A DNA stretch of 64,000 nucleotides from a bacterium 1XD21-70 (lineage in GTDB: Bacteria; Bacillota; Clostridia; Lachnospirales; Lachnospiraceae): positions 1 to 64,000 of the forward strand of contig RAYB01000026.1 of assembly GCA_003669055.1 (NCBI GenBank), given 5' to 3'. The translations under genes were made by a program, and so were the position numbers. The notes under the pieces are model-generated. The model was not told where the DNA came from. It made no database searches and saw nothing but the letters and a program-made list of their open reading frames with translations. Positions within the stretch are counted from its first letter, which is position 1, and each line of letters begins with the position of its first letter. Of this stretch, positions 1 to 64,000 are shown piece by piece.

Positions 1-222
1 GCCAAGAAAAACCGAGAATGGAGGCGGGAATATATGACGTTGCTGATGCGTGACCAGGAGAATATTGAGAAGGGAAGAACAGAGGGAATTGAGCAGGGGG
101 AAAACCGATATGCCCTGCTGACCCAGAAGCTGCTGCAGGAGAAACGGTATGATGCCATTGGGCGGATTGGGGTAGATAAGGGATACCGGCAGGAACTGTA
201 CAGGGAGTATCATATTCTGTAA
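1..222 (+). CDS. Rpn-type recombination-promoting nuclease/transposase, C-terminal end (partial)
   Basis: The frame is open from the first base of the window to a TAA at 220-222, giving 73 residues of the end of a larger protein. It contains the sequence NREWRREYMTLLMRDQE followed by a charged stretch rich in Glu, Gly and Lys, which is the usual tail of Rpn/PDDEXK-type putative transposases in Clostridia, where the conserved part ends at this kind of 'REYMTL' segment before a variable charged helix. The nuclease core lies outside the window, so activity cannot be judged. An IS256 element lies 220 bases downstream, so this end of the window is a mobile or degraded neighbourhood. Confidence 0.55.
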   Translation, partial: AKKNREWRREYMTLLMRDQENIEKGRTEGIEQGENRYALLTQKLLQEKRYDAIGRIGVDKGYRQELYREYHIL

Positions 223-433
223 ATGGAGATGGTATTCTCTCACTATCAATACCTAAACGATATACAAAAGGATGGACATATTGCAATTTACTGCGATTCT
301 TACTGCAACTACAAAACGAAGTTTATCCGCAGTTGCGGAGAATAGAAAATCCGTATTGGAGATATGGTAAATGAATGAATATATGAAGTATTTAGCGGAA
401 CTAATTCCCGAAAAGATAGTCTTAAACTTGTAA

Positions 434-441
434 AAAGCGAA
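434..441. repeat. target-site duplication, left copy (aaagcgaa)
   Basis: This 8-bp sequence directly abuts the left inverted repeat of the IS256 element and is repeated exactly at 1930-1937 beyond the right end. IS256-family elements typically duplicate 8 or 9 bp. The next base is G on both sides, so a 9-bp reading is also possible. Confidence 0.8.
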
Positions 442-1929
442 GAGTGTATGAAAGTTTTTCTGTAAATAGCTATTAGTATCAGGTCTTCTATGGTAAAATC
501 TAAACTATAGGAGGCCTGTTATTATGGCAAAAGAAAAGAAACCTGTACACAAAGTAGTCATGACCGATGGCAAGCGCAACATCATCCACCAGCTCCTGCA
601 GGAATACGACATCCAGACAGCAGAGGATATCCAGGATGCACTAAAGGACCTTCTTGGAGGAACCATAAAGGAAATGATGGAGGCTGAGATGGATGAGCAT
701 CTGGGCTATGGCAGGTCAGAACGTTCTGACAGTGAAGATTCCCGCAACGGCTATAAGCGCAAGCGGGTGAACAGCAGCTATGGAAGCATGGAGATTTCGG
801 TTCCCCAGGACCGTAAATCCACTTTTGAGCCGCAGGTGGTGAAGAAACGTCAAAAGGATATCTCTGGCATTGACCAGAAGATCCTTTCGATGTATGCAAA
901 GGGCATGACTACCCGGCAGATATCAGATACTCTTGAGGACATCTATGGATTTGAGGCCTCAGAGGGCTTTATTTCAGATGTTACGGACAAGATCCTGCCC
1001 CAGATCGAGGACTGGCAGAACCGTCCGCTTTCAGAGGTATATCCTGTGCTGTACATCGATGCGATCCACTATTCCGTCAGAGATGAGGGCGTCATACGCA
1101 AGCTTGCGGCTTATGTCATTCTCGGCCTCAATGCTGACGGGCACAAGGAAGTCCTGGCCATAGAAGTGGGTGAGAATGAAAGCTCCAAATACTGGCTCTC
1201 TGTCCTGAACGGCTTAAAAAACCGCGGCGTAAAGGACATCCTAATCCTGTGTGCAGACGGCCTGTCCGGGATGAAGGAGGCCATAGCTGCTGCATTCCCG
1301 AAGGCGGAGTACCAGCGCTGTATCGTCCATCAGGTCAGGAACACCATGAAGTATGTGTCGGACAAGGACCGTAAGCCCTTCTGCGCTGACCTGAAGACGA
1401 TCTATCAGGCGCCAACGGAAGAAAAGGCCCTGGATGCCCTGGAACGTGTGACAGAGAAATGGGGCGGGAAGTATCCGAACTCCATGAGGAGCTGGAAACA
1501 GAACTGGGATGCTATCTCCCCGATCTTCAAGTTCTCTGCAGCTGTGAGGAAGGTTCTATATACCACGAACGCGATAGAGAGCCTAAATGCCACATACCGG
1601 AAACTGAACCGTCAGCGAAGCGTCTTCCCCAGCGATAAGGCATTGCTCAAGGCCCTCTACCTGTCGACCTTTGAAGCAACAAAGAAATGGACCGTGCCAA
1701 TCCGCAACTGGGGGCAGGTCTATGGGGAACTGAGCATCATGTATGAAGGACGCCTGCCGGAATGAGTCCCATCTAAGAGCGTTATCTGACAGGCGATTTC
1801 CCCGCCTGCTATTGACATACGCATTATTTGCTGTTATATATAATTCATGGGCTGGAGCTCTGGTAGAGAGCCATCAGCCCGATTATTATCATAGAAGATC
1901 TGTATTTACAGACTTTTGTTCACACCCCC
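442..1929 (+). mobile_element. IS256-family insertion sequence, complete
   Basis: The 1488-bp element contains one transposase gene. Its ends are imperfect inverted repeats of 27 bp (442-468 and 1903-1929, 18 of 27 positions matching, the inner ten bases identical: tctgtaaata). It is flanked by the 8-bp direct repeat aaagcgaa. Intact ends, an intact gene and an undamaged duplication suggest a fairly recent insertion that may still be mobile. The right-hand 137 bp between the transposase stop and the right repeat carries no gene that I can support. Confidence 0.88.
524..1765 (+). CDS. IS256-family transposase
   Basis: This 413-residue DDE transposase cuts and joins the ends of the surrounding element. 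The expected mutator-type catalytic residues are visible: D179 in YIDAIHYS, D245 in ILCADGLSG and E352 in NAIESLNATYR. The N-terminal half has the family's DNA-binding region (EMMEAEMDEHLGY, then RNGYKRKRV). Length matches intact relatives of about 390-415 residues. The start is set by the ribosome binding site taggaggcctg a few bases before the ATG. No frameshift or internal stop is present, so it should be functional. Confidence 0.95.
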   Translation: MAKEKKPVHKVVMTDGKRNIIHQLLQEYDIQTAEDIQDALKDLLGGTIKEMMEAEMDEHLGYGRSERSDSEDSRNGYKRKRVNSSYGSMEISVPQDRKSTFEPQVVKKRQKDISGIDQKILSMYAKGMTTRQISDTLEDIYGFEASEGFISDVTDKILPQIEDWQNRPLSEVYPVLYIDAIHYSVRDEGVIRKLAAYVILGLNADGHKEVLAIEVGENESSKYWLSVLNGLKNRGVKDILILCADGLSGMKEAIAAAFPKAEYQRCIVHQVRNTMKYVSDKDRKPFCADLKTIYQAPTEEKALDALERVTEKWGGKYPNSMRSWKQNWDAISPIFKFSAAVRKVLYTTNAIESLNATYRKLNRQRSVFPSDKALLKALYLSTFEATKKWTVPIRNWGQVYGELSIMYEGRLPE

Positions 1930-1937
1930 AAAGCGAA
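1930..1937. repeat. target-site duplication, right copy (aaagcgaa)
   Basis: This is an exact copy of 434-441, placed directly after the right inverted repeat of the IS256 element. The 141 bp that follow up to 2078 hold no gene apart from the end of the split frame; a short hairpin (agaggctg...cagcctct, 2024-2043) lies near the middle. Confidence 0.8.
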
Positions 1938-2078
1938 GCAGAGAAATATTATAATCGCATTCCCTTGATCATTGTTTCAACATGGGGATTGAACCCCAGT
2001 TTGTAGAATACAACATAAACTAGAGGCTGTCTAACAGCCTCTATCATAATTATCTGTTTTGAGAACTTGTAAACTGCT

Positions 2079-2573
2079 TCATACAACCACAGATACCTGT
2101 GCCGGTGCTTCCTGTGGGCTCAGTTCTCCTGCGCTGTTATAGACAACAGGCGGCATTTCAGAGGTGCCGGAATTGGAAGGAGCATCGGCAGAACCCGCAG
2201 TTTCTGTCCCTGAATCCTCTGCCAAAGCTGCTATTCCCTCTTTGCTGATCTCCACGGTATCCCCATCCGGTTTTCTGCCCTGTTCGATCCGGGCTTCCAG
2301 TTCCCTCTGATCTTCCTTGCGCTTTTCGGCGACCTTTTCCTGATCCGCTTTTGCCTTTTCCCTCAGTTCTTTGGCATCGGCTTTCATCCCTTCCTCGGCT
2401 TTGGTTTCATATGATTCCGCCTGATCCACCATGTCGCCGGCATAGCCCAGCGCCCGCTCTGCAGTGGCAGTATCCCCCTTCTGGGCGGCCTGCCGATAAA
2501 CACCCATGGCGGTATCGGACAGGTTGATATTGGATCTGGCTCCGATTAGGCCTTCTACTGTTTTCATATTCAT
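2079..2573 (-). CDS. charged, helix-rich hypothetical protein
   Basis: I do not recognise a named family. From the ATG at 2573 the product has 164 residues; AGGAGGA lies eight bases before it, while two further ATGs upstream sit too close to or before that site. The middle (about residues 50-105) is almost entirely Glu, Lys, Ala, Arg and Gln in heptad-like order and should be a long alpha-helix or coiled coil; the C-terminal third is Ser/Pro/Gly-rich and probably disordered. There is no signal peptide or membrane segment. It lies 100 bases downstream of the sensor kinase gene and may be read from the same transcript. Similar helical proteins occur in Lachnospiraceae, but I know of no function. 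Confidence 0.65.
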   Translation of the reverse strand: MNMKTVEGLIGARSNINLSDTAMGVYRQAAQKGDTATAERALGYAGDMVDQAESYETKAEEGMKADAKELREKAKADQEKVAEKRKEDQRELEARIEQGRKPDGDTVEISKEGIAALAEDSGTETAGSADAPSNSGTSEMPPVVYNSAGELSPQEAPAQVSVVV

Positions 2574-2682
2574 AGACATATCCTCCTGGCTCTGTATACA
2601 GACATTTTTATCAGTTCCTGCCTTCTTCTTCGGCAGTAATACCAGCGATATCATCGTTCTGTTTTAAAAAACCGTTTTTCTG

Positions 2683-4062
2683 TCATAAGCGGACAGGAAG
2701 TTCCATCGGAACCAGCAAAGAAGCAACAAAGAAATCATCCTGCAGATCCATATGCAGGGCGCCGCCATATTTTTGGAGCACATCCTGAACGTTCAAAAGG
2801 CCGATGCCATGTCCGCCAAAAAACTGTCTGCTGCCGGATCGGATCTCATCCATATCTCTCGGGCCTGTGCTGTTTTTTATTTCCAAAAGGAAACATTTTT
2901 TTACCTGACCTGCCTGGATGTGGATCAGGCGGTCTCTCTCTGAAGGAAGTTTCCGGCAGGCATCCAGTGCATTGTCCAGCAGATTGCCAAAGAGCACACA
3001 CAAGTCAAATTCGTGGATGCTGCATGCAGGAGGGATCTGTACGTCACATTCCCATCGGATGTGATGTTCTTCTGCCAGCTTTCGTTTCTGATACAGAAGT
3101 GCATCTACGGCAATGTTCCCGGTAGCTTCCTCTCCGGCTCCCAGGTCGGCACACTGTTTTATCCGTTCCAGATAGTCTCCGATTTTTACCCACTCGCGGC
3201 GTTTCCAAAGACCGGACAGGGCGATAATATGATTTTTCATGTCATGGCGCAGACGTTCCGACTGGCGATACTGCTGCTCCATAACCCGGAAGGCATCGAT
3301 CTGCGCATGATACCGGCTGCTTTTGTGCTGTTCCGTGCAGATCGTTGCCATCCCGAAAAGATAACAGCCCGCAGCGAACATGGACAGGCCGGTCAGGACA
3401 CATAATTCACCGTGGCTCAAAAGCTGGTCATAATAGATGCCCAGATTGCGGCTCTGAAGCAGGATGCCGTTGGAGGCGCTCCAGTTGGCGATATCAGTCA
3501 CTGCCGTGATCCCGAGAAACGGGACTGACAGGATTTTGTGCCATTCTCTGCTTTTGCCAAAAAACAGGACATCAAGATCCAGACGGATCCGGATCCGCCA
3601 AAGGACAAGGAGGGTCACGGCGGTACAGATGCAGCCAATCAGGATAGCTTCTGTCTGCCCCAAAAAGGGGGTTTGGACATGCCCGAAGGTATGCAGGGCA
3701 AAAAGAACAAGACAGGACAGAAAAGATTCGCAGAAATTTGCAGTCAGTGTAACGGCGGCGATCAGCACAGAAGCAACCAGAAATTTTTTTGCAGCATGTG
3801 ACCGGAAAAACAGGAAAACTGCCCCAAGAAAGAGAAGATGTTTCAGCAGGACAGGAAGAATATAGGGGATCTGAGCAGTTTTGCAGGTCTCCCACAGCAA
3901 GCCAAGGGCGGCCTGGCCGAAAAAAAGGCAGCACGGGAACACCCATCGGCTGTTTCCGCGGGGCTCCAGATACTTTCTGCAGAATTTGTCCACAGCCCAT
4001 ATAGAGACGGCCAGACAGGCCAGCAGGAAAAAAAGTTCATTTTGAATGAAAAGCTGTCTCAC
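2683..4062 (-). CDS. AgrC-like sensor histidine kinase (GHKL family)
   Basis: This membrane histidine kinase of 459 residues has six or so hydrophobic segments in its first 210 residues, then a dimerisation helix with the phospho-acceptor histidine in RLRHDMKNHIIALSG, and a GHKL ATPase domain (N box LFGNLLDNALDAC, G box GGHGIGLLNV). This arrangement is that of AgrC/peptide-pheromone receptors. The start is a GTG overlapping the stop of the response-regulator gene (GTGA), with ggaggg upstream, so the two proteins are translationally coupled. No agrB or agrD gene lies in the window, so its signal is unknown. Confidence 0.85.
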   Translation of the reverse strand: MRQLFIQNELFFLLACLAVSIWAVDKFCRKYLEPRGNSRWVFPCCLFFGQAALGLLWETCKTAQIPYILPVLLKHLLFLGAVFLFFRSHAAKKFLVASVLIAAVTLTANFCESFLSCLVLFALHTFGHVQTPFLGQTEAILIGCICTAVTLLVLWRIRIRLDLDVLFFGKSREWHKILSVPFLGITAVTDIANWSASNGILLQSRNLGIYYDQLLSHGELCVLTGLSMFAAGCYLFGMATICTEQHKSSRYHAQIDAFRVMEQQYRQSERLRHDMKNHIIALSGLWKRREWVKIGDYLERIKQCADLGAGEEATGNIAVDALLYQKRKLAEEHHIRWECDVQIPPACSIHEFDLCVLFGNLLDNALDACRKLPSERDRLIHIQAGQVKKCFLLEIKNSTGPRDMDEIRSGSRQFFGGHGIGLLNVQDVLQKYGGALHMDLQDDFFVASLLVPMELPVRL

Positions 4063-4775
4063 AGCATCCCTCCGTTAGTTCGCATGCAGGCAAGCAGCTC
4101 TTTGCAGAAATCATCATATCTTCTTTTGGCGATGGGGATCCGTTCCCCGCTGCCAAGAAGAAGTTCCTGCCTGTTATAGGAATCGACGTGGTTTAAATTG
4201 ACAAGAAAGCTTTTGTGGCAGCGGAAAAAACCTTTGTCCTGCAGCCGGTTTTCCAGGACACGGATCTGTTCATAGTAGGTAAGGACGCCCTCCGTCTCAT
4301 GCACATCGACCATGCGGCCCCGGATCTCAAAATATCGGATGTTGTCCAAAAAAATTTTCTGCCACTGGCGTTCCCGCCGGATCAGCAGATACTCCCGGGG
4401 ATGCCTCCGGATCTTTTTGACCGCCCGCTGCAAGACTGCCTTCAGCTTCCGGTCGTCCACCGGCTTGAGAAGGTAATGGAAAGCTTCCACATCATAAGCA
4501 TTCCATACGTATTCCCTGCTGGATGAGACGAAGACCAGAATCTGGTCAAAGGATTTCTGCCGGAAAATCCGGGCGGTCTTCAATCCGTCAAGCCCCTGCA
4601 TCAAAATATCCAGAAACAGAATATCAAAATGCTCTGCTTCCATAAGCAGCGTGCTTCCGCTGTAAAACTGACAGACGGTACAAGGTATGCCCATTTCATT
4701 TAATATTTCCTGGATTCTATTTGAAAGAACACAGCACCAGAGCACTTCATCGTCGCATACGGCAACGGACAGCAT
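4059..4775 (-). CDS. LytTR-family response regulator (AgrA-like)
   Basis: The N-terminal receiver domain has the acidic pair in VAVCDDEV, the phospho-acceptor Asp in DILFLDIL and the conserved Lys in LLKPVD; the C-terminal LytTR domain begins near residue 130 (IRYFEIRGRMVDVHE...FFRCHKSFLVNLNHV). It should bind DNA as a dimer after phosphorylation by the kinase encoded directly downstream. I chose the ATG at 4775, preceded by gcaggtga, over an upstream GTG at 4784 that lies inside this ribosome binding site. Its target genes cannot be inferred. Confidence 0.88.
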   Translation of the reverse strand: MLSVAVCDDEVLWCCVLSNRIQEILNEMGIPCTVCQFYSGSTLLMEAEHFDILFLDILMQGLDGLKTARIFRQKSFDQILVFVSSSREYVWNAYDVEAFHYLLKPVDDRKLKAVLQRAVKKIRRHPREYLLIRRERQWQKIFLDNIRYFEIRGRMVDVHETEGVLTYYEQIRVLENRLQDKGFFRCHKSFLVNLNHVDSYNRQELLLGSGERIPIAKRRYDDFCKELLACMRTNGGML

Positions 4776-4859
4776 AAGGGTCACCTGCTTTTCTGAAAAT
4801 AGTTGGATCTATATTTATATCGGCAAAAAATTGCGTATCCCATCATTTTTGATGTGAAC

Positions 4860-4907
4860 GGGCAGATTTTTGCAGGGAACGGATCCGCAGAACCCCTGAA
4901 TCTGCCC
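4860..4907 (-). other. nested inverted repeat between response regulator and MBOAT genes
   Basis: Arms gggcagatt and aatctgccc (9 bp, perfect) enclose a second pair (caggg/ccctg). It lies 13 bases past the MBOAT stop and 85 bases before the regulator start. Read on the minus strand it could end the MBOAT transcript or fold in the regulator's leader; there is no T-run, so it is not a standard terminator. Confidence 0.4.
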
Positions 4908-4919
4908 CGCCGTGCACAA

Positions 4920-6428
4920 TCAGAATTGCGAATAGATAAATGCTGCCGTATCATATCCCTTCCCATAAAACCCGAACAGCAAGATAGCGAACAAGGAGGC
5001 AAAGCACAATGCCGTCCGCCTGCCCTCTCCCACAACCACCGCTTTTTCACCATGTCTCTCCCGCCATGCAGACATGAAAAACAGGATGGCCAAGGAAACC
5101 AGGAGCACGGCAAAATCTGCCCTCCCTAAACCGCAGTAAAACACCCCTTCCCCATATTCCGGATAGCAGCCTGCCCGGAACATCCCTGTAAAGATCTCCC
5201 CGGCCATTGACAGAGAATCAGCCCTAAACAGCACAAATCCCACCGTCACCAGCAAAAATGTACGTACTCTGCGGACATTTTTCATCACTGCTGAATCCAC
5301 ACGGATCCGGGTAAAACGGTAAAACCAGGAAAAAAGAGGCTCTAAGAGTTCTCCTGCAATCATATAGGCACACTGCAAAAGCCCGGTTCCGATGATAAAC
5401 GTCCACTGCCCGCCGTGCCACAGGCCGCTGAGGAAAAAAACTGCCACAATATTTAAGTATTTCCGGATCCTTCCCTTCCGGTTGCCTCCCAAAGGTATGT
5501 AGACATACTTCCTCAGAAACGCCCCCAGGGTTATGTGCCATCTCCTCCAGAATTCCGAGATCGACTCCGAGAAAAAAGGCTGCCGGAAATTCTTTGCCAC
5601 ACGGACTCCAAAAAGCTTAGACACCCCTGCCACCACATCCATGCAGCCGGAAAAGTCCGTATAAAGCTGTAGGGAAAACGCCACGGCCGCCAAAGACAGA
5701 TACCATCCCCCATAGGACGCATAATCCCCATAAACCGTATCCACGACAACAGCCAGCCTCTCTGAAATCACCAGCTTCTTAAACAGCCCTGCCAGTATTT
5801 CCAGGCTCCCGGCCTGCAGATCCCCAAAAGAAGCTTTCCCCGGGCTGGCAAGGCTTTTGCCCGTCTCCTGGTAAGTGTCGATCGGCCCCTGCACAAAATG
5901 GCCGAAATAACCCGTAAACAAAGAAAATGCCGGCAATGACCGAACCGCGCCTGTCTCTCCCCGGTATACATCGATATCATAGCCGATGACCATCAGTGTA
6001 TAAAAAGAAATCCCCATCAGGGATATCCTCTCCACCTCTTCAAATTCATATGCTTTCCCTGTAAGTTCCCCCCATGCCTCTAAGGTGTAAAACGGCAGAT
6101 TGGCATATTTAAAATACGCCAAAAGCCCCAGCTGGAATGCCACTGCGGCAATTAGCAGCCGCCGTCTCCCCAAACGCTGCCCCACACCCGAAAAAGCACT
6201 TATGCCATGCCCGCCGGATGCCGGGCACGGCATAAGCAAATGTGCAGCCAAAAAACCCGCCGCCGTGCTGATAAACCAGAACAGGACTGTCCACTGTCCG
6301 CCTGCCATAGACATAAATGCCAAACTCACTGCCAGCAGCACCCACTGCCGCCCCCGCTGCCCGAAAATCCTGCCAGCCAACAGCCCAGCCAGCACCAGGA
6401 CGGCAAACCCAAGAGATATGTAACCCAT
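4920..6428 (-). CDS. MBOAT-family membrane O-acyltransferase
   Basis: This is a polytopic membrane protein of 502 residues in the AlgI/DltB group, which moves acyl groups (usually acetyl) across the membrane onto extracellular polymers. The conserved region FWRRWHITLGAFLRKYVYIPLGGN and the catalytic-type His in FLSGLWHGGQWTFI are present, and the overall length is typical. The ATG at 6428 overlaps the stop of the small secreted protein gene (TGATG), so translation is coupled; a GTG just before it is a less likely start. It is the last gene of a four-gene operon encoding surface proteins, including an SGNH-like partner as in DltB/DltD and AlgI/AlgX pairs. The acceptor polymer is unknown. Confidence 0.9.
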   Translation of the reverse strand: MGYISLGFAVLVLAGLLAGRIFGQRGRQWVLLAVSLAFMSMAGGQWTVLFWFISTAAGFLAAHLLMPCPASGGHGISAFSGVGQRLGRRRLLIAAVAFQLGLLAYFKYANLPFYTLEAWGELTGKAYEFEEVERISLMGISFYTLMVIGYDIDVYRGETGAVRSLPAFSLFTGYFGHFVQGPIDTYQETGKSLASPGKASFGDLQAGSLEILAGLFKKLVISERLAVVVDTVYGDYASYGGWYLSLAAVAFSLQLYTDFSGCMDVVAGVSKLFGVRVAKNFRQPFFSESISEFWRRWHITLGAFLRKYVYIPLGGNRKGRIRKYLNIVAVFFLSGLWHGGQWTFIIGTGLLQCAYMIAGELLEPLFSWFYRFTRIRVDSAVMKNVRRVRTFLLVTVGFVLFRADSLSMAGEIFTGMFRAGCYPEYGEGVFYCGLGRADFAVLLVSLAILFFMSAWRERHGEKAVVVGEGRRTALCFASLFAILLFGFYGKGYDTAAFIYSQF

Positions 6429-6934
6429 CACTTCTTCCCGGCCGCCTCATAGCAGATCTCGGTTACCTTGTCATTCTTAAACCCACAGTCAATCACCAGC
6501 TGGCTTTCCCCTAAGACAACGGTATAAAGCCCTGCCTCCTCCTTGGCATCCGGATAAGCCTTCTTCACGGCTGCCGGCAAATCTCCGACTTTAATGCCCT
6601 CCTCGGTGCCCACATTGCCGCTGGTCAGCTTGATCGACTGAACCACCTCTTTCTTGCCGTCCTTAGTGATGACAACCTCAAAATCATCATAGATATAAGC
6701 CTTGTCTTTCCCATTGTCATCAGCACAGTTTGCCAGCGTCTTTACCTTGTTTTCTTTCCCCAGAGCCTTAAGGGCTGTATCTGCCGCCATCCCCACGCTT
6801 ACCTGCTGCTCCTTGTAGGTAAAGGCATACTGCTCCTTCTTTTCCGCTGCCATGGCTACGGACACCGACGCCATGGCCATCAGCGCTGCCAGTGCCGCTG
6901 CTGCTGTCCTTCTGATCCCTCTTCCTGCCTTCAT
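6428..6934 (-). CDS. small secreted protein of the O-acylation operon
   Basis: The 168-residue product starts MKAGRGIRRTAAAALAAL and has a clear signal peptide cleaved near AMAAEKKE, leaving about 140 soluble residues. Two similar helix-turn elements (VGMAADTALKALG and VGDLPAAVKKAYPDA) precede beta-rich stretches, which resembles the tandem BLIP/SmpA-like fold, although I see no decisive motif. Two cysteines (ANCADD and IDCGF) could form a disulphide outside the cell. The gene lies 4 bases after the SGNH-like gene and its stop overlaps the MBOAT start, so it belongs to the same machinery. It could be a chaperone, an acyl relay or an acceptor protein; function is not known. Confidence 0.75.
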   Translation of the reverse strand: MKAGRGIRRTAAAALAALMAMASVSVAMAAEKKEQYAFTYKEQQVSVGMAADTALKALGKENKVKTLANCADDNGKDKAYIYDDFEVVITKDGKKEVVQSIKLTSGNVGTEEGIKVGDLPAAVKKAYPDAKEEAGLYTVVLGESQLVIDCGFKNDKVTEICYEAAGKK

Positions 6935-6938
6935 GCCG

Positions 6939-8042
6939 TTATTCCTCCTGCCTTTTGTATTTACTGATATATCCCAGTTTTTCAAATTCGTCCTTCTGCT
7001 CTTCTTTTTCCTTCCGGTATTCTTCCAAGCGCTGGTTGTAAAAAGCGGCAACCTCTTCCTTATCCCTGAAATCTGCCAAGCCGTATCTTCCCTTCAAATC
7101 GCGCCCCAGCCAGGCAGAAAGCTTTTCTGCCCCGTAAACATTCAAATGAAGCCCCTCATCGTAAGTATCGACAGACATGTCCAGGCCGATCTCGTCCATA
7201 TGCTCCAGGGTATTGATATAATAGATCCCCTCCCTGCCCGCAAATTCCGTGATCTGCTCCTCATACGGCTCTACCCATACCGGATACATGCTCGGTGCCT
7301 TCATAAACACCAGTTCTATGCCGTTCTCCCTGCACAGCCGGACAATCCTCTCCAGATATTCCATGTTTTTTTCCGGAAAAGCATAATCGCTCCGCCTTCT
7401 CTCTGCCGGAAATTCCGTATATGGGCGGATATCTGCCCTTAAGTAGTAGCCATTATAGCTTTTTTGCGGTTTTTGACGGAACGCATACCGGAAATCATCC
7501 TTTGAAAGTTCGCTCCACCGGCTATGGTAGCGCAGGAGCGGGAACAAATAATCTGCCAGTTTTTCTTCCTCCATCCGGCTGGCCATTATCCCCTGCCACT
7601 TGTCCTTTGACCAGCGCATCCCGTCAAAAACCATCCGGTTATATTCCTCCGAATCCTGCCCCTCTACGGCCATCGCCTGGATATTCAAAAGCACTACCTT
7701 CGGCTTTTCATACCTCAACGCTTCCCTCAACAGATAGTAAGACTGCGGGATCAGCTGGTTTGAATTCCCCCTGATATAGCTGGTGATGCCATAATCCTCC
7801 CACAGCTTCATAGGGGAAATATTTTCGTAGGCCTCACAGTTCCCGACCATCAGCAATTCATGCCCCAAAGGGCTGCGGTAATATTCTTCCGTGAAATTGC
7901 CTTCTATCACATGATCCATATATTTGGGAACCAAAAGAGACTGCGCCAGCCATGCTGCCCCTAAAAAAACTGCCAGCGCCGCCCCAAGTACCCCATACCT
8001 GTGCCTGAGTTTTCTGTCTGACAGCCATGATAAGCGCCTCAT
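6939..8042 (-). CDS. membrane-anchored SGNH/GDSL-like acyltransferase-type protein
   Basis: The 367-residue product has one N-terminal membrane anchor (about residues 18-38) and an extracellular domain of the SGNH type. The usual nucleophile block GDS is replaced by G67-N68-C69-E70, while an Asp-X3-His pair is kept (D295 and H299 in YDEGLHLN). It resembles DltD and AlgJ/AlgX in architecture and place next to an MBOAT gene, so it probably takes an acyl group from the MBOAT partner and passes it to a surface polymer. A charged helix (about 320-355) ends the protein. The start overlaps the stop of the gene upstream by 4 bases. Confidence 0.75.
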   Translation of the reverse strand: MRRLSWLSDRKLRHRYGVLGAALAVFLGAAWLAQSLLVPKYMDHVIEGNFTEEYYRSPLGHELLMVGNCEAYENISPMKLWEDYGITSYIRGNSNQLIPQSYYLLREALRYEKPKVVLLNIQAMAVEGQDSEEYNRMVFDGMRWSKDKWQGIMASRMEEEKLADYLFPLLRYHSRWSELSKDDFRYAFRQKPQKSYNGYYLRADIRPYTEFPAERRRSDYAFPEKNMEYLERIVRLCRENGIELVFMKAPSMYPVWVEPYEEQITEFAGREGIYYINTLEHMDEIGLDMSVDTYDEGLHLNVYGAEKLSAWLGRDLKGRYGLADFRDKEEVAAFYNQRLEEYRKEKEEQKDEFEKLGYISKYKRQEE

Positions 8043-8860
8043 GGAGTCTTGGGGTATGCTTCCACGTCAAAATTATGGGAACCCCAGGTGTTGCGCAGCA
8101 CATCGGTAGTCACCAGGCACCAGTCCCCGCCCATCCTCCGCGGCGTTGTATCGAAATGGTACCAGGTTCCGTCCACATCCACCAGGTTCCAGAAGTGATC
8201 CCCGTCACTTGCCCGTACCACCGGGATATTAGGCATGCCTGCCGCCAGCAAAAGGTAATGCGACATCGCATAATACTCATAGCAGCACCCGGAATGCCTG
8301 CGGAAGCCGTACATGGCAGAAGCCGCCTCGTCGCTCTTTGGCCCGCTGGTTGTGTAAGTCATGTTGCCCCGCACCCAGCGGTAGATTGCCGCCGCCTTTT
8401 CCGGCTTTGACATGCCCTCATCCGTGATCTGGGCAACAATGCCTTGGGCATAGGAAAGCGCCGCCAAATCAGCCTCCGTCAGCTGCTGCGGATCCCCCTC
8501 CACCACTGCCCCGCTCCCGTCCAGGGTGTAGGGTTTCCCGTCAACCAGGATCTCTTGCGAACTCAGCATCGCCCCGTCACTCCCCAGGCGGTAATACTTC
8601 CCATCCGTCTCTATCCAGCAGTTCTCCATCATATATCCCTCGGCATCAAAATAATACCATCTGCGGTTAATCTTCTGCCACTGGTTCACCGGGTATGTCC
8701 CGTCCAGGTTTGGATACCACCATCCTTTCTCGTCCTGCTTCCAGCGGTTGGCTGCCCCAGGCCCGCTGTCCGAGTACGCCGCCAACGGACAGGACGCCAG
8801 TACAGCACTTAACCCAACTGCTGCCGTAAACATTGAAACTGCCTTTTGCTTTTTCTTCAT
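8039..8860 (-). CDS. secreted wall-binding protein with transglutaminase-like domain
   Basis: The 273-residue product has a signal peptide (MKKKQKAVSMFTAAVGLSAV...), then choline-binding-type repeats of the CW_binding family (KGWWYPNLDG, INRRWYYFDAEGYM, ETDGKYYRLGSDG) from about residue 40 to 110, and a C-terminal transglutaminase/protease-like domain. The Cys-His-Asp triad is readable: Cys in HSGCCYEYY, His in GDHFWNLV and Asp in YHFDTTP. It should sit on the outer cell wall and cut or cross-link proteins or peptidoglycan. It is the first gene of the O-acylation operon and lies directly behind a consensus promoter. Confidence 0.85.
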   Translation of the reverse strand: MKKKQKAVSMFTAAVGLSAVLASCPLAAYSDSGPGAANRWKQDEKGWWYPNLDGTYPVNQWQKINRRWYYFDAEGYMMENCWIETDGKYYRLGSDGAMLSSQEILVDGKPYTLDGSGAVVEGDPQQLTEADLAALSYAQGIVAQITDEGMSKPEKAAAIYRWVRGNMTYTTSGPKSDEAASAMYGFRRHSGCCYEYYAMSHYLLLAAGMPNIPVVRASDGDHFWNLVDVDGTWYHFDTTPRRMGGDWCLVTTDVLRNTWGSHNFDVEAYPKTP

Positions 8861-8904
8861 GTTATCCTCTGTTATATTTTATATAAATTTAATATACTTT
8901 CTAT

Positions 8905-8933
8905 ATTATAAACATCACAGTTGGATATGTCAA
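8905..8933 (-). promoter_or_regulatory. sigma-A promoter of the surface O-acylation operon
   Basis: Read on the minus strand, TTGACA (8928-8933), a 17-base spacer and TATAAT (8905-8910) are a perfect consensus promoter about 38 bases before the ATG. It is embedded in a very A/T-rich stretch. The remaining 76 bases up to trpB2 show no clear terminator. Confidence 0.85.
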
Positions 8934-9010
8934 CGAAAAATAGCAGGGCAGCAGGTGTGCAAAACAGCGAAGCAGCAGGCTGTGCAGGCCAAGGCAAACG
9001 CGCCCCTTCC

Positions 9011-10387
9011 TTATAATAAATCCACCTTTGGCAAAGCCTTTATTGCCTTTGCCAGTTCCTCATCCGACGGAACCGTATCGCTCATATCCCCATCGTTAAA
9101 GCGCTGATAAGACATCATGTCAAAATATCCGGTTCCTGTCAGGCCAAAGACAATATTTTTCGCCTCACCGGTCTCCTTGCACTTTAATGCCTCGTCCATG
9201 GCCACCTTGATCGCATGGCTGCTCTCCGGCGCCGGAAGGATGCCCTCCACCTTGGCAAATGCCTGGGCTGCCCGGAAAACCTCCGTCTGCTCCACGTTCC
9301 TGGCTGTCAAAAGCCCCTGGTCATACAACTCAGAAACCACCGAACTCATGCCGTGGTAACGCAGGCCGCCCGCATGGCTGGCAGACGGGATGAAGCCGCT
9401 CCCCAACGTATACATCTTAGCCAACGGGCACACTTTCCCGGTGTCACAGTAATCATAGGCGTAAACACCGCGGGTCAGGCTCGGGCAGGAAGCCGGTTCT
9501 ACGGCAATAATCTCATAATCTGCCTCGCCGCGCAGCATCTGCCCGGCAAAAGGAGAAATCAGGCCGCCCAAGTTGGAGCCGCCGCCGGCACAGCCAATGA
9601 TTATGTCTGCCTTTATGCCGTATTTATCCAAAGCAGCCTTTGTCTCTAATCCAATCACGGACTGGTGCAGCATCACCTGTGACAGCACGGACCCCAGCAC
9701 ATAGCGGTAACCCTCCTGGCTGACTGCCGCTTCTACAGCTTCTGAAATCGCACAGCCCAGGCTCCCTGTCGTCCCCGGGAATTCCGCATTCATCCTCCGT
9801 CCCACCTCCGTATCCATGGACGGGGACGGTGTCACCTTCGCCCCGTAAGTCCGCATCACTTCACGCCGGAACGGCTTCTGCTCATAAGAACATTTCACCA
9901 TATATACCTGGCAGTCCAGTTCCAGGTACGCACAGGCCATGGAAAGCGCAGTCCCCCACTGTCCTGCCCCTGTCTCGGTGGTCACACCCTTTAACCCCTG
10001 CTTCTTTGCATAGTAAGCCTGGGCAATCGCAGAATTGAGTTTGTGGCTCCCGGATGTATTATTCCCTTCAAACTTATAATAAATATGGGCCGGTGTATCC
10101 AGCTTTTTCTCCAGGCAGTAAGCCCTTACCAAGGGGGAAGGGCGGTACATCCGGTAAAAGTCCAGGATCTCCTGGGGGATATCAAAATACGGCGTCTTGT
10201 CATCCAACTCCTGCTTTGCCAGTTCTTCACAGAAAATGGCAGACAGTTCTTCTGCTGTCACCGGCTTTTGTGTGGCTGGGTTAAGGATCGGAGCCGGTTT
10301 CTTCTTCATATCGGCGCGTACATTGTACCATTGCTTCGGCATCTCCTGCTCTTCCAGGTAAATTTTGTAAGGGATATTCTTTTCCAT
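9011..10387 (-). CDS. trpB2: tryptophan synthase beta-like PLP enzyme (TrpB2 type)
   Basis: The product of 458 residues belongs to the longer TrpB2 group, which joins indole and serine to make tryptophan. The PLP-binding lysine is K116 in SGSHKLNS and the phosphate-binding loop is GCAGGGSNLGG. TrpB2 differs from TrpB1 by an N-terminal extension and frequent absence of a partner trpA, as here: no other trp gene is nearby, so the enzyme may salvage free indole. A Trp-type T-box leader lies directly upstream, which supports a role in tryptophan supply. Confidence 0.92.
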   Translation of the reverse strand: MEKNIPYKIYLEEQEMPKQWYNVRADMKKKPAPILNPATQKPVTAEELSAIFCEELAKQELDDKTPYFDIPQEILDFYRMYRPSPLVRAYCLEKKLDTPAHIYYKFEGNNTSGSHKLNSAIAQAYYAKKQGLKGVTTETGAGQWGTALSMACAYLELDCQVYMVKCSYEQKPFRREVMRTYGAKVTPSPSMDTEVGRRMNAEFPGTTGSLGCAISEAVEAAVSQEGYRYVLGSVLSQVMLHQSVIGLETKAALDKYGIKADIIIGCAGGGSNLGGLISPFAGQMLRGEADYEIIAVEPASCPSLTRGVYAYDYCDTGKVCPLAKMYTLGSGFIPSASHAGGLRYHGMSSVVSELYDQGLLTARNVEQTEVFRAAQAFAKVEGILPAPESSHAIKVAMDEALKCKETGEAKNIVFGLTGTGYFDMMSYQRFNDGDMSDTVPSDEELAKAIKALPKVDLL

Positions 10388-10424
10388 ATTCTCGTCCTTT
10401 CTCCCCTATCGGGGGTTCCTTTCC

Positions 10425-10736
10425 TAATTAGCAGCAAGCATGAAACAGCTGAAATACAAAAAAACCTCTGCCCTATCTCTTCCATAGGACAGAAGCCTCG
10501 CTTCTGTGGTGCCACCTAAATTCATTCTGACGAATGCACTCATTGCCAGGTACTGACATACCGGCTCTGCTATAACGTGCAGACACGTCTCGCCTACTTG
10601 GGACTGCGTCCTTTTCAGTTCGCCCTCGCGGGTCCATTCCCTGCCTTTCGTGCCACTGCAATCCCACCCTCTGCAGTTCTCTGTGCGCATTCCAAACAGG
10701 TACTTGCCCCGGTCAATGGTTTGTAACTAATTGACT
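10425..10736 (-). ncRNA. T-box riboswitch, tryptophan specificity (trpB2 leader)
   Basis: On the minus strand the conserved T-box motif aggtggcaccac (10506-10517) is followed by a terminator: a 12-bp stem and a run of seven T (about 10456-10494). Upstream, stem I contains a specifier context gggaaTGGaccc with UGG at 10634-10636 followed by A, matching uncharged tRNA-Trp. When tRNA-Trp is uncharged the antiterminator should form and trpB2 is transcribed. The whole leader spans the roughly 310 bases between the promoter and trpB2. Confidence 0.88.
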
Positions 10737-10743
10737 TGCAAAC

Positions 10744-10772
10744 AGGATATCCTATATTGGGGGAAATGTCAA
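10744..10772 (-). promoter_or_regulatory. promoter of the Trp T-box/trpB2 transcript
   Basis: TTGACA (10767-10772), 17-base spacer, TATCCT (10744-10749) on the minus strand. The predicted transcription start near 10737 fits the beginning of the T-box leader. The stretch 10773-10941 has no supported gene. Confidence 0.75.
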
Positions 10773-10941
10773 GCCTTTTTTAGGAAGGCATTATAAATCG
10801 AAGGCGTTATAAAAGGCACGCCAGAAAGAGAGGGACGACACGCGGGATTGCCTTTAGCGGGCAAGGGAATGCCCGTCTGCCGGGGAAAGCCCTGATAAAA
10901 AATGGTGATAAAGAAAAAATCACAGGAAATAAAAAATATGG

Positions 10942-10970
10942 TTGACAAAACAGTGATTGTGGGGTAAAAT
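10942..10970 (+). promoter_or_regulatory. promoter of tRNA-Arg
   Basis: TTGACA (10942-10947), 17-base spacer, TAAAAT (10965-10970), about 41 bases before the tRNA. Confidence 0.75.
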
Positions 10971-11011
10971 AATTTTTGTTGCGGAGGGAATCCTTCCCAG
11001 CAACAAGATAT

Positions 11012-11085
11012 GTGTGCGTAGCTCAGCTGGATAGAGCACTTGGCTACGGACCAAGGTGTCGGGAGTTCGAATCTTCTCGCGCACG
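11012..11085 (+). tRNA. tRNA-Arg, anticodon ACG
   Basis: A full cloverleaf can be drawn: acceptor arms gtgtgcg/cgcgcac (one G-U pair), D arm gctc...gagc, anticodon stem cttgg/ccaag with loop ctACGga, and a T loop gttcgaatc. The ACG anticodon (A34 normally edited to inosine) reads CGU/CGC/CGA. The 3' CCA is not encoded. It is a single tRNA gene, not part of a cluster. Confidence 0.95.
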
Positions 11086-11100
11086 TAGAAAAGCATTACA

Positions 11101-11137
11101 AAAAGGAGTATTTATCGAAAGATAGATACTCCTTTTT
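11101..11137 (+). terminator. intrinsic terminator after tRNA-Arg
   Basis: A stem aaaaggagta/tactcctttt, ending in a T-run, lies 15 bases after the tRNA. The A-rich 5' side means it could also end transcription on the minus strand. The 76 bases to the next gene stop hold nothing further. Confidence 0.8.
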
Positions 11138-11213
11138 GCTGCAGGGTTGAATTTTTAGACAATTTAAAGAATTGTGTTGAAATGTTGTTGGGAATAGGGG
11201 GCGGGGCAGCCGT

Positions 11214-12587
11214 TTAGGTTTGCTGGACGGCTGCCAAGTGTTTCAGTTCTTTTAATACCTCCAGGACAATTGCGGTCGCCAGCAAAAAGGTGAATACATC
11301 AGCCAGGGGCTGTGCGATCTGTACCCCGAATACCCCGAAAATGCGTGGGAAAACCAATAGGGACGGGATCAGGAACAAGCCTTGGCGGCCCATTGCCACC
11401 AGGGATGCCCTAAACCCGTAGCCAATCGACTGGGTCAGCATATTGACCATGATCACCCATGCCTGGATCGGCATGGTCAGCAGCTGCAGCCGCAAGGCCA
11501 GCGTGCCGATCTCGATCACCTGCAAGTCTTCCCTCCGGAAGGCTGTGATAATCGGGCGGCTAAACAGAAAGGCTGCCGTGCCGAAAACGGTCAGCATGAC
11601 CACTGCCACTTTTACGCAGAACCAGTATGCCTCCAACACCCGGCCATACCTCCTGGCACCAAAATTGAAGCCGCATACCGGCTGGAAGCCCTGTCCGAAG
11701 CCAATGAGGCTGGAGTTGATGAACATCATAAACCGGGTTACGATCGACATTGCCGAGATTGCCGCATCCCCATAAGGCCCGGCAGCAAAATTCAGCACGA
11801 CTGCTGCCGCGCTGGCCAGCCCCTGGCGGCAAAATGACGGCAGCCCGGCATGGAGGATCTCCCCGTATATTTTCAGGTTCGGGCGAAAACGGGTTATCTG
11901 GATCTTGATGCAGTCCCCATGGGAATTGCACTGGTAGAGCAGGATGGCAAAGCTGACCATCTGGCTGGCCATCGTCGCAACCGCGGCGCCGGAAATGCCC
12001 ATCCCTAAGCCGAAGATCAGGATTGGGTCCAGGATCATATTCAAAATACCGCCAGTCGTGATGCCAACCATTGCCAGCATGGCGCTTCCCTGTGCGCGCA
12101 GGATATTGTTCATCACAAAGGAGCACATCATAAACGGCGCCGCAATCAGGATGTAGCGCGCATAATCCTGGGCATAGGGCGCGATCGTCTCCGTCGCCCC
12201 TAAAAGATACACCATCTGCCGGGAAAACAGCAGGCCGGTTGCCAAAAACAGCATCCCTATGATCCCTGCCGTGAAAAAGGCTGTCGCCGCAAACACGCTT
12301 GCCCTCTCCTCCTCCTGGTTCCCCAAGGCACGGGAAATGTTATTGCCGCTGCCCATCCCCAGGGTAAAGCCCACCGCCTGGATCATTGCCATGGCAGAAA
12401 AAATCACTCCCACAGCCCCGGAAGCACTGGTTCCGATCTGGCTGACAAAAAAGGTGTCTGCCATATTGTAAACAGATGTCACCAGCATGCTGATGATCGT
12501 CGGCACCGCCAGCGTCGGAATCAGCCGGTTCACCGGTGTCTCTGTCATCTGTTTGAATTTTTCTTCTTTTGACATCGTACTCGCCAC
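11214..12587 (-). CDS. MATE-family efflux transporter
   Basis: This is a 12-segment multidrug/toxin exporter of the NorM/MepA type. The opening TPVNRLIPTLAVPTIISMLV and internal repeats such as NNILRAQGSAMLAMVGITTGGILNMILDPILIFG are typical of the family, which uses Na+ or H+ gradients to expel cationic compounds. I chose the GTG at 12587, six bases after AAGGAGGGG; the upstream ATG at 12611 would put that ribosome binding site inside the gene. It is one of three MATE genes within 10 kb, and its substrate cannot be told from sequence. Confidence 0.9.
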   Translation of the reverse strand: MASTMSKEEKFKQMTETPVNRLIPTLAVPTIISMLVTSVYNMADTFFVSQIGTSASGAVGVIFSAMAMIQAVGFTLGMGSGNNISRALGNQEEERASVFAATAFFTAGIIGMLFLATGLLFSRQMVYLLGATETIAPYAQDYARYILIAAPFMMCSFVMNNILRAQGSAMLAMVGITTGGILNMILDPILIFGLGMGISGAAVATMASQMVSFAILLYQCNSHGDCIKIQITRFRPNLKIYGEILHAGLPSFCRQGLASAAAVVLNFAAGPYGDAAISAMSIVTRFMMFINSSLIGFGQGFQPVCGFNFGARRYGRVLEAYWFCVKVAVVMLTVFGTAAFLFSRPIITAFRREDLQVIEIGTLALRLQLLTMPIQAWVIMVNMLTQSIGYGFRASLVAMGRQGLFLIPSLLVFPRIFGVFGVQIAQPLADVFTFLLATAIVLEVLKELKHLAAVQQT

Positions 12588-12627
12588 AATTTCCCCTCCT
12601 TCTCGCCCCATGGATCATCCGAAATCT

Positions 12628-12993
12628 TCAAACCTGGCCGGAACATGCCCCCAAAAACAGAACCATGCATGGCAGCACTGTCAGAACCCCCAGCACAATC
12701 TCAATCAGTGCAAGCATCTTCCACCTTTTAAGTGCAGCAGCCTCCTGAGGTTTTGCGTCCAGCTTTTTCAGCCTCCTATATCCCAGGCTTCCACAGACAA
12801 TCCCGCAGATAGGGGCAACCGGGCATAAGAACAAATACACCACCCCGGTGAAAATCCCCATGTACCGCAGCAGCGGGCTCTCCCACCAAAAAGAGAACAC
12901 CTGCCCCAGCCACCAAAAAACAATAATAAAAAACATAATCTCAAAAAGTATCATGGCAAAGCGCAGCATCGCTTTTATTCTTCCTTCTGTCAT
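12628..12993 (-). CDS. small membrane protein between two MATE genes
   Basis: The 121-residue product has three or four hydrophobic segments (ILFEIMFFIIVFWWLGQVF, MGIFTGVVYLFLCPVAPICG, ALIEIVLGVLTVLPCMVLFL) and short basic loops. I do not recognise the family. The ATG at 12993 overlaps the stop of the upstream MATE gene by 4 bases, so it is co-translated with that exporter; a longer frame upstream is only the MATE gene read in another frame. Confidence 0.65.
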   Translation of the reverse strand: MTEGRIKAMLRFAMILFEIMFFIIVFWWLGQVFSFWWESPLLRYMGIFTGVVYLFLCPVAPICGIVCGSLGYRRLKKLDAKPQEAAALKRWKMLALIEIVLGVLTVLPCMVLFLGACSGQV

Positions 12994-14363
12994 CTTCCTG
13001 CCCCCTGTCCTGCGGCTGCCTTCCCAGGCAGCCTTTTTAGCACCCACAGATAATATAACACAAAGACCAGCCCTTTGGCTATGCTGGTTATGGTAAGCGC
13101 CCACCAAATGCCGTTAAGTCCCAGGCCCGTGCCCGTCAGAAAAAGAGCCAGCGGGATCCTTGCTGCCGTCAGCACGATGGTGATCACCGAACAGGACAAG
13201 GTTCTTCCCAGCCCCTGGAGCGCCCCCACGGTCAGAAGTTCTTCACACATCGGCATCTGGCCGATCCCCAAAACCACCAGGTAGCTGATGCCGATGGGGA
13301 CAACCTGTTCCTCCTGGATAAAAATCCTAAATATCGGCTCTGCCCCAAAGATCAGCACCAGGGAAGTAAAGGTTCCCCACAAGCCGACTACTGCCAGCGC
13401 CATGCCATATCCCTTCCTCACCCGCTCATAAAGCCGTGCGCCGTAATTCTGCCCGGTAAAGGCATTCATGGCCGAGCCAAAGCCCTCTGCCGTCATCCAG
13501 GAAATGCACTCCACCTGGCCCCCTACCCGCTGGACTGCCACCGCTGCGTCTCCCCAGGATGCAATCATACGTGTCAGCACCATCGAAATTGAGGAATAGA
13601 GCATGCTCTGCAGGGCAGAAGGAACCCCCAGCCTCAGAATCTCCCTGAAATACCTCCCTGCCGTCCGGCACCGCAGGTCAATCTTATTAAACAGCACCGT
13701 GTCTTGGGATGCCCTCTGCACCAGGACGAATGTCACTACCATCTGTGCCGTCACGGTGGCCGCCGCCGCGCCCGCTGCTTCCATCCGCGGAAACGGCCCC
13801 GGCCCGAAGATCAGCAACGGATCCAATACCATGTTCACTGCCAGGCCGGTGCAGTTGGCCAAAAACGGGGTTTTGCTGTCACCGATGGCCGTAAACAGCC
13901 CGGTCATGGTCTGGTTCAAAAACGAAAATAAAATCAGCCCGCAGGTGATCCGCAGATAAATCCCGGCGTCCGCGACAATCTTCCCGCTGCTAAGCCCAAA
14001 AAAACCGATCATGTTTCCGGTAAACAAATTGGCAGCCAAGGCAAATATAAACGCCAGCACAACCGTCAGCTGAAGCGCCCCCCGCCCATATTCTACGGCC
14101 TCCCCCGCCTCCTTCTTCCCCAGGCTGTGCGCCACCTTGACCTGCCCGCCCATCCGCGCCAGGGTCACGATGCCCGTGGAAAGCCAGGTATACATCCCGG
14201 CGGCTCCGACCGCCGCCACCGCCGAACTCCCTACCCGCCCGATCCACGCCATATCCGTCAGGTTGTAGGCTGTCTGCACCAGCGAGGTGGCCATGATCGG
14301 CAGCGCCAGCCCCGTCAGCGAGCCAAGGATCCCCCCATGCAATAAATCGATGTGACGCCTCAT
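12990..14363 (-). CDS. MATE-family efflux transporter
   Basis: The product of 457 residues begins MRRHIDLLHGGILGSLTGLA and shows the MATE pattern of two six-helix halves (ALPIMATSLVQTAYNLTDMAWIG; GLAVNMVLDPLLIFGPGPF). The ATG at 14363 is preferred to one at 14408 because the first 15 residues of the longer form are unlike the family. It is followed by, and overlaps, a small membrane protein gene. It is distinct in sequence from the neighbouring MATE at 11.2-12.6 kb, so this is not a recent tandem copy. Confidence 0.9.
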   Translation of the reverse strand: MRRHIDLLHGGILGSLTGLALPIMATSLVQTAYNLTDMAWIGRVGSSAVAAVGAAGMYTWLSTGIVTLARMGGQVKVAHSLGKKEAGEAVEYGRGALQLTVVLAFIFALAANLFTGNMIGFFGLSSGKIVADAGIYLRITCGLILFSFLNQTMTGLFTAIGDSKTPFLANCTGLAVNMVLDPLLIFGPGPFPRMEAAGAAAATVTAQMVVTFVLVQRASQDTVLFNKIDLRCRTAGRYFREILRLGVPSALQSMLYSSISMVLTRMIASWGDAAVAVQRVGGQVECISWMTAEGFGSAMNAFTGQNYGARLYERVRKGYGMALAVVGLWGTFTSLVLIFGAEPIFRIFIQEEQVVPIGISYLVVLGIGQMPMCEELLTVGALQGLGRTLSCSVITIVLTAARIPLALFLTGTGLGLNGIWWALTITSIAKGLVFVLYYLWVLKRLPGKAAAGQGAGR

Positions 14364-14414
14364 CTTGTTTGGCCTGCCTTTCCTAAATGTAATCGGGCTA
14401 TGCCCCATACTTCA

Positions 14415-14457
14415 AAAGGTTCCTGCTGCCGGAAATGCCCCGGCAGCAAAAACCTTT
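14415..14457. terminator. hairpin terminator between nfnB and MATE gene
   Basis: Long stem: aaaggtt...aaccttt outside and tgctgccgg/ccggcagca inside, with a short loop. It lies six bases after the nfnB stop. T-rich sequence follows on the plus strand and ccttttg on the minus strand; the expected use is to end the nfnAB message. Confidence 0.75.
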
Positions 14458-14462
14458 CTTTC

Positions 14463-15851
14463 TTATGCTTTCCCGCACAGATATTCATGGATCCCCTTTG
14501 CCCCGTTCTTTCCCGCCTCCATGGCCAGAATCACGGTCGCCGCCCCCGTCACGGCATCACCGCCGGCAAACACACCCGGGCGGGAGGTCTGCCCGTTTTC
14601 TGCCTCCGCCACGATACATTTGCGGCGGTTTATCTCCAAGCCCTTCGTGGTAGAAGAAATCAAGGGGTTCGGGGACGTCCCCAGCGACATAATCACGGTA
14701 TCCACCTCGATGGTATAGTCCGATCCCGGCACCTCCACCGGGCGCCTTCTCCCGGACTCGTCCGGCTCACCAAGCTCCATCTTCCTGACGGTCATGCCCG
14801 TCACCCACCCCTTATCATCGGTCAGGATCTCCACCGGGTTGGTCAGCAGATGGAACATTACGCCTTCTTCCTTCGCATGGTGTACCTCTTCGACCCGGGC
14901 CGGCAGTTCCGCCTCGCTGCGCCGGTACACGACCGAAACCTCCGCCCCTAAGCGCAGCGCCGTCCGGGCGGCATCCATGGCCACATTGCCGCCGCCGACC
15001 ACGGCCACCTTCTTCCCGGCCACGATCGGCGTGTCGTAATCCTCCCGGAAGGCCTTCATCAGGTTGCTGCGGGTCAGGTATTCGTTGGCGGAAAACACCC
15101 CGTTGGCATTCTCACCAGGAATTCCCATGAATTTCGGAAGCCCGGCGCCGGAACCGATAAACACCGCCTCATAGCCCTCTTCCTCCATCAGTTCGTCTAT
15201 GGTCACGGATTTGCCGATAATTACATCCGTTTCAATCTTTACCCCCAGCTTTCTGACATTGTCAATTTCCATGCGCACCACGGTGTCCTTCGGAAGCCGG
15301 AACTCGGGGATTCCGTATGTCAGCACACCGCCCGGCTCATGCAATGCCTCAAAAACCGTCACATCATAACCCAGCTTTGCAAGGTCTCCGGCACAGGTCA
15401 GCCCGGCCGGGCCTGAGCCTACGACCGCCACCTTGCGCCCGTTCTTTTCCGCCGCGGCCTTCGGCACAAAACCGTTCTCCCGCGACCAGTCTGCCACAAA
15501 GCGCTCCAGCTTTCCAATAGAAACCGGCTCCCCCTTGATCCCGCGGATACATTTCCCCTCACATTGGGATTCCTGCGGGCACACCCGGCCACAGACAGCC
15601 GGCAGCGCCGAAGCCTTGGCAATCACATTCGCCGCCGCCTCAAAATCTCCGGCTTCCACCTCACGGATAAAGCCGGGAATATCAATCGAAACCGGGCAGC
15701 CGCCCATGCACTTTGCGTTCTTGCATTTTAAGCAGCGCGCCGCTTCCTCCCTGGCCTCACTGGCATTATAGCCATAACAGACCTCCTCAAAATTTGCTGC
15801 CCGCACCTTGGCATCCTGCTCCCGCACCGGTACTTTCTTTAACACATCCAT
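14463..15851 (-). CDS. nfnB: NfnB: NADP-binding large subunit of ferredoxin:NADP+ transhydrogenase (GltA-like)
   Basis: The 462-residue flavoprotein has two N-terminal [4Fe-4S] cluster motifs (CLKCKNAKCMGGCP and VCGRVCPQESQCEGKC), an FAD site (VVGSGPAGLTCAGDL, about residue 150) and an NADP site (VVGGGNVAMDAARTAL, about residue 290). Alone such sequences are often called glutamate synthase small subunit or GltA, but the gene lies 55 bases behind nfnA, which fixes the call as NfnAB: the cytosolic electron-bifurcating enzyme linking NADH, NADPH and reduced ferredoxin. Such an enzyme fits an anaerobe that also makes [FeFe] hydrogenase maturases. Confidence 0.92.
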   Translation of the reverse strand: MDVLKKVPVREQDAKVRAANFEEVCYGYNASEAREEAARCLKCKNAKCMGGCPVSIDIPGFIREVEAGDFEAAANVIAKASALPAVCGRVCPQESQCEGKCIRGIKGEPVSIGKLERFVADWSRENGFVPKAAAEKNGRKVAVVGSGPAGLTCAGDLAKLGYDVTVFEALHEPGGVLTYGIPEFRLPKDTVVRMEIDNVRKLGVKIETDVIIGKSVTIDELMEEEGYEAVFIGSGAGLPKFMGIPGENANGVFSANEYLTRSNLMKAFREDYDTPIVAGKKVAVVGGGNVAMDAARTALRLGAEVSVVYRRSEAELPARVEEVHHAKEEGVMFHLLTNPVEILTDDKGWVTGMTVRKMELGEPDESGRRRPVEVPGSDYTIEVDTVIMSLGTSPNPLISSTTKGLEINRRKCIVAEAENGQTSRPGVFAGGDAVTGAATVILAMEAGKNGAKGIHEYLCGKA

Positions 15852-15906
15852 GATCGTTTTCCTCCGTAGCCTATTTACTCATTCTCTCCCTGGTATCCGC
15901 TGCCTT

Positions 15907-16788
15907 TCAGACGCAATTCCCGCAGCCGCCGTGATGGGTCTCTCCCTCCTGCTGCCGCAGCATGGCGCGGCCTTCCTCTGTCTTGTAGATCTGCTGCCGC
16001 TTCATTGCCTCATCAAAGTCTACCAGGTGCCCGTCAAATTCCGGCCCGTCCACACAGGCAAACTTCACCTCACCGCCCACACTCAGCCGGCAGGCACCGC
16101 ACATCCCGGTACCGTCCACCATCACGGGGTTCATGCTGACAATAGTCGGAAGCTGCAGTTCTTTTGTCAGCAGGCAGACAAACTTCATCATGATCATCGG
16201 TCCGATTGCCACACAGACATCATAGTGCTGCCCCTTATTTTCTACCAGGTCACGGATGACCTCCGTCACCATGCCCTTCTGCCCGTAAGAGCCGTCATCC
16301 GTGGTTATGTACAATTGCCCTGCCACTTTCTTCATCTCTTCTTCCAAAATCAGCAGATCCTTTGTCTTGGCGCCCACGACCACGTCCACGTCCATGCCGT
16401 GCTCTTTCATCCACTTCACCTGGGGATACACCGGCGCCGTGCCGACACCACCTGCCACAAACAGGTATTTCCTCCCCTTTACTTCCTGGAAATCTTCCTT
16501 TACAAAATCGGACGGCTGCCCCAGCGGCCCTACAAAATCCTGGAACGCATCGCCTGCCTGCAGGCCGGCCATGCGCTCTGTCGAAGCGCCCACGCTCTGG
16601 AACACAATCGTCACAGTCCCTGTCTCCCGGTTATAATCACAGATGGTCAGCGGAATCCGCTCCCCCTTTTCATCCATCTTTACAATGACGAATTCCCCGG
16701 GCTGACAGGACTTTGCCACCCGCGGCGCCTCCACCTCCATCAGGAAAATCTTCTCTGCCAGCTTGCTGGCCTTTAAAATCTGGTACAT
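15907..16788 (-). CDS. nfnA: NfnA: NADH-binding small subunit of ferredoxin:NADP+ transhydrogenase
   Basis: The 293-residue product is a ferredoxin-NADP-reductase-like flavoprotein. It shows the FAD-binding start (YQILKASKLAEKIFLMEVEAP), the NAD-binding GGVGTAPVYPQ, and a C-terminal [2Fe-2S] ligand set around GMCGACRLSVGG and KFACVDGPEF. The ATG at 16788 follows AGGAGG; an earlier ATG at 16851 lies inside the gene upstream. It forms the NfnAB complex with the next gene. Confidence 0.92.
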   Translation of the reverse strand: MYQILKASKLAEKIFLMEVEAPRVAKSCQPGEFVIVKMDEKGERIPLTICDYNRETGTVTIVFQSVGASTERMAGLQAGDAFQDFVGPLGQPSDFVKEDFQEVKGRKYLFVAGGVGTAPVYPQVKWMKEHGMDVDVVVGAKTKDLLILEEEMKKVAGQLYITTDDGSYGQKGMVTEVIRDLVENKGQHYDVCVAIGPMIMMKFVCLLTKELQLPTIVSMNPVMVDGTGMCGACRLSVGGEVKFACVDGPEFDGHLVDFDEAMKRQQIYKTEEGRAMLRQQEGETHHGGCGNCV

Positions 16789-16816
16789 TTCTATCCTCCT
16801 GTTTTTGCCTTGTTCT

Positions 16817-17467
16817 TTATGTTCTGTCCGCACCAGGCAGACACTCTTCATCCCCGCCCAAGATCAGTTCCTTGGCATATGGCAGCGACCTGACCCAGCC
16901 GCAAAAGTCATGCCATTCGCTTAGCTTATGGTCTTTCCTGGCATAATATATGTTGACCAGGGTCTCATAATTCAAGGTGCAGGTCCGCATCTGGTTATAG
17001 CTGGAAGGCAAAAGCTGGATCAGGTCATACCAGTCCTCCTTGCCCTTGGTCTCCAGATACCGCTTCCTGATCTCCTCCAAGCGAGCCACCACAGTCTCCA
17101 TGAACCTCCTGGTTCCTTCTGTCATCCTGTCGCAGCTGAAATCCTCCATCTCAAATTCTTTCCTGTGGATGCGGTGCATGGTGCTCGTGGAATTTGCCAC
17201 CGTAGCCACCTTGTAAGTATCATATTCCTTCCACCAATACAAGGGCGCCGTAATGTCCACGGACACAAAGATCTGCCGGATAAATTTGCGGTGGTCACTC
17301 CCTGCCCTGCGCAGCCTCCCCGCCAGGTCCAGGTCATTTGGGCCAAGCACATAAAAACCGTCCTCGTCATACCCGCTGTCCATCCGGTTCCAGCTGTTCA
17401 TGGGATTCCTCGCCCCCCGCATGGCATTCTCCAAATTCATCACACTGGTTCGTTCCAATCGTATCAT
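16817..17467 (-). CDS. ThyX-like hypothetical protein
   Basis: The 216-residue protein has no signal or membrane segment. Two stretches look like a distant flavin-dependent thymidylate synthase (ThyX): WWKEYDTYKVATVANSTSTM stands where ThyX has its substrate motif, and QLLPSSYNQMRTCTLNYETL resembles the helix of the active-site floor. The diagnostic RHRxxS of true ThyX is absent, so normal activity is doubtful. The ATG at 17467 (ribosome site gaagggaaag) starts just after the frame leaves implausible sequence. It ends 28 bases before nfnA and is probably on the same transcript. Confidence 0.55.
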   Translation of the reverse strand: MIRLERTSVMNLENAMRGARNPMNSWNRMDSGYDEDGFYVLGPNDLDLAGRLRRAGSDHRKFIRQIFVSVDITAPLYWWKEYDTYKVATVANSTSTMHRIHRKEFEMEDFSCDRMTEGTRRFMETVVARLEEIRKRYLETKGKEDWYDLIQLLPSSYNQMRTCTLNYETLVNIYYARKDHKLSEWHDFCGWVRSLPYAKELILGGDEECLPGADRT

Positions 17468-17530
17468 ACCGCTTTCCCTTCCATCCGCTGCGCGCCCTAT
17501 TGTTCCTGGCGCCTCCACTCCCACGGGAAA

Positions 17531-17592
17531 CGCAAACTCCGCTCCGCTGCGTTTGCGCAGCGAATAGTTTCGCGCTCCGCACTCAACTATTC
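17531..17592. repeat. tandem hairpins upstream of the ThyX-like gene
   Basis: Two perfect inverted repeats stand four bases apart: cgcaaac/gtttgcg (17531-17557) and gaatagtt/aactattc (17562-17592). Both loops contain the sequence gctccgc. The pair starts 63 bases upstream of the ThyX-like start and may lie in its leader or be a copy of a small dispersed element. The rest of 17468-17680 shows nothing else. Confidence 0.55.
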
Positions 17593-17680
17593 TTCATTAT
17601 AGCGAAAGCCAGGAAGTATGGCAAGCCCTAATTCCCAGCCCATAGGTTATTCCCGGTTTTTGCAGGTCCGTCACAGGCTT

Positions 17681-18286
17681 TCACCTGCAGGTCACCCTTG
17701 CGTGTTTCTCGTACATCGGGCCTGGCAGCATCATTTGGTACAGCTTTTTTAACTCTTCTGCCACGTCTGCCCCCCGATGTGCCAAAGGAAGGTACAAAAT
17801 TTCAAAGCTGACCCCAAACAGCCTTGCGCTTACCTGCGTCCGCTCACATCCGGCATTCTCATAAAAGCGGATCCTCCGCCTCCTCATCTCAATTTCTGCC
17901 CCGTCTTCTGCGCTCCCCGGATCCTCGCATTCCAAAAAAAGCCCCTTCTGGTTTTTGTAAAACCGCTTCATTTCCTGCAGGCACCGGCTTCCATAGCCTT
18001 TGCCCCGGCATCCCTCACGTACCGCTAAGTAGTCGAGAAGGACATAGCCCCGCTCCCGGTCCACCACCGAAAATGCATAGGCCGCCATCTGCCCTTCCTC
18101 GTAAAACCCTAAACAGTCATACGCCCCCTGCCTCTCCATGCGGGCAATCATTGCCCACGGCTTCAGTTCGTTTTCCGGGAAATCCCTGCGCATCTGTTTT
18201 TCATAGATTTCTGCGGCCTCGTTGCTTTCCAGCCTTTCCAGCCCCTGCTTTTGGTTCTGCCTTTGATCCTGCTTTTGGTTCTGCAT
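17681..18286 (-). CDS. GNAT-family N-acetyltransferase
   Basis: The product of about 201 residues has the GNAT acetyl-CoA loop in VREGCRGKGYGSRCLQE (the R/Q-x-x-G-x-G/A motif) after a beta strand YVLLDYLAV. The substrate is unknown. The N-terminus is an unusual Gln/Asn/Lys/Arg-rich tract (MQNQKQDQRQNQKQG), made by a short repeated codon pattern and probably disordered. The ATG at 18286 is preceded by aaggaa; an ATG at 18316 would add only a basic stretch. The gene is transcribed away from the membrane protein gene next to it. Confidence 0.75.
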   Translation of the reverse strand: MQNQKQDQRQNQKQGLERLESNEAAEIYEKQMRRDFPENELKPWAMIARMERQGAYDCLGFYEEGQMAAYAFSVVDRERGYVLLDYLAVREGCRGKGYGSRCLQEMKRFYKNQKGLFLECEDPGSAEDGAEIEMRRRRIRFYENAGCERTQVSARLFGVSFEILYLPLAHRGADVAEELKKLYQMMLPGPMYEKHARVTCR

Positions 18287-18337
18287 CCACATTTCCTTCC
18301 TTGTCCTTTTCCTCAAAAAATGGTATACTGACCCATT

Positions 18338-19018
18338 ATGGAAAACTCTATGATTAACCGCCTCTTCTCCCTCCCGGAGAAAGGCACTGACCGTATTTTA
18401 TTTGCCTGCGGCATATTTTTGGCCGCCACGGAACTGTATAAGCAATTGTTCCTGTTTTATTTTATCAACAGCCGGCACTATGACTGGTGGTTTTTCCCCT
18501 TCCAGCTGTGCAGCCTGCCTTTATATCTGTGCCTGATGGTTCCGTTCCTTCCCTCCGGGCGCCTTAAAAAGGCTTTCTGCACCTTTATGCAGGACTACAA
18601 CCTGTTGGGCGGCATTGCTGCACTGGCTGTCCCTGACGGCTTCTGCCACATCCACTGGACCCTAACGCTCCATGGATACCTCTGGCACTGCCTGTTAGTC
18701 CTTATCGGCCTGCTGCTCCTAACAAGCGGCCGTTCCGACCTAAGCCGCCGTGGCTTTACGGACACCATACCCTGGTTTTTTGTGTTTTGCGGCATCGCCA
18801 CTGCAGTCAATGTCCTGGCTCCCGGGCACGGAAGGGCTGACATGTTTTATATCTCCCCCTATGCCCCGAGTTCGCAGCCCGTATTCCATGGCCTTTCCCT
18901 GCGCCTCGGCATCTGGCCTGCAAACCTGCTTTACCTGCTCACCATCCTTGCCGGTGCGGCGCTTATCCATTTTTCAGCCGCAGCAGCGATACATTTAAGG
19001 AGATCCCGCTTGGCATAA
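18338..19018 (+). CDS. YwaF/TIGR02206-family integral membrane protein
   Basis: The 226-residue product has about seven hydrophobic segments and the family signature FPFQLCSLPLYLCLMVPF followed by DYNLLGGIAALAVPDG and a His-rich element (TLTLHGYLWHCLLVL). Members are found in many Firmicutes; their function is unknown. The 3' end overlaps the convergent gene on the minus strand by 24 bases, so neither can have a terminator between them. Confidence 0.8.
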   Translation: MENSMINRLFSLPEKGTDRILFACGIFLAATELYKQLFLFYFINSRHYDWWFFPFQLCSLPLYLCLMVPFLPSGRLKKAFCTFMQDYNLLGGIAALAVPDGFCHIHWTLTLHGYLWHCLLVLIGLLLLTSGRSDLSRRGFTDTIPWFFVFCGIATAVNVLAPGHGRADMFYISPYAPSSQPVFHGLSLRLGIWPANLLYLLTILAGAALIHFSAAAAIHLRRSRLA

Positions 19019-19432
19019 AGCCCGTTCTATCAGCGCCCCTGCCTGCAGCGCCCGCCTGATGATATACTCATATTCCGGCTCCATCCGGGCGTCTTCCTCA
19101 AGGAGGAATTCCTTCCCATCCAAAAAGGCATTGGACAGCCGGAACACATAGTATTCCCCTCCGGCGCATTCCCCGGCCAGGATTTCCCCCTGCATCCTCA
19201 TCTCCCTGGTATCGCGTTCCTTCCCAAGGGCCATCTCCGTCAAGACCTCAAGCATAACTGCAAAATGCACCTCGTCCCATGCGGACAGATACATACATTT
19301 GCACAGCCCCCCGCTAAAAAACGGGTAATCCCCATAGCAATCCAGCAATTCTTTAAACCGCGTCCGGTGCCCCGAATCCTCAAACATCCGCCCTTCATCC
19401 AGCAGCGAAATACATCTCTCCTTAAAATTCAT
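18995..19432 (-). CDS. hypothetical acidic protein coupled to a MATE gene
   Basis: The 145-residue soluble protein begins MNFKERCISLLDEGRMFEDS and is rich in Glu, Cys and aromatic residues (GGLCKCMYLSAWDEVHF). I recognise no family. The ATG at 19432 overlaps the stop of the MATE gene by 4 bases (ATGA), so it is translated with that exporter. A longer in-frame start at 19681 only reads through the MATE gene in another frame. A role in regulating or helping the exporter is possible, but nothing in the sequence shows it. Confidence 0.6.
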   Translation of the reverse strand: MNFKERCISLLDEGRMFEDSGHRTRFKELLDCYGDYPFFSGGLCKCMYLSAWDEVHFAVMLEVLTEMALGKERDTREMRMQGEILAGECAGGEYYVFRLSNAFLDGKEFLLEEDARMEPEYEYIIRRALQAGALIERALCQAGSP

Positions 19433-20799
19433 GCCTTCTCCCCCTCTTTCCTGGCAATCCGCCGCCGAACCCCCACATAGCAGGCCGAATGTGCCAAAAA
19501 CGTAATCGCCCAGGAAACCGGATAAGAAATATACAAGGAGGACAGGGTATGGCTGACGGCAAAGACCGTAAAAATCCACACCACACGGAACGCACAGGCT
19601 CCTGTCAATGATACAAACATCGGCAGCAGGGAACATCCGATCCCCCTCAGCGCGCCTACCATGACCTCCATCATCCCGCACAAAAAATACGGCCCGCAGA
19701 CCAGGCGCAGCCGGTCCATCCCATATTGGATCACCTGCGCATCATCCGCAGAATATATTCCCAAAAGCTGCGGGCCTGCCATCACTGCCCCAATCCCCAT
19801 CACAAGCCCTATCACAATCACGATTCCCTGGCAATACCATTCGATCTTGGTCATCCGTTTAAAATTTTTGGCGCCGAAATTCTGGCTGGTAAAGCTTAGT
19901 GCGGTCTGGTAGACCGCGTTCATGGATGTGTATACAAACCCTTCAATATTGGCCGCAGCCGTATTGCCTGCCATTGCCACGGGACCAAAAGAGTTGACCG
20001 ATGACTGGATCAGCACATTGGATATGGAAAAAATAGTGCCCTGCAGCCCTGCGGGAAGCCCGATCCTGGCAATCGCCGCCACCTTGGCCTTCACCAGCCT
20101 TAAACGGCTTAAGTATAGCCGGTATGGCGCCTCGGAAACCATCAGGCAGCGGAGGATCAATGCTGCTGAGATACATTGGGACGCCACCGTGGCCAAGGCC
20201 ACCCCAGCCACCCCCATGTGGAGGCGGATTACAAAAAACAGGTTTAACGCTACGTTGACAATCCCGGCCAAAAGCAGATAATACAGCGGCCTGCGGGTAT
20301 CCCCCACTGCCCTTAAGACGGCACTCCCGAAATTGTAAACCAGGGTTGCCGGCATCCCCACAAAAAAGATCTGCATATAAAGCACTGCCAGGGAAAGCAC
20401 ATCCTTTGGAGTCCCCATCAGCTTAAGCAGCGGGTTTGCCAATGCGATCCCCACAGCGATCAGCAGCACGCCCCCGATCACTGCCAGCATCATAGCCGTG
20501 TGCACCGTATCCTCCAGGTCCTTCTGCCTGTGCGCCCCGAAATACTGGGCAACCAGCACATTCGCCCCCACCGAGAGCCCGATGAACACGTTGACCAGCA
20601 AATTGATGAGCGAACTGGTAGACCCCACCGCTGCTAAGGACTCTTTTCCTGCATACCGCCCTACCACAACGATATCCGCCGCATTAAACAGCAGCTGGAG
20701 AATCCCTGACAAGATCAGCGGAATTGCAAACACCACCAGCTTGGAAAAGAGGGGCCCGCTGCACATATCTATCTCATAACCCTTTTTTTGCGACTCCAT
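19429..20799 (-). CDS. MATE-family efflux transporter
   Basis: The 456-residue product has the MATE pattern: FAIPLILSGILQLLFNAADIVVVGRYAG at the start and VNVALNLFFVIRLHMGVAGVA between halves. The start at 20799 follows agaggtgataaa. It differs from the two other MATE proteins here and belongs to the group with the ADIVVVG motif common in Clostridia. It is followed by a coupled hypothetical gene and preceded at 33 bases by the purine permease gene. Confidence 0.9.
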   Translation of the reverse strand: MESQKKGYEIDMCSGPLFSKLVVFAIPLILSGILQLLFNAADIVVVGRYAGKESLAAVGSTSSLINLLVNVFIGLSVGANVLVAQYFGAHRQKDLEDTVHTAMMLAVIGGVLLIAVGIALANPLLKLMGTPKDVLSLAVLYMQIFFVGMPATLVYNFGSAVLRAVGDTRRPLYYLLLAGIVNVALNLFFVIRLHMGVAGVALATVASQCISAALILRCLMVSEAPYRLYLSRLRLVKAKVAAIARIGLPAGLQGTIFSISNVLIQSSVNSFGPVAMAGNTAAANIEGFVYTSMNAVYQTALSFTSQNFGAKNFKRMTKIEWYCQGIVIVIGLVMGIGAVMAGPQLLGIYSADDAQVIQYGMDRLRLVCGPYFLCGMMEVMVGALRGIGCSLLPMFVSLTGACAFRVVWIFTVFAVSHTLSSLYISYPVSWAITFLAHSACYVGVRRRIARKEGEKA

Positions 20800-20832
20800 T
20801 TTATCACCTCTGTATTTACGGTTTTTCGGCAT

Positions 20833-22206
20833 TTAAAGCATGATATATTTAACCACAAACAGGACGGCCAGGACATACATCAGCGGGCTGATTTTCTTCT
20901 TTGGAGAATTCCCCGCCGCCAGGTTCACCACCACGTATGAAATCACCCCCATGGCAATCCCCTCGGAAATGCTGTACATAAACGGCATGGCAATAATGGC
21001 AATGTAAGCCGGGATTGCCTCGGTATAATCCTCAAAATCAATTTTGGTGATGGAGGTCATCATCAAAAAACCTACTACCACAAGAGCCGGTGCCGTCGCA
21101 AAGGACGGGATCGCCAAAAAAATCGGGGACAGGAACAAAGAAAGCCCGAACAAGGCAGCAGCCGTCACCGCGGTAAGCCCCGTCCTTCCGCCCTCTGCCA
21201 CGCCGGAGGCGCTCTCCACAAACGTAGTCGTGGTAGAAGTCCCCAAAACCGCGCCGACCGATGTCCCGACCGCATCTGCCATCAATGCCCCGCGGATGCC
21301 GGGAAGCCTGCCGTCCTTATCCAGCATGTCCGCCTTGGAGGCCACGCCAATCAAGGTCCCCAGCGTGTCAAACAGATCCACGAACAGAAAAGCGAACATG
21401 ACCACAAAGAAATCCAGGGTAAGGACTCCCTTAAAATCCATCTGCATCAAAGTCGGCGCCAGGCTGGGAACCGAAATGCCGTTGGAAAAATCGGGCAGCA
21501 GGCTAAAACACCCCAGATCCGGGTTTATTTTGTAAAGCCCGGCAGCCTGGCACAAAATCCCCAGCACCCAGGTAATTAAAATCCCCCAAAGGATGTTCCC
21601 CTTCACTTTTTTAATAAGAAGGATCCCCGTAATCAGGATGCCGAGCAATGCCAGCAAAACCGTAATCCCCTCGCTGAAAAAAATCCCGCTGTCCACAGAT
21701 CCCTTAAAGGAGTAAAGCGATACCAGGGTGGCGCTGTCCACCACGATTTTTGCATTCTGCATGCCGATAAAGGCAATAAAAATGCCGATGCCCACAGAAA
21801 CCGCATGCTTTAGGTTCATAGGGATCGCATTAAAAATGGCTTCCCGCACATTGGTCAGGGAGAGGATAATAAAGATGATCCCTTCAATAAAAACCGCCGC
21901 CAGAGCCGTCTGCCAGGAATAGCCCATCTGCAGCACCACGGTGTAGGCAAAATAGACATTAAGCCCCATGCCGGGCGCCAGGACAAACGGATAGTTGGCA
22001 AAGGCCGCCATCAAAAGCGTCGCTATCAAAGATGCCAGCGCCGTTGCCGTAAACACTGCCCCGCTGTCCATCCCCGCAGCCCCCAGGATATTCGGGTTGA
22101 CTGCCAGGATATAGGCCATCGTCATAAAAGTTGTGATTCCGGCAAGGATCTCTGTCTTTACATCCGTATTCCTTTCTTTCAGGTGAAACATCTTTTCCAT
22201 ATTCAT
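20833..22206 (-). CDS. NCS2-family purine permease (guanine/hypoxanthine type)
   Basis: The 457-residue transporter begins MNMEKMFHLKERNTDVKTEI, which is the typical opening of PbuG/AzgA-like proteins, and has 12-14 membrane segments with conserved TFMTMAYILAVNPNILG and GTSTTTTFVESASGVAEGGRTGL. It should import hypoxanthine, guanine or adenine with protons. The start has aaaggggataaaagc before it. No purine riboswitch is visible in the 78 bases upstream. Confidence 0.9.
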   Translation of the reverse strand: MNMEKMFHLKERNTDVKTEILAGITTFMTMAYILAVNPNILGAAGMDSGAVFTATALASLIATLLMAAFANYPFVLAPGMGLNVYFAYTVVLQMGYSWQTALAAVFIEGIIFIILSLTNVREAIFNAIPMNLKHAVSVGIGIFIAFIGMQNAKIVVDSATLVSLYSFKGSVDSGIFFSEGITVLLALLGILITGILLIKKVKGNILWGILITWVLGILCQAAGLYKINPDLGCFSLLPDFSNGISVPSLAPTLMQMDFKGVLTLDFFVVMFAFLFVDLFDTLGTLIGVASKADMLDKDGRLPGIRGALMADAVGTSVGAVLGTSTTTTFVESASGVAEGGRTGLTAVTAAALFGLSLFLSPIFLAIPSFATAPALVVVGFLMMTSITKIDFEDYTEAIPAYIAIIAMPFMYSISEGIAMGVISYVVVNLAAGNSPKKKISPLMYVLAVLFVVKYIML

Positions 22207-22284
22207 GCTTTTATCCCCTTTCTGTTGCCTCACAATGTGTTGTCTTGCAGTGCATCTATGTTTACGGAAATATTCCCGCACCCA

Positions 22285-22536
22285 TCATATATACCGGTAA
22301 ACCAACAGCGCCGCTGCCACCCCAAAAATACCTGCCATCGAAATCCTTATAGAAAGGCCGAACGTAATGACCAGAACCCCCAAGTTCAGGACTAACGGTT
22401 CATCCAGCCCGAAAGACTGCCCGAAATTCAGCCATGACAGCCACGCAACCCCTTCCGCCAGGCTTCCCAAAAAGCCTCCCAGCACAATGCCTGCCAATAA
22501 AAGAAGCAGCAAAATCCAAAAATTCCTGTTGCCCAT
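22285..22536 (-). CDS. DUF4321 small membrane protein
   Basis: The 83-residue protein begins MGNRNFWILLLLLLAGIVLG and has two membrane segments with a loop ending LVLNLGVLVITFGLSIRI. This is the DUF4321 pattern, found in most Clostridia often near maf/mreB or cell-shape genes; function unknown. aaaaggggagacgaga stands before the ATG. Confidence 0.82.
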   Translation of the reverse strand: MGNRNFWILLLLLLAGIVLGGFLGSLAEGVAWLSWLNFGQSFGLDEPLVLNLGVLVITFGLSIRISMAGIFGVAAALLVYRYI

Positions 22537-22625
22537 TTCTCGTCTCCCCTTTTTAAAACTCCCTCCATTCTACCACCAGTTTTTAAAAAATACTACTGAT
22601 ATTCTACTATGAACTGCCAAAAAGA

Positions 22626-23165
22626 TCAACCCGCCCCCCTGCCTGCTGCCTTTTCTGCCAAAATCCGGTAGCATTCCGACAGCCTTTCCTCCGTCATCCG
22701 GCAATTGGCCGGGCTGGTGGACGGCAATGCTATGCAGGGGCGGCGGCAAACCGGTTCACAGTACTTCCTATAGAGCGCTGCCGCCTTCGCCCCCGTGGTA
22801 AAAACCGCCTGGATGTCGGCATGCTTTAAAATCACATCCATGTCGTTTGCCACCGGATCCCGGATGCTCCCATCCTCTGCCCCCTGGATCAGGCAGCTTG
22901 CCAGCACATCCCACAAGGCCATGTGGTTGCGCAAAGCGAATGCCTTCCTCGCCTCAGCCGTCAGCGGCTCCTCCTCGCCGAACACACCGGACACCACCTT
23001 CCAGAACCGATTCCTCGGATGCCCATAATAAAAGCCCTGTTCCCTGGATTTGGGGGACGGGATCGTCCCCAGCACCAGGATACGGCTGTCCTTGTCAAAC
23101 AGAGGCCCGAATTCATGGACTACCCGCTCCGCCTTATTTTTCCTTTTTTCCGCTTTCTCCCTCCC
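22626..23165 (-). CDS. DNA-deoxyinosine glycosylase (uracil-DNA glycosylase superfamily)
   Basis: The 179-residue protein removes hypoxanthine (deaminated adenine) from DNA to start base-excision repair. The family motif RILVLGTIPSPKSREQGFYY followed by HPRNRFWKV is the UDG-like glycine loop and active site; SPANCRMTEERLSECY near the end is the second motif. The ATG at 23165 is preferred; the longer frame from 23222 adds a Gly/Arg-rich stretch unlike the family. Confidence 0.85.
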   Translation of the reverse strand, partial: GREKAEKRKNKAERVVHEFGPLFDKDSRILVLGTIPSPKSREQGFYYGHPRNRFWKVVSGVFGEEEPLTAEARKAFALRNHMALWDVLASCLIQGAEDGSIRDPVANDMDVILKHADIQAVFTTGAKAAALYRKYCEPVCRRPCIALPSTSPANCRMTEERLSECYRILAEKAAGRGAG

Positions 23166-23303
23166 CATCCCTTCTCTCCCTTCCCGCAAAGCGCCCTGCT
23201 GCCCGCCCCGGCGCCAAACCACAAAATGTAGGCATTATAAATAAGCCATAACCTCATGTTATCCTATTTGCAGGTTTCCGGCAACCATTATTTTTTAATT
23301 GGC

Positions 23304-23332
23304 TGGACACTGCCGCCATTTCCTTCTATAAT
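23304..23332 (+). promoter_or_regulatory. promoter of the C_GCAxxG protein gene
   Basis: TGGACA (23304-23309), 17-base spacer, TATAAT (23327-23332), 40 bases before the ATG. Confidence 0.65.
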
Positions 23333-23371
23333 AATTTATTGCAGCCAGCAAAACCATCAAAGGAGAACTTC

Positions 23372-23821
23372 ATGAAAAACCACAAAGAATTGGCAAAATC
23401 TTATTTTCTCGAAGGCTACAACTGTGCCCAGTCGGTTGTCCTGGCCTTCCATGAGGAATTGGGCTTAGACAAAGAAACCGCTGCCCGCCTCGCTTCCGCT
23501 TTCGGCGGCGGCATGGGACGCCTGCGGGAGGTCTGCGGCACGGTCAGCGGGATGTCCCTCGTCCTGGGGCTTCTGCACGGCTACAGCGACCCCAAAGACC
23601 TGGAGGGAAAAAAAGCGCTCTACTCCCAAATGCAGCAGCTTGCCCACACCTTCCGGGATCATAACGGCAGCATCGTCTGCCGGGAACTTTTGGGCCTCGG
23701 CCACCACTCGGACGGGCCGGCTCCTTTGGCCCGTACTCCCGAATACTACAAAAAACGCCCCTGTGCTGACCTGGCAGCTGACGCCGCCGGAATCCTGGAG
23801 CAGTTTTTGGGGGGGATTTAA
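23372..23821 (+). CDS. C_GCAxxG_C_C family redox-type protein
   Basis: The 149-residue cytosolic protein has the family cysteine set: GYNCAQSVVLAF, the GGGMGRLREVCGTVSG segment that names the family, then a Cys in IVCRELLG and one near the C-terminus (KKRPCADL). Such proteins may bind a metal or Fe-S cluster and are common in anaerobes, but their reaction is unknown. The start at 23372 follows aaaggagaacttc; an ATG at 23339 lies too close to the promoter. Confidence 0.82.
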   Translation: MKNHKELAKSYFLEGYNCAQSVVLAFHEELGLDKETAARLASAFGGGMGRLREVCGTVSGMSLVLGLLHGYSDPKDLEGKKALYSQMQQLAHTFRDHNGSIVCRELLGLGHHSDGPAPLARTPEYYKKRPCADLAADAAGILEQFLGGI

Positions 23822-23966
23822 CCCCCCTGTTTTTATGCCATATTTCTTATTTCCTATTAAAATACCGTTTAACCGCGGCGCGAGGCGCCATTCCTTTCAC
23901 CCCATTCGCCGAAATCCCTGAAATTTTTCTTAATTTTTACCGTAAAACAATATTAATTTATCGTTT

Positions 23967-24010
23967 ATCAATAAAAATATATTGATTTAAGATATCAGCC
24001 GTGATATACT
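23967..24010 (+). promoter_or_regulatory. promoter with overlapping palindrome, DUF2975 operon
   Basis: TTGATT (23982-23987), 17-base spacer, TATACT (24005-24010). A perfect inverted repeat atcaat-8-attgat (23967-23986) covers the -35 element and could be bound by the XRE-type regulator encoded in the operon. The 24011-24073 leader ends in a strong ribosome site; 23822-23966 shows no gene. Confidence 0.7.
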
Positions 24011-24073
24011 CCCCATGAAAAGAACCCGTGGGGCCGAACCCATCGGGAAACCATTGACCCAAAGGAGTATATC

Positions 24074-24523
24074 ATGAAAAATCCGTCTCTTGTCCTCTTT
24101 ACCAAGCGGCTGCTGGATCTGATGTTTTATATCGGCATCCTGCTTACGCTGTCCATCCCGTTCCTCTTTCGGTGGGTAGGCCGTTTCCTGGAAAGCTTTC
24201 GGCGCTATTACCTGCCGCAGACCATCCTTTACATGCTTTCCGGGGTGCTCTGCCTGCTGATCGTGTGGGAACTGCGCCGGATGTTCTCCACCGTCTTAGC
24301 GGACAATGCTTTTGTGGCGGAAAACGCCCATTCCTTAAAACGCATGGGCAAATGTTCCTTTTTCATTGCCTTGCTCTCCCTGATCCGTATTTTCTATGCA
24401 CCCACACCGGCCACGGTGGTGATCATCCTTGTATTCGCCATCGCCGGGCTGTTTTGCATCGTGCTATGCCAGGTATTTGAAAAGGCCGTCCAATATAAAG
24501 AAGAAAATGACCTGACTATCTAA
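24074..24523 (+). CDS. DUF2975 membrane protein
   Basis: The 149-residue product has four membrane segments (FYIGILLTLSIPFLFRWVG; QTILYMLSGVLCLLIVW; CSFFIALLSLIRIFYA; VVIILVFAIAGLFCIVLC). The central ALAENAFVAENAHSLKRMG-like element (here TVLADNAFVAENAHSLKRMG) is the hallmark of DUF2975, which in Firmicutes almost always precedes a small XRE regulator as here. It may act as a membrane partner that holds or senses for the regulator, but this is inference. Confidence 0.82.
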   Translation: MKNPSLVLFTKRLLDLMFYIGILLTLSIPFLFRWVGRFLESFRRYYLPQTILYMLSGVLCLLIVWELRRMFSTVLADNAFVAENAHSLKRMGKCSFFIALLSLIRIFYAPTPATVVIILVFAIAGLFCIVLCQVFEKAVQYKEENDLTI

Positions 24524-24533
24524 GGAGGCAGCA

Positions 24534-24752
24534 ATGGCAATCATCATCAACCTAGACGTGGTCATGGCACAGCAGAAAATCGGGCTTACGGAACTTTCCC
24601 AGAAGGTCGATATCACCATGGCCAACTTATCCATCTTAAAAAACAACAAGGCTAAGGCAATCCGCTTTTCCACCCTGGAAGCAATCTGCAGTGCGCTCAA
24701 CTGCCAGCCGGGGGACATCATCACCTATGTGCGCAAGGAGGAAGAAAAATGA
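24534..24752 (+). CDS. small XRE/Cro-type HTH regulator (YozG-like)
   Basis: The 72-residue protein is one HTH domain: MAIIINLDVVMAQQKIGLTE, helix-turn-helix around KVDITMANLSILKNNKAKAIR, and STLEAICSALNCQPGDIITY. These minimal regulators pair with DUF2975 genes. The start lies 10 bases after the upstream stop with aaggaggcagca before it; its end overlaps the next start by 4 bases. It probably controls its own operon through the palindrome at 23967-23986. Confidence 0.88.
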   Translation: MAIIINLDVVMAQQKIGLTELSQKVDITMANLSILKNNKAKAIRFSTLEAICSALNCQPGDIITYVRKEEEK

Positions 24753-26248
24753 CTGCATTATCAAGAGAAGAAGCCAAGAATGAGGCCATGCTGCGGCTTT
24801 CGCCGGTGGCAGGGGATTTTCCGTTTTTTGCAGGCACCAGCCTGCTGTTCGGGCTGATGTTCGCCTTCTGCCTGCACGACAACCCCTGCGGCATCACCTA
24901 TCCGCTGTTTGTCCTGTTTGCCTGTGCCTGCGGGATCCGGATCTGCCGCCGCCTTTCGCTTCCCATCAAAAAGGGAAGCTGGTTCCTCCTGGCCGCCGCC
25001 CTGCTTTTAGGGCTCTCCACCTTTTATACTGCCGACCCGTTCCTTCACTGCATGAACAGTCTCGCCCTGGTGCTGTTAGGGGCTGTGTTTGCCCTGCATC
25101 AGTTTTATGAAGAACAGGACTGGAATATCGGGAAATACATGTCCGCCATAATGCTCTATTTCCTGCAGGCGCTGGGAGCACTGCCCTGGCCGTTTTGCCA
25201 CGCCTCCTCCTACAAAAAAGAAACAGGCACCAAAGGTTTTCGGCTGCTGCTTCTTTTCCTGGCCGGGTTTAGCGCCGCCCTTCCCGTCTGCCTGATCCTG
25301 ACGGCCCTTCTATGCCAGGCGGACGCCGTATTCTCGTCCCTGGTTGAATGGCTGGCGGGGCATCTCTTTTCCCCGGCTGCCCTGCTGGAAATGGCGGCAC
25401 AGGCCGCCTTTGGTTCCCTCGCCCTGTACTGCCTGGTCTGCAGCTGCTGCCTGCGCCGGATTGCCAGGGAAGTCCCCAACCGGCAGTGTCTCCATCCTGC
25501 CATCGCCATCACCTGCCTTAGCAGCATTTCCCTGGTCTATCTGCTGTTTTGCGCGATCCAGGTCTTCTATCTCTTCCTTGGCCGAGGCTCCCTGCCGGAA
25601 GGCTACACTTACGCCTCCTATGCCAGGCAAGGCTTTTTCCAGCTTTTGTGGGTGGCTTCCTTCAACCTGGCCATGGTGCTCTGCTGCCTGAAATACGTCC
25701 GCCCCCACAAATGCCTCCGCCTTTTGCTGACCCTGGTATGCCTGTGCACCTTTATCATGCTGGCCTCCGCCGCCTACCGCATGCTGCTTTATGTGCAGCA
25801 ATACCATCTGACTTACCTGCGGGTACTGGTGCTCTGGTTTTTGGCGCTCCTCTTTGTGCTGATGAGCGGGGTTTGCCTGATGATCTGGATCCAAAACTTC
25901 CGCCTGGTTCCCTACTGTGTGGCGGCAATCACCATTTTTTATGTAGGCCTTGCCTGGCTCCGCCCGGATTCCATCGTCGCCCAAGATTATGTCAGCCGCC
26001 TGGATCCCCAAACAGCCACCGAAAGCGAACTGGCCTGGCTCTCCTTTGCCTTCAGTGCCGATGCCGCCCCGGCTGCCGCATCCCTGGGTTTAAGCCTGGA
26101 CGAACTGAGGGCACGCTCCCAATGCCAGAGCCCCTTCGGCTGGTATTGGTATATCTCCCGAAGCGGCGGGGACTCGGACCAATACCCGGACGGGCTGCGT
26201 ACCTACAATGCCTCTATCGCCAAGGCGCGGGAATTATTCGGCCAGTAA
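24749..26248 (+). CDS. DUF4173-family membrane protein
   Basis: The 499-residue product has about a dozen membrane segments, then a short soluble end (about residues 420-499). The recognisable DUF4173 features are YASYARQGFFQLLWVASFNL and DYVSRLDPQTATESELAWLS near the C-terminus, where the family has a conserved tail outside the membrane. The function of the family is unknown. It is the last gene of the DUF2975-regulator operon and is translationally coupled to the regulator. Confidence 0.78.
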   Translation: MTALSREEAKNEAMLRLSPVAGDFPFFAGTSLLFGLMFAFCLHDNPCGITYPLFVLFACACGIRICRRLSLPIKKGSWFLLAAALLLGLSTFYTADPFLHCMNSLALVLLGAVFALHQFYEEQDWNIGKYMSAIMLYFLQALGALPWPFCHASSYKKETGTKGFRLLLLFLAGFSAALPVCLILTALLCQADAVFSSLVEWLAGHLFSPAALLEMAAQAAFGSLALYCLVCSCCLRRIAREVPNRQCLHPAIAITCLSSISLVYLLFCAIQVFYLFLGRGSLPEGYTYASYARQGFFQLLWVASFNLAMVLCCLKYVRPHKCLRLLLTLVCLCTFIMLASAAYRMLLYVQQYHLTYLRVLVLWFLALLFVLMSGVCLMIWIQNFRLVPYCVAAITIFYVGLAWLRPDSIVAQDYVSRLDPQTATESELAWLSFAFSADAAPAAASLGLSLDELRARSQCQSPFGWYWYISRSGGDSDQYPDGLRTYNASIAKARELFGQ

Positions 26249-26253
26249 ACGGC

Positions 26254-26292
26254 AAAAGGGAGGGTCACAGACAGGATCCTCCCTGCTCTTTT
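26254..26292 (+). terminator. intrinsic terminator of the DUF4173 operon
   Basis: Stem gggagg/cctccc (26258-26283) with flanking aaaa and a ctctttt tract, starting 5 bases after the stop codon. Confidence 0.7.
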
Positions 26293-26419
26293 CATCATTT
26301 TCCACAATAATCTGTCGTTTTTTGCCGCGTTTTCTCCGATAACCCTGTCCTGCTTGTCAAAATATTCCCAAATTATTATTTTTTCCCATAAAGCACTACC
26401 CGTTTTCCCTGTTTTGTGG

Positions 26420-26425
26420 TACAAT
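26420..26425 (+). promoter_or_regulatory. -10 element of the glgC leader transcript
   Basis: TACAAT preceded by TGTGG resembles a -10 box; no good -35 is seen at the right distance. Transcription would begin near 26432, just before the first leader hairpin. Confidence 0.45.
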
Positions 26426-26437
26426 TTCAATATCATA

Positions 26438-26620
26438 GCCGGGAATCCTGCCCTACAGGCTTTCCTGGCCGGTGAAGGTACAAAAAACAGACAGGTGTTC
26501 CATCTGTCTCAAATCTTGTAACTTATCACCAGCCAAATACCCGCCAGAATCCGTGCGGTATTTGGCCTTCGCGGCAACGGCCACATGTCCATGCAAAACG
26601 GCAATGGCTCACTGCCCGCG
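26438..26620 (+). ncRNA. densely folded 5' leader of glgCD, candidate cis-regulatory RNA
   Basis: Four stems follow one another with one to three bases between them: gccgggaa/ttcctggc (26438-26469), ggtga/tcacc (26471-26530, enclosing agacag/ctgtct), gccaaatacc/ggtatttggc (26532-26566, ten perfect pairs) and cgcgg/ccgcg (26570-26620). There is no reading frame of note, and no T-run, so control would be at translation or RNA stability. It matches no riboswitch class I can recall (checked from memory against TPP, SAM, FMN, cobalamin, glycine, c-di-GMP, c-di-AMP). Confidence 0.55.
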
Positions 26621-26648
26621 GAAATCAAATAATCAGGGGGAGATTAAT

Positions 26649-27857
26649 ATGGCAAAAGAAATGATTGCAATGCTTCTTGCCGGCGGACAGGGATCACGTC
26701 TGTATGCATTGACCCAGAAGCTGGCAAAACCTGCAGTTCCTTTCGGCGGCAAATATCGTATCATCGATTTTCCGCTGTCAAACTGCGTCAACTCCGGCAT
26801 TGATACGGTCGGTATCCTGACCCAGTATCAGCCGCTGGTCTTAAACGAATACATCGGCAACGGCCAGCCGTGGGACCTGGACCGCCTGCATGGCGGCGTC
26901 CATGTGCTGCCTCCTTATCAGCAGGCCTCCGGCTCCGACTGGTATAAGGGAACCGCCAATGCCATCTATCAGAACATTTCCTTTATTGAGCGTTACAATC
27001 CGCAGTATGTGATCATTCTTTCCGGTGACCAGATCTGCAAACAGGATTACAGCGATTTCCTGCGTTTCCATAAGGAAAAAGGCGCTGAATTCAGCGTGGC
27101 AGTGATGGAGGTCCCGTGGGAGGAGGCTTCCCGTTTCGGCCTGATGGTTGCGGATGAGAATGACAAGATCACAGAATTCCAGGAGAAGCCGAAGAATCCC
27201 AAGTCGAACCTGGCTTCCATGGGAATCTACATTTTCAACTGGGATGTCCTGAAAAAATACCTCATCGAGGACGAGGCTGACCCCAACTCCGAGAACGACT
27301 TTGGCAACAACATTATCCCCAACCTGCTCCGCGACGGGCGTCAGATGTACGCCTACCATTTCAGCGGTTACTGGAAAGACGTGGGAACCATCTCCTCTCT
27401 CTGGGAAGCCAACATGGAAGTACTTGACCCGGAACACAGCGGCATTAACCTGTTCGATGAGAACTGGAAGATCTACAGCCGCAACAGCGGCAAGACCGGC
27501 CACCGCATCAGCAGCGAGGCTGTGGTAGACAATTGCATGATCACGGACGGCTGCCGGGTATCCGGCTCCGTAAAGCATTCCATCCTGTTCGCCGGTGTTA
27601 CCGTAGAGCCAGGCGCTGTGGTGGAAGATGCCGTTGTCATGGGCGGCACCACCATCAAGGCGGGCGCCTGTGTCAAGCACTGCATCGTGGCAGAGAATGT
27701 GGTGATCGGTGAAAATGCGGTCGTCGGCGCTATGCCGACAGACAGCGAAAAGGGAGTGGCCACCGTCGGTTCCGGCGTCTATATCGGTGACGGAGCCAAA
27801 ATCGGCCCCAACGCTATGGTCAACAGCAACGTGAAAGGCGGTGAAGAACAATGGTAA
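26649..27857 (+). CDS. glgC: glucose-1-phosphate adenylyltransferase, catalytic subunit
   Basis: The 402-residue enzyme makes ADP-glucose from ATP and glucose 1-phosphate, the first committed step of glycogen synthesis. The nucleotide-binding loop [10 protein letters not shown] is at residues 9-18, the sugar site includes GTANAIYQN and [20 protein letters not shown], and a left-handed beta-helix (repeating hydrophobic hexads) ends the protein. The ATG at 26649 follows gggggagatta; an ATG at 26472 in the same frame lies inside the folded leader. It overlaps glgD by 7 bases, which indicates a GlgC/GlgD hetero-oligomer. Confidence 0.96.
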
Positions 27858-28993
27858 ATTCCAACGCAGATGCTCTGGGCATCATTTTCCCCAACACCTA
27901 TGACAGCCTGATTCCGGAACTGGTCAGTGAACGCCTGATGGCTTCCATCCCCTTTGCCGGCCGTTACCGGATGGTAGACTTTATCCTCTCTAGCATGGTC
28001 AACAGCGGGATCGGCAATGTTTCCTTAATCGTCCGCAAAAACTACCATTCCCTGATGGACCATCTGGGATCCGGCCGTGAGTGGGATCTGACCCGTAAGA
28101 ACGGCGGCCTGAACATTGTTCCTCCGTTTGCACAGAAAAATATCAAGATGTACACCGGACGGGTGGAAGCGCTGGCAAGTATCCTGGAATTCTTAAAAGA
28201 CCAGAAGGAAAAATACGTGGTAATGTCCGATGCCAACATCGCCGTTAATTTCAATTTCAAGGCATTTATGGATGCCCATATCGCCAGCGGCGCAGATGTG
28301 ACCGTGGCCTACAGCGAGCAGGAACTTCCCATAAACGCCATGAAAAAGAATGATATCGGCACCAATATGTATTATTCTTTCCATATTGAGGACGGGCGTG
28401 TGGTAAATTTAGACATCTGCTCCAAAGAAAACGGCAATCAGAACTTCTCCATGAATATCTATATCATGGAACGTGAACTGCTGATTGACCAGATCAGTAC
28501 CGCCTACCTGCACGGGTACTCCTATTTTGAGCGGGATATCCTGGCTCCGCAGCTTGATAAGCTGAATGTGCAGGCCTACAAATTTGACGGCTATCTGGCA
28601 CGGATCTGCGACCTGAAGAGTTACTTTGACGAGAACATGAAGCTGCTGGATGAGAATAACCTGGATGGCCTGTTTGCCAGGGATTCCATCTACACCAAGA
28701 TCCGTGACGACAACCCGACCCGCTACATCGGCGAGGCTAAGGTGAAGAATATCATGGCGGCTGACGGATGTGTGATCGAAGGCGAGGCAGAAAACTGTGT
28801 CCTGTTCCGTGGCGTCCGCATCGCAAAGGGTGCCAAGGTAAAAAATTGTGTCCTGATGCAGGATACCATCGTGGAGGAAGGGGCAAACTTAGAGTACATC
28901 ATTACCGATAAAAATGTTACCTTCACTGCCGGCAAAGAATTGAAGGGCAGCGACAGCTTCCCTGTATATGTGGCAAAGCATCAGACCGTATAG
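27851..28993 (+). CDS. glgD: glucose-1-phosphate adenylyltransferase, GlgD subunit
   Basis: The 380-residue GlgC paralogue occurs only in Firmicutes. It keeps the fold ([39 protein letters not shown]) but lacks the GlgC-type glycine-rich loop: the corresponding start reads [19 protein letters not shown]. It is thought to be a regulatory partner with little activity alone. The ATG overlaps the end of glgC. A C-terminal beta-helix ([18 protein letters not shown]) is present. No glgA, glgB or glgP follows in this window, so the rest of the pathway lies elsewhere. Confidence 0.95.
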
Positions 28994-29031
28994 GCAGCCG
29001 GATGCTGCTGCCATAAACCATCCAGGAGAGG

Positions 29032-29060
29032 GCAGGCTGCCGGACAGTCTGCCCCTTTCC
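29032..29060 (+). terminator. terminator-like hairpin after glgD
   Basis: gggcag/ctgccc (29032-29054) followed by cctttcc. The T-run is weak, and the ribosome site of the next gene begins six bases later, so it may be a partial terminator. Confidence 0.45.
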
Positions 29061-29079
29061 TAAAAGGGAGGCGATTATC

Positions 29080-29574
29080 ATTACCAATTTAACAGCACTC
29101 AATGGTTTTTCCCTTTATTCTCCGGCATCCTTCGCCGGAAATTTAGGGCAGGTGGGTGCGGCCGTTCCTGCCGGAATCCCCGGGCAGGACGGGACACAGG
29201 CACCGCAAAACCCGAAAGCTGCCAAAAAGCCGGATACCGACACCTACGAATGTGAGACCTGCAAGAACCGCAAATACCAGGACGGCTCCAACGATCCCGG
29301 GGTATCCTTCAAGGCCCCCACCCGCCTCAGCCCGGAAAGAGCTGCTTTTGCCATCCGCGCCCATGAGGCGGAGCATGTTGCCCATGCCAAGGCCAAGGCA
29401 CAGAAGGAGGATCAGGATATCGTGTCCCAATCGGTCAGCTACCGCACCGGGGTCTGCCCGGAATGCGGCAGGGTCTATATGGCCGGCGGCACTACCCGCA
29501 CTACCTTCCGGAGTGCTCCGGTTGTGGAGGAACAGCCGGTGGAAAAAGGGCGGTACGTCGATCTCACAGCCTGA
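29080..29574 (+). CDS. SprA-related putative zinc metalloprotein with ATT start
   Basis: The 164-residue product has two Cys pairs (CETCKNRKY and CPECGRVYM) and the sequence RAHEAEHVAHAKAKA, an HExxH-like element (HEAEH) as in the SprA-related family; these features suggest a zinc site. Reading back in frame from the first GTG (29152) gives a plausible N-terminus MTNLTALNGFSLYSPASF, if translation starts at ATT (29080). That ATT stands eight bases after GGGAGG, the ideal distance, and no ATG, GTG or TTG is suitably placed there. The shorter alternative from GTG 29152 has no ribosome binding site. Function unknown. Confidence 0.65.
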   Translation: MTNLTALNGFSLYSPASFAGNLGQVGAAVPAGIPGQDGTQAPQNPKAAKKPDTDTYECETCKNRKYQDGSNDPGVSFKAPTRLSPERAAFAIRAHEAEHVAHAKAKAQKEDQDIVSQSVSYRTGVCPECGRVYMAGGTTRTTFRSAPVVEEQPVEKGRYVDLTA

Positions 29575-29578
29575 AAAC

Positions 29579-29658
29579 CGGCGGCCTCTTCCCTTTTATG
29601 GAAGCAGCCGCCTTCGGCATGCAGGCCGAAAGCCGTTTACCGTTTCGGCCTGCATGCC
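29579..29658. repeat. two adjacent long inverted repeats
   Basis: First hairpin: ggcggc...gccgcc with a second stem ctcttcc/ggaag (about 29580-29612). Second: a perfect 16-bp inverted repeat, left arm 29616-29631 (ggcatgcaggccgaaa), loop of 11, right arm 29643-29658. No T-run follows. They could act as terminator and processing signal for the SprA-like gene, or be a small mobile palindrome. Confidence 0.7.
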
Positions 29659-29721
29659 CAAAATGCTGCCCAATCCTGGCTTCCCCTGCTTCTGCAGCCG
29701 ATTTTGCAAGCACCTTTTTGC

Positions 29722-29750
29722 TTGACAATCTTGCGCTTTCCCGCTAAAAT
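29722..29750 (+). promoter_or_regulatory. promoter of the hydFE transcript
   Basis: TTGACA (29722-29727), 17-base spacer, TAAAAT (29745-29750). Transcription would start near 29757, about 287 bases before hydF, leaving room for the structured leader. Confidence 0.8.
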
Positions 29751-29823
29751 AAAACCAATCCTCTTTCCCAGCGGCAGGCATCCCTTCCGCAAGGAACAGG
29801 AGAAAAGACAATATTATTTATAC

Positions 29824-29932
29824 TGCACTGACACGAGGAAGGGGATCCGAAGTGGAAGGCCATAGGGGGAACGGCTGTATTTGCCGTGCCCATGTTTTGT
29901 TTGTCAGTGCATCCTTACCGGGGTGCTTTTTT
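29824..29932 (+). ncRNA. riboswitch-like leader with overlapping terminator, upstream of hydF
   Basis: A perfect 10-bp closing stem tgcactgaca (29824-29833)/tgtcagtgca (29902-29911) encloses a purine-rich region and a nested hairpin (catagggg..acggc/gccgt..cccatg, 29861-29894). The 3' strand of the closing stem shares its last three bases (gca, 29909-29911) with the left arm of a terminator, gcatcc/gggtgc with TTTTTT (29909-29932). Forming the closing stem therefore competes with the terminator: the standard layout of a transcriptional riboswitch. I cannot assign it to a known class; Fe, S, SAM or an H-cluster precursor are only guesses. Confidence 0.6.
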
Positions 29933-30043
29933 GTTGTGTAAAAAGCTTCCGTGCCCGGCAAAAGACGCATCAGGAAACGCACCGCCAGGAAAGGATACCA
30001 TCTACAGGGAAAAAATAAAGAAAAACAAAGGAGGACCCATTCT

Positions 30044-31297
30044 ATGGCTTTCAATGAAACACCGGCTGCCCAGCGAATCCATATCGCTTTTTTCGGCCGG
30101 CGCAATGTAGGAAAATCCAGCCTGATGAATGCAGTAACCGGACAGGACCTGGCCGTCGTGTCGGAGGTAAAAGGCACCACCACCGACCCGGTCTATAAAA
30201 CCATGGAACTGCTGCCGCTAGGGCCGGTAATGATGATAGATACCCCGGGAATCGACGATGAAGGCGAACTCGGCCGGCTGAGGGTCAAAAAAAGCCGCCA
30301 GGTTTTGAATAAGGCTGACATCGCGGTGCTAATCGTGGATGCGGCCGCAGGCATCTGCCAGGAAGAACAGGAAATGCTGGCATTGTTCCGGGAGAAAAAA
30401 GTCCCTTTCCTGGTTGCCTGCAACAAGGCCGACCTGACAGGGGCCGCCCCTGGCTTCCAGGCCTGTGTCCCCCCCGTCCCGCCTTCTTTTGGCAGCCCGG
30501 TCTATGTCAGTGCCAAAACGGGAACCGGAATTGAGGAACTAAAAAACCGCCTTGCTGCCATAAAGCCGCCAGAAGAGGAGAAGGATCTTCTGGAAGGCCT
30601 CGTCAAGCCGGGGGATTTCATCCTCTTGGTGACCCCGGTCGATGAATCGGCACCCAAAGGGCGCCTGATCCTCCCGCAGCAGCAAACCATCCGTGCACTT
30701 CTCGGCCACGGCTGCCTCTCCCTGGTAGTGCGCGAATCTGAATTGAAGGATGCATTGGCCGGCCTGCGGCAAAAGCCTGCCCTGGCCATCACCGACAGCC
30801 AGGCCTTCGGCATAGTTTCTTCCCTCATACCGGAAGATATCCCCCTCACCTCCTTCTCCATCCTTTTTGCCCGCTATAAAGGAAACTTGGCACAGTGTGC
30901 CGCCGGTGTCCGTGCGCTGGACAATCTGCCGCCCCACAGCCGGATCCTGATCTCTGAGGGCTGTACGCACCACCGCCAGTGCAATGACATCGGCACCGTG
31001 AAGCTGCCGGGATGGATCCGGGAATTCTCTGGCTGTGAGCCGTCCTTTTCCTACACCTCGGGAACCGGCTTTGAGGAGGACCTGGCCTCCTTTGACCTGG
31101 TCATCCATTGCGGCGCCTGCATGCTGAATGAACGGGAAATGAAATACCGGCTGGCATGTGCCAGAGAGCAGGGGGTGCCGATGACAAATTACGGCATTGC
31201 CATCGCCCATATGCACGGGATCCTGAAACGCAGCCTGTCTCCGTTTTCTGACATTGCCGCACTTTTTGAGGAGCCTGAAGACCATGAATACAAATAA
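30044..31297 (+). CDS. hydF: [FeFe]-hydrogenase H-cluster maturation GTPase HydF
   Basis: HydF is the scaffold on which the two-iron subcluster is assembled and from which it is delivered to hydrogenase. The 417-residue product has an N-terminal Era-like GTPase domain (P loop GRRNVGKSS at residues 18-26, DTPGIDDEGEL, NKAD), a dimerisation domain and a C-terminal [4Fe-4S] domain with CTHHRQC and HCGACM, the expected CxHx(n)CxxC ligands. The ATG at 30044 follows aaaggaggacccattct. It overlaps hydE by 14 bases. No hydrogenase structural gene and no hydG lie in this window. Confidence 0.95.
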   Translation: MAFNETPAAQRIHIAFFGRRNVGKSSLMNAVTGQDLAVVSEVKGTTTDPVYKTMELLPLGPVMMIDTPGIDDEGELGRLRVKKSRQVLNKADIAVLIVDAAAGICQEEQEMLALFREKKVPFLVACNKADLTGAAPGFQACVPPVPPSFGSPVYVSAKTGTGIEELKNRLAAIKPPEEEKDLLEGLVKPGDFILLVTPVDESAPKGRLILPQQQTIRALLGHGCLSLVVRESELKDALAGLRQKPALAITDSQAFGIVSSLIPEDIPLTSFSILFARYKGNLAQCAAGVRALDNLPPHSRILISEGCTHHRQCNDIGTVKLPGWIREFSGCEPSFSYTSGTGFEEDLASFDLVIHCGACMLNEREMKYRLACAREQGVPMTNYGIAIAHMHGILKRSLSPFSDIAALFEEPEDHEYK

Positions 31298-32378
31298 CCA
31301 AAAAATGTCCTCCCGCCGCTTTGCCAAGACAAGTGCCGGGAACGCGGCCGAAAAGCTGATCTCCCGGCAGGTGATGGAAAAGGATGATTTTGTTGCACTG
31401 CTTGGTGATTTTGGAAACCAGGAAACCGGAAAACGGCTGAAAGAAGAAGCTCTGAGGCTGAGAACACAATACTACGGCCGCCAGGTCTTTGCCCGCGGGC
31501 TGATTGAGTTTACAAATTACTGTAAGAATAATTGCCATTACTGCGGCATCCGGGGCGCTAACCGCAACGCCGCCCGTTACCGGCTAAGCCAAAAGGAGAT
31601 CCTGGAATGCTGCCGGGAGGGATACCGGCTGGGATTTCGTACCTTCGTGTTACAGGGCGGGGAGGATCCGTTCTATACGGATGAAAAAATGGCGGCGATT
31701 GTCCGGGAGATCAAACGACGCTATCCGGACTGCGCCCTGACCCTCTCCCTTGGGGAGCGAACGCGGGAAAGCTACCGGCTGCTGCGCGAGGCCGGGGCTG
31801 ACCGCTACCTGCTGCGCCATGAAACGGCAGACGAGGCACATTACCGGCTGCTGCACCCGGCCGGTATGAGCCTTGAAAACCGCAGGCGCTGCCTATATAA
31901 CCTGAAATCCCTCGGCTACCAGGTCGGCGCAGGCATGATGGTCGGCAGCCCGGGCCAGACTCTTTGGTGCCTGGCAGAGGACCTGCTGTTTTTGCAGCGG
32001 CTGCAGCCCCAGATGGTGGGGCTCGGCCCTTTTATCCCCCACCATGACACCTGCTTTGCCACGGAAGCGCCTGGCAGTGTGGAACTGACGCTTTATCTGC
32101 TCTCCATCGTACGGATCCTGCTGCCGGGGGTGCTGCTCCCGGCCACCACTGCCCTGGGCACCCTCGACCCCTGCGGGCGCGAGAAAGGGCTGCTGGCCGG
32201 AGCAAATGTCGTCATGCCTAACCTGTCGCCCCTCAAAAACCGGAAGCAGTACGAACTGTATGATGATAAGGCCTGCACCGGCGAGGAAGCCGCCGAATGT
32301 CTCGGCTGCCTGAAACAGCGGGTGGAAGACGCAGGCTTTACGCTGGTGTCAGGACGCGGGGATGCCAGGCAGCTATAA
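31284..32378 (+). CDS. hydE: [FeFe]-hydrogenase H-cluster radical SAM maturase HydE
   Basis: HydE is a radical SAM enzyme that works with HydG and HydF to make the bridging dithiomethylamine/diiron unit. The cluster motif is C80-x3-C84-x2-C87 (NYCKNNCHYCGIR), followed by the TIM-barrel features FVLQGGEDPFYTD and GMMVGSPGQT. Length (364) is typical. The ATG at 31284 overlaps the hydF end and has gaggag upstream; ATG 31254 would add an implausible start. It ends 11 bases before the convergent addA. Confidence 0.95.
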   Translation: MNTNNQKMSSRRFAKTSAGNAAEKLISRQVMEKDDFVALLGDFGNQETGKRLKEEALRLRTQYYGRQVFARGLIEFTNYCKNNCHYCGIRGANRNAARYRLSQKEILECCREGYRLGFRTFVLQGGEDPFYTDEKMAAIVREIKRRYPDCALTLSLGERTRESYRLLREAGADRYLLRHETADEAHYRLLHPAGMSLENRRRCLYNLKSLGYQVGAGMMVGSPGQTLWCLAEDLLFLQRLQPQMVGLGPFIPHHDTCFATEAPGSVELTLYLLSIVRILLPGVLLPATTALGTLDPCGREKGLLAGANVVMPNLSPLKNRKQYELYDDKACTGEEAAECLGCLKQRVEDAGFTLVSGRGDARQL

Positions 32379-32388
32379 TGCCTCTGCC

Positions 32389-35300
32389 TCACACCCGGAC
32401 TTCCCTCTGCATTGCCAGAGAATATATCACTGCCTCCTTCACCGTTTTGCCCGTCATCTGCGCCAGTGCGCGGCTATAGTAATCCAGCTGTGTTTTATAC
32501 TGCTTTGCCAGCTGTAAGGGATGATAGACCCGGTCGGTCTTATAATCAACCACCACCAGCCCGTCCTCCTCCTCTATATAAGCATCAATGATCCCCTGGA
32601 CCACCACCAGTTCGTCGGAATCCCCTGCCTCCATTTCCCGGGCAGGGATGCCGATGACAAACTGCTGCTCCTTGTGGAGCCGCCCCTCCTGCTCGGCCAG
32701 CTTCATCCTCCTGCCCAGCCCTGACTGCAAAAAACGCCAGATCACCTCACAGTCTACCAAGGCCAGGCTCTCCTTGCCAAAACGTTCCTGCCTGTTTTGT
32801 TCCTGCAAATACCCGGCTATCGCTTCCTGGCTTTCCATCCGGGCAAACGGGAGCAGTTCCAGCGCCCGGTGATAGGCCGTCCCCCGCGTGGCTCCATAGC
32901 TGTCCTTTAAGGACAGTTTTTCCAAAAAATGTTTCAGGTCTGTCCCCTCTTTGAGTACAGGAAGCACGGCGCTCTCCTCCTCCGCGTCCTGTCCCTGCTT
33001 TTTCAATTCTGACACCGTCATTTTCGTGTGAAGCCGGATGTCCGCCTCATACGGATAATGATAATCCAGATGGCTGATAAGAAGCTTTCGGTATTCCTCC
33101 TGATAATCCTGGTCCGTCCTCAGCTTTATAAGCCGCTCCTTGTCATTCCGGCTTTTTACCTGGCGGATCAATTCCTCCCCCACTGCCTCTGCCAAGGGGA
33201 TCTCTTCCAAGCAAACCCGCGCAGTGCCGTCACCGACGCTCATCAACAGCCAGTCCAGATAACAGCCGGCTGCCGAAAGGAGCGTATAGGGGATCTGCCC
33301 GTCTATCAACGGTACCCGGGCATATTTCTCCAGTCCCTTTGCCAGGCTGCGGCTGGTTCCCGTCATAATCAGCTGCTCTTTCGCCCGCGTCATCGCTACA
33401 TAGAGAACCCGCAGTTCCTCCCCCAGGCTGTCCAGTTCCATCTTGCGGCGCAGCGCGTTCTTCTTAAGCGTCGTGCTCTTAAGCCGGTGCTCCAAATCCA
33501 GATAATCCGTGGCAATCCCCAGTTCCGGATCAATCAGGATCCTGCCATAGACATCCTGCTTGTTGAACTTCTTCCCCATTCCGGCAAGGAACACCACCGG
33601 GAATTCCAACCCCTTGCTCTTATGGATGCTCATGATCCGCACCGTATTATCCTCTTCCCCGGCCATAGATGCCTCCCCAAAATCCGTGTGGTACCGTTTC
33701 AGGTTTTCGATATAACGGATAAAATGGAACAGCCCCTTATAGCTGGTTCGCTCATAAGCCGCCGCCTTCTCCACCAGCATATCCAGATTGGCCTTGCGGG
33801 CCTCCCCGGCCGGCATCGCCGAAACATAATGGTAATACCCCGTCTCCTCATATACCCGGTAGATCAGTTCATGGATCGGCAGATAGGTGCTCTCTGCCCG
33901 GAGGCGTTTTAACAGGGACATAAAACGCTTTAGCTTCACCCGCAGCTTATGGCCGGCAGTGTCTCCTCCGCCCTCTCCCTCCTTACAGCCATCCGGCATC
34001 TCCTGCCCGTCCTCTTCCTCCATAAAGCACATTACAGCGGCATAGACCCCCCGGTCCTGCCTCTTTTTTGCCTTTCTCCGGTACCCTGCCATCAATTCCG
34101 CCAGTTCCTGGTCTTTCACTCCAGCCACCGGGGATTTCAGCACGGCTGCCAGGGGAATATCCTGCATCGGGTTGTCAACCACCGCCAGCAGGCTCAGCAC
34201 GGTCTCTACCTCCGTGGTGGCAAAATACCCCATCCGTGACTCCGCACAGGCCGGAATCCCTTCATTCATCAGCACGGACAGGAAGTTCTCCGTCCAGCCC
34301 GCCGTGCTCCGCAGCAGGATCACCATGTCCCGGTACTGCGCTGTCCGGTACCCTCCCGTTTTGTTCCATTTCTTATCCCAGATTAACAGGCCTCTTTTAG
34401 GGTCTGTCATCTCCCGGATTTTTCCGGCAATCAGCTTCGCCTCCAACTCCCTCGCGGTAAAATCAGCGGCCTCCTCCTCCAGGCCGGACAGCGCCTCCAC
34501 ACCGGTGTCCATCACCAGCAGTTTTGGGAAACCGGCTGTCCTTTTTCCCTGCCCGCCCAGATCCGTACTGCCGTCCACTTCCGGAAATATTGCCCCTGGA
34601 TGCAAGGCTGCCTCCTCCGTATAGCGGATATTCCCCAAATTCTCCGTCATGATCCGGTAAAACACATCATTGATTCCTGACAGCACCTTGGCACGGCTCC
34701 GGAAATTCTGATGCAGTTCGATCTTTCTGTTTGTGCCTTCTGCCTCATCATATGCCTCATACGTATGGTATTTTCCCAGAAACAGCTCCGGCCTTGCCAG
34801 ACGGAACTTGTAAATGCTCTGCTTGACATCCCCCACCATAAACACATTCGGCCTGCCGAAACGTTCCTGCGACACGGCAGACAGCAGTGCCTCCTGCACC
34901 AGGTTGCTGTCCTGGTACTCATCCACCAGTACCTCCTCAAACTGACGGCTGAGTTCATCTGCCGCCTCCGTATATACCGTCTTCCCGTCCTCTAACCGGA
35001 TCAGCACCTTCAGCGCCTCATGCTCTAAGTCATTGAAGTCCACCAGGTTCCGCTCGCGCTTTTTCTCCTGGTAACGCCGGGTAAATTCTTCCGTCAGTTC
35101 CAGGAGTGTTTCCACTGCTTCCCCCGTCGCCGCCAGTTCCAGGAGCATTTCCTTTGGCTGTGCAAAGCAGGCCAGTTCCCGCATTTTCGCAACCGCCTTT
35201 TTCACCCGGTCCCGGCAATCGGCCACCTGTGCCTTCTTCTCCTGATCCGCCTCCTTGCTGCGCACCGGTGCCAGACGTGCCCAAGAAACCGCTAAGAGGC

Positions 35301-36129
35301 AGGCATAAAGTTCCGCAAAATCCTTTGCCAGGCTGATTCCCTGCAGCTGCCGGATATCCTGCTCCAGCATCGGTGCATAAGCCTCCAAAAACTCATCCCC
35401 GCGGCACACCGAAAGCGCCTCCTTGATCTGCTGCCCCAACTCTGCGGCCTGCCTGCGGATATCATCTGCCAAAAACCTCATCCAGGGAAGGGCTTCCAGA
35501 TCCTCCTGGCACATTTTGCCGTCTGCCATCCCCAGTTCCCTCCGGCACTGCCCAAGCCATTCCTCCGGATACGGGTTGCTCTGGGAAAATGTATACACCT
35601 GCAATATAAGATCCTCTATCCCCGCATCGCTCTTCCCGCGGGCATAGGTTTCCACAAACCGTACAAACCGCTCCCCGCCGGATTCATAGTAATCCTCCAG
35701 CAGTTCCTGCATCACATCCCCGCGCAGCAAAATCAATTCGCCCTCATCGCCGATCCGAAATGACGGATCCAGATCCAGGAGGTTGAAATGGCTGCGGATC
35801 AAGTCCAGGCAGAAGCTGTCAATCGTTGTAATCCTCGCATGGTGCACCAGTGCCGCCTGCACCTGCAAATGCTCATCCCCCGGCCTCTCATCCAGCTTCT
35901 GCTCTATAGCCGCCCCGATCCTCTCCCGCATTTCTGCAGCCGCGGCATTGGTGAAGGTCATCACCAGCAGGCGGTCGATATCGATAGGATGCTCCCCTTC
36001 CGTAACCATACGGATAATCCGTTCCACCAGCACTGCCGTCTTGCCGCTGCCGGCCGCCGCGCTGACCAGCAGATTGTTCCCCCGGCTCTTAATCACCTGC
36101 ATTTGCTCTCTCGTCCAATTTACTGACAT
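32389..36129 (-). CDS. addA: AddA, helicase-nuclease subunit of AddAB
   Basis: The 1246-residue protein is the UvrD-type 3'-5' helicase with a C-terminal RecB-family nuclease that processes double-strand breaks at Chi-type sites. Walker A is SAAAGSGKT (residues 23-31), Walker B is VLVDEYQDSN, helicase motif VI region is LRVLYVAMTRAKEQLI, and the nuclease motif VVVDYKTDRVYH lies near the C-terminus. All motifs are intact. The ATG overlaps the end of addB by 10 bases, as usual in this operon. Confidence 0.96.
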   Translation of the reverse strand: MSVNWTREQMQVIKSRGNNLLVSAAAGSGKTAVLVERIIRMVTEGEHPIDIDRLLVMTFTNAAAAEMRERIGAAIEQKLDERPGDEHLQVQAALVHHARITTIDSFCLDLIRSHFNLLDLDPSFRIGDEGELILLRGDVMQELLEDYYESGGERFVRFVETYARGKSDAGIEDLILQVYTFSQSNPYPEEWLGQCRRELGMADGKMCQEDLEALPWMRFLADDIRRQAAELGQQIKEALSVCRGDEFLEAYAPMLEQDIRQLQGISLAKDFAELYACLLAVSWARLAPVRSKEADQEKKAQVADCRDRVKKAVAKMRELACFAQPKEMLLELAATGEAVETLLELTEEFTRRYQEKKRERNLVDFNDLEHEALKVLIRLEDGKTVYTEAADELSRQFEEVLVDEYQDSNLVQEALLSAVSQERFGRPNVFMVGDVKQSIYKFRLARPELFLGKYHTYEAYDEAEGTNRKIELHQNFRSRAKVLSGINDVFYRIMTENLGNIRYTEEAALHPGAIFPEVDGSTDLGGQGKRTAGFPKLLVMDTGVEALSGLEEEAADFTARELEAKLIAGKIREMTDPKRGLLIWDKKWNKTGGYRTAQYRDMVILLRSTAGWTENFLSVLMNEGIPACAESRMGYFATTEVETVLSLLAVVDNPMQDIPLAAVLKSPVAGVKDQELAELMAGYRRKAKKRQDRGVYAAVMCFMEEEDGQEMPDGCKEGEGGGDTAGHKLRVKLKRFMSLLKRLRAESTYLPIHELIYRVYEETGYYHYVSAMPAGEARKANLDMLVEKAAAYERTSYKGLFHFIRYIENLKRYHTDFGEASMAGEEDNTVRIMSIHKSKGLEFPVVFLAGMGKKFNKQDVYGRILIDPELGIATDYLDLEHRLKSTTLKKNALRRKMELDSLGEELRVLYVAMTRAKEQLIMTGTSRSLAKGLEKYARVPLIDGQIPYTLLSAAGCYLDWLLMSVGDGTARVCLEEIPLAEAVGEELIRQVKSRNDKERLIKLRTDQDYQEEYRKLLISHLDYHYPYEADIRLHTKMTVSELKKQGQDAEEESAVLPVLKEGTDLKHFLEKLSLKDSYGATRGTAYHRALELLPFARMESQEAIAGYLQEQNRQERFGKESLALVDCEVIWRFLQSGLGRRMKLAEQEGRLHKEQQFVIGIPAREMEAGDSDELVVVQGIIDAYIEEEDGLVVVDYKTDRVYHPLQLAKQYKTQLDYYSRALAQMTGKTVKEAVIYSLAMQREVRV

Positions 36130-39100
36130 ATCTCCTCCCAGATCTCCTCTGCCTTCTTCCCCTTGAGCGTCCGGTATTCATAACCGGAGGTCTTTTTGTC
36201 AAACCCGCACACTGCATGGTAGGGGCAGTAATCACACGCTGTCCTCTGTCCGCTTTTATAAGGTTCCACGCCTATCCCGCCGTCCAAAATCTCCCGGCCT
36301 GCGCTTTTTACCCGCTCATGGACATACCGGCGCAGCCGCTCAAAACGTTCCCGGTTTGCCACCGAAGACTTCCCCTCCTGCACCGCCCCGTCCTTTAGTA
36401 CCACCGGGATAATGTCGGACTCTTTTTCAATCGTGTTGTCCAGATGGCGGACCGCCTCCAGTTCACTGTTAATCAGCCCGTTCATCCGCAGCTGGCGCAG
36501 GATCATGCCGTTTACCTCTTCCTCATCCGGCTGCCCTTTTTTCTCCACTAACGGATCCGAGATATTGTAATAGAGGATCCCGGCCGGAACCACCTCTTTG
36601 CCCGGATGCTTCCGCTCCGTCATCTCAATCACCGCATCCATATAAACCACCAGCTGCAGCTGCAGCCCATAATAAATCGCTGCCAGGTCAAAGCTGGTGC
36701 TGCCGGACTTATAATCAATAATCTTTACATAGACTTTCCCGCCATCCTCGCATTGATCCAGGCGGTCGATGCGCCCACGCAGGTGCAGTTCCTCATCTGC
36801 CGACAGGCTGATCCTCATGGCCGACAGATTGTCCGCCGCCGAAAAACTCACTTCAAAACCCACCGGCGTAAAATCCCCCCGCACGATCTGCTGCTGCAGC
36901 GCCCACACCGTCCGCTGTGTGATGTGCTCCACCCGCCTGGCCAGATAGGCATTGCGTGCGGTGCTCTTGAGGATGGTATTGCCATACTCCTCCGTTACCT
37001 GCCCTACGCAGGCGCGCACCAGCCCTGTCCGCTCCTCGTCCGTGATGGTGCGCCAGTCCCGCCCCTCCTCCTTCATCTTCCGGAAACAGAGGTCTATCGA
37101 GTCATGGAACAAATTGCCGATATCCGCCGCTGCCAGTTCATACCGCCGCCTCTCCGTCAATTCCAGCCCATACTGCAAGAAATGGGCATAAGCACAGGCC
37201 GCATACTGCTCCAGCCTCGTCACGCTCCCACTCAGGATATTCCCATATAAGGCACGTGCCACCGCGTGGCCGATCCCCTGGTTCTCATAGCAGGTGAACG
37301 CGGCCTCTGCCAGCCGCACGGCTTCCTCCCGGTGCTCCTCCGACTGCAAAAACCAGCGAAACAGTTCCAGGAATTCCTTGTTTTCCTCCTCTTTCGTTTC
37401 CGGCAGCTTCCCCGGCCTGTCCCGGTACTGCCTGAGCCCGGCTACCAGCTGCTCCCTTGCCTCTGCCACCGAGTAGATCTCCTCCGGCCTGCCGCCGTCT
37501 AAGCCCTGGCACTCCAGCGCCGGGAACATTTTGCGGATCTCCCCAACCAGGTAAGACGGCCTGCGGCTCTTCCCGTCCCCGCCTACCGTGGCATAAGAAA
37601 GAATCAGCTTCCGGGAAGGCTTCGTCATCACCAGGTAGAGATAAAAGCGCTGCCGGAAACTGTCCTCCCTCGCCGTCGGCGCCAACTCCAGCCGGTGCCT
37701 GCCAAAGAACTCCCGTTCCTGGTCCGAAAGCAGGCTCCCCGTGTCTTTTTTCATGGGCACGATCCCGTCATTGACCCCAACAAAAAACAATACCTTCACA
37801 TGGGCCAGCCGGGTTCTGGTGATATCGCCCACCACCACCCGGTCAACGGTTGCCGGAATCACCCCCACCGAGATTTCCCCGAATCCCGCATCCAGGATCT
37901 CCATGAATTCCTTCCGTCCCACCTGCTCTTCCCCCAGCAAATCCGCGAGCCGCGCCAAGAGTTCTGCCACCCGCCCATAGACCTGCCCATACTCCTTTGC
38001 CAGCCGGTACTCCTTAAGTTCCAGAAAATACTCCTGGTATGCCTCCAGCTTCTCCTTCACCTGGCATGCCTCCAGCAATGCCTCCAAGGCCTGCACCATG
38101 TCCGCCACCGTGGCCGGTTTTTGCCCGGATGCCTCCCAGAGGGCAAACAGCGGCGCCATCACCTGATCCCGGAACGCATTCAGTTCCGTCAGGTTCAGTT
38201 CTGCCGCTTCCCGGTACGTCCACTCCCACGGCTCACTCCAGCGCTTCCTCCCACGGATCCCCATGGCAATCACATAATTTTCCATCCGGTCAAGCATCTC
38301 CCGCTCTTCTGTCACCAGGCCTGTCCTCAGGTAGCGGAATACACTCTCATATGAAAAATCCCTCCATATTGCCTCTAACGCCCCGCGGATCAGTTCCACC
38401 ATCGGATTGTCCAGCACATTCTTCTTATCATCCATGAAAAAGGGGATCTGGTTCTGCTCAAACTGATGGGCAATCTCCTTGCCGTACCCGGCCAGGTCAC
38501 CGGTAACCACCGCTAAGTCACGGTAGCGCAGCCCTTCCCCGCGGATCAGTTCCTGAATCCGGTGCACCACATGGGAGATCTCCCCCGACGGGTGGTTCCC
38601 CTGGTACAATTCCAGCCCCCCTGTCCCTTCCCCCTGATAGCTGCCTCTTTGGTAACGGAACAGGTTCTGCTCCAGCCAGCCCAGTTCCGGGCTGCCCACA
38701 AAGCGGGGAAGGATGCTTTCGGACGCTGATTCCTCTTTTTTCCCGGATCCCTCTTTCTGTTTCCCCACCCCTTCCAGCCATACATCCTTAAGCTTTTCCA
38801 CCCGGCTTTCCCTTGCCAGTTCCGTCAGCCGCCTTGCCATCTGGCTGCTCATATAAAAAAGGTTCTGCATCCCGGACACCTCGTATAGCGGCACCCTCCG
38901 GTCTGCAGCTACCGTCACCACCACCTGGCCCGCATGGGTCAGGCAAAGTTCCAAAAGCCGGTACTGTACCGGCGTAAACCCTGTATACCCATCCAGCGCA
39001 ATCACGCTGTTTTCCACAAGCTTTGAACGCGGCAGAACCCGGCAAAGGACATCCAGCACCTCCTCCGTAGTGATGTAATGCCCGGCAATGTACTCCTGGA

Positions 39101-39593
39101 AGCCTTCAAACAATACCGCAAAGTCCTTAAGTTTCTGCCCGAAAAGCGGCGTCCCCGCCAGCTGTGCCATTTCCCGCAGGATTTGGGGCGTGATATTGTA
39201 CTGATAAAACTCCGAAAGCATCGATTTTAACTGATTGACAAAACCGGCCTGGTTTAAATGCCCCTGGAACAGCACCAGTTCCCGCCGCTTTTTTGCCGCC
39301 ACCTTCCGCAGTACCATGGACTTTCCCATGTCGTCTAACACCTGCAAGTTCTCCACTGCCAGTTCCTCAAACACCCTATATGCCAAACGCTGGAAACTGA
39401 CAATATCTATATTCATCGTCCCATGGTTCGGATGGCGGGCCACAATATCCTTTTGCGTCTGCATGGTAAACTGCTCCGGCACAATCATAAAATACCTTTT
39501 CTTTGGATGCTCCATCGATTCACGGATCATCATATCGTATAAATAAGTGGTTTTTCCCGAACCGGATCCTCCCAAAATCAATTGTAATGACAT
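36120..39593 (-). CDS. addB: AddB, nuclease subunit of AddAB
   Basis: The 1157-residue partner of AddA recognises Chi and cuts the 5' strand. The degenerate helicase half keeps a Walker A loop, GGSGSGKTT (residues 8-16). The C-terminal nuclease has KIIDYKSGSTSFD, and the Fe-S cluster ligands are one Cys in QYAACAYAHF and three in CDYCPYHAVC. The ATG at 39593 stands after gaaggggagagaa; the frame could be extended to 39683 but without a ribosome site. It is the first gene of the addBA operon and diverges from the FMN_bind-like gene, whose ATG at 39674 lies 80 bases away. Confidence 0.96.
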   Translation of the reverse strand: MSLQLILGGSGSGKTTYLYDMMIRESMEHPKKRYFMIVPEQFTMQTQKDIVARHPNHGTMNIDIVSFQRLAYRVFEELAVENLQVLDDMGKSMVLRKVAAKKRRELVLFQGHLNQAGFVNQLKSMLSEFYQYNITPQILREMAQLAGTPLFGQKLKDFAVLFEGFQEYIAGHYITTEEVLDVLCRVLPRSKLVENSVIALDGYTGFTPVQYRLLELCLTHAGQVVVTVAADRRVPLYEVSGMQNLFYMSSQMARRLTELARESRVEKLKDVWLEGVGKQKEGSGKKEESASESILPRFVGSPELGWLEQNLFRYQRGSYQGEGTGGLELYQGNHPSGEISHVVHRIQELIRGEGLRYRDLAVVTGDLAGYGKEIAHQFEQNQIPFFMDDKKNVLDNPMVELIRGALEAIWRDFSYESVFRYLRTGLVTEEREMLDRMENYVIAMGIRGRKRWSEPWEWTYREAAELNLTELNAFRDQVMAPLFALWEASGQKPATVADMVQALEALLEACQVKEKLEAYQEYFLELKEYRLAKEYGQVYGRVAELLARLADLLGEEQVGRKEFMEILDAGFGEISVGVIPATVDRVVVGDITRTRLAHVKVLFFVGVNDGIVPMKKDTGSLLSDQEREFFGRHRLELAPTAREDSFRQRFYLYLVMTKPSRKLILSYATVGGDGKSRRPSYLVGEIRKMFPALECQGLDGGRPEEIYSVAEAREQLVAGLRQYRDRPGKLPETKEEENKEFLELFRWFLQSEEHREEAVRLAEAAFTCYENQGIGHAVARALYGNILSGSVTRLEQYAACAYAHFLQYGLELTERRRYELAAADIGNLFHDSIDLCFRKMKEEGRDWRTITDEERTGLVRACVGQVTEEYGNTILKSTARNAYLARRVEHITQRTVWALQQQIVRGDFTPVGFEVSFSAADNLSAMRISLSADEELHLRGRIDRLDQCEDGGKVYVKIIDYKSGSTSFDLAAIYYGLQLQLVVYMDAVIEMTERKHPGKEVVPAGILYYNISDPLVEKKGQPDEEEVNGMILRQLRMNGLINSELEAVRHLDNTIEKESDIIPVVLKDGAVQEGKSSVANRERFERLRRYVHERVKSAGREILDGGIGVEPYKSGQRTACDYCPYHAVCGFDKKTSGYEYRTLKGKKAEEIWEEICQ

Positions 39594-39673
39594 TTCTCTC
39601 CCCTTCACTAATTTGTTCATAAATCTCCCTTCCGGGGAATAGATTATATCAAACCTACCCCGGAGGGCAAACC

Positions 39674-40114
39674 ATGAGTTCAAGAACCAAAATCGTCGTC
39701 CTGCGAATGAAAGAAATTATATACACCGCTATTTTCATCGGCCTGGGCATTCTGCTGGTCATGCTGCTTTTCATCATGTTCCGGCCAGGAAAAGGAGACG
39801 ACGCGCCTGTCTCTGCCGACCAGGTGCTCTACATACCAGGCGTTTATTCCGCTTCATTAAAGCTTGGCTCCCAGGAAGTCAACGTAGAAGTTGCTGTGGA
39901 CGCTGACCGCATTACATCCATCTCGATGGTATCCTTAAGCGATTCCGTCGCCACCATGTATCCGCTGGTGCAGCCGTCACTGCAGAACCTGACTGACCAG
40001 ATATGCCAAACCCAGTCCACCCAAAACCTCACCTACCCGGAAGAAAGCCGCTACACCTCCCAGGTACTGCTGCAGGCAATTGAACAGGCATTGGGGAAAG
40101 CGGCTGCTAAATGA
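39674..40114 (+). CDS. membrane-anchored FMN_bind-like protein
   Basis: The 146-residue protein has one N-terminal membrane helix (IIYTAIFIGLGILLVMLLFIM) and an extracellular domain beginning YIPGVYSASLKLGSQEVNVE, then VDADRITSISMVSLSDS. This is the pattern of the FMN_bind domain (strands before a helix ending in a conserved SGATxTS). Here the end reads PEESRYTSQVLLQAIEQAL: the Ser-Gly-Ala-Thr stretch that carries covalent FMN is missing. It may therefore not bind FMN covalently. The ATG has ggaggg before it. Function unknown. Confidence 0.65.
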   Translation: MSSRTKIVVLRMKEIIYTAIFIGLGILLVMLLFIMFRPGKGDDAPVSADQVLYIPGVYSASLKLGSQEVNVEVAVDADRITSISMVSLSDSVATMYPLVQPSLQNLTDQICQTQSTQNLTYPEESRYTSQVLLQAIEQALGKAAAK

Positions 40115-40120
40115 AGCAAA

Positions 40121-40158
40121 AGGCCATGATACTGCTATAAACCGCAGTGCCATGGCCT
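40121..40158 (+). terminator. terminator of the FMN_bind-like gene
   Basis: aggccatg/catggcct with inner tactgc/gcagtg makes a long hairpin seven bases past the stop; gcctgtttt follows. Confidence 0.65.
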
Positions 40159-40190
40159 GCCTGTTTTATCGGCAATCTGCAGCCGGCGCC

Positions 40191-40243
40191 CTCTTTGCAG
40201 GCAGCAGGGCGCCTAACCTGCCCTGTCAGCCTCCTGCAAAGAG
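40191..40243 (-). terminator. long hairpin at the end of the TauE gene
   Basis: Perfect 11-bp arms ctctttgcagg (40191-40201) and cctgcaaagag (40233-40243) enclose a second stem cagggc/gccctg. The outer right arm lies inside the last codons of the TauE-type gene, so the structure overlaps its stop codon at 40226. No T-run follows. Confidence 0.55.
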
Positions 40244-40954
40244 TTCCCCCGACACCAGCGCCGCTCCGGACAAGATCAGCATAAGGATCACAAGTGTCTT
40301 CACTGCCTTCTCATCCAGCAGGCTGCTGCTTTTGATCCCGGCAAACAGCCCGGCCAGCATCACAAAAAACAGCAGGGCAGCCTGCTTTATGGCCACAGGG
40401 GTCAGGATCCCTGTGGCCATATACATCGGTATCCGAAATATGTTTTCTGCAAGGAATACGGCGCACATATTTGCCTTAAAGGAGTGGCTGTCCTTTGTCA
40501 CCCGGCTCACATAGGCCGCAAGCATGGCTCCGATCCCATACATGCCGCTCAAGATGCCTGACAGAATGCCCACCATAAGCAATACCAGCCGGGATTCCTT
40601 TCCCTTTTGCGGACGGCGTTCCCGCAGCAGCATCTCCACGCCGATCCCCACTATCACCAGGCCAAAAAATATCTTAACACTTTTGGCATCTGCATTTTTC
40701 AGCAGGAAAATCCCCGGGATATTCCCTGCCAAGATCAGCACAATCAGCGGGATACAAAGTTTCCAGCGGATGGATTTCCGTTCTTTCCAGGCCAGGATCA
40801 GGTTTGTCGGAAATCCCAGCAGCACTTCCACCGGAGTGATGTTGATATTGCTGCTGCCAAAGCTTAAAATCGCAGAAAACACCAAAGTGTTGGCAAACCC
40901 GCACAGGCCCTTGATAAAAAAGGCCGCCAGCGTTGCAACGATCCACCAGAACAT
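40226..40954 (-). CDS. TauE/SafE-family sulfite/organosulfonate exporter
   Basis: The 242-residue protein has about eight membrane segments and two family repeats: KGLCGFANTLVFSAILSFG near the N-terminus and MVGILSGILSGMYGIGAMLAAYV in the second half. Family members export sulfite, sulfoacetate or related anions; the substrate here is not known. The gene lies 3 bases after the stop of the methyltransferase gene and is likely in the same operon. Confidence 0.85.
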   Translation of the reverse strand: MFWWIVATLAAFFIKGLCGFANTLVFSAILSFGSSNINITPVEVLLGFPTNLILAWKERKSIRWKLCIPLIVLILAGNIPGIFLLKNADAKSVKIFFGLVIVGIGVEMLLRERRPQKGKESRLVLLMVGILSGILSGMYGIGAMLAAYVSRVTKDSHSFKANMCAVFLAENIFRIPMYMATGILTPVAIKQAALLFFVMLAGLFAGIKSSSLLDEKAVKTLVILMLILSGAALVSGELFAGG

Positions 40955-40957
40955 CCC

Positions 40958-41749
40958 CTATCCCCTCCTCTGCCTGGCTGCTTCAAACATCAGCACGGAA
41001 GCAGCAACGGCGGCATTCAGCGATTCTACCTTGCCGAGCATGGGGATACGGATCCTGGCGTCGGCAGCCGCGGCAGCTTCTTTGCTCAGGCCGTTCGCTT
41101 CGTTCCCGACCAAAAATGCCGTCGCGCCTCTGTAATCCTTCTGGTCATAGTCACAGCTACCCTGCAGATGGGCGGCATAGATGCAGATCCCGTTTTTCTT
41201 CAGCAGGGCAAGAGCCGCCCCCAGATCCTCCACATAGGCAAAAGGCACCCTCAGCAGCGAACCCATAGTGGCACGCACCACTTTGGGGCTGTAGATGTCT
41301 GCCGTGCCGTTATCCATCAGGATCCCTGTCAGTCCGGCTCCCTCACCGGCCCTTAAAACCGTGCCTAAGTTGCCCGGATCCTGAAGGTGTTCCAGAACCA
41401 GCAGATGCGGCACCGGGCCGCCGGGCTTTGGCGATGCCAGTTCTTCCAGGCGGTAATGGCTCTGCTCCACCAGCGCCAGCACGCCCTGCGGCGTGCGGGT
41501 ATCCGAGAGGGCGGCAAAGACGGTATCCGTCAGGATCTCCACATGCTGCACATGCTGTGCCAGGCTCCCGCAGTGGGGGGTTTTTTGAAAGCTTTCGGAA
41601 ATGTAAAGCGCGCGGATCCTCTCCGGGGGGATCTCCATACACATCCGCAGGCCTTCCGCCACAAAAAGACCCTCTTCATGCCTGGCTTTCGGCTTTTTCA
41701 GCAAAGCACCGACATATTTTACCTGTTTATTGGCCGTACTGCTGATCAT
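40958..41749 (-). CDS. TrmH/SpoU-family RNA 2'-O-methyltransferase
   Basis: This 263-residue enzyme methylates ribose 2'-OH on rRNA or tRNA using SAM. The N-terminal substrate-binding domain starts [19 protein letters not shown]; the SPOUT domain has the deep-knot motifs LLVLEHLQDPGNLGTVLRAGEGAG, AFLVGNEANGLS and IPMLGKVESLNAAVAASVLMFEA. The nearest relatives are RlmB/TsnR-like enzymes. The ATG overlaps the nadE stop (ATGA). Confidence 0.9.
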   Translation of the reverse strand: MISSTANKQVKYVGALLKKPKARHEEGLFVAEGLRMCMEIPPERIRALYISESFQKTPHCGSLAQHVQHVEILTDTVFAALSDTRTPQGVLALVEQSHYRLEELASPKPGGPVPHLLVLEHLQDPGNLGTVLRAGEGAGLTGILMDNGTADIYSPKVVRATMGSLLRVPFAYVEDLGAALALLKKNGICIYAAHLQGSCDYDQKDYRGATAFLVGNEANGLSKEAAAAADARIRIPMLGKVESLNAAVAASVLMFEAARQRRG

Positions 41750-43692
41750 GGTTCAATCCCCTTTTCCATGTTTTCCAGATCCTCCATCCATACCCGGTAA
41801 GCGGCATCGCTCGGCATACGCAAGTCCCCCCTTGGCGAAACTGCCACAGACCCTACCTTCGGGCCGTCCGGAAGGCAGGAGCGTTTGAACTGCTGGGTAA
41901 AAAAACGGCGGTAAAATGCCTTCAGCCATTTCCTGATAGTTGTGCCGTCGTATTCCCCTTCAAAAGCCCGCAGCGCCATGCGGTAAATCTTGGAAGGCAT
42001 ATAGCCAAACCGCAGCATATGGTAAAGGAAAAAATCATGCAGTTCATAAGGGCCTACCAGATCCTCCGTTTTCTGGGAGATGGCACCGTCCTCCGGCGGC
42101 AGCAGTTCCGGGCTGACCGGGGTATCCAGCACGTCCAAAAGCACTGCCTGCAATTCTTCCTCCCCGCAGCTGTCCGCATAATAACGCACCAGATGGCGTA
42201 CCAGGGTCTTGGGCACCGAGGCGTTGACCCCGTACATTGACATGTGGTCGCCATTGTAAGTCGCCCATCCCAGCGCCAGTTCCGACATGTCACCCGTACC
42301 GACCACCAACCCGTTCACCTGGTTGGCAATATCCATCAATACCTGCGTCCTCTCCCTGGCCTGCCCGTTCTCATAGGTCACATCATGGTGCGACGGATCC
42401 TGCCCGATATCGGCAAAATGCTGGCTCACCGCTTTTTTGATATCCACTTCTTTTAAGGATGCCCCCAGTTTTCTGGCCATGCAGCACGCATTCTGGTAGG
42501 TACGGTCGGTGGTGCCAAAACATGGCATGGTAATGGCATGGATCTGTCCCCGGGGAAGCCCCAGCATGTCGAATGCACGCGCCGCCACTAAAAGCGCCAG
42601 CGTGGAATCCAGGCCGCCGGAGACCCCTAGCACCACGTGGCGGCATCCCGCATGCTGAAGCCTCTTTTTAAGCCCCATCGCCTGTATCGCAAAAATCTCC
42701 TCGCACCTTCGGCTCCTCTCTGAGATGTCCCCCGGCACAAACGGGCGGCTGTCAACCCGGCGCAGCAGTTTCTTTTGCTGCTGCCGCTCCATCTGCTTGG
42801 TATCCAGCGAAAACTCCACCGTCAGATATCCGTCCTGGCGCTGCCCGGGATGTGTATTCGTGCGGCGGCGCTCGCTTACCAGCCGCTCCAGGTCCAGGTC
42901 TGCATAGATGCTCTCCGGGGTAAAGCGTTGTGAAGCCGCCATCATGGTGCCGTTCTCTGCTATTATGTTGTGCCCGCCAAACACCAGGTCCTGCGTGGAT
43001 TCCCCCTCCCCCGCATTGGCGTACACATACCCGCACATCAGGCGTGCCGACTGGCCCAAGACCAAATCCCGGCGGTAGCTGTCCTTGCCCACCGTCTCGT
43101 CACTCGCGGAACAGTTGGCAACCAGCAGGGCGCCGGCCAGTACATGGCCGATGCTTGGCGGGCAGGGGACCCATACATCCTCGCAAATCTCCGCCGCCAC
43201 AATAAGCCCGGGAACCTCCCGGCATGCAAACAAAAGGCGGCTCCCCATTGGAACCTTCCCGCCCTGCCACTCTGTCATCACCGGTTCTTCCATCCCAGCC
43301 GTAAAATGCCTCTGCTCATAAAACTCCGAATAATTCGGCAGATGGCACTTCGGCACAATCCCCAAAAGCTTCCCCCCGGACAATACCGCTGCCACATTGT
43401 AAAGCTTGCCCCCATGTTCCCAGGGAAGCCCCACAAACACCAGCATATCCTTGTTTTTGCTGCACTCCACGATCTTTAAGAGTTCTTCCCTGGCACTTTG
43501 CAGCAAAGGCGCCTGCAAAAACAAATCGCCGCATGTATAAGCTGTCAGGCACAATTCCGGAAATACCATCAGCCCGGCTCCCGCTGCCGCACCCTCTTCC
43601 ATCCTCCTGCAAATCTGCTCCCTGTTAAAAGCCGGGTCTGCCACCCGGACCTCAGGCGTAGCTGCCGCTACCCGAAAAAATCCATCTTTCAT
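41746..43692 (-). CDS. nadE: glutamine-dependent NAD+ synthetase
   Basis: The 648-residue enzyme amidates nicotinic acid adenine dinucleotide to NAD. The N-terminal nitrilase-type glutaminase has Glu in MVFPELCLT, Lys in [11 protein letters not shown] and Cys in [11 protein letters not shown]; ammonia passes to the C-terminal synthetase, whose P loop is [14 protein letters not shown]. This long form (over 600 residues) is common in Clostridia. The ATG at 43692 follows ggagataggcat; the start at 43758 has no ribosome site. Confidence 0.95.
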
Positions 43693-44031
43693 ATGCCTAT
43701 CTCCATTCCGCACCCCATCCGGCCAGCCTGGCCATCTTCCAACTGCCACTCTTTTCATGGCATAGCCGGGGATGCCGCCTCATGTGAACCTGTCAAACGC
43801 CCGTAACCGTAACAATTATACCTTTTTCTATCGCATTCGGCAATAGTGCCCATTTACTTTTGGCCGAATATTTTGTACAATAATAATAACGAATCATCTC
43901 TGCGGTGTTTCTGCAACAGCTTTTTTGAAACCCGAAACCCGTACCGGTGATCCGCAAACGGCAGGATGCCTCTTTTATGCCTGCCAACGGCTGCCACATG
44001 AACTTGCCTAATGGATAAGGAGAGTGGAAGT
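43693..44031. other. divergent intergenic region between nadE and the Rrf2 regulator
   Basis: The 339 bases hold no gene that I can support. A plus-strand promoter is likely at 43853-43881 (TTTACT, 17 bases, TACAAT), giving a leader of about 145 bases for the Rrf2 gene. A hairpin ggcagg...cctgcc (43960-43986) lies in that leader. A short acidic frame on the minus strand is unsupported. Confidence 0.5.
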
Positions 44032-44463
44032 ATGAAGATTTCTACCAAGGGGCGGTACGCCCTGCGCATGATGATTGAGTTTGGTTTGAACCTGGATCAA
44101 TGCACGAAGATCAGCCAGGTGGCTGCACGGCAGGGCATCTCGGACAAGTATCTGGAACAAATCGTAACCCTGCTGCATCGTGCCGGATACGTCCGCAGCA
44201 GCCGAGGCGCCCAGGGAGGCTATATGCTGACCCTGAGGCCGGAGGAATACACGGTAGGCATGATTCTCCGCCAGACCGAAGGCAGCCTCTCTCCGGTCGC
44301 CTGCCTGGATGGTGACACCAACCCATGTGAGCGTGCTTCCTACTGCGCGGCTCTGACCGTCTGGAAGCAGCTAAAAGGCGCCATCGACCAGGTCGTGGAC
44401 AACGTAACCCTGGCAGATCTGATTGAAGAACAGAAGAAACGACCTCATGACAACCTAATGTGA
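44032..44463 (+). CDS. Rrf2-family transcription regulator (IscR/CymR-like)
   Basis: The 143-residue winged-helix regulator begins MKISTKGRYALRMMIEFG and has the wing SSRGAQGGYMLTL. Three cysteines, C91, C99 and C105 (CLDGDTNPCERASYC), match in place the Fe-S ligands of IscR/NsrR, so it may carry a [2Fe-2S] cluster and sense iron-sulphur status or oxygen. The start follows aaggagagtggaagt. It lies 39 bases before tcdA; no isc or suf genes adjoin. Confidence 0.9.
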   Translation: MKISTKGRYALRMMIEFGLNLDQCTKISQVAARQGISDKYLEQIVTLLHRAGYVRSSRGAQGGYMLTLRPEEYTVGMILRQTEGSLSPVACLDGDTNPCERASYCAALTVWKQLKGAIDQVVDNVTLADLIEEQKKRPHDNLM

Positions 44464-44502
44464 ACATGACCGACAAAACGACCCAAGGAGCAGTGAATAT
44501 TC

Positions 44503-45216
44503 ATGAATGAATTTTCCAGAACAGAACGGTTAATCGGAACCAGCAGGCAGCAGCAACTGGCCGGCACCACCATCATCGTCTTCGGTGTGGGTGGTGTCGG
44601 CTCCCATTGTATAGAGGCATTGGCGCGGTGCGGAGTCGGACGCCTGGTACTGATCGACAATGACCGGGTTTCCCTTACGAACATCAACCGCCAAAGCATC
44701 GCCGCCCACAGCACCATCGGCCTTTTCAAGACCAGGGTCATGAAGGAGCGGATTCTGGATATCAATCCCGGCGCCCGTGTTGACACCTATGAGGCCTTTG
44801 TCCTGCCGGACAACCTCGATTCCCTGATGGAAACGGCCGGCCCTGCCGACTATATTATCGATGCCATCGATACGGTGGCCGCCAAACTGGCGATCGCCCG
44901 CTATGCCCACGGCCGGCAGATCCCCATGATCTCCTCCATGGGTACCGGCAATAAACTCCATGGGGAACTTTTCCAGATCGCGGACATTTCCCAGACCTCT
45001 GTCTGCCCTTTATGCCGCGTCATGCGGCGGGAACTAAAGAAAATGGGCATTAGCCGGCTGAAAGTCCTGTATTCTAAAGAAATGCCGCTCACCCCGGCTA
45101 TTCCCACACAAGAGCCCGGGCGCCGCCAGGTGCCGGGCAGCATCTCTTTTGTGCCTCCGGTTGCCGGTTTGCTGATCGCCGGCGAGGCGGTGCGGGAACT
45201 GCTGGGCATCACCTGA
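44503..45216 (+). CDS. tcdA: tRNA threonylcarbamoyladenosine dehydratase (TcdA, E1-like)
   Basis: The 237-residue ThiF/E1-like ATPase cyclises t6A37 in tRNA to ct6A. The nucleotide-binding loop is VFGVGGVGSHCIEALARCG; the adenylation region has DNDRVSLTNINRQSIA, and a DAIDTVAAKLAIARYA element is present. A CPLCRVMRRELKKMG segment matches TcdA relatives. The sequence lacks the sulphur carrier partner found with MoeB/ThiF, so the TcdA call is favoured. Confidence 0.88.
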   Translation: MNEFSRTERLIGTSRQQQLAGTTIIVFGVGGVGSHCIEALARCGVGRLVLIDNDRVSLTNINRQSIAAHSTIGLFKTRVMKERILDINPGARVDTYEAFVLPDNLDSLMETAGPADYIIDAIDTVAAKLAIARYAHGRQIPMISSMGTGNKLHGELFQIADISQTSVCPLCRVMRRELKKMGISRLKVLYSKEMPLTPAIPTQEPGRRQVPGSISFVPPVAGLLIAGEAVRELLGIT

Positions 45217-45288
45217 TGCTGCTGCCCGGATTTTGGGCAGCCATCACGAATAATCTGATACCACATACCAATACAAAGGGGGAAACGT

Positions 45289-46617
45289 ATGAAAACAACG
45301 AACAAATGGGCAAGTAAAATGGGCTTCATCCTAGCTACCGCCGGAGCCGCCATCGGGCTCGGCAACCTGTGGAAATTCCCGTACCTGATGGGGCGCAACG
45401 GCGGGTTCCCGTTCCTGGCCGCTTACCTCGTCTTTATCGGCCTTCTCGGCGTCCCGGTCATGATCACGGAGATGGCTCTTGGGCGCAAAACCGGCCACAA
45501 CCCGGTCCTGGCCTATGATACCGTGCACCCGCATGCGCGGATAGTCGGTTATCTCGGGGTGTTAGCCGCCTTTTTTATTTTATCCTACTATGCAGTGATC
45601 GGCGGCTGGATCATCAAATATTTTGTCAGCTACGCACTCACAGCCCAGGCGCCAAAAGATTTTTCTGCCTTTATCGGCCACCCGGCCGAACCGTTGGCCT
45701 GGTTTTTTCTTTTCATGCTGGGCACCTCGCTGATCTGCTATTTTGGTGTCAGCGGTATTGAAAAAGCAAGCAAATTCATGATGCCTGCCCTTTTTGTCAT
45801 TTTGCTCATCATCATCGTACGCGGGCTTACCCTGCCGGGAGCTGCCGCCGGGCTGTCTTTTATCTTCACTCCGAAGCTTAGCGATTTCAGCCTGAACTCC
45901 GTCAGCGCCGCCTTGGGGCAGGTTTTCTATTCCTTAAGCCTCTGCATGGGCATCACCATCACCTACGGCAGTTATCTGCACAAGGACGTGAGCATTCCCA
46001 AGGGGTGCATCCAAATCGCTGCCCTCGACACCTGCATGGCATTGCTGGCCGGCATAGCCATCTTCCCTGCCGTGTTCGCCTGCGGCTTAGAACCGGCCTC
46101 CGGCCCCGGGCTGATCTTTGTCACCCTCCCCGAGGTGTTCGGCACCATGGCCGGCGGGGCTTTTTTTGCCGCCCTGTTCTTCCTTCTTGTCTTCTTCGCG
46201 GCAGTAACCAGCGCGGTGGCACTTTTGGAAGTCTCGGTCTCCTTCGTGATGGGCAACTGGCATTGGAGCCGCAGAAAGGCAGTGTTTTTGCTGTCCCTGG
46301 CCATTTTCCTTCTTGGCATCCCCAGTTCCCTCTCGTTTGGGCCTCTGGCAGATGTATCGGTCATCAACTACAATATCTTTGATTTTGTGTGTATGCTGAC
46401 CGACAATATTTTCCTGCCCTTCGGCGGTATCTTTATGTGCTACTATATTGGCTGGAAATGGAAGCCCGCCCTGCTGATCGATGAGATCTGCCTAAACGGG
46501 GTACCCTTCCCTTTTGCCAAGCCATGGCTCTTTTTGATCCGGTTTGTGACCCCCATCATGGTCATTATCGTGTCGCTTACAGGATTTTACAGTATCTACC
46601 AGACAGTGTCCCGGTAG
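45289..46617 (+). CDS. SNF-family sodium-dependent transporter
   Basis: The 442-residue transporter belongs to the neurotransmitter:sodium symporter family (LeuT fold, bacterial 11-segment type), which imports amino acids or related compounds with Na+. The N-terminal Na-binding region GFILATAGAAIGLGNLWKFP and the following GRNGGFPFLAAYL are diagnostic. It has a ribosome site aaaggggg and its own start after a small hairpin (ctgccc/gggcag, 45223-45241). The substrate is unknown. Confidence 0.92.
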   Translation: MKTTNKWASKMGFILATAGAAIGLGNLWKFPYLMGRNGGFPFLAAYLVFIGLLGVPVMITEMALGRKTGHNPVLAYDTVHPHARIVGYLGVLAAFFILSYYAVIGGWIIKYFVSYALTAQAPKDFSAFIGHPAEPLAWFFLFMLGTSLICYFGVSGIEKASKFMMPALFVILLIIIVRGLTLPGAAAGLSFIFTPKLSDFSLNSVSAALGQVFYSLSLCMGITITYGSYLHKDVSIPKGCIQIAALDTCMALLAGIAIFPAVFACGLEPASGPGLIFVTLPEVFGTMAGGAFFAALFFLLVFFAAVTSAVALLEVSVSFVMGNWHWSRRKAVFLLSLAIFLLGIPSSLSFGPLADVSVINYNIFDFVCMLTDNIFLPFGGIFMCYYIGWKWKPALLIDEICLNGVPFPFAKPWLFLIRFVTPIMVIIVSLTGFYSIYQTVSR

Positions 46618-46678
46618 CTGCAGGTATGCCTTAAAAGGGCAGGCTATGTACCGGAAGCAAGGTGCTTCCGGTGATGCC

Positions 46679-46993
46679 TTACCGTTCCGTGAAGGTAGCG
46701 CACTGTGTATGCTCTGCCTTGCTGGCACCGTCCCCGCATACATTGATGTGCTCTGCCTGGCAGTGGCGCCCTTCATTGTAAATGCAGTTTACCGCCTCAC
46801 AGTCAACCTCCAGGCGGCTTTCCGGTGTCTTAAACACATTCTTGAATGCGCCCTCCTTATTCTCGTCAAAGCTTCCGCAGCAGGTCTCGCAGCGTTCCTT
46901 CGCCCCGTGGCCGTCCACAATGATCGCCTGCTTACAGCAGCAGTTATCCGCATTGTGCAGACAGTTGGTAACCGAACAATCCAATTTTGTCAT
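46679..46993 (-). CDS. DUF1540 protein with two Cys-rich repeats
   Basis: The 104-residue protein is made of two copies of the DUF1540 unit: residues 4-45 (LDCSVTNCLHNADNCCCKQA...CETCCGSF) and about 62-100 (VDCEAVNCIYNEGRHCQAEH...TQCATF). Each has a CxxxxC...C...C pattern likely to bind zinc or another metal. DUF1540 proteins are abundant in spore-forming Clostridia; function unknown. The ATG at 46993 follows aaggaggtatgcattta. Confidence 0.88.
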   Translation of the reverse strand: MTKLDCSVTNCLHNADNCCCKQAIIVDGHGAKERCETCCGSFDENKEGAFKNVFKTPESRLEVDCEAVNCIYNEGRHCQAEHINVCGDGASKAEHTQCATFTER

Positions 46994-47119
46994 AATAAAT
47001 GCATACCTCCTTGATAGACTGGTGTTTTGGCACCCTGTGCCAGAACGGTCGATATCGTCAAATACCAAGGTTAGTATGCACCTATCATGAAAATTTATTT
47101 ATGGCTTTTTTGCCTGATT

Positions 47120-49054
47120 TTATTTTTCTTTTTTGGTTTCTACCGGACGGATCTCTTTTTGGGCAATCTCGTGTTTCACCGCCGCAATAAAGTCTTCTAA
47201 GGATTTCTGCCCTTCATCCCCCAGGAAACGGCTGCGGACTGCCACCACGCCCTCCTCTGCCTCCTTCTGGCCGACTACCAGCATATAAGGAACCTTCTGC
47301 ATCTGTGCCTCGCGGATCTTATATCCGATCTTTTCCGAGCGCACATCCAACTCTACCCGGATTCCGGCCTTATCCAGTTTTTCTGTCACTTCACGGGCAT
47401 ATTCCATGAACTTGTCTGAGATCGGCAGGACTTTTACCTGCACCGGCGCCAGCCAGGTCGGGAATGCCCCTGCAAAATGCTCAATCAGGATCCCGATGAA
47501 ACGCTCAATCGAGCCGAATGCCACCCGGTGGATCATGATCGGGCGGTGCTTTTCGCCGTCTGCCCCGATATATTCCAGTTCAAACCGCTGCGGCATCTGG
47601 AAATCCAGCTGGATCGTACCGCACTGCCAGGTCCTGCCGATCGCGTCCACCAGATGGAAATCAATCTTCGGGCCGTAAAATGCACCGTCCCCCTCATTGA
47701 CCACATAGTCTAAACCCAATTCACCCAGCGCTGCCCGCAGCCCCTCTGTCGCCATCTCCCAGTCCTCGTCACTGCCCATGCTGTCCTCCGGGCGGGTCGA
47801 GAGTTCCACATGGTACTGGAAGCCAAACAGCTTATAAACCGAATCGATGAGCCTGGCAACCCCCATGATCTCTTCCTTGATCTGCTCCGGCATCATAAAG
47901 ATATGGGCATCGTCCTGGGTAAAGCAGCGCACCCGCATCAGGCCGTGCAGCTGACCGGATTTCTCATGGCGGTGCACCAGCCCCAGTTCACCTACCCGCA
48001 GCGGCAGGTCACGGTAAGAACGCGGCTCCGAGGCGTAAACCAGCATCCCGCCGGGGCAGTTCATGGGTTTAACCGCATAATCCTGTTCATCGATCACCGT
48101 GGTGTACATATTGTTCTTATAATGGTCCCAATGGCCGGAATTCTCCCACAGCGCACGGTTTAAGATAATCGGTGTTGCAATCTCCACATACCCTGCCTTC
48201 TTGTGGATCTCCCGCCAATACTCCAAAAGCGTGTTCTTTAGCACCATGCCCTTGGGCAGGAAGAAAGGAAAGCCCGGCCCGGCCTCGTGCATCATAAAAA
48301 GCCCAAGTTCCCGGCCTAACTTCCGGTGGTCACGCTTTTTGGCTTCCTCTACCATCGTGATGTAAGCCTCCAGCTCCTCTTTTTTGGAAAACGCCGTGGC
48401 ATAGAGACGCGTCAGCATCTTGTTGTGCTCATCCCCCCGCCAATAGGCACCGGCGATGCTGGTCAGCTTATAGGCCTTCCCCACATCCTTTGTGCTCATC
48501 AGGTGCGGACCGGCACACAGATCCGTGAACTCCCCTTGTTTGTAGAAGCTGATCTCCTCTCCCTCCGGCAGATCCTCTATCAGTTCTACCTTATACGGCT
48601 CCCCCTTCTCCTTCATAAAGGCAATGGCCTCTTCGCGCGGAAGCGTAAACCGTTCAATCGGCAGAGCCTCTTTGACGATCTTCTTCATCTCCGCCTCGAT
48701 CTTTTCCATGTCCTCCGCCACAATCGGCTCCTCAAAATCAATATCATAATAAAAACCGTCAGCAATCGAGGGGCCGATCGCCAGCTTTGCCCCCGGATAC
48801 AGGCGTTTCACTGCCTGTGCCATCACATGGCTGGCCGAATGGCGCAGTGCCGCCAGCCCCTTCTCGTCCTTCGCAGTCAGGATATTAAGGGTGCAGTCCC
48901 CATCCAGGACTGTCCTCAGATCCACGGTTTCCCCATTGGCCTCGCCGGCACAGGCCATCCTTCCCAGCCCCTCGCTTAAGTCTTTTGCCACATCCAATAC
49001 CGACATTGGATGTGCATACTCTTTCACACTTCCGTCTTTTAACGTAATCTTCAT
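47120..49054 (-). CDS. thrS: threonyl-tRNA synthetase
   Basis: The 644-residue class II enzyme has the N-terminal TGS domain (MKITLKDGSVKEYAHPMSVL), the editing domain with HSASHVMAQAV and a Cys/His site (YWRGDEHNKM), the catalytic core (motif 2 region RCFTQDDAHIFM, motif 3 GSIERFIGILIEH) and the anticodon-binding domain at the end. The ATG at 49054 follows aaagaaaggaagataggc. The T-box leader upstream controls it by uncharged tRNA-Thr. Confidence 0.97.
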   Translation of the reverse strand: MKITLKDGSVKEYAHPMSVLDVAKDLSEGLGRMACAGEANGETVDLRTVLDGDCTLNILTAKDEKGLAALRHSASHVMAQAVKRLYPGAKLAIGPSIADGFYYDIDFEEPIVAEDMEKIEAEMKKIVKEALPIERFTLPREEAIAFMKEKGEPYKVELIEDLPEGEEISFYKQGEFTDLCAGPHLMSTKDVGKAYKLTSIAGAYWRGDEHNKMLTRLYATAFSKKEELEAYITMVEEAKKRDHRKLGRELGLFMMHEAGPGFPFFLPKGMVLKNTLLEYWREIHKKAGYVEIATPIILNRALWENSGHWDHYKNNMYTTVIDEQDYAVKPMNCPGGMLVYASEPRSYRDLPLRVGELGLVHRHEKSGQLHGLMRVRCFTQDDAHIFMMPEQIKEEIMGVARLIDSVYKLFGFQYHVELSTRPEDSMGSDEDWEMATEGLRAALGELGLDYVVNEGDGAFYGPKIDFHLVDAIGRTWQCGTIQLDFQMPQRFELEYIGADGEKHRPIMIHRVAFGSIERFIGILIEHFAGAFPTWLAPVQVKVLPISDKFMEYAREVTEKLDKAGIRVELDVRSEKIGYKIREAQMQKVPYMLVVGQKEAEEGVVAVRSRFLGDEGQKSLEDFIAAVKHEIAQKEIRPVETKKEK

Positions 49055-49139
49055 GCCTATCTTCCTTTCTTTAGCTTTCGGCCATAAATCCCTTGGCTCC
49101 CTCAAGCATTTTTTTCACAGGATCGATCTCCCTATGAAA

Positions 49140-49446
49140 CAAAAAACGTCCCCTGCCCGGAGCGCACTGCTCCTGACAGGGGACGATCACGTTTCACGAT
49201 CGCGGTTCCACCCCGCTTGCTGCCTGCATCGCCATGTACTTTTTTCCCATCCGCCTGACGGCATTTCGGCAGCCACCTCATTTTGACGATAACGGGGTCA
49301 CCGGATCCGATTAAGGACCGCTCCGAGCTGGTCTTCCCCGATCTCTTCCGCAAAATGCTCCCACCTTGTGCATCTCTCTCTGGGCGGCATCCATCAGGTA
49401 CTGGTCTCATCCACACATTCATCTGTTTAGTTTTCTCAGTATCTGA
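49140..49446 (-). ncRNA. T-box riboswitch, threonine specificity (thrS leader)
   Basis: On the minus strand the T-box sequence ggggtggaaccgcg (49201-49214) is followed by a strong terminator, cgtcccctg.../caggggacg with TTTTTT (49141-49184). In stem I the specifier is ACC at 49330-49332 (context aagACCagc), a Thr codon followed by A. All parts are intact, and uncharged tRNA-Thr should stabilise the antiterminator. Confidence 0.92.
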
Positions 49447-49450
49447 ACTG

Positions 49451-49478
49451 ATTATAACACGGTGCATCGATTTGTCAA
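49451..49478 (-). promoter_or_regulatory. promoter of the Thr T-box/thrS transcript
   Basis: TTGACA (49473-49478), 16-base spacer, TATAAT (49451-49456) on the minus strand. It lies between the end of the GH-like gene (stop at 49520) and the T-box. Confidence 0.8.
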
Positions 49479-49519
49479 GACGGAATCTTCCTGGCAAGGC
49501 AATGAAAAGCGCTGTGCCC

Positions 49520-51148
49520 TCACTGCCCCAGCAACCGGTTCAATTCCCGCACCCCTTCCAGGCAGGGCAATTCGTTCCTGTCCATATCATAAAGCTGTCC
49601 GTCCTGCACAAAATTGTAGACACAGATATCATCCAGCCAGACATCCCCCACGGCACGGAACCGGATTTCATCATATTCGCATTTCCCAAAATTCAAATCA
49701 AACAGCCCCTCCCCGTCCACGGCAACCGTCTCCGTCCGGGATCCCAGCGTCACAAACAGGCTGGCCGGGCTGCTGCTGCCTGCCGTAAAGCGCACACGGT
49801 TGTCCTGTGAGCCGTTTAGTGAAACACGGTTTCCTATCTTCTGGGAAATGATCCCGCCGTTTTCCAATTTCATCCGGCGGCTGCCGGCCAGATCGCCCGC
49901 CTTGCCCCGGCTGACCTCCCAGCCCTTATCCCCCAGGGCAAACTGCCCGTTGTAGACAAAATTATTGGCATAGTTGCGGTAACTCCAAACCGCATAGCCA
50001 TTGGTATCCCTGCGCAAAAGATGTGCAAGCCCCGTCAAATACGCGTTTCGTTCTTCCTCTATAAGGCGGGCGTTCTTCTCAAATCCCGGGGTTATGTCCA
50101 TATAAAGAAGCTGGTCAATATAGATTGGCTTCCCGCCGTTATATGCCTTGACTAAATTCAGCTGCTCCTCCATGGTCGAAATCGCCTCCGGCGCCGTAAG
50201 CAGGCGGTTATGTTCCTGCCCCATGGACACACTGTACATCAGCGCCGTGTAAGGCGCATCCCGGCAGGGAAATGTCCCGAAATGGTTAGCCCCTACCATA
50301 CTGCCGTCTAAGCCCCTCACCGGATCCACGTCTAAGCGCACCTCCATCGAAAGATCCGGAAAAACCTGCTGTGCCTCTGCCAGTAATTCCAGCAGGAAAT
50401 AGTCATAGAATTCAAAAAAAAGCTGATACGCCGGGCTGCTGCGCTGGGGGATCCCCACGGATCCGTAGCCGGCAAGCTTGACCTGCGGCTCATAATAACG
50501 CTTTAGTTCCTCCAGGGTGTAACGTTCCTCCAGATAATCCTGGAACCCGATCCGCTTGGCCTCGGCAATCCCCTCTTTCCTGGCCAGGAAAAGCCCGGGG
50601 GCATCCTCCATATAATTCCAAAAATCCTCCCAGGTAATAAAACCGCCGTAAAAATTGTCGTAGGCCGACACCGCCTGATACACCGTCTCCACATAGCCCA
50701 GCCATGCAGACCTCAGTTTCTCATCCCCTAGCAGCTGCCTAAACCGGAGGGTCGGCTGCTCGTTCCCACAATAATCCCAGGTATAGCTGACCCTGAGAAC
50801 CACCCACAGCCCTTGTTGTTGTGCCGCCCGCATAATACGGTCCAATTTGTCAAAGGCATAGCTGTTATAACGAACCGGATCCGCATCCGGCTGGAACTCC
50901 CGCCACGGGATGGCCAAAATAATGCTGTTGAAACCATCGGCAGTAATCTGTGCCAATTCCTCCTCCATGTGATCGCTTTCCGCATTCCAGAAATTGATCA
51001 CCCAGGCATCCGATACATAAGTCACGGATTTCAGCTGTTCCGGTGCCGCCTTTGGCGCACTGCCCCAGGCCGGAAGCACCTGTGCCGCCAACATGCTTAT
51101 AGCTATAAACAGGCATGCCTTTTTTTTATGGTTTCGTTTCCCCATCAT
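49520..51148 (-). CDS. secreted TIM-barrel protein, glycoside-hydrolase-like
   Basis: The 542-residue product has a signal peptide (ACLFIAISMLAAQVLPAWGS), then a probable (beta/alpha)8 barrel: IILAIPWREFQP, GLWVVLRVSYTWDY, YGGFITWEDFWNYM (a good acid/base Glu pair), and YIDQLLYMDITPGF. The last 150 residues look like a beta-sandwich carbohydrate-binding domain (NFVYNGQFALGDKGWEVSRG...VWLDDICVYNF). It resembles cellulase/GH5- or GH42-like barrels, but no family can be fixed. It follows the TRAP permease by 23 bases on the same strand, so it may be in the transporter operon, perhaps releasing its substrate. Confidence 0.6.
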   Translation of the reverse strand: MMGKRNHKKKACLFIAISMLAAQVLPAWGSAPKAAPEQLKSVTYVSDAWVINFWNAESDHMEEELAQITADGFNSIILAIPWREFQPDADPVRYNSYAFDKLDRIMRAAQQQGLWVVLRVSYTWDYCGNEQPTLRFRQLLGDEKLRSAWLGYVETVYQAVSAYDNFYGGFITWEDFWNYMEDAPGLFLARKEGIAEAKRIGFQDYLEERYTLEELKRYYEPQVKLAGYGSVGIPQRSSPAYQLFFEFYDYFLLELLAEAQQVFPDLSMEVRLDVDPVRGLDGSMVGANHFGTFPCRDAPYTALMYSVSMGQEHNRLLTAPEAISTMEEQLNLVKAYNGGKPIYIDQLLYMDITPGFEKNARLIEEERNAYLTGLAHLLRRDTNGYAVWSYRNYANNFVYNGQFALGDKGWEVSRGKAGDLAGSRRMKLENGGIISQKIGNRVSLNGSQDNRVRFTAGSSSPASLFVTLGSRTETVAVDGEGLFDLNFGKCEYDEIRFRAVGDVWLDDICVYNFVQDGQLYDMDRNELPCLEGVRELNRLLGQ

Positions 51149-51171
51149 CCTTCGCTTTTATACCCTTCCTT

Positions 51172-53154
51172 TCAGACAGGCGCGTCGTCCGACTTTGCCG
51201 CAACTGCCCTCACCTTTACTAACTGCACTCCCAGCACCGCCGCCAGGCAAAGCAATCCCAGCAGATCCGTCTTTCCGCCGCCGTCAATCAAAAGCAGTGC
51301 ACCGGCAGCAGCCACAATGCGGAGCACCACATTCAGCCGGCCTCTCAGATACCCCTCCACGGCCGCCGCTATCAGCAGCACTCCTGCACAGGAGGTCGCT
51401 ATCACCTGGATTCCGCTGAGCCATGTCACATTCTCCAGCAAAAGCTGCGGATTATACACAAACATAAACGGTACGATAAATCCCGCCAGAGCCAGCTTCA
51501 CCGACTGCCAGCCCGTCTTCATCGGACTTCCCCCGGAAAGCCCGGCCGCCGCAAATGCAGCCAACGCCACCGGCGGCGTCAGATTGGCAAACATGGCAAA
51601 ATAGAAGCAGAACATATGCGCCGCGATCTCTGCCTGCCCTAACTCCACCAGGGCCGGAGCCGCAATCGTCGCCGTAATCAGATAGGACGGAATGGACGGA
51701 AGACCCATGCCAAGGATCATACACGTCACCATGGTAAACAAAAGGGTCAAAAACAGGCTGGCGGCAGCACTGCCCGGTATCGCATACTGGCCAATCTTGA
51801 TAATGGCATGTGCCACATTCAGCGCAAAGCCGGTCAGGCCGCAGATGCCCACAACAATACCCACACAGGCGCAGGCAATGGCCACCGACACGGTTGACTT
51901 CGCCCCGGACACAAAGGCATCCCCGATATCCCTCAGGCTCATCCGGCTGACCGGACGCAGTTCTGCCACCAGAATCGTCACCACAATCGTCCAGAAGGCA
52001 CCAAACAGGACAGTTTTGCCGCTAAAGATCAGCATGTAAAGCAAAAATACGATCGGGATCAGCAGATGCCCCCGCTCCCTCATTACATTCAGAACCTTTG
52101 GCATCTGCTCCTTCGGCAGGCCGCTGAGTCCGTCCTTTTCTGCCCTCATCTGCACCTGGAGAATGATTCCCAGATAATAAATCAGGGCCGGCAGCACGGC
52201 AGCACGGATGATCGCGCCGTATTTGACTCCCAGTGTCTCCGCCATTACAAAGGCCGCCGCTCCCATAATCGGCGGAAGAAGCTGCCCGCCCACAGAAGCC
52301 GTCGCCTCCACGGCCCCGGCAAATTCCCTGGAATATCCGGTCTTCTTCATCAGCGGAATCGTAAAAGTACCTGTTGTCACAACATTTGCCACCGCCGAGC
52401 CATTGATGGAACCAAGAAAACCCGAAGCCAGCACCGCCACCTTTGCCGGGCCGCCCTTCGTATGCCCGGCCAGCGCATTGGCAATGTCATTGAAAAACTG
52501 GCCCATGCCACATTTGTTCATCACATCGCCAAAGATAATGAAAAGCACGATATAAGTTGCCGAAACCTTTACCGAAGAGCCATAGATCCCATAAATATCC
52601 GTTGTCAGGTAGGTAACCACCCGGTGCCAGTTATATCCGCGGTGGCGGAAAATCCCCGGAAAAGAACGTCCGAACAAAGCATACACCAGAAAAATTGCCG
52701 AGAGAATCGAGAGCGCCGGCCCGGAAATCCGGCGGGAGCACTCCATCACCAGCAAAATCAACAACGTTCCCATAATAATATCGATTGTCTCCCCGGAAAA
52801 CCCGGTAGAGATAAAGACCGGATAACGAACAAACACATAGACCGGCATCACCGCACACAGGGCAACAAAAATCCAGTCATACCAGCTGATCTTTTTGCGG
52901 CTGCTCTTTGAAAATGCCGGATACAACGCAAAGCCCAATACCAGCACCAGCCCCACATGGATGGCATGATGCTTGATATTCACCATCTGCAGCAGCCGGA
53001 TTCCCGACGCATAGGCCAGGTGATAGATCGTAAACGCCAGGCACAGTACATAGACCAGCCGGTTCAGATACACATTCCCGAACTTCCGTGTGCGGGATTC
53101 TTTTTCGTATTTCTCCATAATCTCTTCGCCATTGGCTTTTTTCCCATCAGACAT
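51172..53154 (-). CDS. TRAP transporter fused permease (TAXI type)
   Basis: The 660-residue membrane protein joins the small (DctQ-like, first four helices) and large (DctM-like, 12 helices) TRAP subunits. The large part is recognised by GSINGSAVANVVTTGTFTIPLMKKTGYS and GAVEATASVGGQLLPPIMGAAAFVMAE, and by TCMILGMGLPSIPSYLITATIAAPALV. It imports a substrate, driven by Na+, using the TAXI solute-binding lipoprotein encoded upstream. It overlaps the DUF1850 gene by 8 bases. Substrates of TAXI-TRAP systems include glutamate, dicarboxylates and other organic anions. Confidence 0.92.
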   Translation of the reverse strand: MSDGKKANGEEIMEKYEKESRTRKFGNVYLNRLVYVLCLAFTIYHLAYASGIRLLQMVNIKHHAIHVGLVLVLGFALYPAFSKSSRKKISWYDWIFVALCAVMPVYVFVRYPVFISTGFSGETIDIIMGTLLILLVMECSRRISGPALSILSAIFLVYALFGRSFPGIFRHRGYNWHRVVTYLTTDIYGIYGSSVKVSATYIVLFIIFGDVMNKCGMGQFFNDIANALAGHTKGGPAKVAVLASGFLGSINGSAVANVVTTGTFTIPLMKKTGYSREFAGAVEATASVGGQLLPPIMGAAAFVMAETLGVKYGAIIRAAVLPALIYYLGIILQVQMRAEKDGLSGLPKEQMPKVLNVMRERGHLLIPIVFLLYMLIFSGKTVLFGAFWTIVVTILVAELRPVSRMSLRDIGDAFVSGAKSTVSVAIACACVGIVVGICGLTGFALNVAHAIIKIGQYAIPGSAAASLFLTLLFTMVTCMILGMGLPSIPSYLITATIAAPALVELGQAEIAAHMFCFYFAMFANLTPPVALAAFAAAGLSGGSPMKTGWQSVKLALAGFIVPFMFVYNPQLLLENVTWLSGIQVIATSCAGVLLIAAAVEGYLRGRLNVVLRIVAAAGALLLIDGGGKTDLLGLLCLAAVLGVQLVKVRAVAAKSDDAPV

Positions 53155-53650
53155 CGGATAAATACCCCCTTCTTTTTATGATCTCTCCGCGGATCCGGCT
53201 TGCATCCGGCAGGGAACGAAAATCAATAATTTCTTGTCCATTCAGTGTAAAACTCTTCATATATTTATCGGATGTAATCCAGCTGAACCTGGGAAATACG
53301 CTGTTGATCTCCTCCATCCAGACCAGCCCGTCTTCTATCCGCGTGGGCACATCCATTTCCGCCGGAATCCCGGCACCATAGCCCGCTACCGCGATGGCAT
53401 CCAGATTAAACTGAAAATCCTCTGTCACCGTATAGTACTCATACCAGGGAATATGCTCAAAGGAATGCTCAATCTCCAGGCTCAGCTTATCCCCCGCCTC
53501 GATGGGAACAGAAAGCACCACCTCATCCCGCCCCCGGTCATACAGCCGGAAAACCGTCCCGGCCGGAGCCAGGAATGCCCACCAGAAAAACCCGGCTGCT
53601 GCCGCCAGGAGGGCGCCCGTCCCTAACCAAATAAATTTTCTTTTCCTCAT
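53147..53650 (-). CDS. DUF1850 membrane-anchored protein
   Basis: The 167-residue protein begins MRKRKFIWLGTGALLAAAAG with one membrane helix and then a domain containing LSLEIEHSFEHIPWYEYYTV, the core DUF1850 motif (H-S-x-E...W.E.Y). DUF1850 genes regularly lie between TAXI binding-protein and fused permease genes, as here, so it is probably an accessory of the transporter. The ATG at 53650 follows cgggagggttttgtg; the extended frame to 53749 is not supported. Confidence 0.82.
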   Translation of the reverse strand: MRKRKFIWLGTGALLAAAAGFFWWAFLAPAGTVFRLYDRGRDEVVLSVPIEAGDKLSLEIEHSFEHIPWYEYYTVTEDFQFNLDAIAVAGYGAGIPAEMDVPTRIEDGLVWMEEINSVFPRFSWITSDKYMKSFTLNGQEIIDFRSLPDASRIRGEIIKRRGYLSDV

Positions 53651-53835
53651 CACAAAACCCTCCCGGGAACCAGAGGTTTGCCGCCTCTTTCCACATGCAA
53701 AAGAGTGCGGCTGCAGTTTCCTGCTTTCAAGCCGCACCGTTTTGTCCATCTTGCTGCCGTTTTGTCCGCTCCCAGGCCAGCCGCGCTTTTCTTTTTGCAG
53801 CGCCCTGCCTCCTAGGGCACACGGCCTGCCTCTTC

Positions 53836-54924
53836 TTATTTTATATATCCGTTGTCCTTCCAGAATGCCTCTGCACCCGGATGGAGCGGAAGCTGGATAT
53901 CATCCACACCAAAAGTGATATCGATATTCTTGTCGGCCGCGTTGTGGGATGCCTTGATCGTGCTGATATTCTCAAACACACCGTTCAGGATGTCGTACAC
54001 CATATCATCGCTCAGATCCTCGCGAACCAGCATGATATTGTAAACGAATACCCCTTCCACATCCTCTTTGTTGTTATATGTATCTGCCGGGATCACAGAC
54101 TCCGCATAATACGGATAATCATTGACCAGCTTTTCACGCCCCTCGCCATCGATCGGGATCACCACCATATCATAAGAAACCCCCAGATCCATCACCGTTG
54201 CATTGGGCAGGCCGGACGTCACGAATACCGCATCGCACTGGCCGTTCTTCATATTATCGATCGCCTCGCCATAAGCTAAGTAATCCGGGGTAATGTCATC
54301 ATAGGTAATCCCGTAAGCATCCAGGATCATGCGGGCATTGATCTCGACACCGGAATTGGCCGCACCTACGCCAACCCTCTTCCCCTTTAAGTCCGCAACC
54401 GAGGTGATACCTGTGTCGGCGGTCGTAACCAGCTGCACATAATTGGGCCACAGCCGCATCAATGCCTTCAGGCCGCTGGCCGCTTCCTTCCCCTCATATG
54501 CCCCGGTCGCTGTATAAGCCTGCATTACGGCATCCTGCATGGCAATCGCAATCTCCGCGTCTCCGTTTAAGATATTCTGGATATTCTGTCCGGTAGCATT
54601 GGTCGCCTCCGCCGAGGTCTGGTACCCATAATCGCCCAGGGCTGTCGCAAAAGCCCCGCCGATCGGGAAATAAATCCCGGAGGTAGGGCCGGTTCCCACT
54701 GTGATAAACTCCTTTGCCCTCTCTTCCGGGGTCAGCCCTTTGGAAGATCCCTCTGCCGCTGCCGTTGTATCCGTATCCTTTGCATCTGCGGCTGCCGTTG
54801 TATCCGTTGCCGCCGCTGTTGTGCCCGCCGCCGTCGCGGCCGTATCCCCGGATCCCCCACAGGCCGTTACCGATACTGTCACACAACCCGCCAATGCCAA
54901 TGCCATCAACCGTCTCATCCTCAT
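53836..54924 (-). CDS. TAXI-family TRAP solute-binding lipoprotein
   Basis: The 362-residue lipoprotein has a lipobox VTAC with Cys22 and then a Thr/Ala/Asp-rich linker of about 55 residues with a repeated TTAAA pattern. The binding domain starts near residue 67 (EERAKEFITVGTGPTSGIYFP) and has the TAXI core LKGKRVGVGAANSGVEINARMILDAYGI. It delivers substrate to the fused permease. The ATG at 54924 follows agagggaaaatct. Long low-complexity linkers of this kind hold the domain away from the membrane. Confidence 0.92.
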   Translation of the reverse strand: MRMRRLMALALAGCVTVSVTACGGSGDTAATAAGTTAAATDTTAAADAKDTDTTAAAEGSSKGLTPEERAKEFITVGTGPTSGIYFPIGGAFATALGDYGYQTSAEATNATGQNIQNILNGDAEIAIAMQDAVMQAYTATGAYEGKEAASGLKALMRLWPNYVQLVTTADTGITSVADLKGKRVGVGAANSGVEINARMILDAYGITYDDITPDYLAYGEAIDNMKNGQCDAVFVTSGLPNATVMDLGVSYDMVVIPIDGEGREKLVNDYPYYAESVIPADTYNNKEDVEGVFVYNIMLVREDLSDDMVYDILNGVFENISTIKASHNAADKNIDITFGVDDIQLPLHPGAEAFWKDNGYIK

Positions 54925-55033
54925 AGATTTTCCCTCTTTTCCTCTTAATTTCTCTCCTCTTATTTGCCATGTATGTGGAGTTTTAGGCACTCTGAAGAGT
55001 TCCTGTTACAAACAGCTGCCACTTACAAGTTAT

Positions 55034-55054
55034 CAATTGTAGCCTCTACAATTG
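55034..55054. promoter_or_regulatory. operator-like palindrome downstream of the TAXI-TRAP promoter
   Basis: A perfect 9-3-9 inverted repeat, caattgtag-cct-ctacaattg, lies at about +3 to +23 of the predicted transcript. Its length and place suggest a repressor site; GntR/FadR-family proteins bind palindromes of this kind. No regulator gene is adjacent. Confidence 0.65.
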
Positions 55055-55063
55055 TTTGTATGT

Positions 55064-55092
55064 ATTATAGTGTTAAAGTGTTAAATTGTCAA
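55064..55092 (-). promoter_or_regulatory. promoter of the TAXI-TRAP operon
   Basis: TTGACA (55087-55092), 17-base spacer, TATAAT (55064-55069) on the minus strand: both perfect. The spacer includes an 8-bp tandem repeat (gtgttaaa twice on the plus strand). The leader is about 130 bases long and contains the palindrome. Confidence 0.85.
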
Positions 55093-55134
55093 CCTTTTTT
55101 TAACAGATCCCTTTTCAAGCCGTCCATTCACCCG

Positions 55135-55163
55135 TTGACAATCCCCAAAAGGAGTGATAAAAT
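55135..55163 (+). promoter_or_regulatory. promoter of tmRNA
   Basis: TTGACA (55135-55140), 17-base spacer, TAAAAT (55158-55163), 34 bases before the tmRNA 5' end. Confidence 0.85.
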
Positions 55164-55197
55164 AAGGTTACCGGGGTAGGCCGCGGTAATCCAGTAA

Positions 55198-55534
55198 GGG
55201 GTTGTACTGGTTTCGACGGGGGTCATGCAGCTGGTGAAGCTATCCGCATGCGGTGCGTTAAACGGCAAAATTAAAATTAAACGCTGAAGAAAATTTAGCA
55301 TACGCAGCTTAATTGCTGCTGTCAGCCTTAGTGCACTCACACATTAAGAACCTGGCACCGACTATGTGAGAAACGACGTATATTAAGCTTTGCGTATACG
55401 GGCGTATGATGAAGCTACTAAAGCCGTAAGGATGTCTGCTTTCGTACGGCAGAGGGAATGCCAAACAACAGACTATGATAGTAGAAGAACAGGGAATTGA
55501 TTTTCGGACAGGGGTTCGATTCCCCTCAGCTCCA
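55198..55534 (+). ncRNA. ssrA: transfer-messenger RNA (one-piece)
   Basis: The tRNA-like ends ggggttg (55198-55204) and cagctcc (55527-55533) pair with two G-U pairs, the 5' part has the conserved tactggtttcgacgggg, and the T-arm gggttcgattcccct is present; 3' CCA is not encoded. The tag reading frame from the resume codon is gca aaa tta ... gca gct taa, encoding AKLKLNAEENLAYAA, which ends in the expected AA for ClpXP degradation. Pseudoknot sequences follow between the tag and the T-arm. It rescues stalled ribosomes with SmpB. Confidence 0.96.
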
Positions 55535-55536
55535 CG

Positions 55537-55579
55537 TAAAAAGAGATCCGTCTGCGATAGGCCGGATCTCCTTTTTTTG
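55537..55579 (+). terminator. intrinsic terminator of tmRNA
   Basis: gagatccg/cggatctc stem (55543-55570) followed by a run of seven T. It may also stop transcription of the convergent aminopeptidase gene. Confidence 0.88.
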
Positions 55580-55594
55580 CTTTCTTTCTGCCTT

Positions 55595-57673
55595 TCAGCG
55601 TCCCTCTAACGCCTCATTCAGCTTCTGCGTCCCCTCTGCCGCAAACCTCCCGCCGCGGATCACAAAATTCCTTGTCCCGCCGGGAAGCACTGCCACGATA
55701 TCCCCCAGTTCCGAGTAAGGGACGGTAATATCCAAATGGCACCCGAAATATGCCTTGGACACATCCTCCCTGCGCAGGGCGGACCGTTCATTCTCCTTGG
55801 CAACCATCTCCCTGCCGTCCGGGTTATACATGGGGGCATCCTCGCTCCAGCTATAGCAGGTATCCCCCACGGCAAAATGCGGCCCCATCTTTTCTGCAAT
55901 CAGGATCGGCAGCTTTTCCTGTATCTGGAAACGTTCTGCCATGGCATAGGCCACCGTGTTCGTCCCAATGGCAAACTCCCCCATCGGCAGTGTGTCATGG
56001 TTCTTTAAGATCTCCTGCCGGATCAGCTTTTTCCCTTCCTCCGGATCCTCAAAATTCTCACAGGAATACCGTACTACCATGCCATCCTGAAACCACAGAC
56101 GCAGATCCTTGAACTGGATGCCCCCTAAGTATGCCCTGCCTACATGCAAAAGCCCTTGTGTTCCTGCAAGCCTGGGGGAAGTAAACACCTCCCCCAGGGG
56201 GATATTCACGTCTGCCACACAGTTTTCAAAATTCGTCTCCCTCTCCACATCCCTCAGGGGATGGAGCGTAACCCGGATGTCGGTATCGTTGCCCTCCCCG
56301 CCGGTCACCTGCACATATTCTGCCTGTTCCAGCACCCGAATGATATCCTGCTGGATTTTTTGGTACATCCCGTAATCCAGGGTATTGATGCGGATCGTCT
56401 CAGCAAAAATCTCCTCAAAATCCGGCCCGATCCCCGGCACGGGAAATGCAATGATGGTAAAGCTTGTCTCATCTGCCGGGATATAATGGTTCACGATCGG
56501 CATGGATTCATTGGCATAGGATGTCAGCAGCTTCTCCTGCTGCCGGCTAAGCGCCCATGCCGCCTTTTTATTTACCGGTTCAAACTGCGGCTCCCCAAAG
56601 GTTTCCACCACCGCAGGGCCGGCATAGGCGGCCGCCTCCTTCCGGAAGGCCTCATAGGCAGTCTTAAGCACCGCTAGCTTCCGCTCCTTAAATGCCTTAT
56701 CCAGATAGACCGCCTGGTCATAGCGGTGGTCATAATCATACTGCCGGTTGGGGGAGGCACTGTGGTAGCCCACCTTGCGGCTTGGGCTCTGTGTCACCGA
56801 CCAGACTGCCGCCCGGTATATGGCTGTTTCCAGCCCCATCTCCTTAAACTGCAGGACTGCTGCCCGGATCATCCTCTCAAACCCCAGTTCATAGCGGACC
56901 GCCACCGTACTTTTCTTAGAGAGATCCCTCCCCAGCACCTCAAACCCTTTCCGGTACCCTTCCGTATAGGCGGATGCCATCCTTTCAATGGTTTCCTCCG
57001 GCAGGGTGTTGAGAAAGGCGGCTGTCTTTTGTTCCGTCTCCGAGATGTACTCCCCAAACCGGTAGAGGTACCTAAGATCCGACAAATCGCTTTCCATAAT
57101 AATATCCTTGGCAAAGGATAAGCCAGGATCCAGCTGCTCCCGGATCCGGTATGGCAATGTCACATCTGTGTAGTCGCTGTTAAACCAATAAAGGACAGAT
57201 GCCACGCTCTTTTTTTCCGGGATCCCCTCCTCAAACATATTATAAAGTTCGATCAATGTCTCGCAGAGGATCGTGATATCCTCCAGGCGGCATTCGTAGG
57301 CGAACACAATACAGCCCCTAAGCTGGGCATAAAATGCCGACAGGTACTGCCCCAGCCCACTGCCCAGGATCTCCGCCGCATAATCCGGGTTCGCATAGCT
57401 TTTATTGTAATTCTGCGGAAGGATATCCTCATACAGGGCATGGTTCCACCTGGCAAGTTCCTCAAGAGAAAGCCCATCCATTTCTTCCCTCAGCTGCATC
57501 CTGGCCAGCTTTTCAATCATTTCCACAAACCTTGCCATGCTCACAAAATAAGCCTCGAACGGCTCTTCCACCTGCCCCTCCTCCTGCAAAAACCCTTGTA
57601 TCCTTTCCATGGCCAGGTCATAGCGTTCCCGGATCCTTGTATTCGTTTCCATCCATAGTTCTTGATATTTCAT
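55595..57673 (-). CDS. M29-family aminopeptidase (AmpS/aminopeptidase T type)
   Basis: The 692-residue product has a C-terminal metal-dependent M29 domain: GEFAIGTNTVAYAMAERF, then KLPILIAEKMGPHFAVGDTCY and YFGCHLDITV supply the Glu and His ligands of the two-metal site. The N-terminal 300 residues form a helical domain longer than the classical 410-residue AmpS, as in a clostridial subgroup. It removes N-terminal residues from peptides in the cytosol. The ATG at 57673 (after aggaaagggaaatggc) overlaps the stop of the gene upstream by 4 bases; the longer frame from 57835 only reads through that gene. Confidence 0.85.
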   Translation of the reverse strand: MKYQELWMETNTRIRERYDLAMERIQGFLQEEGQVEEPFEAYFVSMARFVEMIEKLARMQLREEMDGLSLEELARWNHALYEDILPQNYNKSYANPDYAAEILGSGLGQYLSAFYAQLRGCIVFAYECRLEDITILCETLIELYNMFEEGIPEKKSVASVLYWFNSDYTDVTLPYRIREQLDPGLSFAKDIIMESDLSDLRYLYRFGEYISETEQKTAAFLNTLPEETIERMASAYTEGYRKGFEVLGRDLSKKSTVAVRYELGFERMIRAAVLQFKEMGLETAIYRAAVWSVTQSPSRKVGYHSASPNRQYDYDHRYDQAVYLDKAFKERKLAVLKTAYEAFRKEAAAYAGPAVVETFGEPQFEPVNKKAAWALSRQQEKLLTSYANESMPIVNHYIPADETSFTIIAFPVPGIGPDFEEIFAETIRINTLDYGMYQKIQQDIIRVLEQAEYVQVTGGEGNDTDIRVTLHPLRDVERETNFENCVADVNIPLGEVFTSPRLAGTQGLLHVGRAYLGGIQFKDLRLWFQDGMVVRYSCENFEDPEEGKKLIRQEILKNHDTLPMGEFAIGTNTVAYAMAERFQIQEKLPILIAEKMGPHFAVGDTCYSWSEDAPMYNPDGREMVAKENERSALRREDVSKAYFGCHLDITVPYSELGDIVAVLPGGTRNFVIRGGRFAAEGTQKLNEALEGR

Positions 57674-58095
57674 GCCATTTCCCTTTCCTGAAAGCAGCAG
57701 GCATCTCCTTGTGCATGGCAATAAGCCGAATACCGGACCGGATGTCCGGCCGCCTGTCCGGAAGCATCCGGCTTCCCCGCAAGGCCTGCTACCACTATGC
57801 AGATCCAAAATACCACCAATACCCCTGACATCCATATCCCGATTTTTGCCAGCAGGTAATTCTTGTCCCTCTCCATCAGTGACAGCCCCCCATAAGCCAG
57901 GGCGACGACGGCAAACAGCAGGCTGCTAATCCCCCAGGCCGCCACATCCAGCCCTCCCCTGCCCTGCTGCCCGACACTTAAGGAAATGCTGACCCCACAC
58001 AAAATCAGGGAAACCAATGCCAGGGGCAGGCCGATGAGGCTCCTTTTCGCAAACGGTTTTCTGATATAAGAAATTTTATGCCTCGGTTTTCCCAT
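57670..58095 (-). CDS. small integral membrane protein (DUF6142-like)
   Basis: The 141-residue product has three membrane segments (LIGLPLALVSLILCGVSISL; GISSLLFAVVALAYGGLSL; IWMSGVLVVFWICIVVAGLAG) and a Cys/His-containing tail. It resembles the DUF6142 group. The start overlaps the VanZ-like gene by 20 bases and the stop overlaps the aminopeptidase start by 4 bases, so the three genes form one translationally linked unit. Function unknown. Confidence 0.7.
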   Translation of the reverse strand: MGKPRHKISYIRKPFAKRSLIGLPLALVSLILCGVSISLSVGQQGRGGLDVAAWGISSLLFAVVALAYGGLSLMERDKNYLLAKIGIWMSGVLVVFWICIVVAGLAGKPDASGQAAGHPVRYSAYCHAQGDACCFQEREMA

Positions 58096-58552
58096 GCATC
58101 CTCCTCCTTATCCTTAACCACTGCACCACGCGGTAGGAAACATACCCCAGCACCCCTCCGATTGTATTGAGCAGCAAATCATCCACATCAAAACTCCCCA
58201 CCTTAAATACAAGCTGTACCGTCTCAATACAAAGGCTCAGCCCAAAGCAAAGGCTTATGGTGTTGTACCACTTTTTCCCCCTCTTGCTGACCACTGGCAG
58301 AAAAAAACCACACGGCATGAACGCCACCACGTTCCCCACCACATTAAGCAGAAAAGCCTCCATCCCCAGCTGATGTCTATATTGATAGAACCGTCGGATC
58401 TCCTTAAACAGTTCCAGATTATATGCATATTCCCGTTGCGCCGGATCCCTCCCAAAGGACTCGGCAAAAAACACAAAATAAACCAGAACCGTCAGGTAAA
58501 CCACAAAAAGCACCCACCCGAATTTCTGATTCCTGGTCGTGTTCCTTATCAT
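58076..58552 (-). CDS. VanZ-family membrane protein
   Basis: The 158-residue protein has four membrane segments with family motifs NVVGNVVAFMPCGFFLPV and CIETVQLVFKVGSFDVDDLLLNTIGG, the signature of VanZ (some relatives give low-level teicoplanin resistance; most have no known role). The ATG at 58552 follows gagagggaaagag; the extended frame to 58636 is not supported. It begins a three-gene unit ending in the aminopeptidase. Confidence 0.88.
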   Translation of the reverse strand: MIRNTTRNQKFGWVLFVVYLTVLVYFVFFAESFGRDPAQREYAYNLELFKEIRRFYQYRHQLGMEAFLLNVVGNVVAFMPCGFFLPVVSKRGKKWYNTISLCFGLSLCIETVQLVFKVGSFDVDDLLLNTIGGVLGYVSYRVVQWLRIRRRMHGKTEA

Positions 58553-58689
58553 CTCTTTCCCTCTCGATCTATAACTGGTACTTTCCCAAAAGCAATGATA
58601 CGCCGCCTCCGGATCCCCTAAGAATAGAGGCAGCAAAAGGAGGCAGCCCCTCCCTGCGGATAAAGAGGCTGCCTTCCCCCTTCCTATCC

Positions 58690-58839
58690 CTAAAACACGA
58701 TCTCAGCTTTTCTTTTCAGAAGGATGCTCCCGCTGACAATCGACACCACGCCGACCGCAACGCCTGCCACCAAAATCACGATGCCTGCGGCAATGCTGCA
58801 CGCCCCTGTGTTCCTCATGGTTTTATAAATCCGTTCCAT
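58690..58839 (-). CDS. 49-residue membrane protein
   Basis: A short frame opens at ATG 58837-58839, seven bases after AAGGAGAGGGCAT. It encodes MERIYKTMRNTGACSIAAG, one long hydrophobic helix (IVILVAGVAVGVVSIVSGSILL) and a basic end KRKAEIVF. The strong ribosome site, the N-in basic start and the place 18 bases after pyrE on the same strand support translation. Similar small proteins with the pattern R-N-T-G-A-x-S-I are known to me from Lachnospiraceae, but no function. Confidence 0.7.
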   Translation of the reverse strand: MERIYKTMRNTGACSIAAGIVILVAGVAVGVVSIVSGSILLKRKAEIVF

Positions 58840-58857
58840 AATATGCCCTCTCCTTGC

Positions 58858-59532
58858 TTACTTTGCTCCATACTGTTCATAGTATGCGTCAATAGCGGCT
58901 TTCAGATTCTCATCGATGATAATTTTCCCTTTATAGGGACGGTTGTAAAGGTGCTCCACCACCTCTGCCATCGTCACGATGGCTGTGGTCTTAAAGCCGT
59001 ATTTCTCTTCCATCTCTTTCAGTGCCGACTTCTCCCCCTGCCCGCGTTCCATCCGGTCTACGGACACCACCAGGCCAAGCACAGCGATGTCGCCCTGGGC
59101 ACGGAGGATCGGAAGGGTCTCCTCAATGGATGTCCCTGCTGTGGTAACATCCTCAATAATCACTACCCGGTCTTTGTCCTTTACCGGGCTTCCCAGCAAA
59201 ATCCCCTTATCTCCGTGGTCTTTAACTTCCTTGCGGTTGGAGCAATAACGGATATCTGCCTGGTAAAGTTCACTGATCGCCATCGTTGCCGCAACCGTCA
59301 AGGGTATCCCCTTATACGCCGGCCCGAACAGCACATCAAAATCTGTACCGAAACGCCCTTCTATCGCCCTTGCATAATACTCCCCCAGCTGGCGCAGCTG
59401 GCTTCCGGTACGGTAAAAACCAGTATTGACAAAAAACGGTGTCTTCCGCCCGCTCTTGGTGACGAAATCCCCAAAACGCAGCACTTCGCTGTCAATCATA
59501 AATTCAATAAATTTCTTCTTATATTCTTCCAT
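58858..59532 (-). CDS. pyrE: orotate phosphoribosyltransferase
   Basis: The 224-residue enzyme makes OMP from orotate and PRPP. The PRPP motif is VVIIEDVTTAGTSIEET; FFVNTGFYRTGSQL and FGPAYKGIPL are the substrate-site loops. The ATG at 59532 follows gtggagggccacg. It is the last gene of pyrF-pyrK-pyrD-pyrE, 21 bases after pyrD. Confidence 0.95.
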   Translation of the reverse strand: MEEYKKKFIEFMIDSEVLRFGDFVTKSGRKTPFFVNTGFYRTGSQLRQLGEYYARAIEGRFGTDFDVLFGPAYKGIPLTVAATMAISELYQADIRYCSNRKEVKDHGDKGILLGSPVKDKDRVVIIEDVTTAGTSIEETLPILRAQGDIAVLGLVVSVDRMERGQGEKSALKEMEEKYGFKTTAIVTMAEVVEHLYNRPYKGKIIIDENLKAAIDAYYEQYGAK

Positions 59533-59553
59533 CGTGGCCCTCCACACTCTTTC

Positions 59554-60459
59554 CTATCTCACACATCCGATCAGTTCTGTGATATCCGCAACCTGGTGCT
59601 GTTGCATATACGCCATAATCCCATCCACAATCTCCACCGTGGCATGGGGGTTATAGAAATTAGCCGTCCCTACGGACACTGCCGTAGCCCCTGCCATGAT
59701 GAATTCCAGGGCATCCTCTGCCGTGGCTATCCCGCCCATGCCAATCACAGGGATCTTCACTGCACATGCCGCCTGATAAACCATGCGCAGGGCGACCGGC
59801 TTCACCGCCGGCCCGGACATTCCTCCGGTTTTATTGGCCAGGGCAAATGACCTTTTGTTGATATCGATCTTCATCCCGGTCAGGGTATTGATCAGGGACA
59901 CCACATCCGCCCCGCCCGACTCCGCTGCCCGCGCCATCTCGCTGATGTCCGTCACATTGGGGCTCAGCTTCATGATAACCGGCTGTTTTGCCCGCGCCTT
60001 TACTGCCCGGGTGATCGCCTCCACTGCCCGGGGATCCTGGCCAAAGGCAATCCCGCCTTCTTTCACATTGGGGCAGGAGATATTGATCTCCAGAAAATCC
60101 ACCGGTTCCTCCCCTAAACGTTCCACCACCTCAAGATAGTCCTCCGTCGTCCTGCCGCAGACATTGACAATGATCCTGGTGTCATACTGTTTTAAAAACG
60201 GGATATCCCGTCCGGCGAACACATCGATCCCAGGGTTTTGCAGGCCGATGGCATTGAGCATCCCCCCATAGACCTCGGCGACCCGAGGCGTGGGGTTGCC
60301 CGGCCACGGCACATTGGCCACCCCTTTGGTAACCACCGCCCCCAAACGGTTCAGGTCCACAAATTCCCCGTATTCCGCGCCGCTGCCGAACGTGCCGGAT
60401 GCCGTCATCACCGGGTTCTTCAATTCCACCCCTGCCAGTGTTACCTTCGTATTTATCAC
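59554..60459 (-). CDS. pyrD: dihydroorotate dehydrogenase B, catalytic subunit
   Basis: This 301-residue class-1B flavoenzyme oxidises dihydroorotate to orotate and passes electrons to NAD+ through PyrK. The FMN barrel has NPVMTASGTFGSGAEYG at the start, VDFLEINISCPNVKEGG with the class-1 Cys, and VIGMGGIATAEDALEFIMAGATAVSVGTA at the phosphate site. It overlaps pyrK by 4 bases, as expected for the PyrDK complex. Confidence 0.96.
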   Translation of the reverse strand: MINTKVTLAGVELKNPVMTASGTFGSGAEYGEFVDLNRLGAVVTKGVANVPWPGNPTPRVAEVYGGMLNAIGLQNPGIDVFAGRDIPFLKQYDTRIIVNVCGRTTEDYLEVVERLGEEPVDFLEINISCPNVKEGGIAFGQDPRAVEAITRAVKARAKQPVIMKLSPNVTDISEMARAAESGGADVVSLINTLTGMKIDINKRSFALANKTGGMSGPAVKPVALRMVYQAACAVKIPVIGMGGIATAEDALEFIMAGATAVSVGTANFYNPHATVEIVDGIMAYMQQHQVADITELIGCVR

Positions 60460-61247
60460 AGTTCCACCTCCTGTGCCGCAAAAACCGGTCCATCCTTGCA
60501 GATCCGCTTATTATGTACGCGGGAGTGTCCGTCAACCTCCTTGGACTGGCAGACGCAGGCCAGGCAGGCGCCGACCCCACAGGCCATCCTCTCCTCTAAG
60601 GAGAGCCAGCATTCCATGCCCTGTTTTAGGGCATACGCCTTTACCGCCCGCAGCATGGGAACTGGCCCGCAGGCGTAAACCACATCCGCCGTTAGTCCAT
60701 TCTCCCGGATGGCATCAATCACATTGCCCCGCGTCCCCGCGCTTCCGTCCTCCGTGGCGACTGCCACCTTGCCGTACGCTTCAAATTCCTCTTTCAAAAA
60801 CAGCTTATCCCGGTATCCCAAAACCATCTGCTTGTGGCAGTTTAACTCCTTTGCCAGCTGCAGCATCGGCGGGATCCCGATGCCTCCGCCGATTAGGAAT
60901 GCTTTCCTGCCGGGATCCCCTTCCAGGGGGAAGCCATTTCCCAAAGGACCCATGACCGTCACCGGATCCCCTGCCTGGTAGCGGGAAAATTCCTCCGTGC
61001 CTGCCCCCGCCACACGGTACACAACCCGCAGCCTCCCTGCCCCTTTTTCAATCTCACAAATGCTGATTGGCCTTGGCAGGAGGCGGCTGGCATCCCTGGT
61101 GAACAGGGAGAGGAACTGGCCTGGCTTTGCCCCCGCTGCAATCTCCCCGGCCTGGATCCACATACTATATATGCCGTCTGCCAGGCAGTCCTGTGATTCT
61201 ACCCTCGCCACAACCCTGGCCTTTGCTTCTTTCTTCTTATTATCCAT
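60456..61247 (-). CDS. pyrK: dihydroorotate dehydrogenase B, electron transfer subunit
   Basis: The 263-residue iron-sulphur flavoprotein has an FAD domain (RLLPRPISICEIEKGAGRL), a nucleotide-binding domain (LIGGGIGIPPML) and C-terminal [2Fe-2S] ligands in MACGVGACLACVC and a last Cys in KRICKDGPVF. It is paired with pyrD. The ATG at 61247 follows ccagggaggatacc; the frame to 61304 has no ribosome site. Confidence 0.95.
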   Translation of the reverse strand: MDNKKKEAKARVVARVESQDCLADGIYSMWIQAGEIAAGAKPGQFLSLFTRDASRLLPRPISICEIEKGAGRLRVVYRVAGAGTEEFSRYQAGDPVTVMGPLGNGFPLEGDPGRKAFLIGGGIGIPPMLQLAKELNCHKQMVLGYRDKLFLKEEFEAYGKVAVATEDGSAGTRGNVIDAIRENGLTADVVYACGPVPMLRAVKAYALKQGMECWLSLEERMACGVGACLACVCQSKEVDGHSRVHNKRICKDGPVFAAQEVEL

Positions 61248-61269
61248 GGTATCCTCCCTGGCGCCCTCT

Positions 61270-62187
61270 TTACAGGACGCTGTTGATATCCGCTGCCATG
61301 TCAATCACTGCCTGCCGGGATGCCTCTGCAAAATGCTTTGGCCCAAACTTCTCATACTTTGCCTGCTTATAGGCGGCGATAATCCCCCGGGAAGAATTCA
61401 CAATAGCCCCGAGCCCGTCACTATTAAAACATGGCTTCAGATCCTGTGCCGTAGCCCCCTGGGCGCCGTAGCCCGGCACCAGGAAATAGGTATGGGGCAT
61501 CCTTTTCCTTAACACAGCGCTCATCTCCGGGTAGGTTGCCCCAACCACCGCGCCTACATTGCTATATTCTCCGTCCATGCAGCCCTGTCCCCACTCCACA
61601 ACCTTGTCTGCCACAAGTTCATACAATGGGCTTTCTCCTATCAGCTTGTCCTGGAACTCGCCGCTGGAAGGATTCGATGTCTTCACCAGCACAAATATCC
61701 CCTTGTCCTCTGCTTTGCACACATCCACAAAGGGCTTTACCCCGTCTGTCCCCAAGTAAGGGTTCACCGTCAGAAAATCCGTGTTGAATGCCGTGCATAC
61801 CGAGTCCCCTACCTTCACCTTGCCCAAATGGGCTGTGGCATAGGCCGCCGAGGTGGAACCGATATCCCCCCGCTTGGCATCGCCGATCACGAATAACCCC
61901 TTTTCCTGGCAATACCTTACCGTCTTCTCGTATATCTTCAGGCCTTCTATCCCAAACTGCTCATACATCGCGATCTGCGGCTTCACACAGGGAACCAGAT
62001 CCCAGGTATGGTCAATGATTTCGCGGTTATAATTCCAGATCGCATCGGCAGCGCCTTCAAGGCTCTCGCCAAATTCCTGGAAAGATGCCTTGAGAATGTG
62101 TTCTGGGATGTAGTTCAGCATAGGATCCAAACCAATGCAAACAGGAGCTTTCGTTTTTTGTATTTTCTGAATCAGCTGTTGAATCAT
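61270..62187 (-). CDS. pyrF: orotidine-5'-phosphate decarboxylase (type 2)
   Basis: The 305-residue enzyme converts OMP to UMP. It belongs to the longer subfamily 2 (about 300 residues, not 230): VCIGLDPMLNYIPEH, then the catalytic loop GLFVIGDAKRGDIGSTSAAY with the Lys-Asp network, and VPGYGAQGATAQDL. It leads the pyr operon, with aaggaggattcc before the ATG. No PyrR-type attenuator is visible in the leader. Confidence 0.95.
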   Translation of the reverse strand: MIQQLIQKIQKTKAPVCIGLDPMLNYIPEHILKASFQEFGESLEGAADAIWNYNREIIDHTWDLVPCVKPQIAMYEQFGIEGLKIYEKTVRYCQEKGLFVIGDAKRGDIGSTSAAYATAHLGKVKVGDSVCTAFNTDFLTVNPYLGTDGVKPFVDVCKAEDKGIFVLVKTSNPSSGEFQDKLIGESPLYELVADKVVEWGQGCMDGEYSNVGAVVGATYPEMSAVLRKRMPHTYFLVPGYGAQGATAQDLKPCFNSDGLGAIVNSSRGIIAAYKQAKYEKFGPKHFAEASRQAVIDMAADINSVL

Positions 62188-62211
62188 GGAATCCTCCTTA
62201 AATTTTTTTCC

Positions 62212-62240
62212 ATTTTAGCATATCACAGGCAGGGTTTCAA
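62212..62240 (-). promoter_or_regulatory. promoter of the pyr operon
   Basis: TTGAAA (62235-62240), 17-base spacer, TAAAAT (62212-62217), giving a short leader of about 18 bases before pyrF. The short leader leaves no room for attenuation. Confidence 0.7.
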
Positions 62241-62259
62241 GCACAAGTAAAAGTACAGA

Positions 62260-62288
62260 TTGTCATTTTCTTGCCTTAGTGGTAAGAT
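62260..62288 (+). promoter_or_regulatory. promoter of lrgAB
   Basis: TTGTCA (62260-62265), 17-base spacer, TAAGAT (62283-62288), 45 bases before lrgA. It is arranged back to back with the pyr promoter. Confidence 0.65.
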
Positions 62289-62332
62289 AAGAACGGTTCT
62301 GATAACCGACTTTTGCGAAAGGAATCCGTACT

Positions 62333-62701
62333 ATGAAATATTTAAAACAATTTACCGTTATTCTGGGGATCACCCTGGCCGGGGAATGGTTAAATCACAT
62401 CCTGCCATTTCCGGTTCCTGCAGGTGTGTATGGCCTGTTTCTGCTGCTCTTGCTGCTCTGCGGCGGCATCCTCAAATTAGAACAAGTGGAAAATGCCGGG
62501 AACCTGCTTTTGGATATCATGTCTGTCATGTTCGTCCCTTCCGCCGTAGGGCTGATGGAAAGCTATCACCAGATACAGTCCGCCCTCGTGCCGATCGTCA
62601 GTATCTGCGTGGCTTCCACCCTCATTGTCATGGTTGCCACCGGGAAGGCTGCACAGCTTATCATGGATCTAAAATCAAAAAAGGAGGCTGGCCAATCATG
62701 A
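62333..62701 (+). CDS. lrgA: LrgA/CidA-family membrane protein
   Basis: The 122-residue protein has four membrane segments and the family motif ILPFPVPAGVYGLFLLLLLL, then LLDIMSVMFVPSAVGLMESY. CidA/LrgA proteins are holin-like and influence murein hydrolase activity and export of small metabolites such as pyruvate. The start has aaaggaatccgt. Its stop overlaps lrgB (ATGA). Whether it is LrgA or CidA cannot be told from sequence. Confidence 0.88.
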   Translation: MKYLKQFTVILGITLAGEWLNHILPFPVPAGVYGLFLLLLLLCGGILKLEQVENAGNLLLDIMSVMFVPSAVGLMESYHQIQSALVPIVSICVASTLIVMVATGKAAQLIMDLKSKKEAGQS

Positions 62702-63387
62702 ACTTTACCCAGGAATCCTTATATTTCGGCGCCGTGCTCAGCCTTTTGACTTTCTGGTTTGGTTCCTGGCTGAAAAGCAAAACCGGATGGGCAGTCCTCA
62801 ATCCGATCCTGGTCTCTATCGTATTATGCATCGTCGTGTTAAAGCTTTTACGCGTGGATTATGCCGTATATGAAGCAGGGGCTAAATATATCGGCTACCT
62901 TTTGACCCCCACTACGGTCTGCCTGGCCATCCCGCTCTACAGGCAGCTTTCCCTGCTGCGCCAGAACCTGGCAGCTGTCATCATAGGCATATTCTCCGGC
63001 GTAGTGGCCAGCGCCGCCAGCATCTTTGCCATGTGCCTTTTGTTTGGCCTAAACCATACTTATTACGTGTCGCTGCTCCCCAAATCCATCACCACCGCCA
63101 TTGCTATGGGGGTCAGTGAGGAGGCCGGGGGGATCGTGCCCATTACCATTGTCTGCATTATCATCACCGGAACCCTGGGCAATATCATCGGAGAAAGCAT
63201 TTTCAAATGGACACATCTGGACAACCCGATCGCCCGCGGCCTGGCGCTGGGAACCTCTGCCCACGCTGTCGGGACAGCCAAAGCCATGGAACTTGGGGAA
63301 ATCGAAGGCGCTATGAGCAGCCTGGCTGTGGCCGTGGCCGGACTGATGACCGTTATCGTCGTCCCCTTGGTCACAGGGCTCATCTGA
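62698..63387 (+). CDS. lrgB: LrgB/CidB-family membrane protein
   Basis: The 229-residue protein has about six membrane segments with the family block LLPKSITTAIAMGVSEEAGGI and GNIIGESIFKWTHLDNPIARGLALGTSAHAVGTAKA, which names the LrgB family. The ATG at 62698 has aaaaggaggctggcc before it; a longer frame upstream in the same register is not coding. It acts with LrgA. Confidence 0.92.
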   Translation: MNFTQESLYFGAVLSLLTFWFGSWLKSKTGWAVLNPILVSIVLCIVVLKLLRVDYAVYEAGAKYIGYLLTPTTVCLAIPLYRQLSLLRQNLAAVIIGIFSGVVASAASIFAMCLLFGLNHTYYVSLLPKSITTAIAMGVSEEAGGIVPITIVCIIITGTLGNIIGESIFKWTHLDNPIARGLALGTSAHAVGTAKAMELGEIEGAMSSLAVAVAGLMTVIVVPLVTGLI

Positions 63388-63402
63388 GAACGGAGGGAAA
63401 CG

Positions 63403-64000
63403 ATGGATATCCGGTCTTATACTACACTTTCCCAAGGCCTGCAGCAGTCCGTTTCCCAGCTGGCCGCCAGCTGCCGTGCCCATGACAATTCTTCTTTATC
63501 TTATCCGCTTTCGCCGGAAGAGGGTGCCCTGGGCCATTACCTGGCCTTTGGCAGCCCCCAAAAACTCATAGGCGCATTGGCTGTGTCCTCCTGGGATGAT
63601 GACACCGTGGAAATTGCTGCATTCACCCTGCCAGAGGAACGCCAAAAAGGCTGTTTTTCCCAATTATTGGCTCTGGCCCTGGAAGATTTCGAGGACTATG
63701 TTTTTTTGTTTGCCGCCCCTTTGGGCTGTAAAGATACCTTGTCCGCGCTGATTGCCCTGGGGGCGGAACATTCCCATGATGAACATCAGATGGAATTTTC
63801 CCTTGGAAACAGCTTATTGCCCCGCTTCCCATCCCTGCCAAAAACCGATGTTTCCCTGATCCCTCCCGGGGATATCCTCTCCCCGGGCGCACGCTGGCTG
63901 CTCGTTTGTGGCCATGCCCCGGATTCCCCCGTCGGCTCCTGCCTCACTTCCCCGGTCTCCGCCTCCTGCCTCTGCCTCCATCAGGTCATGGTTCCCCAAA
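63403..64000 (+). CDS. GNAT-like acetyltransferase, N-terminal part (partial)
   Basis: An open frame begins at ATG 63403 (ggagggaaacg upstream) and runs to the window edge without a stop: 199 residues. It reads MDIRSYTTLSQGLQQSV..., then GALGHYLAFGSPQKLIGALAV and TLPEERQKGCFSQLLALALE, which has the form of a GNAT acetyl-CoA loop (R-Q-K-G-C-x-S-x-L-L). A second GNAT-like half may begin beyond residue 150, as in tandem-GNAT proteins. It lies 15 bases after lrgB on the same strand. Confidence 0.6.
   Translation, partial: MDIRSYTTLSQGLQQSVSQLAASCRAHDNSSLSYPLSPEEGALGHYLAFGSPQKLIGALAVSSWDDDTVEIAAFTLPEERQKGCFSQLLALALEDFEDYVFLFAAPLGCKDTLSALIALGAEHSHDEHQMEFSLGNSLLPRFPSLPKTDVSLIPPGDILSPGARWLLVCGHAPDSPVGSCLTSPVSASCLCLHQVMVPQ

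Follow-up and report, generated by a model that had tools for sequence, protein, structure and literature searches.

In the window (the whole stretch of DNA analysed, 64,000 nucleotides long), the H-cluster maturation genes hydF and hydE lie downstream of a leader whose parts are listed in Table 1, and glgC and glgD lie upstream of it. The start codon of hydE is ambiguous (TTG at 31254 or ATG at 31284). A sequence-only reading of this DNA had claimed a consensus promoter, a perfect 10-bp closing stem and a terminator with six T. All three are present: the promoter agrees with the consensus as given in the table, each of the ten stem pairs was checked, and the terminator stem-loop is followed directly by its T run. 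Promoter-like sites occur three times in 2.5 kb of the window against a shuffle mean of 1.2, and reading of all five other leaders from the genus shows a promoter resembling that of the window. The RNA would start at about 29757. A conserved ORF of 140 aa with cysteine pairs lies at 29152-29574; family models gave nothing above cut-off for it, with Pfam Rpr2 and DUF7129 appearing below threshold only. Between this ORF and the promoter there is, by reading, a perfect 16-bp inverted repeat (29616-29658) without a T run. Elsewhere in the window Rfam places a tRNA (11012-11085) and a tmRNA (55198-55537).

Table 1. Features of the hydF-hydE locus and its leader RNA in the window
Feature	Position	Strand	Basis or remark
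Sigma-70 type promoter, TTGACA-17-TAAAAT	29722-29750	+	11 of 12 consensus matches
Upstream hairpin (domain 1), with internal loops	29759-29801	+	Conserved across window-type leaders
10-bp stem, 5' strand (proposed antiterminator)	29824-29833	+	Overlaps CUGA and part of stem a
Conserved core (proposed aptamer)	29825-29860	+	Unconstrained folds of 29757-29860 and 29822-29862; passes descriptor
Core parts: P1 GC(A)CU/AGGC, GA/GA loop, stem a CAC/GUG, GA/GAA loop, stem b GGA/UCC, loop AGGGGA			
Variable hairpin ACGGC/GCCGU	29871-29887	+	Length of region varies by species
10-bp stem, 3' strand	29902-29911	+	Last three bases are the start of the terminator
Intrinsic terminator	29909-29932	+	Stem-loop 29909-29926, then six U (29927-29932)
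hydF ribosome binding site GGAGG	30030-30034	+	By reading
hydF, H-cluster maturation GTPase, 417 aa	30044-31297	+	TIGR03918, 541.9 bits
hydE, H-cluster radical SAM maturase	31284-32378	+	TIGR03956, 547.6 bits (scanned as 31332-32378)

The segment 29818-29912 folds better than expected (z = -3.04; 2 of 200 shuffles as good) and the whole leader (29757-29937) only slightly so (z = -1.26). When the window transcript is allowed to fold freely up to 29860 it forms the core, GC(A)CU-GA-CAC-GA-GGA...UCC-GAA-GUG-GA-AG-GC. Up to 29912 the optimum is the 10-bp stem with other internal pairs, not the core. The sequence-only reading had taken the stem and the terminator to be mutually exclusive. Bases 29909-29911 are indeed common to both, but the fold with the terminator forced (-37.8 kcal/mol) keeps seven of the ten stem pairs; forcing the stem gives -37.3 and combining stem a with the terminator -35.0. 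With an overlap of three bases and seven surviving pairs, exclusivity in the window is therefore only partial. The overlap is larger in seven relatives: 8 nt in G003, 7 in G011 and G012, 6 in G017 and G021, 5 in G109 and 4 in L184. Family-wide statistics for an exclusive expression platform are modest.

A DNA search of 24 genomes of the genus matched the region upstream of hydF in G011, G012 and G017 (E 0.001-0.006), and the leaders of G021 and G003 were added by reading their hydF upstream regions. The 11 aligned stem pairs are kept at 10 or 11 positions in five of the six genus leaders and at 8 in G021. A covariance model (R1) was built from these six, so that their scores of 130-146 bits are by construction; over the 24 genomes R1 gave no further genome above 23.6 bits, and the window-type leader is absent from 18 of the 24. 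Among 397 genomes of the family R1 found an RNA before hydE-hydF in G109 at 32 bits, untrained; the G109 scores of 71 (R2) and 79 (R3) came after training on it. R3, trained on eight window-type leaders, found an RNA before TM1266-hydE in G442 and then, in a search of the genus of G741, its ortholog in that genome. A pattern scan of contigs returned 33 stretches, seven of which are real by covariance model R2 (53.7-110.5 bits); six were already known and the seventh, L184, lies before hydF. The other 26 score at most 17.8 bits and were set aside as chance, as were family matches below about 30 bits, those read, several of which lie in evident coding sequence. R2 gave nothing convincing in 392 genomes of the order. 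The combination of stem and terminator on which the sequence-only reading had staked its proposal recurs in other leaders, namely in five of the genus, in G109 and in L184, and all ten window-type leaders precede hydF, hydE or TM1266-hydE.

The upstream hairpin, domain 1, has nine pairs, three of which show changes on both sides in eight sequences whose alignment was fitted to the model, and by reading it covaries from CACU/AGUG to GGCU/AGCC in G442 and G741. It can be recognised by eye in G407 and G051 also. It was not seen in 21 leaders of the wider (type-2) set described below, which start with the core soon after the -10 box, and we rejected domain 1 as an essential part. Two other loci of the genus bear on the distribution of the RNA. 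In G018 (L033) a hydF 78-81% identical to that of the window is separated by 22 nt from the stop codon of the preceding ORF, homologous to 29152-29574, and has no leader RNA, an apparent loss or absence of the switch, and G013 (L048) has hydE-hydF-ssuC without a recognised window-type RNA.

The wider set was sampled from about 900 nt upstream of hydE in 140 of the 221 HydE-positive genomes among the 397, so the association of these leaders with hydE is by construction. Run without filters on the first 100, R3 gave L294 as its best match (25 bits, E 2e-4); 12 of its top 13 matches are on the sense strand, part of which may be explained by coding-strand composition. The hydE leaders read have a common core of CUGA or CUAA, stem a, RA, stem b, a loop, stem b', 2-3 nt, stem a' and RAAGGC. 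A profile of sequence alone matched 29 of the 100 leaders in the sense orientation (8 of the 29 being its seeds) and none in antisense at E 0.01, and at the same threshold it matched none of ten window-type cores. A structure descriptor, which requires pairing and was written after the first matches had been read, passed 35 of the 140 leaders in sense and none in antisense, against 1.3 per set in Markov shuffles. G204 and G149 pass it and were dropped as doubtful; only the window's own leader passes among the ten of its type. A relaxed descriptor gave 14 sense matches and one antisense match in the 101 remaining leaders, of which only G227 was judged convincing. In all, about 40 of the 140 leaders have such a core and about 100 have no convincing one. 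In 256 genomes of the order a pattern search had four matches; two lie inside ORFs and were discarded, and the other two, G076 and G652, belong to another family of the order. Two neighbouring RNA genes were seen at these loci: in G335 (L316, 169-429) a hydE leader with a variant of the core lies directly behind an SRP RNA gene, and in L230 a Clostridiales-1 RNA (RF01699, 128.7 bits; 2-155, minus strand) lies upstream of a type-2 leader on the opposite strand. We infer that the window leader belongs to this wider family because R3, trained only on the window type, ranks L294, one of its members, best and because the window core passes the descriptor; this link is the weaker part of the family assignment.

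MAFFT placed 10 of 41 cores out of register or with another stem length, so covariation was counted on the 31 cores of the 4-nt type, of which 27 came from the sequence profile, two from the descriptor and two from the pattern. G382, G369, G424, G407, G051, G335, G442, G741 and the doubtful G204 and G149 were never in the core alignment, and G012 and G017 duplicate the core of G011. In the 31 cores 96.8% of cells are paired and 7 of 12 pairs change on both sides, with a covariation score of 0.226 against 0.135 (reached in 0 of 500 shuffles). Four of the five measures lie above all 500 shuffles, and the number of pair types was equalled in 35 of the 500. Stem a occurs as UCAC/GUGA, UUAC/GUAA, CUGC/GCAG, CACC/GGUG and CCCG/CGGG, and in window-type leaders as CAC/GUG, CAU/AUG and CGC/GCG. 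In 45 cores parsed by hand, 156 of 170 stem a pairs are standard, against a mean of 125.7 when the 3' strands are re-dealt. Of the genus leaders, only that of the window has an unbroken stem a; one of the three pairs is mismatched in G011, G012, G017, G021 and G003, and also in L184. A competing UUCC/GGAA hairpin can be read in G011, G012, G017, G021 and L184. Eight divergent cores, cut at their predicted ends and folded freely, gave the same order of stems, with ordinary stability (z -0.47 to -2.28); L184, L365 and L294 have loops of other sizes, and L237 and L258 lack the bulged outer P1. Taken together, the 5' leaders of different species share conserved sequence and secondary structure, and in the wider family the core is a hairpin of about 36 nt with a bulged P1, two purine-rich internal loops and, between them, a middle stem that covaries.

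As would be expected of a riboswitch, the leaders stand before related genes: hydF, hydE, hydG, TM1266 and a linked ABC transporter. The 20 operon stretches include 16 with hydE and hydG, 12 of these with hydF too, and TM1266 comes first in several. Family models supplied the names for HydG of G216, for TM1266 at two loci and for the transporter. Six of the RNAs (G109, G442, G741, L184, G652 and G076) came from genome-wide searches that took no account of gene context, and five of these lie before hydE, hydF or TM1266-hydE. The sixth, in G076, lies before ssuCBA alone, with TM1266-hydE-hydF on another contig, and its transporter is 45-57% identical to the one behind hydF in L184. The gene order is hydE-hydF-ssuC-ssuB-ssuA in G109, hydF-ssuC-ssuB-ssuA in L184, G012, G017 and G021, and hydF-ssuC-ssuB within the available sequence of G003 and G011. 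Loci with an ssuCBA-like transporter of the NitT/TauT type are L184 (1262-3793), L384, L175, L187, L189, L034-L037, L048 and L368. For SsuA the family model scores below its cut-off; the solved structures that come nearest are those of proteins that bind sulfonate, taurine and nitrate. Neither ssuC nor ssuA was found together with hydG in the 57 stretches compared, many of which reach only 1.5 kb beyond hydF.

With moderate confidence we propose that transcription is attenuated in cis by the leader (29757-29932), a candidate riboswitch of an apparently undescribed family that would act in the OFF direction. The small ligand bound by the core would be connected either with H-cluster assembly or with what the linked ABC transporter carries. 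A folded core with its ligand would keep the antiterminator, which in the window is the 10-bp stem, from forming; the terminator would then form and hydF-hydE would be off, whereas without ligand hydF-hydE would be read. The riboswitch of the sequence-only reading stands as a candidate, given that the leader matches no Rfam family and that the stem and terminator recur. Its assignment to hydFE is consistent with all relatives from the genome-wide search, but the part shared with the wider family is the hairpin at 29825-29860 and not the whole stem-closed domain.

The OFF direction, with the 10-bp stem as antiterminator, is favoured because pieces of the core can pair with the 5' arm of the terminator. 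By computation, the partner of this arm can be either a piece of the core or a stem in which core nucleotides take part. The best such pairing involves CUGACA in G011, G109 and L184 (likewise, with mismatches, in G012, G003 and G021), CACAAGG in G047 and G369, GGGUAC in G171 and AAGGCG..CAG in many type-2 leaders, and each would disrupt the core. Conservation of CUGA and AAGGC extends across lineages that pair through different pieces, which suggests that these two motifs have a role in recognition and that the bound core leads to termination. The test scored pairing of core and arm only. Duplexes of a leader's own core and arm average -13.5 against -12.4 kcal/mol for swapped ones (permutation p 0.0009, n=50); against shuffled cores the mean z is -0.81, with 18 of 50 leaders at z < -1. 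G407 and G051 have almost no pairing between core and arm. Since the mean z is only -0.81, OFF is a direction that we infer. Our confidence in the proposal is lowered by the partial exclusivity in the window, by the nine or ten window-type cores that the descriptor and the profile miss, and by the hydE association being by construction.

The design put forward in the sequence-only reading would correspond to an ON switch, in which the stem-closed domain is the ligand-bound form; binding would make the stem more stable and the terminator weaker, so that hydF-hydE are switched on. The perfect 10-bp stem is the predicted optimum of the isolated domain and is kept in G109 and L184 despite their different terminators. 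However, type-2 leaders, by reading, do not have such a long closing stem, and in the window the stem takes up the CUGA motif together with part of stem a, elements conserved even in lineages without it. We consider an ON switch unlikely.

It is also improbable that termination is decided by a regulatory protein or another RNA binding to the core. A short hairpin with purine-rich loops could suit a protein, and several operons start with the putative regulator TM1266, but TM1266 has no match in the window and none next to the RNA in G109, L184 or G076. A plain unregulated terminator behind a stable leader would account for the ordinary look of the terminator and for the unexceptional fold of the whole leader; conservation across genera, specificity for the sense strand and the coherence of the downstream genes make this very unlikely. 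Attenuation by a leader peptide, where translation of a short ORF would let the ribosome's position choose terminator or antiterminator, is still less credible. AUG-CAC-UGA or AUG-CGC-UGA occurs where the stem begins in G011, G012, G021, G003 and L184, but in the window the start codon would be CUG, in G017 it would be UUG, and in G109, G442 and G741 there is none. At this one candidate site the start codon is thus not conserved, and reading revealed no conserved ORF of greater length.

The sequence-only reading had claimed that no known class fits the leader, and the Rfam scan agrees: at the gathering threshold Rfam 15 has no match to the window leader, and at E<=10 the region 29600-30060 gave only sub-threshold noise. 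Beyond the window the scan covered 39 loci, 29 of them among the 140 hydE leaders: seven at gathering, L193 in part, and 13 plus 20 at E<=1 (two in both). Above gathering, the scanned sequences contain only tmRNA, tRNA, SRP RNA and Clostridiales-1, none of them on a core. On the leader cores scanned there was no match to the Moco/Wco riboswitch (RF01055), to NiCo, to T-box or to any other Rfam 15 family. Moco/Wco RNAs can precede hydrogenase genes (PMC9481103, PMC5651825), but a divergent member of this or another known class is hardly to be expected when no core scanned reaches the gathering score of any family.

The proposed attenuator resembles transcriptional riboswitches in its leader position, its compact conserved hairpin, its terminator with a competing pairing and its small coherent gene set that includes a transporter. 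It differs from them in that the piece of the core that best pairs with the terminator arm varies by lineage, and its ligand is only postulated. It shares with Moco/Wco RNAs a link to hydrogenase genes (PMC9481103, PMC5651825); in contrast, maturation genes follow here and the cores have no Rfam match. The HMP-PP (thiS) riboswitch is described as an aptamer embedded in a terminator (PMC6478431). Like the present RNA it is a rare RNA from comparative genomics that is tied to a cofactor pathway, whereas the present core lies upstream of its terminator and is without an Rfam match. By term search, hydE is not mentioned in the main text of two discovery papers (PMC8632094, PMC11109978) or in a review (PMC7266159). 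Our literature searches turned up no description of an RNA that controls H-cluster maturation, and the motif may have been published but be absent from Rfam. The larger leader family that resembles the window leader is apparently undescribed. A 2017 paper reportedly lists 224 candidate RNAs.

If a riboswitch does precede the maturases, the signal for H-cluster assembly would become open to direct test, and the riboswitch's ligand would name that signal. The RNA would also tie to [FeFe]-hydrogenase maturation an uncharacterised transporter whose genes follow hydF or, in one case, stand by themselves after a separate copy of the RNA. We give an outside chance to the further idea that the RNA is a new riboswitch class which senses a building block or assembly intermediate of the H-cluster and switches off the maturases together with a dedicated importer of the NitT/TauT type. 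On this idea, because the importer was never found with hydG in the 57 stretches compared, it may supply a compound that eases the HydG step or takes its place. If this is true, identifying the ligand would uncover a source for the H-cluster that is external and so far unknown.
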